Assembly: GCA_022385755.1 (NCBI GenBank)
Contig: MU278393.1
Coordinates: forward strand, 72,966-88,400
From: Trametopsis cervina
Lineage: Eukaryota; Basidiomycota; Agaricomycetes; Polyporales; Irpicaceae
Direction: 5' to 3'
Length of the DNA: 15,435 bases
How positions within the stretch are numbered: the stretch's first letter is position 1; every line of letters begins with the position of its first letter. Both the position numbers and the translations under genes were made by a program. Positions 1 to 15,435 of the stretch are shown piece after piece. The notes under the pieces are model-generated. The model saw only the letters and a list, made by a program, of their open reading frames with translations. It was not told the origin of the DNA and searched no databases.

Positions 1-214
1 AGATAGAAGGCCACAAACGTCTGACTACGACGGGTGCTGCGCGGAATGAGGCACCACGCGAATACACCCGTCGGATGTATAGTCAGGAAAACCCCCGGAG
101 CCCAAACGTAGCCAGTGGCGGGCGAGCTGAGACGATCCGGCGTAGAAGAGAAGGGAGCAGACTTAAGTGCGGACGGAAGAAATGATGTTGAGGCCCGCGC
201 AGGAGTAGCTGAAA

Positions 215-388
215 TCATGTAGTCTGACGATTTCTCGTCTGGCGTACAGATTGAGGATGAGTCCTCAGTCCTGAGGCCAACGTGGGGATGATGTGTGCTG
301 GCGGTGACGCACTGGAAATCCGCCCCGGGAACGCCAACAAGATTGCAGCCTGACGAGTTCTCGTCCGGCATGCAGACCGAGGATGACG
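215..388 (-). repeat. Leader-like repeat, left copy (two modules)
   Basis: Read on the minus strand, this stretch is homologous to the leader in front of the large plus-strand gene (6541-6700). Both contain CGGACGAGAACTCGTCAGGC and, about 70-90 bp further, CCAGCACACATC. The copy is internally duplicated: the module with the palindromic core GACGAG-AA-CTCGTC lies at 350-388, and a diverged version (GACGAGAAATCGTC) recurs at 224-262, a period of about 126 bp. By analogy it is probably the 5' leader of a paralogous gene transcribed leftward out of the window. I found no start codon with a matching protein before the left edge, so it may equally be an orphan promoter fragment. Confidence 0.6.
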
Positions 389-460
389 AACATGTAGAAT
401 GAGTTGGAGTGACGTGGCCGAGCGGAGACCAATGATGAATGGAGAAGTGTTGCTAGGAAC

Positions 461-530
461 CAGTTTACGGTTGAAACGCGCTGAGCGCCCGGTCACGTGT
501 GCACGTGACTGTCACCAAGCGCCTGGACTC
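461..530 (+). repeat. 70-bp dispersed block, copy A
   Basis: This block is repeated at 6400-6469 in the same orientation with a single mismatch (C/T at about base 28). It begins CAGTTTACGGTTGAAACGCG and ends AAGCGCCTGGACTC. Flanks on both sides differ between the copies, so the block is a discrete unit. Relative to the neighbouring leader repeat (215-388, minus) it lies upstream but inverted, whereas copy B is in the same sense as its leader. It could be an upstream regulatory element that works in both orientations, or a small mobile or recombinogenic unit. Confidence 0.85.
492..509. promoter_or_regulatory. Double CACGTG palindrome in copy A
   Basis: Two perfectly complementary 8-bp arms, GTCACGTG and CACGTGAC, are separated by TG. 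Each arm contains CACGTG, the classic E-box/G-box bound by bHLH and bZIP factors. The motif is conserved without change in copy B, where surrounding flanks are not. A binding role is inferred from the motif only. Confidence 0.5.
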
Positions 531-2631
531 CAGGCCACTCTGCCTAATGTGGACTCCAGCGACTTCGCCGACTTCAGCATACCGCCATCCTTCCAAGCCC
601 GCGTCAGGATGTGCTGAATCCGGAGGCCAGAAGTGTTAAACTAGCAAATCTCGTTTGACTCGGGCGCATAATCATGAAACTGTAAGAGATGACTTCAAAT
701 ACTCGAACCGCCTATTGAATCTGTCCCTCCGTGATACAGCCTAGATGACGCCCCAGGAGATGAGTTATGTTATCAGTTGTCCTCGTGAAAGCACTAATTC
801 GCTTACCTCGTCCGTTTTCCTTTCCTGGCTCATTTATCCTGAACAGACTTTCCGTGCTCGACTGCCCGAAGTCATCGATCAAGTTCAGCACTTTGCATCC
901 ATCAACGTGGCGGGGAGTTCTGGGGCCACCGATGATGCACTGGCGTTTCGGGGGGCCTTGACGGGACTGAACATGAATGTGCATTCGAAATGTCTGCTCT
1001 CCTAGACACGCTGCTGATTCCAGGGCTTGAAGTATTTGCGTTCGCACCGGAAAGTGCAAAGCGGACATGAGCATGGTATACGAGTAGTGAGAGAGGAAGG
1101 AGGTAACATCCCCATGTGCGAGAAGGCAGTGTGCTATAGAACATAATGCGTAATGCGTCATTGCCTTCCCCTTCCGACAACCCTCTGCTCAACCGCGCCG
1201 ACTCCCGCACTGGCCATCTCAGGCACGTCCGATCATGATCGACGTTCTTGTACGTCATTCACAGCGCGCATTGACATCCATGCGCGTACCGTTCACGAAC
1301 AGTACTTCGCGCTGCATCCCAGGTACGCTACTTGAATGCTGTGCTATAATGAACATGCTAGCACGCTAATTGCTCGCCACAGGTCCAAGTGATGCCCAGG
1401 CTAATGCCATCCCTTCCCCCTGCAAACCTTGCACATCATTCGTTTGAGCCCTGTGGTGGCGCGGGCTTGCGCTGTGTGAGGTCGAGACGGGCAGTGCGCA
1501 GCGAGAGCGTCGGGAACATCAAGACCCGCGTTTGGGGCCGTGAGGGTGGAGTGATGAAGCAGGAGGAGTCCTCGCGCGTTGAGGGTGTGAGGGCGCTACT
1601 GCTGGTGCGTGGAGGAGCAGGAGAGGGATGAGGGCTTGTCGGTGGGCACACCGTAGGGGGTCATGGACGCCCAGGCTGCGATGCCGTCTGAACCTCTGCT
1701 ACCCCAGTTGTGCGCTTCGCGTCCTTGTTGAACGATGTCTGAGCACGTCACGAGCATGTTAAGTTCCTGGACTTGATCCAGTCGTCATCGTGGCTGCGTG
1801 GGAGGTATGCATGCGGCGAGACTTTGAGAGAGAGGTCGACAGTGCGGTACTGCTCGTTGGCGTGTTGCAAGCATTCTTGTGGAACGATGTCGGGCACGTT
1901 GCAACAAAGCTTGCACGGGATAGCGTGTGTATAGCGAGGGTTAACACTGGTGCAAGGCACTCAGCAGAGCACTAGTCGATAGTCCTGACAGTTCTACCCT
2001 GCGTAAAAAAGAGGGGTAGTGGCGGAGGCAAGAAGACGCAGTAAGGCTGCGTGAGGAAGAGGACTCATAACCACAGCAGCGTTACACCTGGGCGCCGCCA
2101 TCGTCAAGCGCATTAGGAAGTAACACGCCAGAGAGCCTTAGTGCGACGGTAGGAGTGTGTGCTGCGTTGCCGGAAGGTCCAAGGGTCGCGACAATGAACG
2201 TCTTGGAAGCACACAGAGGAAAGCGAGTGAGCAATGTTGAAGTTCACGGAACTCTTGTGCGTCACCTCGTAGAGTAGTGCTTGAATACAAACCTTGCTGT
2301 AGGATGGACATTACAGTATTGCAGATCAGCTTGTGTACAGAATAGTAAGTGCTAGAACACGACACCTATAGATTCCGATGCTCATCAAAAGGCCAAAAGG
2401 CACCGACAGTCATAAACACAGTATGGGAGAGAGCAGCCGTGACGAGGAGGCTTGAAGGTGCAGCAGTAGGGCGCGTCAAGCATCCACCTCGGGCGTGCGA
2501 GGAGACGGAAGTATGACTGGGTTGGTGAGGATAATATGAAGCTTCAGTTGAGAACAAAGGAGAGTAGGGCCCGGAAAGATCACATGGTCAACACACAGCT
2601 ACATTAACACAGTATGCCAACATTAAAGGGA
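531..2631. other. No supportable gene (531-2631)
   Basis: Only short overlapping open frames occur here, the longest about 149 codons on the minus strand (712-1161) and 80-86 codons on the plus strand (745-1005, 1389-1631). None shows a domain I recognise or a convincing chain of exons. A weak repeat, GAACGATGTC followed by GCACGT a few bases on, occurs near 1731 and 1883. The segment may hold a decayed gene or plain intergenic DNA. Confidence 0.4.
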
Positions 2632-3071
2632 TTAGACAAGCAGCACATGTGTATATACTAGCAATTCGCTGAGGCGGTCCAATTCTCTTTCAAAGCCATC
2701 ATAAAGGTGGCATGATATTTCAATGAACTGATCGAGTTGTGCCTTAGATGCATCAGCCTGTCCTTGCGATGATGGCGAATGTTAAGCCTGAGGAAAGAAT
2801 TAGATATGTTACGGGAGAGTAATTGAGAATGGCAACTATACCTGAGGGAAATGACGCGCTAATTGGAGCTCTGGGCTCTCACCAGACATCTTCATTGTTT
2901 TACACCGTTCTAGACTATCAATAACATATGATAGATCTCGCAATGCGGAGAATAGAATGTCATGCTGGCAGAACAAATTGAGCATACATGGTAAACTGAG
3001 AAGTCATGGTGTACCTGTTGCTGAAGAAGGGCTAGAACAGCCTCTGTAGACATATTTGAGGCCGTAGACAT
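2632..3071 (-). CDS. Small three-exon gene, helical 101-residue protein of unknown function
   Basis: Model: exons 3071-3015, 2964-2842 and 2757-2632, giving 19+41+41 residues. Introns are 50 nt (GTACAC...CCAG) and 84 nt (GTATAG...ACAG), both joining in phase 0. The product starts MSTASNMSTEAVLALLQQQ and ends in a Leu/Glu-rich stretch (FERELDRLSELL). It is probably mostly alpha-helical, possibly a coiled-coil subunit of a larger complex; no signal peptide or membrane segment is seen. The first ATG follows an in-frame TGA and has A at -3. A second in-frame ATG lies six codons later inside a duplicated 18-bp unit. I do not recognise the family. Uncertain points: an acceptor at 2788 would end the protein one codon into exon 3, and a GTATAT site near 2659 could splice on to further exons. 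It lies downstream of the C2H2 gene on the same strand. Confidence 0.5.
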
Positions 3072-3081
3072 ACTTGAGGCT
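3046..3081 (-). repeat. Two-copy 18-bp tandem repeat at a start codon
   Basis: Two 18-bp units (3046-3063 and 3064-3081), differing at a couple of positions, each encode Met-Ser-Thr on the minus strand. The duplication covers the presumed start codon of the small gene, so it carries two in-frame ATGs in similar context. Confidence 0.75.
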
Positions 3082-3690
3082 GTAGAAATGGCTCAACGGG
3101 GTATGAGAGCTGGAGAAGGATAGTAAAAGTCAACAAGCCGCAATTGTAGCGAATATGGATATCTCTTTCACACGCACATTACGCGAGAGCCAACGTTGAA
3201 CGTTGTAAGTCCAAGATGTGGACAAGTCTGCAGAATGCACACATTTCATAAGCTATAAGCGTGCCTTCTGACGTGGAACAGCGCCATGGTATATGCGGTG
3301 CTGAGTCAGTCGGACAGGGGTATTGAATTGAACATGACGGATCCACATTGTAGTCTAAGGCATGTATTGCAGAGATACAGAACAAAAAGGTAGGGCCAAA
3401 GCAATGTTGTGTAGGAGATAACAGGAACCCAAGATGGCTTGAACAGAACTAAATGTGGTTTATGGACAACAGATAAGATGAGAAAGAGACAACGAGATGC
3501 AGGGGCATAGAGGTGATCATAGTTTTGAACAAGACGAGAGAATACTTTTGACGAAGAGCAGACAAGCGAGCGGGAGAAAACTTCAACCTGTGATAGCATG
3601 AGGATAAGCAAGAATTCCGGTTCTTGTTCCTCCATGTACGACGAATGAGGGGAGCTTTGTTTGCTCCTTCTCCGGTATCAAGGCTTTTTT
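3072..3690. other. Intergenic: probable 3' UTR of the C2H2 gene
   Basis: This stretch separates two minus-strand genes. Its minus strand is pyrimidine- and T-rich and mostly non-repetitive. One frame stays open for 109 codons (3635-3306) with a true ATG, but its composition is hydrophobic and low-complexity, as expected of a translated 3' UTR. The promoter of the small gene must lie in its lower end; no clear TATA box is visible there. Confidence 0.5.
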
Positions 3691-5714
3691 CTACACCGCG
3701 AGCCCTGCTGAGGACATTGAGTGCGAACGCGAGAGCGGCTGGTGACCGTTGTGATACGACTCGGAGCGCCAGCTATCGTGGTGGTGCGTGTGGTGGTGGT
3801 GGTTGACACTGTTCGCCGAGGGAGTAGAGTAGCTTGAGTACGGATATTGCTGCCCCTGTTGAGCATGCGCGTGGTGCGGCTGAGGATGCTGGACATGGGA
3901 AGAATACGATGGGGGGGCGCCGGAGTGTTGCTGTGATTGCTGCGAGGCGAGTTGGGGCAGCTGGGTGCCGGATGAGCCTTGTGAGTGAACGGCGCTGGTA
4001 CGCGAAGGCAGAGCTTGTGCCGTGCCGCGCGCGACGCGATCGCTCTGGATGGGCGCAAGGACGACCGGTGGCGAGTTGTGTCGGCTGTGAGAAGATGTGC
4101 CTTGCGGGCTATAATGATGCGAGCTGGGCACAGACTGGGCGGCCGTGGGATGATAGCGATGGGCGTAGCCCGGGATGGAAGACGATGCAACGCCCGACGG
4201 GTGCGCCTGCGAGAGTGTGTCCTGGTTCCCTCGTCCCTGAGAGGAGACGTACGTCGCTAGCGGCAGCGAACTCGCCGATTCGTGCCGATAGAGCGCGTTA
4301 GCGGAGCTGGGCGAGTAATTTTGGCTGTGCGGCGTGGCTTGGACGAGGGGCGGCGACGGGGTGCCTCTCATAGATGCAACTGATGACATATGTCAGGGAA
4401 GAATGGGCGTGATGTCAGTGAACGGGAAGCGACGTCTCGAAAGAGCGCAAACGCACCAGTCGTTCGCGATGCGGCAATTTGCTGGGCCGAGTTTCCATGC
4501 TGCCGTTGCTGCTGCTGTTGCATGCCATAATGGCCTGCGTACCCGTGCGGCAAGTGCAGCAAGACGGGCGGGGCCGAGTGGGGAGATGTGGGCGAGGGCT
4601 CCTGGCCTGCGTAGCCGCAGCCGGCACTAGCCTCAGTCGGCGAGGGGCGGGGCTCCCGGCTGTCGATCGAGGAGTTCTTCCATACACGCATGCTGCTCTG
4701 CGCATACGACGGCGCGCTGAGGTGGACGCCGTGCGAGGGCGTGGCGTACACGGCTTCGGGAGAGTGCGAGATCTGGGCGGATGCGCGCCCTGTGCTCGAA
4801 GACGCGTACGGAGAGTGGTAGTATGTAGCCTCAGGAGAGGAGCGGCTCGAAGATCGGCTGGAGATGCTCGCAGGTGGCTGCAACGACTGCGAGCTGCGAC
4901 AGTCGACGAGAGGGGGCGGGGTATTTGGCGGGAACGGGATAGGAGGCATCACATGCTGCATGTCGCGCGAGTCTGCGATGCAATGCGGATTGTGAGAGGG
5001 CGCCGCCTGGTCCTCGCTGATCAACGCCATTGGTGGCGATTTTGTCCTACGGCGGGAGGAGCCCGTCTGCCGGAGGACGCGCTGCCGCTGGTGCTTGTCC
5101 ATGTGCATCCTGGTGGCGAGACCTGATGTTCTGCGCGAGCCGGGCGACATGTGGATTCGATAGCTGTATCAAAACACATCATCAGATTGGGCTAGTACGC
5201 AGGAGGAATAGAGAAAGAAGACGCAGGTGGTAACGTGCTTTGCCCGTAGCCATGCCCTACGTCGCGAGAGGTCTTGGCTGCTCGTGGGAGCGACCACGTC
5301 TTGTGTGCTGTGCACTGCGCCTGAGATGCGCCCCACGAACCACGGAGGTATCACCGACGAATGCACGGCAGGCACAACGCGCCCAAGGAGCTTCCCAACG
5401 AACTGTGCTCGGCGGCGCACCCAGAAGAATGCTAGACCTGGTGCGATGAACAAAGAGAGTTCGGAAATGAAGACTCACTGCTGCTGGAGATTATCCTGCC
5501 TGGAGCACTTTTTCTCGCACCCGGGGAATGGACACTTGTGGTTGCGCTCACCTGTGTGCACCCTGGCGTGCCGTGCGAGATGTCCGCTTGTGGTGAATCC
5601 GCGAGAGCAAGTTGGACACGAGTACTCTTTCTTTGGGGCTGTCGGGGGCGACATCGCGTCGTAGCGTTGCGCGTGCCGAGGAGAGGCCACGCGACCGTCT
5701 ATATGTGAAGACAT
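3691..5714 (-). CDS. C2H2 zinc-finger transcription factor, NRG1-like fingers (543 residues)
   Basis: Exons are 5714-5479, 5163-4457 and 4379-3691 (236+707+689 nt, an exact reading frame). Two adjacent C2H2 fingers lie at about residues 31-84. Finger 1 is C-X2-C-X12-H-X3-H with FTTSGHLARHARVHTGE. Finger 2 is C-X4-C-X12-H-X3-H with CSRQDNLQQHYRIH, completed only after splicing. These signatures match the fungal NRG1/MIG-type repressor group, which binds DNA in the nucleus. The remainder is disordered: Ser/Pro/Gln/His-rich, with a Gln run (about residues 285-290), a His tract near the C-terminus, and a conserved-looking basic tail ending SRSHSMSSAGLAV. Intron 1 is 315 nt (GTGAGT...ACAG) and splits the first zinc-ligand His codon of finger 2. 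Intron 2 is 77 nt (GTGCGT...TCAG, branch CTGAC). The start is the first ATG after an in-frame TAG in the leader. The target genes cannot be told from sequence. Confidence 0.88.
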
Positions 5715-5763
5715 AGCGACGCTTCTGGTGAGATGTGGGGAGGGAAGCTGCTAGAGAAGGATG

Positions 5764-5769
5764 TATATA
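5764..5769 (-). promoter_or_regulatory. Probable TATA box of the C2H2 gene
   Basis: Minus-strand CTATATACAT sits about 50 nt upstream of the ATG at 5714, followed by a CT-rich stretch typical of fungal transcription start regions. This implies a short leader. A CTCTAG in that leader could also be a 3' splice site of an upstream exon, which I cannot exclude. Confidence 0.5.
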
Positions 5770-5770
5770 G

Positions 5771-6399
5771 GGTTGGCCGTAAGAAGGGTCGAGGAGGGCA
5801 AAGAGGTAATGTCGAGTGACTCATAGAACTCTGGGAGATCTGAGAGAGGAGGCGATTGGGCCGCCTTGCCTCCGTACGAAGCTCACACAGCACGGTTCTT
5901 TCCGCAGAGCGCGCTAGGCTCTAATGCTGAGGGCACAGCGGCAAATGGTGACACAATGGCAACAACAAATGATGGAAGAATTTACTACAGCATCACAACC
6001 GCACCCGCAGCATATCAACATAACCTAATGTATGAGGAGTAATCGACGCGAAGAAATTCTCACCGCGCTGGACGGCAATGCTGACGAGAACGTGAACGTT
6101 GCCGGCATCGTTACAGACAAATTTCACGATGCGACTTGCGCCCCCATGGTCTGTCATAATGTGGGTGCCTCGCTAGCCATCTTCGACGTGCGTTCTCCCT
6201 TGCTTATGGCGCTGTTCTCACAGTAATATTCTGTTAGACTAAATAGAAGTCGCGCAAGACGTGTGGACGGCTGGTGAGCGTCACCGTAAACGAACTAAAT
6301 GCAAGCGACGGAGCGTTGAAGCTCGTGATACGACAGAGAACCCATCGTTATCTCTGATTTCTGCAATGCGCAGCCGAGATGATTCCCTTCTTTCGGACC
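5771..6399. other. Divergent intergenic region
   Basis: This is the region upstream of the C2H2 gene (leftward) and of the large plus-strand gene (rightward). It holds one ATG-started 64-codon frame on the plus strand (6032-6226) with balanced composition but no recognisable motif. I regard it as unproven. No repeat is seen before the 70-bp block. Confidence 0.45.
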
Positions 6400-6469
6400 C
6401 AGTTTACGGTTGAAACGCGCTGAGCGTCCGGTCACGTGTGCACGTGACTGTCACCAAGCGCCTGGACTC
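6400..6469 (+). repeat. 70-bp dispersed block, copy B
   Basis: Same unit and orientation as 461-530 with one base different. Here it stands about 300 bp upstream of the start codon of the large gene and just before a GTTCCT-type pyrimidine-rich microsatellite (about 6493-6520), which is a plausible transcription start zone. The two copies bracket about 5.9 kb containing the C2H2 gene and the small gene, so they are also possible recombination partners. Confidence 0.85.
6431..6448. promoter_or_regulatory. Double CACGTG palindrome in copy B
   Basis: Identical to the palindrome at 492-509: GTCACGTG, TG, CACGTGAC. It lies about 320 bp upstream of the start codon at 6771, a sensible distance for an upstream activating site. 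Confidence 0.5.
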
Positions 6470-6540
6470 TAGCTGAAGATCTTGGCCGAGTTGTTCCTGT
6501 TCCTGTTCTTGTTCCTGTCTTCGTTTAACCACATCCATCC

Positions 6541-6700
6541 CAACTCTGCACGCCGGACGAGAACTCGTCAGGCTGCACCCTCTTTGGCATTCTTCGCACG
6601 GGTTTCATTCGCGTTCCCTCCAGCACACATCCTCAATCCGCACATCAGCCTCAGAACTTACGCCCCATCCGAGTCCTCGCTCCGCACTTCAGCCCTACAT
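6541..6700 (+). repeat. 5' leader repeat, right copy
   Basis: Homologous to the minus-strand stretch 215-388, sharing CGGACGAGAACTCGTCAGGC and CCAGCACACATC with roughly three-quarters identity between them. It forms the untranslated leader of the large gene. In the spliced message this leader is open and in phase with the coding sequence but holds no ATG. Confidence 0.65.
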
Positions 6701-6701
6701 T

Positions 6702-6759
6702 GTGAGTCTTAGACGTCTATACTGCTCACATCGATTTTTCTTTGTTTACTGACTGTTAG
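6702..6759 (+). other. Intron in the 5' leader
   Basis: GTGAGT donor at 6702, CTGAC branch site at 6749-6753, and TTAG acceptor ending at 6759, 11 nt before the start codon. The 58-nt length and all three signals fit a basidiomycete intron. It is predicted from signals only. Confidence 0.6.
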
Positions 6760-6770
6760 ATATTCAGACC

Positions 6771-9676
6771 ATGTCGCCACCTCAGCAGTCCTTTGTTCTG
6801 CCCAAGCCTACCGTCTTCTGGTCCCATCGCAACAATAATCCCGTCGGTCTATATTCGTCTCCCACAGCGACGTTCATGGTGGACGACTGCGACTGGGGAG
6901 ACCTCAACATATTCTCTGCGCTTCATCCGCGCTGGGTAAGCGATACCGATTTTTGGACCGCACTTGTTCCTCGGAACATTGTATGGGAAGGCCTTCTGGC
7001 TCCACTCGCTTATGCAAATATCATCAAAGTGGACGTGGAGAATGGCGTCCGTTGGAGGCTAGGCAATGCGGCTGGCTGGCAATGCGTAGAATTGACTCTG
7101 GCCAATATCAAGGCGGCGATGATTAAGCTGGGCATCCTGCTGCCTTTAGATTTCAAAGCAACTCCGTGGCCTCGGACCTTCAACTACGCGACGGAGTTCT
7201 TCCTCAAGAATGATGCTAGGAAAGCTGTCGCCCGAGCTAGGGCCGCCTTTTTGGCTGTTATTGGAAGGCTTACATACTACGGTATACTACTCCAGCACAA
7301 GAATTCAAGTCCTTGGCTTGACCGAATTTCGGAGCAGTCCCTGCTCCCCTCGGATCTCATTGACGACCTGCAAGCTTCTGTCATCTGTCAATGCGCCTAT
7401 CGGATTTCTGGTCTATGTAGGCGAACTGGCTTGTTCCTCGACGCTCGGGACCCCGTTTCTGCAGAGATGGAAGCAGTGCTGATGGTGATGATGGAGGAGT
7501 TCGCTGTGCCCGTTTATCTGTGGTACGGTCCGATACCTCGGCTTGTGCAGCCTTTTGCACAAAGATATTTGCCCTCTCGGGAACGGGTAGACGCTTGTCG
7601 AAAATTGGACACGCACCAGATGTTTTCAACGTTGGTTGGCGACGTGCCTCTTCTAGAGCAATCGGTGGGGAAAGGCCGCCAGGAGGAAGGTTCTCAATCA
7701 ATGGTAATGGATGCTGAGGCCGGCGCTGCATCTCCGTCGTCCATGCCCACAGAATCTCGCCCGGTGAATATCCAACGTGACCCAATCACCCGCTATATTC
7801 CTGGACAAACATTCGAGGAATTCGTGCAGGCAGAGGAAATATTCGCTGAAAGGCGCAAGGCACAGGAAACTCCACGTCAGCGGCAGGCAAGATTGAGTCG
7901 GGAGACAGCATATGCAGACAAGCCTCCTCCTGGACGCAGAGGGGCAAAAGTGTTTATTTGGGAATACGATGCGCACGATTGCTACGTTCGTAGACCAGTC
8001 TCTTATAGCGATTTTGACGCACTGTGGGAGTCGACTCCTCCCGAACATATTAGATACAATTCATTTCGTAACGAGTATGATATCTGCGAACAGTTTGCGC
8101 CTGAGGCTGAGCTACCGAAAGTTTACTACCGTTTCCCTGTCCAATCGTACACAATTAATGCCGAATCTCCGCGCACACCGCCTCTCCCGTGTCACTCTCG
8201 ATCTCCCACTCCTCGTCGTCGCTCTCGATCTCCCACTCCTCGTCGTCACTCTCGATCTCCCACTCCTCGTCGTCACTCTCGATCTCCCACTCCTCGTCGT
8301 CACTCTCGATCTCCCACTCCTCGTCGTCGCCCTCGATCTTCCGCTCCTCATCGTCGCTCTCGATCTCCCACTCCTCGTCGTCGCCCTCGATCTCCCGCTC
8401 CGCATCGTCGCTCTCGATCTCCCACTCCTCGTCGTCACTCCCCAACATATGTGCAACCAGACATGTGTCCTGTTCCTCCTGTACAAGATAACTCCACGTT
8501 CCAGCGGTATTGCTGTAACGATCTCGGCCCCACATTCAGACCCAGATCAGAAGATGTCGCTCTCAGGGACATACTTTGGGAGCGCTATGGAGTCGCTGCC
8601 AATGATACCTACCAGGCTATCACTCAGAATGATTTCGATTTCCGAAGGGTCTGTTTGTACCTGGTCCACACGCTAATGGAAGTCCCTCCGCACAGTCAGG
8701 CAGCAATCATGGACTTTGTCTCCTCGCTCCTATCATCCACTCAGCCACCGACGGGCTGTACAGATCTCGTTGGCCCGGCGCATATCATGACCGTGATGAC
8801 CGTCAGATCAGTTACGGTGGCCGGTCGGTCATCATCCTGGTACTCGGTGTCGCTCCCAGAAGCAGACGTTGGGTGGGTACTTGTGGTCCCAGATGCTCTC
8901 ACCGCTTGCCAGATCTTGCGATCGAATCAAGGCTCCTCTCGAATCGATGTCGCGGAATACCTTCTTCAGCGCGGAATTGCCTTCAAGACATTGGATGCCT
9001 GTGAATCTTCCATTGATCAGATGTTCCTTACGCCTCCTGTTCCTATGTTCAATTCCCACGTACCTCTCGGCTTAGGTGCGCGGTCGCCGAACAAACCATT
9101 CTCACTCGTCGACTACGCCAGGTACGAGGACATACGCGACGCACTCCTACGATCGTGTCAAGGGCGCGCTGCTTTGATGCGAGGAGGCATCATATGGCGT
9201 CTTGCTGTCGAGGTCATAGGATTTGATGACGTCTTGTTTGGACCCAGTGGCAATCACACGCGACAGGACGCTGTAGTGATGGACGGAGAAAACTTCGTCG
9301 ATGACGAGTTAAACCAGCATCAACTTGATCTTATCTGCGGTGTGTATCGTATTGTGAAACCTCCGAGTAAGTATCGTCATGCACCTCCCAATAAAAACTA
9401 CTAACGTGCCTTACTTGTGTAGGCAACAACCCCAGTGACGTGTCGTGGTGGCCGAAGGAGAACACTTGGCAAGAGTCAGGCATGTACGTTGGATATTGGA
9501 CTGATGTGGCCGAACAATGGTTCCAAAAGCGTCGCTCCCTTATTAAGGAGGGCGGAGCACAACCCCTTCCAGCGTCTAAGTGGAAGACTGCTTTAAGTAA
9601 CAAGAAGGGTAAGACAAAGACCCTACTAAAAAATGCGGAAGCTCTCGCTGTTCGATCTCTAAGCTTTGTAGTATAA
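6771..9676 (+). CDS. Uncharacterised agaricomycete-type protein with Arg/Ser/Pro repeats (949 residues)
   Basis: Exons are 6771-9366 and 9423-9676. The 56-nt intron has GTAAGT, branch CTAAC and TGTAG, and rejoins in phase 1. The ATG has A at -3. The N-terminal third (about 1-300) is a globular, Trp-rich region starting with VFWSHRNNNPVGLY. A second conserved-looking block covers about 336-450, with VFIWEYD at 394 and NSFRNEYDICEQF at 430. Residues 475-555 are nine 9-residue repeats (HSRSPTPRR type). A third globular region runs to the end and includes SWWPKENTW at 873-881. From memory, this block order and the C-terminal WWPK...GYW...WFQKR pattern match a multi-copy family of unknown function in Agaricomycetes. 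No catalytic motif, signal peptide or membrane segment is seen. The RS-like insert resembles splicing-factor RS domains, but homology to these is not implied. The frame is intact throughout. Confidence 0.8.
8193..8435 (+). repeat. 27-bp coding tandem repeat, nine units
   Basis: Nine contiguous 27-bp units encode nonapeptides of the form [H/R][S/P]RSPTPRR, with SSAPHR and SPAPHR variants in units 6 and 8. The alternating PTPRR/APHRR pattern in the last four units suggests duplication of a two-unit block. Because the unit is a multiple of three, all three frames of the opposite strand and other plus frames also stay open here. Confidence 0.95.
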
Positions 9677-10000
9677 TTTGTTCTACATCCTTTGTAAGTC
9701 AATGAATTCTGTTCTGTTTTGTGAAGACTCTCTCGTCGTCTCGATCTTATGTGCTCGTTCAATGCGTTGAGCTCCTCTCGTTACTCTTATCTGTAGGTAC
9801 GTTATCTTATATTTACACCAAGTTAATATCCAGGACCGATGTGCGTATGGCAAATTCCTTCCAGTCATTAGGGCAGAACTCTGCGTTGCATCCTCTGCAC
9901 TGTATTGGTGCCCAGTACGTATATATGGATGACCTCTGCGACATCACCTCAGAAGTGACCATTACATGTCATCGTACTCTCCGCCGCATCTTCGCAGGGA
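9677..10000. other. Intergenic between converging genes
   Basis: The large plus-strand gene and the minus-strand cysteine-rich gene converge on this 324-bp gap, which must hold both 3' UTRs. One plus frame (9721-10077) is open for 118 codons but overlaps the opposing last exon and has no recognisable feature. Confidence 0.5.
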
Positions 10001-10885
10001 TCATCTTGAGAACTTGCAGTTGTCTACTCCGGCCTCGCTGTCTTGAACGCTCAAGCATCTACGTAACTTGGCTATAGGTCCTGCATCCCCGACTGCTCCC
10101 TTGCAGCCGTCACTGTCATTCATCATGGGGAAACTGAGAGTGTCTATTTGCTTGAGATGGATTGTGTAGTATGTATGACAGAACAAAGAAACGAACGTAC
10201 TTAGATACTTGCTTGTTCACTTTTTTCAACTGAGTTTCTTGCGCACCGATACTTTGCGCTGAACTCAAATCCAGCCAGTGTAGCACATACTTAGGACGAG
10301 TTTTGTCCTTAAACGAGTCGTACCACACCGAAAGACGTTCGTAGAGGATATGACCGGGGCCACCCTTCAGCTTCAGGGGTGGGTTGTAACAATCTACAAT
10401 AACCATCGGGGGCAGACGGAGCCGGGGAGTAAGCGGAATATAGTTTCGTACTCGACCCGCAGGCCGTCTGGGAAAACAGGTGCCCCATCTGCGTAGTACA
10501 TACCCTGCATCTTTGTAAGTATTGACTCACTAGCGCACGCCATGATGTAGAACTCACCATGTAGGCTTGGGGACTTTGCCGTCCCTATCACACACGGGGC
10601 AGAGGAGCACGGCATCCTTCAGCACTCGAGATCTCAAAGTCTTCAGCTGCGGCACGCAGTCATTACAGACCGAACGGCCACATTTACATTCTACAAGACT
10701 TCCTCCATTGACGGATACAGCACAAGTCCGACGACGATCCCCTCGCACGCTCTCCACTTACCGCGCCTCCATCCGATTCTCCCCCTCTGTCCCGCACCGT
10801 CAACTTTCAGCACCCCGTATATTTCCATGTCGCCGCTTACCGTGTACTGTCCTTCACCAGCGCGACAGAGGCTTGGGCAGCCGAC
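10001..10885 (-). CDS. Cysteine-rich PHD/RING-like gene, 3' exons (5' end unresolved)
   Basis: A consistent exon chain reads leftward: 10690-10558, 10504-10452, 10393-10201 and 10133-10001. Introns are 53, 58 and 67 nt with donors GTGAGT, GTACGA and GTACGT, and all phases match, giving about 170 residues to the stop. The first of these exons holds a zinc-finger-like cluster: C-K-C-G-R-S-V-C-N-D-C, then about 20 residues, then C-P-V-C. This resembles the second half of a RING or PHD finger with the usual His replaced by Arg. The next exons encode NPPLKLKGGPGHILYERL and a segment ending with PKYVLHWLDL. A preceding exon at 10885-10762, joined through a 71-nt GTAAGT...GTAG intron, keeps phase but is less convincing. 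No start codon is assigned. Function is unknown; chromatin or ubiquitin roles are possible from the finger alone. Confidence 0.4.
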
Positions 10886-12987
10886 CTGCAACACACTGTC
10901 TCAAGGACATACGTCCCGATAAACGCAGTGACCGCTGATACATCTGTAGGAGGGCAAACTGAAACCGCCGCCTGAGACACGAGACCTGTCCTCCTAGAAC
11001 GCCGCACGCCGTTCCGCCTACCGACACTGTCATCGCCACCACTCCTGCTAGTATTGATGTCGTAGGTGTCCGTGTCCCTCCTTTCACAGAATCCGCAAGA
11101 ATCGTCATTGCGTGTATTGCTTGTGTTTCTTTGTGAGCGCAGTAACTATGAGCAGTACGTGTACGGTCCTGTACGCTGTCGCTCGCGATGAGTGTTCTAC
11201 GAGTCCTGCAGGTCTGAGGTGGGAGTAAGCACCGGCGCATAGCACCGCAAAGTAGCACGACGCACTGGCAACGGTTATCACCAAGCTCTACGGCATCTCC
11301 TCTCGGATGGCGGACGAGCACGGCGGGAATCATTGTATGTCGCGGCGCAAGGGCTAAGGGGATGATTCATGATAGAGGAGCTGTCTTGCGCACGGGCCAA
11401 GCGATAGCAGATTGTTCGCGTGAGTCGTGCATTGAGGTGAGGGACAGCAGATACGGTCGTGAGGTGTCTTGCGCGATCCCAAATAGTACGGAATGGGAAA
11501 CGGCAGAATGTGCGTCATGTGAAGCGAGGAGCGCAACTCCACGGGTAGAAATTGAGTCGACTGCACGCTTTTCAGTGCCGCAATGCACACACACGCGAAC
11601 ACGCTTTGTTCTCGAAGAGAGGCGCAAATGTGCAGCAAGCATAGCATAGCGATCAGGGATACGAAGCGAGTGGTAGTAGGGACACGACGTGAAGCAAAAC
11701 ACTACCGTGAGAGGAGAGTTGTGACGCTACGTCGGGATATCGTAGGTCAACGCCGCTTTGTCGAGGAAGCCTCGTGGATGGAGGGATGCGATGCTAAATT
11801 ACCAGCAGTACTGACGGTCTAACGAGTGTGAAAACCCATACAAGCGCAACTGGACGTCGACACACCAGAGGAGAGGATGCAAGACATCTTCATCTAGACC
11901 GTCTTCCGATAAATAGAGCTACATCTTGCGAAAGCGGACGCACGAGCATGAGCGAGCCAGAGGACGGGAGATGGGCGGGGTCATACCACGCTGGAGTTCC
12001 TGGTACCGAATACGAATGAAAAGGAGACCGGGGACAGAGGTAGTGGTTCACGCGAGCACCCGTTGCGATGGTAGCCTTGCATGCTCGGAATCCAAACTCG
12101 CACGCCGTGCCTGGGATCACACTCCTTGTCGTCCCGCACGAGCTAGTTGGTGAGTATACAATACACATTTCGGAAACAGCGGAGGTAATGTCTTGGAGGG
12201 CTGTGTATGCAAACATTTCTACGCCTTCGTCTTCACAAGTCCTAGAGACAACGACACAGAATGAGTAGTTACCATATTGAGTGCAAGCCAGGGAACGGAG
12301 GCCTGTTTGACACGCGCACGCGAGAGTCGGGACTGAGAGGAGGCTGCGCGCCATGTATGTTGAGCTGGATGGTGTCCATGCGGGACCGTGCCGGGAATAA
12401 ATTACGGCCTGCGTGCTGAACGCGCCGCAACGTATATATGGGTAGGCTTGAGGCGTCTTCTCCCCAAAAGTCGCGTCGTGCGCCTGATACAGCATTACGG
12501 CTGGGTAAGCGCAGAGAGTTACTGGAGCGATGCAGCATAAAACGCGAGTGACCGCACACAGTCGTAGCACCTCGTCTGGAAGACTTCGCGACACGATCCC
12601 GTGTGTCGAAGATGTCCTACGAGCGACGAGATAGGTCTTCTGCTAGTGCTACCGCAGTTAAGCCTCCAGGTGAAGGGTGCGGCTACTTCGATTGTGTTCG
12701 GCATGACGAGGCGGTGTGGGGCTGGGAGCGGCGAGTTGCCGTACAGCGCACGCCCAGGATAGTCGTAGGTAGCTATCAGGGGAGGTGGAGCGTCTCCAAA
12801 TTCCCAAGCTGGTCTCCGTGGAGAGTCTACGGGCAAAGAGGTGCTGCGCGCATTTGGAGGACTGGAGCGCGGCGTAGTGTGAGCAGACGGAGAGGCAGGC
12901 TTTGGGTGCTATCGGGGAGTGTGACTTACAGGAAGAGACTGTGCGAGGGTTGCCACCAGACGCCAGCTTTGTGCCGTGGACGCAGTG
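10886..12987. other. No supportable gene (10886-12987)
   Basis: Long minus-strand open frames exist (11333-10854, 159 codons; 12594-11890, 234 codons; 12836-12519, 105 codons) but none shows a recognisable domain. The last contains a Pro-rich, protein-like stretch (PAWEFGDAPPPLIATYDYPG). Several GTAAGT/GTGAGT sites occur. This could be the 5' part of the cysteine-rich gene, a separate multi-exon minus-strand gene, or decayed coding DNA. I could not build a model whose phases and motifs agree. Confidence 0.35.
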
Positions 12988-13512
12988 TCAATTCGTCCGA
13001 TTAGCCACCCCTACTATTTGATCCATTGCGTCGTAGAGGTTCTCCTGCGTGCGGACCACGGGATAGGGGATTGTGCGACATCGATACTTGCGCGCTAAGC
13101 AGTGAGAGAGAGATGGCCGGGGAGTGTCTATAATGACGGCGGCGTGCGCTGAACAATAGAGGTCCAGCTGAAGATTTCTAGGCGGCGGCGGTGAGCGAGT
13201 AGAGAGGCGGGCAAGGGGGGAAGACAACTGTTGCGAAGACAGGAGTGGTTTCTGGATTCCCGGGTAGGTTGCAACAAGAGGAGTGGGAGACGCAATGGCG
13301 GAGGAGAGGTGGATACGGAGCCACTCTTTCACAAGAGTCCCGAAAAATGCAGCCGTGCAAATAAGGCTGAGGCTGGTGGAACATAGCGTGCCGTTATGAT
13401 ACGATGGTACGGGGGCATGACTTGAAGTGCAGTGATGCTGGGAGAATAGAACTTGTCGTGGGTAGCCTGCTATTTCATGCGCATTGTGCGTGTGAATGCG
13501 AGAACGGCGGCG
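12988..13512 (-). pseudogene. DUF6535-like membrane-protein fossil
   Basis: A minus-strand frame is open from 13512 to the stop at 12988 (174 codons) but contains no upstream ATG. At 13395-13306 it encodes a hydrophobic segment followed by LVKEWLR. This aligns without gaps over about 25 residues with the N-[AV]-L-W-F-x-S-L...LVKQWLR transmembrane hallmark of DUF6535, a domain expanded in basidiomycetes. The usual W-F pair is C-S here, and one residue is inserted after the Asn. The expected preceding transmembrane segment is not found in any frame upstream, and the following part does not resemble the family. I read it as a relic; a divergent internal exon is the alternative. Confidence 0.35.
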
Positions 13513-14865
13513 TTATCGGAGTCAATTGGAGGGGATATCTCGCTCCGTGTGCTTGCCTCATACACCGACGACTTCGTGAAGTAGAATACGTACCTGCCTG
13601 ATAAGCAATTGCAACGTCAGGTCAGATTGAATCACTCACCTATGCATCGACTGTCACTTCCTAGCCCCAAATCTCGCTATACAAGTCCCACCCTTCCATT
13701 TTTACCTAAGTGGAGTTGTTGTGCCGCCCATAGTGCCGAAACGATGCATGCAGTGGAAATGGGACTTGGTGGACGCCAGATGGCGGCGGCACGATCACTT
13801 GGTGAGGGTGCCAGAGAAGGCAGCACCGTGAGCTCGTGGCTGGGGGCTTGAGCATGGGGTAGGGTTCGCGTACACGTTGCGAGGGCAGTGGCGAGGAAGG
13901 GCAAGGGTTGCTGTGGTTCGAGATGAGGATTGAAGGGCGGGGCATGAGGCAGGAGCGGCAGCGATGAGAGCCGTCCGCGTCATCGCGTTGAAGGCGAGTG
14001 ACTGCATGCAGCGCGATGGACCGCTGGTGAGAAGAGAAGAGATGGATGCGGTTGAGTGTCGATCAAGTAGGGAAGGTGGGAGTGCTTGACAGAGTGCGAC
14101 GGAAGGGCGTTGTGGCATGTGCACTTCGTTTCAGATCAACCGCCATCGATCAGTGCAGAGGGTTTGCACGCATGATCTTAGAGAAGCGACAGGGAAGAAG
14201 AAGGGGTGTTGTGGTGCGAGGTGAGGGTCGAGAGGCAACCTTAGATATCGATTGAGTGCCGCAGTGACGATGATGAGACAAAGGGAAGTGCTTGGCAGGT
14301 TGTCGGCGCTATCGAGGCGCGGGCGTTGTGGCGTGCCCACTTCGGGTCAGATCGGCTGCATGCGATCTGTGCACACTTCACTCACCATGTCATCTTACAC
14401 TTATCACACCAAAGCACGTCAAGCACGTCACCCCGATTCTCAACCTCCACAACGCTGCCATGGAGTCGTCACCTAGGTTATATGTCATCTCTGCGTGCTC
14501 ATGCTGTGTTTCACGCTCACGTTTGAGCCCGACGGTTGCTTGGTGTGGAGGAAGGGATGCTGAGTCTGAGTGAATGGGAGAGAGGACGAGCCATGACAAC
14601 ATCGGTGAGTCCCGCGTTTCTCTGTTCGATTGGAATGTATTGCTGTCTTCTCACCTGCAGCACTGTGCTCCCAGTCCCGGCGTTTGACTCGGTCTCGTCT
14701 CGGGCGAACATCCACCCTGTCCAACACTTCCACTTCGCGCCTCGCGTTCTCCCTTCAAACTCACACTTCCTCTACTCGCTTCCAATACAAAACTCGAAAT
14801 CCCCGATGCCATATCGATGTCAATTTGCGATGGACCTACCGCACCAATTATGAGGCACCGGAAAG
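13513..14865. other. Gene-poor stretch before the telomere-like repeat
   Basis: No open frame longer than about 110 codons is present and none has a recognisable domain. The stretch contains the diverged tandem duplication described at 14051-14375 and an isolated intron-like GTGAGT...TGCAG around 14603-14660 that does not join useful frames. It is most likely non-coding. Confidence 0.45.
14051..14375 (+). repeat. Diverged tandem duplication, period about 200-216 bp
   Basis: Copy 1 begins near 14051 and copy 2 near 14251. Shared landmarks in the same order are TTGAGTG (14052 and 14252), AGTGCTTG (14081 and 14287), GGGCGTTGTGGC (14105 and 14321), then CACTTCG and TCAGATC. Spacing grows from 200 to 216 bp, so indels have accumulated. 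There is no sign of coding. Confidence 0.65.
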
Positions 14866-14880
14866 TTAGGTTAGGTTAGG
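14866..14880 (+). repeat. Telomere-like TTAGG x3
   Basis: Three perfect TTAGG units are followed by AGGGG. The usual basidiomycete telomere repeat is TTAGGG, so this is a short, degenerate or variant array. The G-rich strand runs toward the right edge, the orientation expected if the chromosome end once lay on that side. Confidence 0.6.
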
Positions 14881-14890
14881 AGGGGAGCGA

Positions 14891-14911
14891 GCCACGAGCG
14901 AAGCGAGTGGC
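14891..14911. other. GCCAC/GTGGC hairpin beside the TTAGG junction
   Basis: Arms 14891-14895 and 14907-14911 are perfectly complementary around an 11-base GAGCG-rich loop, just 10 bp inside the TTAGG junction and 12 bp from the ribozyme. On the minus strand this would be the last structured part of the element's transcript before the telomeric repeat. Confidence 0.45.
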
Positions 14912-14922
14912 GAGCGACAAGA

Positions 14923-15001
14923 CTGGTGTGAAAGGCAAAGTTCCCTCTACGGTAGTAGACGGGGGCAACTTTCGACGTTAGTCTCATCAGTGCCTCACCA
15001 G
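14923..15001 (-). ncRNA. Type I hammerhead ribozyme
   Basis: Minus strand, 5' to 3'. Stem I 5' strand CUGGUG (15001-14996) and AGGCA (14995-14991); core CUGAUGA (14990-14984); stem II GAC/GUC (14983-14981 with 14976-14974) closed by UAAC and with the canonical G10.1-C11.1 pair. Then GAAA (14973-14970); stem III AGUU/AACU (14970-14967 with 14942-14939) extended by CCC/GGG and UCUAC/GUAGA around a UACC loop. The cleavage triplet is CUU (14940-14938), so cutting is predicted between 14938 and 14937. Stem I closes with UGCCU (14937-14933), bulge UUCA, and CACCAG (14928-14923). The stem I bulge faces loop II, as in natural fast-cleaving type I ribozymes. All core bases are intact. CUU is an allowed but usually slower NUH triplet. 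Catalysis is predicted, not shown. Confidence 0.88.
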
Positions 15002-15025
15002 GATAGGTTATATATCGAACAGCCA

Positions 15026-15051
15026 ACTCCGAACTTAGAGAAATCCGGAGT
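15026..15051. other. ACTCCG/CGGAGT hairpin upstream of the ribozyme
   Basis: A perfect 6-bp stem (15026-15031 with 15046-15051) with a 14-base loop. It lies 24 bp upstream of the ribozyme in the minus-strand direction. Confidence 0.4.
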
Positions 15052-15057
15052 GCAGGG

Positions 15058-15071
15058 GACGCGTAAGCGTC
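15058..15071. other. GACGC-GTAA-GCGTC tetraloop hairpin
   Basis: A perfect 5-bp stem closes a four-base loop that reads GUAA (GNRA type) on the plus strand and UUAC on the minus strand. It forms part of a series of hairpins in the putative element. Confidence 0.4.
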
Positions 15072-15279
15072 GCCGCTGAGTAAAGTGAAGTGCCGATCGC
15101 GCGGACATCACGCAATCCCTTAATCATTCACCGATGGACGGAGTATAAGTCAGCAAACTCCAGAACGGGCCGAGCCCCGGGGATGAGTAATATCCCGATC
15201 GGGGATCGGCTATGGAAGGCCGAGGCCGAAGCCGGCGGGCCGGCCGGGCCGGAACAGACATCGGACCGGAGTAGACGCC

Positions 15280-15299
15280 CAGCCCCTCGGAGGGGGCTG
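15280..15299. other. CAGCCCC/GGGGCTG hairpin
   Basis: Complementary 7-bp arms (15280-15286 and 15293-15299) flank a six-base loop. This is a further structured piece of the GC-rich tract. Confidence 0.4.
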
Positions 15300-15409
15300 T
15301 TCTCGCCCGAGGCGTATTAGCCTCCTGTGGGGTCATCGAAACCCGACTCGAAGGGAGCCGGGTGAAGTCGAAACCAGCCGTCAAAACGTCCGGCCAGACC
15401 GCGACCGTA

Positions 15410-15428
15410 AGTGCGCCGAAGGCGCACT
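15410..15428. other. AGTGCGCC/GGCGCACT hairpin at the window edge
   Basis: Perfect 8-bp arms (15410-15417 and 15421-15428) surround GAA. On the minus strand the top reads CC-UUC-GG, close to a stable UUCG-type loop. A small terminator or processing element is conceivable, but nothing else supports that. Confidence 0.4.
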
Positions 15429-15435
15429 CCGTTCA

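Follow-up and report, generated by a model that had tools for sequence, protein, structure and literature searches.

The window analyzed here comprises the final 15,435 bases of contig C46 in a genome of 29.4 Mb and 59 contigs and carries near its end, on the minus strand, a type I hammerhead ribozyme motif, at the place given in an initial annotation. The motif stands between a body on its 5' side and a short 3' tail that closes in telomeric repeats (Table 1). Six open frames of the window match no Pfam family. An 877-aa open frame at 6771–9404 on the plus strand, with SPTPRRR-type repeats and a 27-bp array at 8184–8440, has no Pfam match and has relatives at six other places or clusters in the genome (23–51% identity). 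The stretches 239–533 and 6395–6648, 6 kb apart, are linked by a 78-bp direct repeat (96%) and by inverted pairs 99 and 27 nt long (76–78% complementary); these repeats are possibly remnants of mobile elements.

Table 1. Coordinates of the hammerhead motif and of the sequences on either side of it, in window positions
Feature	Position	Strand	Description
3' terminal telomeric stretch	14865–14880	−	CCTAACCTAACCTAAC; 16 nt; reverse complement of host telomere repeat TTAGG
Tail hairpin, 3' of the ribozyme and 5' of the telomeric stretch	14887–14915	−	weak fold (−11 kcal/mol, z −1.55)
Type I hammerhead ribozyme motif	14923–15001	−	79 nt; direct reading, descriptor, RF03152 21.2 bits (below cut-off)
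Stem I, 3' strand	14923–14937	−	UGCCU, bulge UUCA (14932–14929), CACCAG
Predicted cleavage site	14937–14938	−	between H17 = U (14938) and 1.1 = U (14937); from hammerhead numbering
Stem III	14939–14970	−	4+3+5 = 12 bp, small bulges, 4-nt loop UACC; A15.1 (14970) pairs with U16.1 (14939)
Core GAAA	14970–14973	−	last A = A15.1 (14970)
Stem II and loop	14974–14983	−	3 bp GAC/GUC, loop UAAC
Core CUGAUGA	14984–14990	−	direct reading
Stem I, 5' strand	14991–15001	−	6+5 bp; CUGGUG + AGGCA; reading and pair probabilities
Element body 5' of ribozyme	15002–15435	−	434 bases, common to the C27 copy; runs off contig end

Direct reading and a descriptor search give, and folding allows, three helices, with II and III closed by loops and I open, and both the reading and the descriptor find the core CUGANGA ... 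GAAA ... UH with its A15.1–U16.1 pair. The initial annotation had described a complete conserved core on the minus strand with stems I (5+6 bp around a UUCA bulge), II (3 bp) and III (about 12 bp), with which our reading agrees, and its assignment to the type I architecture is right as to the core, the three helices and the open stem I. The U at H17 is permitted at this position but usually cleaves more slowly than C. The annotation's further judgment, that the full set is unlikely to arise by chance in 15 kb, is borne out by a full descriptor (CUGANGA, stem II of at least 3 bp, GAAA, stem III of at least 4 bp closing with A15.1–U16.1, H17, and stem I of at least 4 bp), which has a single match in the window and a match in 1 of 2,000 dinucleotide shuffles. 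In 235 kb of loci (overlaps counted) this descriptor matches copies of the same element only.

The bare pattern CTGATGAG..CGAAA is less discriminating: it has one occurrence in the window, turns up in 5 of 200 shuffles, and is present at 49 places genome-wide against 24 for the reversed control. Four of the 49 belong to this element. Among 30 of the other places that were examined with their flanks (two overlap at one place; 15 of the 49 were left out), none carries the full descriptor, and looser versions of it match 2, 3 and 3. Together, the shuffles and these 30 control loci disfavor a chance motif. In addition, an 87-nt stretch folds better than its own shuffles, of which 1 in 200 equals it (z −2.35).

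The predicted structure is nevertheless not simply that of a ribozyme. The ribozyme fold (−24.7 kcal/mol) lies 1.9 kcal/mol above the predicted optimum (−26.6 kcal/mol), and when 197 nt of sequence are folded together another structure is predicted. Pair probabilities are high in stem I (0.89–1.0, except for the innermost pair at 0.31) and low in stem II (0.30), and within stem III they run from 0.86–0.90 in the outer 4 pairs through about 0.4 in the middle 3 to 0.97–1.0 in the inner 5. The test that the initial annotation had set beforehand, an Rfam score above the gathering threshold, turned out negative: in Rfam 15, Hammerhead_1 (RF00163; gathering 34 bits) gives no match at E values up to 10 over 161 bases and nothing at E up to 5 in the whole window, and RAGATH-1-hammerhead (RF03152) reaches 21.2 bits (E 0.13), below its gathering cut-off of 56.3. 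The alignment of RF03152 with the present motif takes in the core and the opening GACU of stem-loop II, whereas the model has stem II as one pair and the present motif has a long bulged stem III. Whole-genome searching with RF00163 was insensitive (signal in 0 of 14 controls), and with RF03152 it gave no match and missed even this copy, with a signal in 8 of 14 controls and none over the cut-off. We do not take the shortfall in Rfam as a refutation, because a gathering cut-off is a database convention and not a property of the fold. The fold and Rfam results speak against a ribozyme, as do the U at H17 and the identity of the four complete copies; together they would allow a weak or protein-assisted one.

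A genome search reveals at least five copies of the sequence surrounding the motif, on contigs C46, C27, C18, C26 and C8. Four copies contain the whole motif and are identical over its 79 nt, and covariation of the helices therefore cannot be scored; the C8 copy starts within stem III because the first 4,973 bases of that contig (L041), directly 5' of the ribozyme copy and where a coding part could lie, read N. The C46 and C27 copies have about 565 bases in common (98%), the C18 and C26 contigs stop 3 bases past the motif, and the search found no third copy of the body upstream of it. Between C46 and C27 there are 8 substitutions and one 5-base indel in the 434 positions of the body, against no difference in the 131 positions of 14871–15001. 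On the basis of these two long copies, the motif and tail are not significantly more conserved (0/131 against 8/434; the Fisher p = 1.0 was computed on 136 positions, which include two substitutions past the junction). Judged by sequence, the near-identical copies look recent.

Each copy has one motif, and no tandem motif unit is found in the DNA of the fetched loci. A covariance model built from the four identical copies matches only these copies and the C8 fragment among 13 sequence sources, and Rfam returns 16 weak matches, none of them a hammerhead, in the region of the C27 copy (a 5.1-kb stretch). A search with the 16-nt 3' end at up to 2 mismatches gives 25 matches against 37 for the reversed control, the 5 exact ones being the five copies. 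A candidate sixth copy at C7:6357–6372, with one mismatch to this 3' end, was rejected as low-complexity sequence on reading 200 bases. A search for a further family combining a ribozyme with telomere repeats, under gap limits that excluded the present copy, gives 2 pattern matches against 1 for the reversed control.

The sequence CTCGCTCCCCT closes each of the five copies and leads into a run of 16 (C46), 11 (C27), 8 (C18), 7 (C26) or 10 (C8) bases that keep the phase of CCTAA repeats. Exact telomere arrays of at least 22 nt occur at three contig ends only (the start of C27, L038; the start of C40, L074; and the end of C21, L073), and from these arrays we conclude that the host telomere repeat is TTAGG. 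The 2.5-kb flanks past the five junctions have no mutual blastn match at E ≤ 1e-3, on which ground we rejected a segmental duplication of the subtelomere, and contain no further CCTAACC or GGTTAGG. A telomerase RNA gene, suggested by the CCTAACCTAAC stretch, was rejected as well, given the terminal position of the stretch, its variable length and the unrelated flanks that it adjoins.

Each of the five copies is no more than about 5.1 kb from a contig end and has its 3' end facing inward. C27 is the firm case for a chromosome-end location: this contig opens with 19 TTAGG-type repeats, and the copy there runs from 4430 or earlier to about 4990, 4.8 kb from the visible array, with no CCTAACC or GGTTAGG between the array and the element's own 3' end. 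A telomere array is visible at only this one of the five copy-bearing ends, the other four being without. None of the five copies shows a 5' end capped by telomeric repeats; the element runs off the end of three contigs (C46, C18 and C26), and the C8 copy adjoins the N stretch. The contig-end position is partly an assembly effect, and the three end positions are not independent, because repeats break contigs. Other subtelomeric features include a large inverted repeat near the telomere of C27 (688–2757; arm pieces 76–100% complementary), a stretch beside it (about 2760–2960) that looks by eye like a decayed Helitron protein, and, in the C21 subtelomere, a degenerate GGCAGTCCCTTCCC-type repeat seen by eye.

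The motif, the repeat family, the telomeric tail, the five unrelated junctions, the orientation of the copies and the position of one of them near a telomere array are all seen directly, and this 3' anatomy, with its flanks and orientation, fits telomere-attached Penelope-like elements. The hammerhead here is 3'-terminal and runs into reverse-complement telomeric repeats, as in the published anatomy of such elements. We therefore regard it as likely that the sequence from 14865 to the contig end, on the minus strand, is the 3' part of a telomere-attached, endonuclease-deficient Penelope-like retroelement. In the telomere-attached Penelope-like elements of rotifers, a 3'-terminal hammerhead is described as immediately followed by reverse-complement telomeric repeats, which the fold exposes for pairing with the G-rich chromosome end, making an endonuclease dispensable (PMC6431247). 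Endonuclease-deficient Penelope-like elements, including some in fungi, are likewise described as priming from chromosome ends or breaks (PMC3846280), and one homokaryon of Agaricus bisporus is described with Penelope-like elements at two chromosome ends that lack telomeres (PMC7473861). The initial annotation, which had the type I architecture right, missed the position of the motif at the 3' end of a telomere-tipped repeat near contig ends; its suggestion that the motif may define a family stands as to the five copies, four of them whole and identical, which come from one genome and offer no covariation evidence.

We infer a route of insertion whose RNA intermediate, priming, enzyme and cleavage are steps beyond the anatomy. 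The transcript would end in the hammerhead fold and then in a C-rich tail that is the complement of the telomeric TTAGG overhang, with the compact fold presenting the tail. The tail could pair with the G-rich 3' terminus of a chromosome, or of a break that has partly healed. A reverse transcriptase would then extend this terminus by copying the element RNA, which would add the element with its 3' end facing inward. Afterwards, or in transcripts of tandem copies, the ribozyme may cut 5' of the tail, trimming or releasing the RNA. For Penelope-type hammerheads, self-cleavage at 3–25 mM magnesium is mentioned, one tested element is described as cutting only with protein added, and its ribozyme mutants as still inserting (PMC11167929, in the part cited), so cleavage may not be essential. 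Penelope and Terminon hammerheads are also characterized in review passages as minimal, without helix III or loop contacts (PMC7761336), which counts against the Penelope-like reading, given the 12-bp stem III here.

The same observations bear on whether the repeat could be a non-coding subtelomeric sequence that recombination or end healing has dispersed and whose hammerhead-like fold is fortuitous or decayed. This would agree with a ribozyme fold that is not the predicted optimum, with the missed Rfam cut-offs, with four full copies whose identity leaves no covariation, and with the lack of significant extra conservation in the motif and tail. We consider it very unlikely, however, in view of the rarity of the complete motif in shuffles, of its location exactly where telomeric Penelope-like elements carry their hammerhead, and of the unrelated flanks past a telomeric stretch of variable length, which plain duplication would not yield.

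The search for an enzyme counts against the Penelope-like reading. The genome has 33 RVT_1 matches, none of which was recognized as a Penelope-type reverse transcriptase, 5 weaker or odd ones having been fetched (L078–L082) and 28 judged by match span. Four of the fetched loci are by eye LINE, LINE, Copia and Gypsy, and the fifth has no open frame of at least 90 aa; the spans of the other 28 we take, by rule of thumb, to be those of Gypsy or LINE. GIY-YIG has one short match in the genome, on C11. In the element's sense, 15002–15435 has no stop-free frame over 89 codons, and the longest frame in C27 2700–5000 is 104 codons. With no enzyme recognized, short frames and no third copy of the body, the element is either non-autonomous or has a coding part that is unassembled or unreadable.

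A non-autonomous origin could take the form of a telomere-attached "telomeric retrozyme", a short RNA that has no reverse transcriptase, carries the ribozyme and the telomere-complementary tail, and is copied onto chromosome ends by a foreign enzyme or telomerase. The absence of a recognized Penelope-type enzyme in the assembly (5 of the 33 RVT_1 matches fetched), the limit of about 565 bp on what the two longest copies share, with no further body copy, and the 104-codon maximum in C27 would all suit it, and metazoan retrozymes are described in part of one source as short, of type I and dependent on a foreign enzyme (PMC11722881). Against this, no copy shows its own 5' end, since the contigs of three (C46, C18 and C26) stop within the element and the C8 copy adjoins 4,973 N, and the DNA examined has no tandem motif copies, which retrozyme circles would need. 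We hold such a retrozyme to be unlikely, and hold it likewise unlikely that the element lacks its own polymerase and, as a telomeric retrozyme mimicking a telomerase template, is copied by host telomerase or a foreign enzyme.

It is highly improbable that the element is of LINE type, a telomere-targeting element like MoTeR of Magnaporthe with a hammerhead at its 3' end by happenstance. Frames read by eye as LINE do occur in the genome, and we know of no MoTeR hammerhead. Telomere-targeted elements such as MoTeR1 are described in fungi (PMC10088271), whereas the placement of a hammerhead immediately ahead of reverse-complement telomeric repeats is, in the source cited here, described for telomeric Penelope-like elements only (PMC6431247).

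The Penelope-like reading places the element among several known systems. Its probable host kingdom and its 3' telomeric attachment are shared with Coprina, which Gladyshev and Arkhipova reportedly described in 2007 as endonuclease-deficient Penelope-like elements of fungi and protists, joined to ends via 3' telomeric repeats; the present element offers no reverse transcriptase to compare. Hammerheads in fungal Penelope-like elements, with monomer-active variants in fungi and protists, are said to have been reported by Cervera and De la Pena in 2014, and they resemble the present one, by description and not by sequence, in being of monomeric type I with a stable stem III. The name Coprina also appears in an excerpt of PMC6515669. 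Yarrowia lipolytica is described with repeat-associated hammerheads in multicopy interspersed repeats, which are fungal as here and for which the cited part of the report mentions no telomeric tail (PMC3088659). A literature search, which did not cover key reports of 2014 and 2017, found no description of a fungal 3'-terminal hammerhead with a telomeric tail, and we make no claim to a first report.

The present copies form a compact, apparently recent and probably fungal example that shows the ribozyme, the telomere-complementary tail and five junctions in one set of sequences, with a hammerhead-type motif that the curated cut-offs of Rfam pass over. Provided that the host can be grown in culture, it would offer a convenient means of testing the function of hammerheads in such retroelements, which one review passage calls "still a mystery" (PMC7761336). 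The closest parallel is with the Terminons and Athena elements of bdelloid rotifers, described in part of one report as of the endonuclease-deficient type and attached to chromosome ends by the 3' end (PMC6431247), as the present element appears to be. It differs from them in its CCTAA tail (for a TTAGG telomere), in a full 12-bp stem III where theirs is called minimal in the review excerpt (PMC7761336), and in that only about 570 bp of it are visible, with no reverse transcriptase seen. Hammerheads in fungal repeats and their 3'-terminal arrangement in rotifers are both already known, and the element is best read as a further example and not as a new kind.
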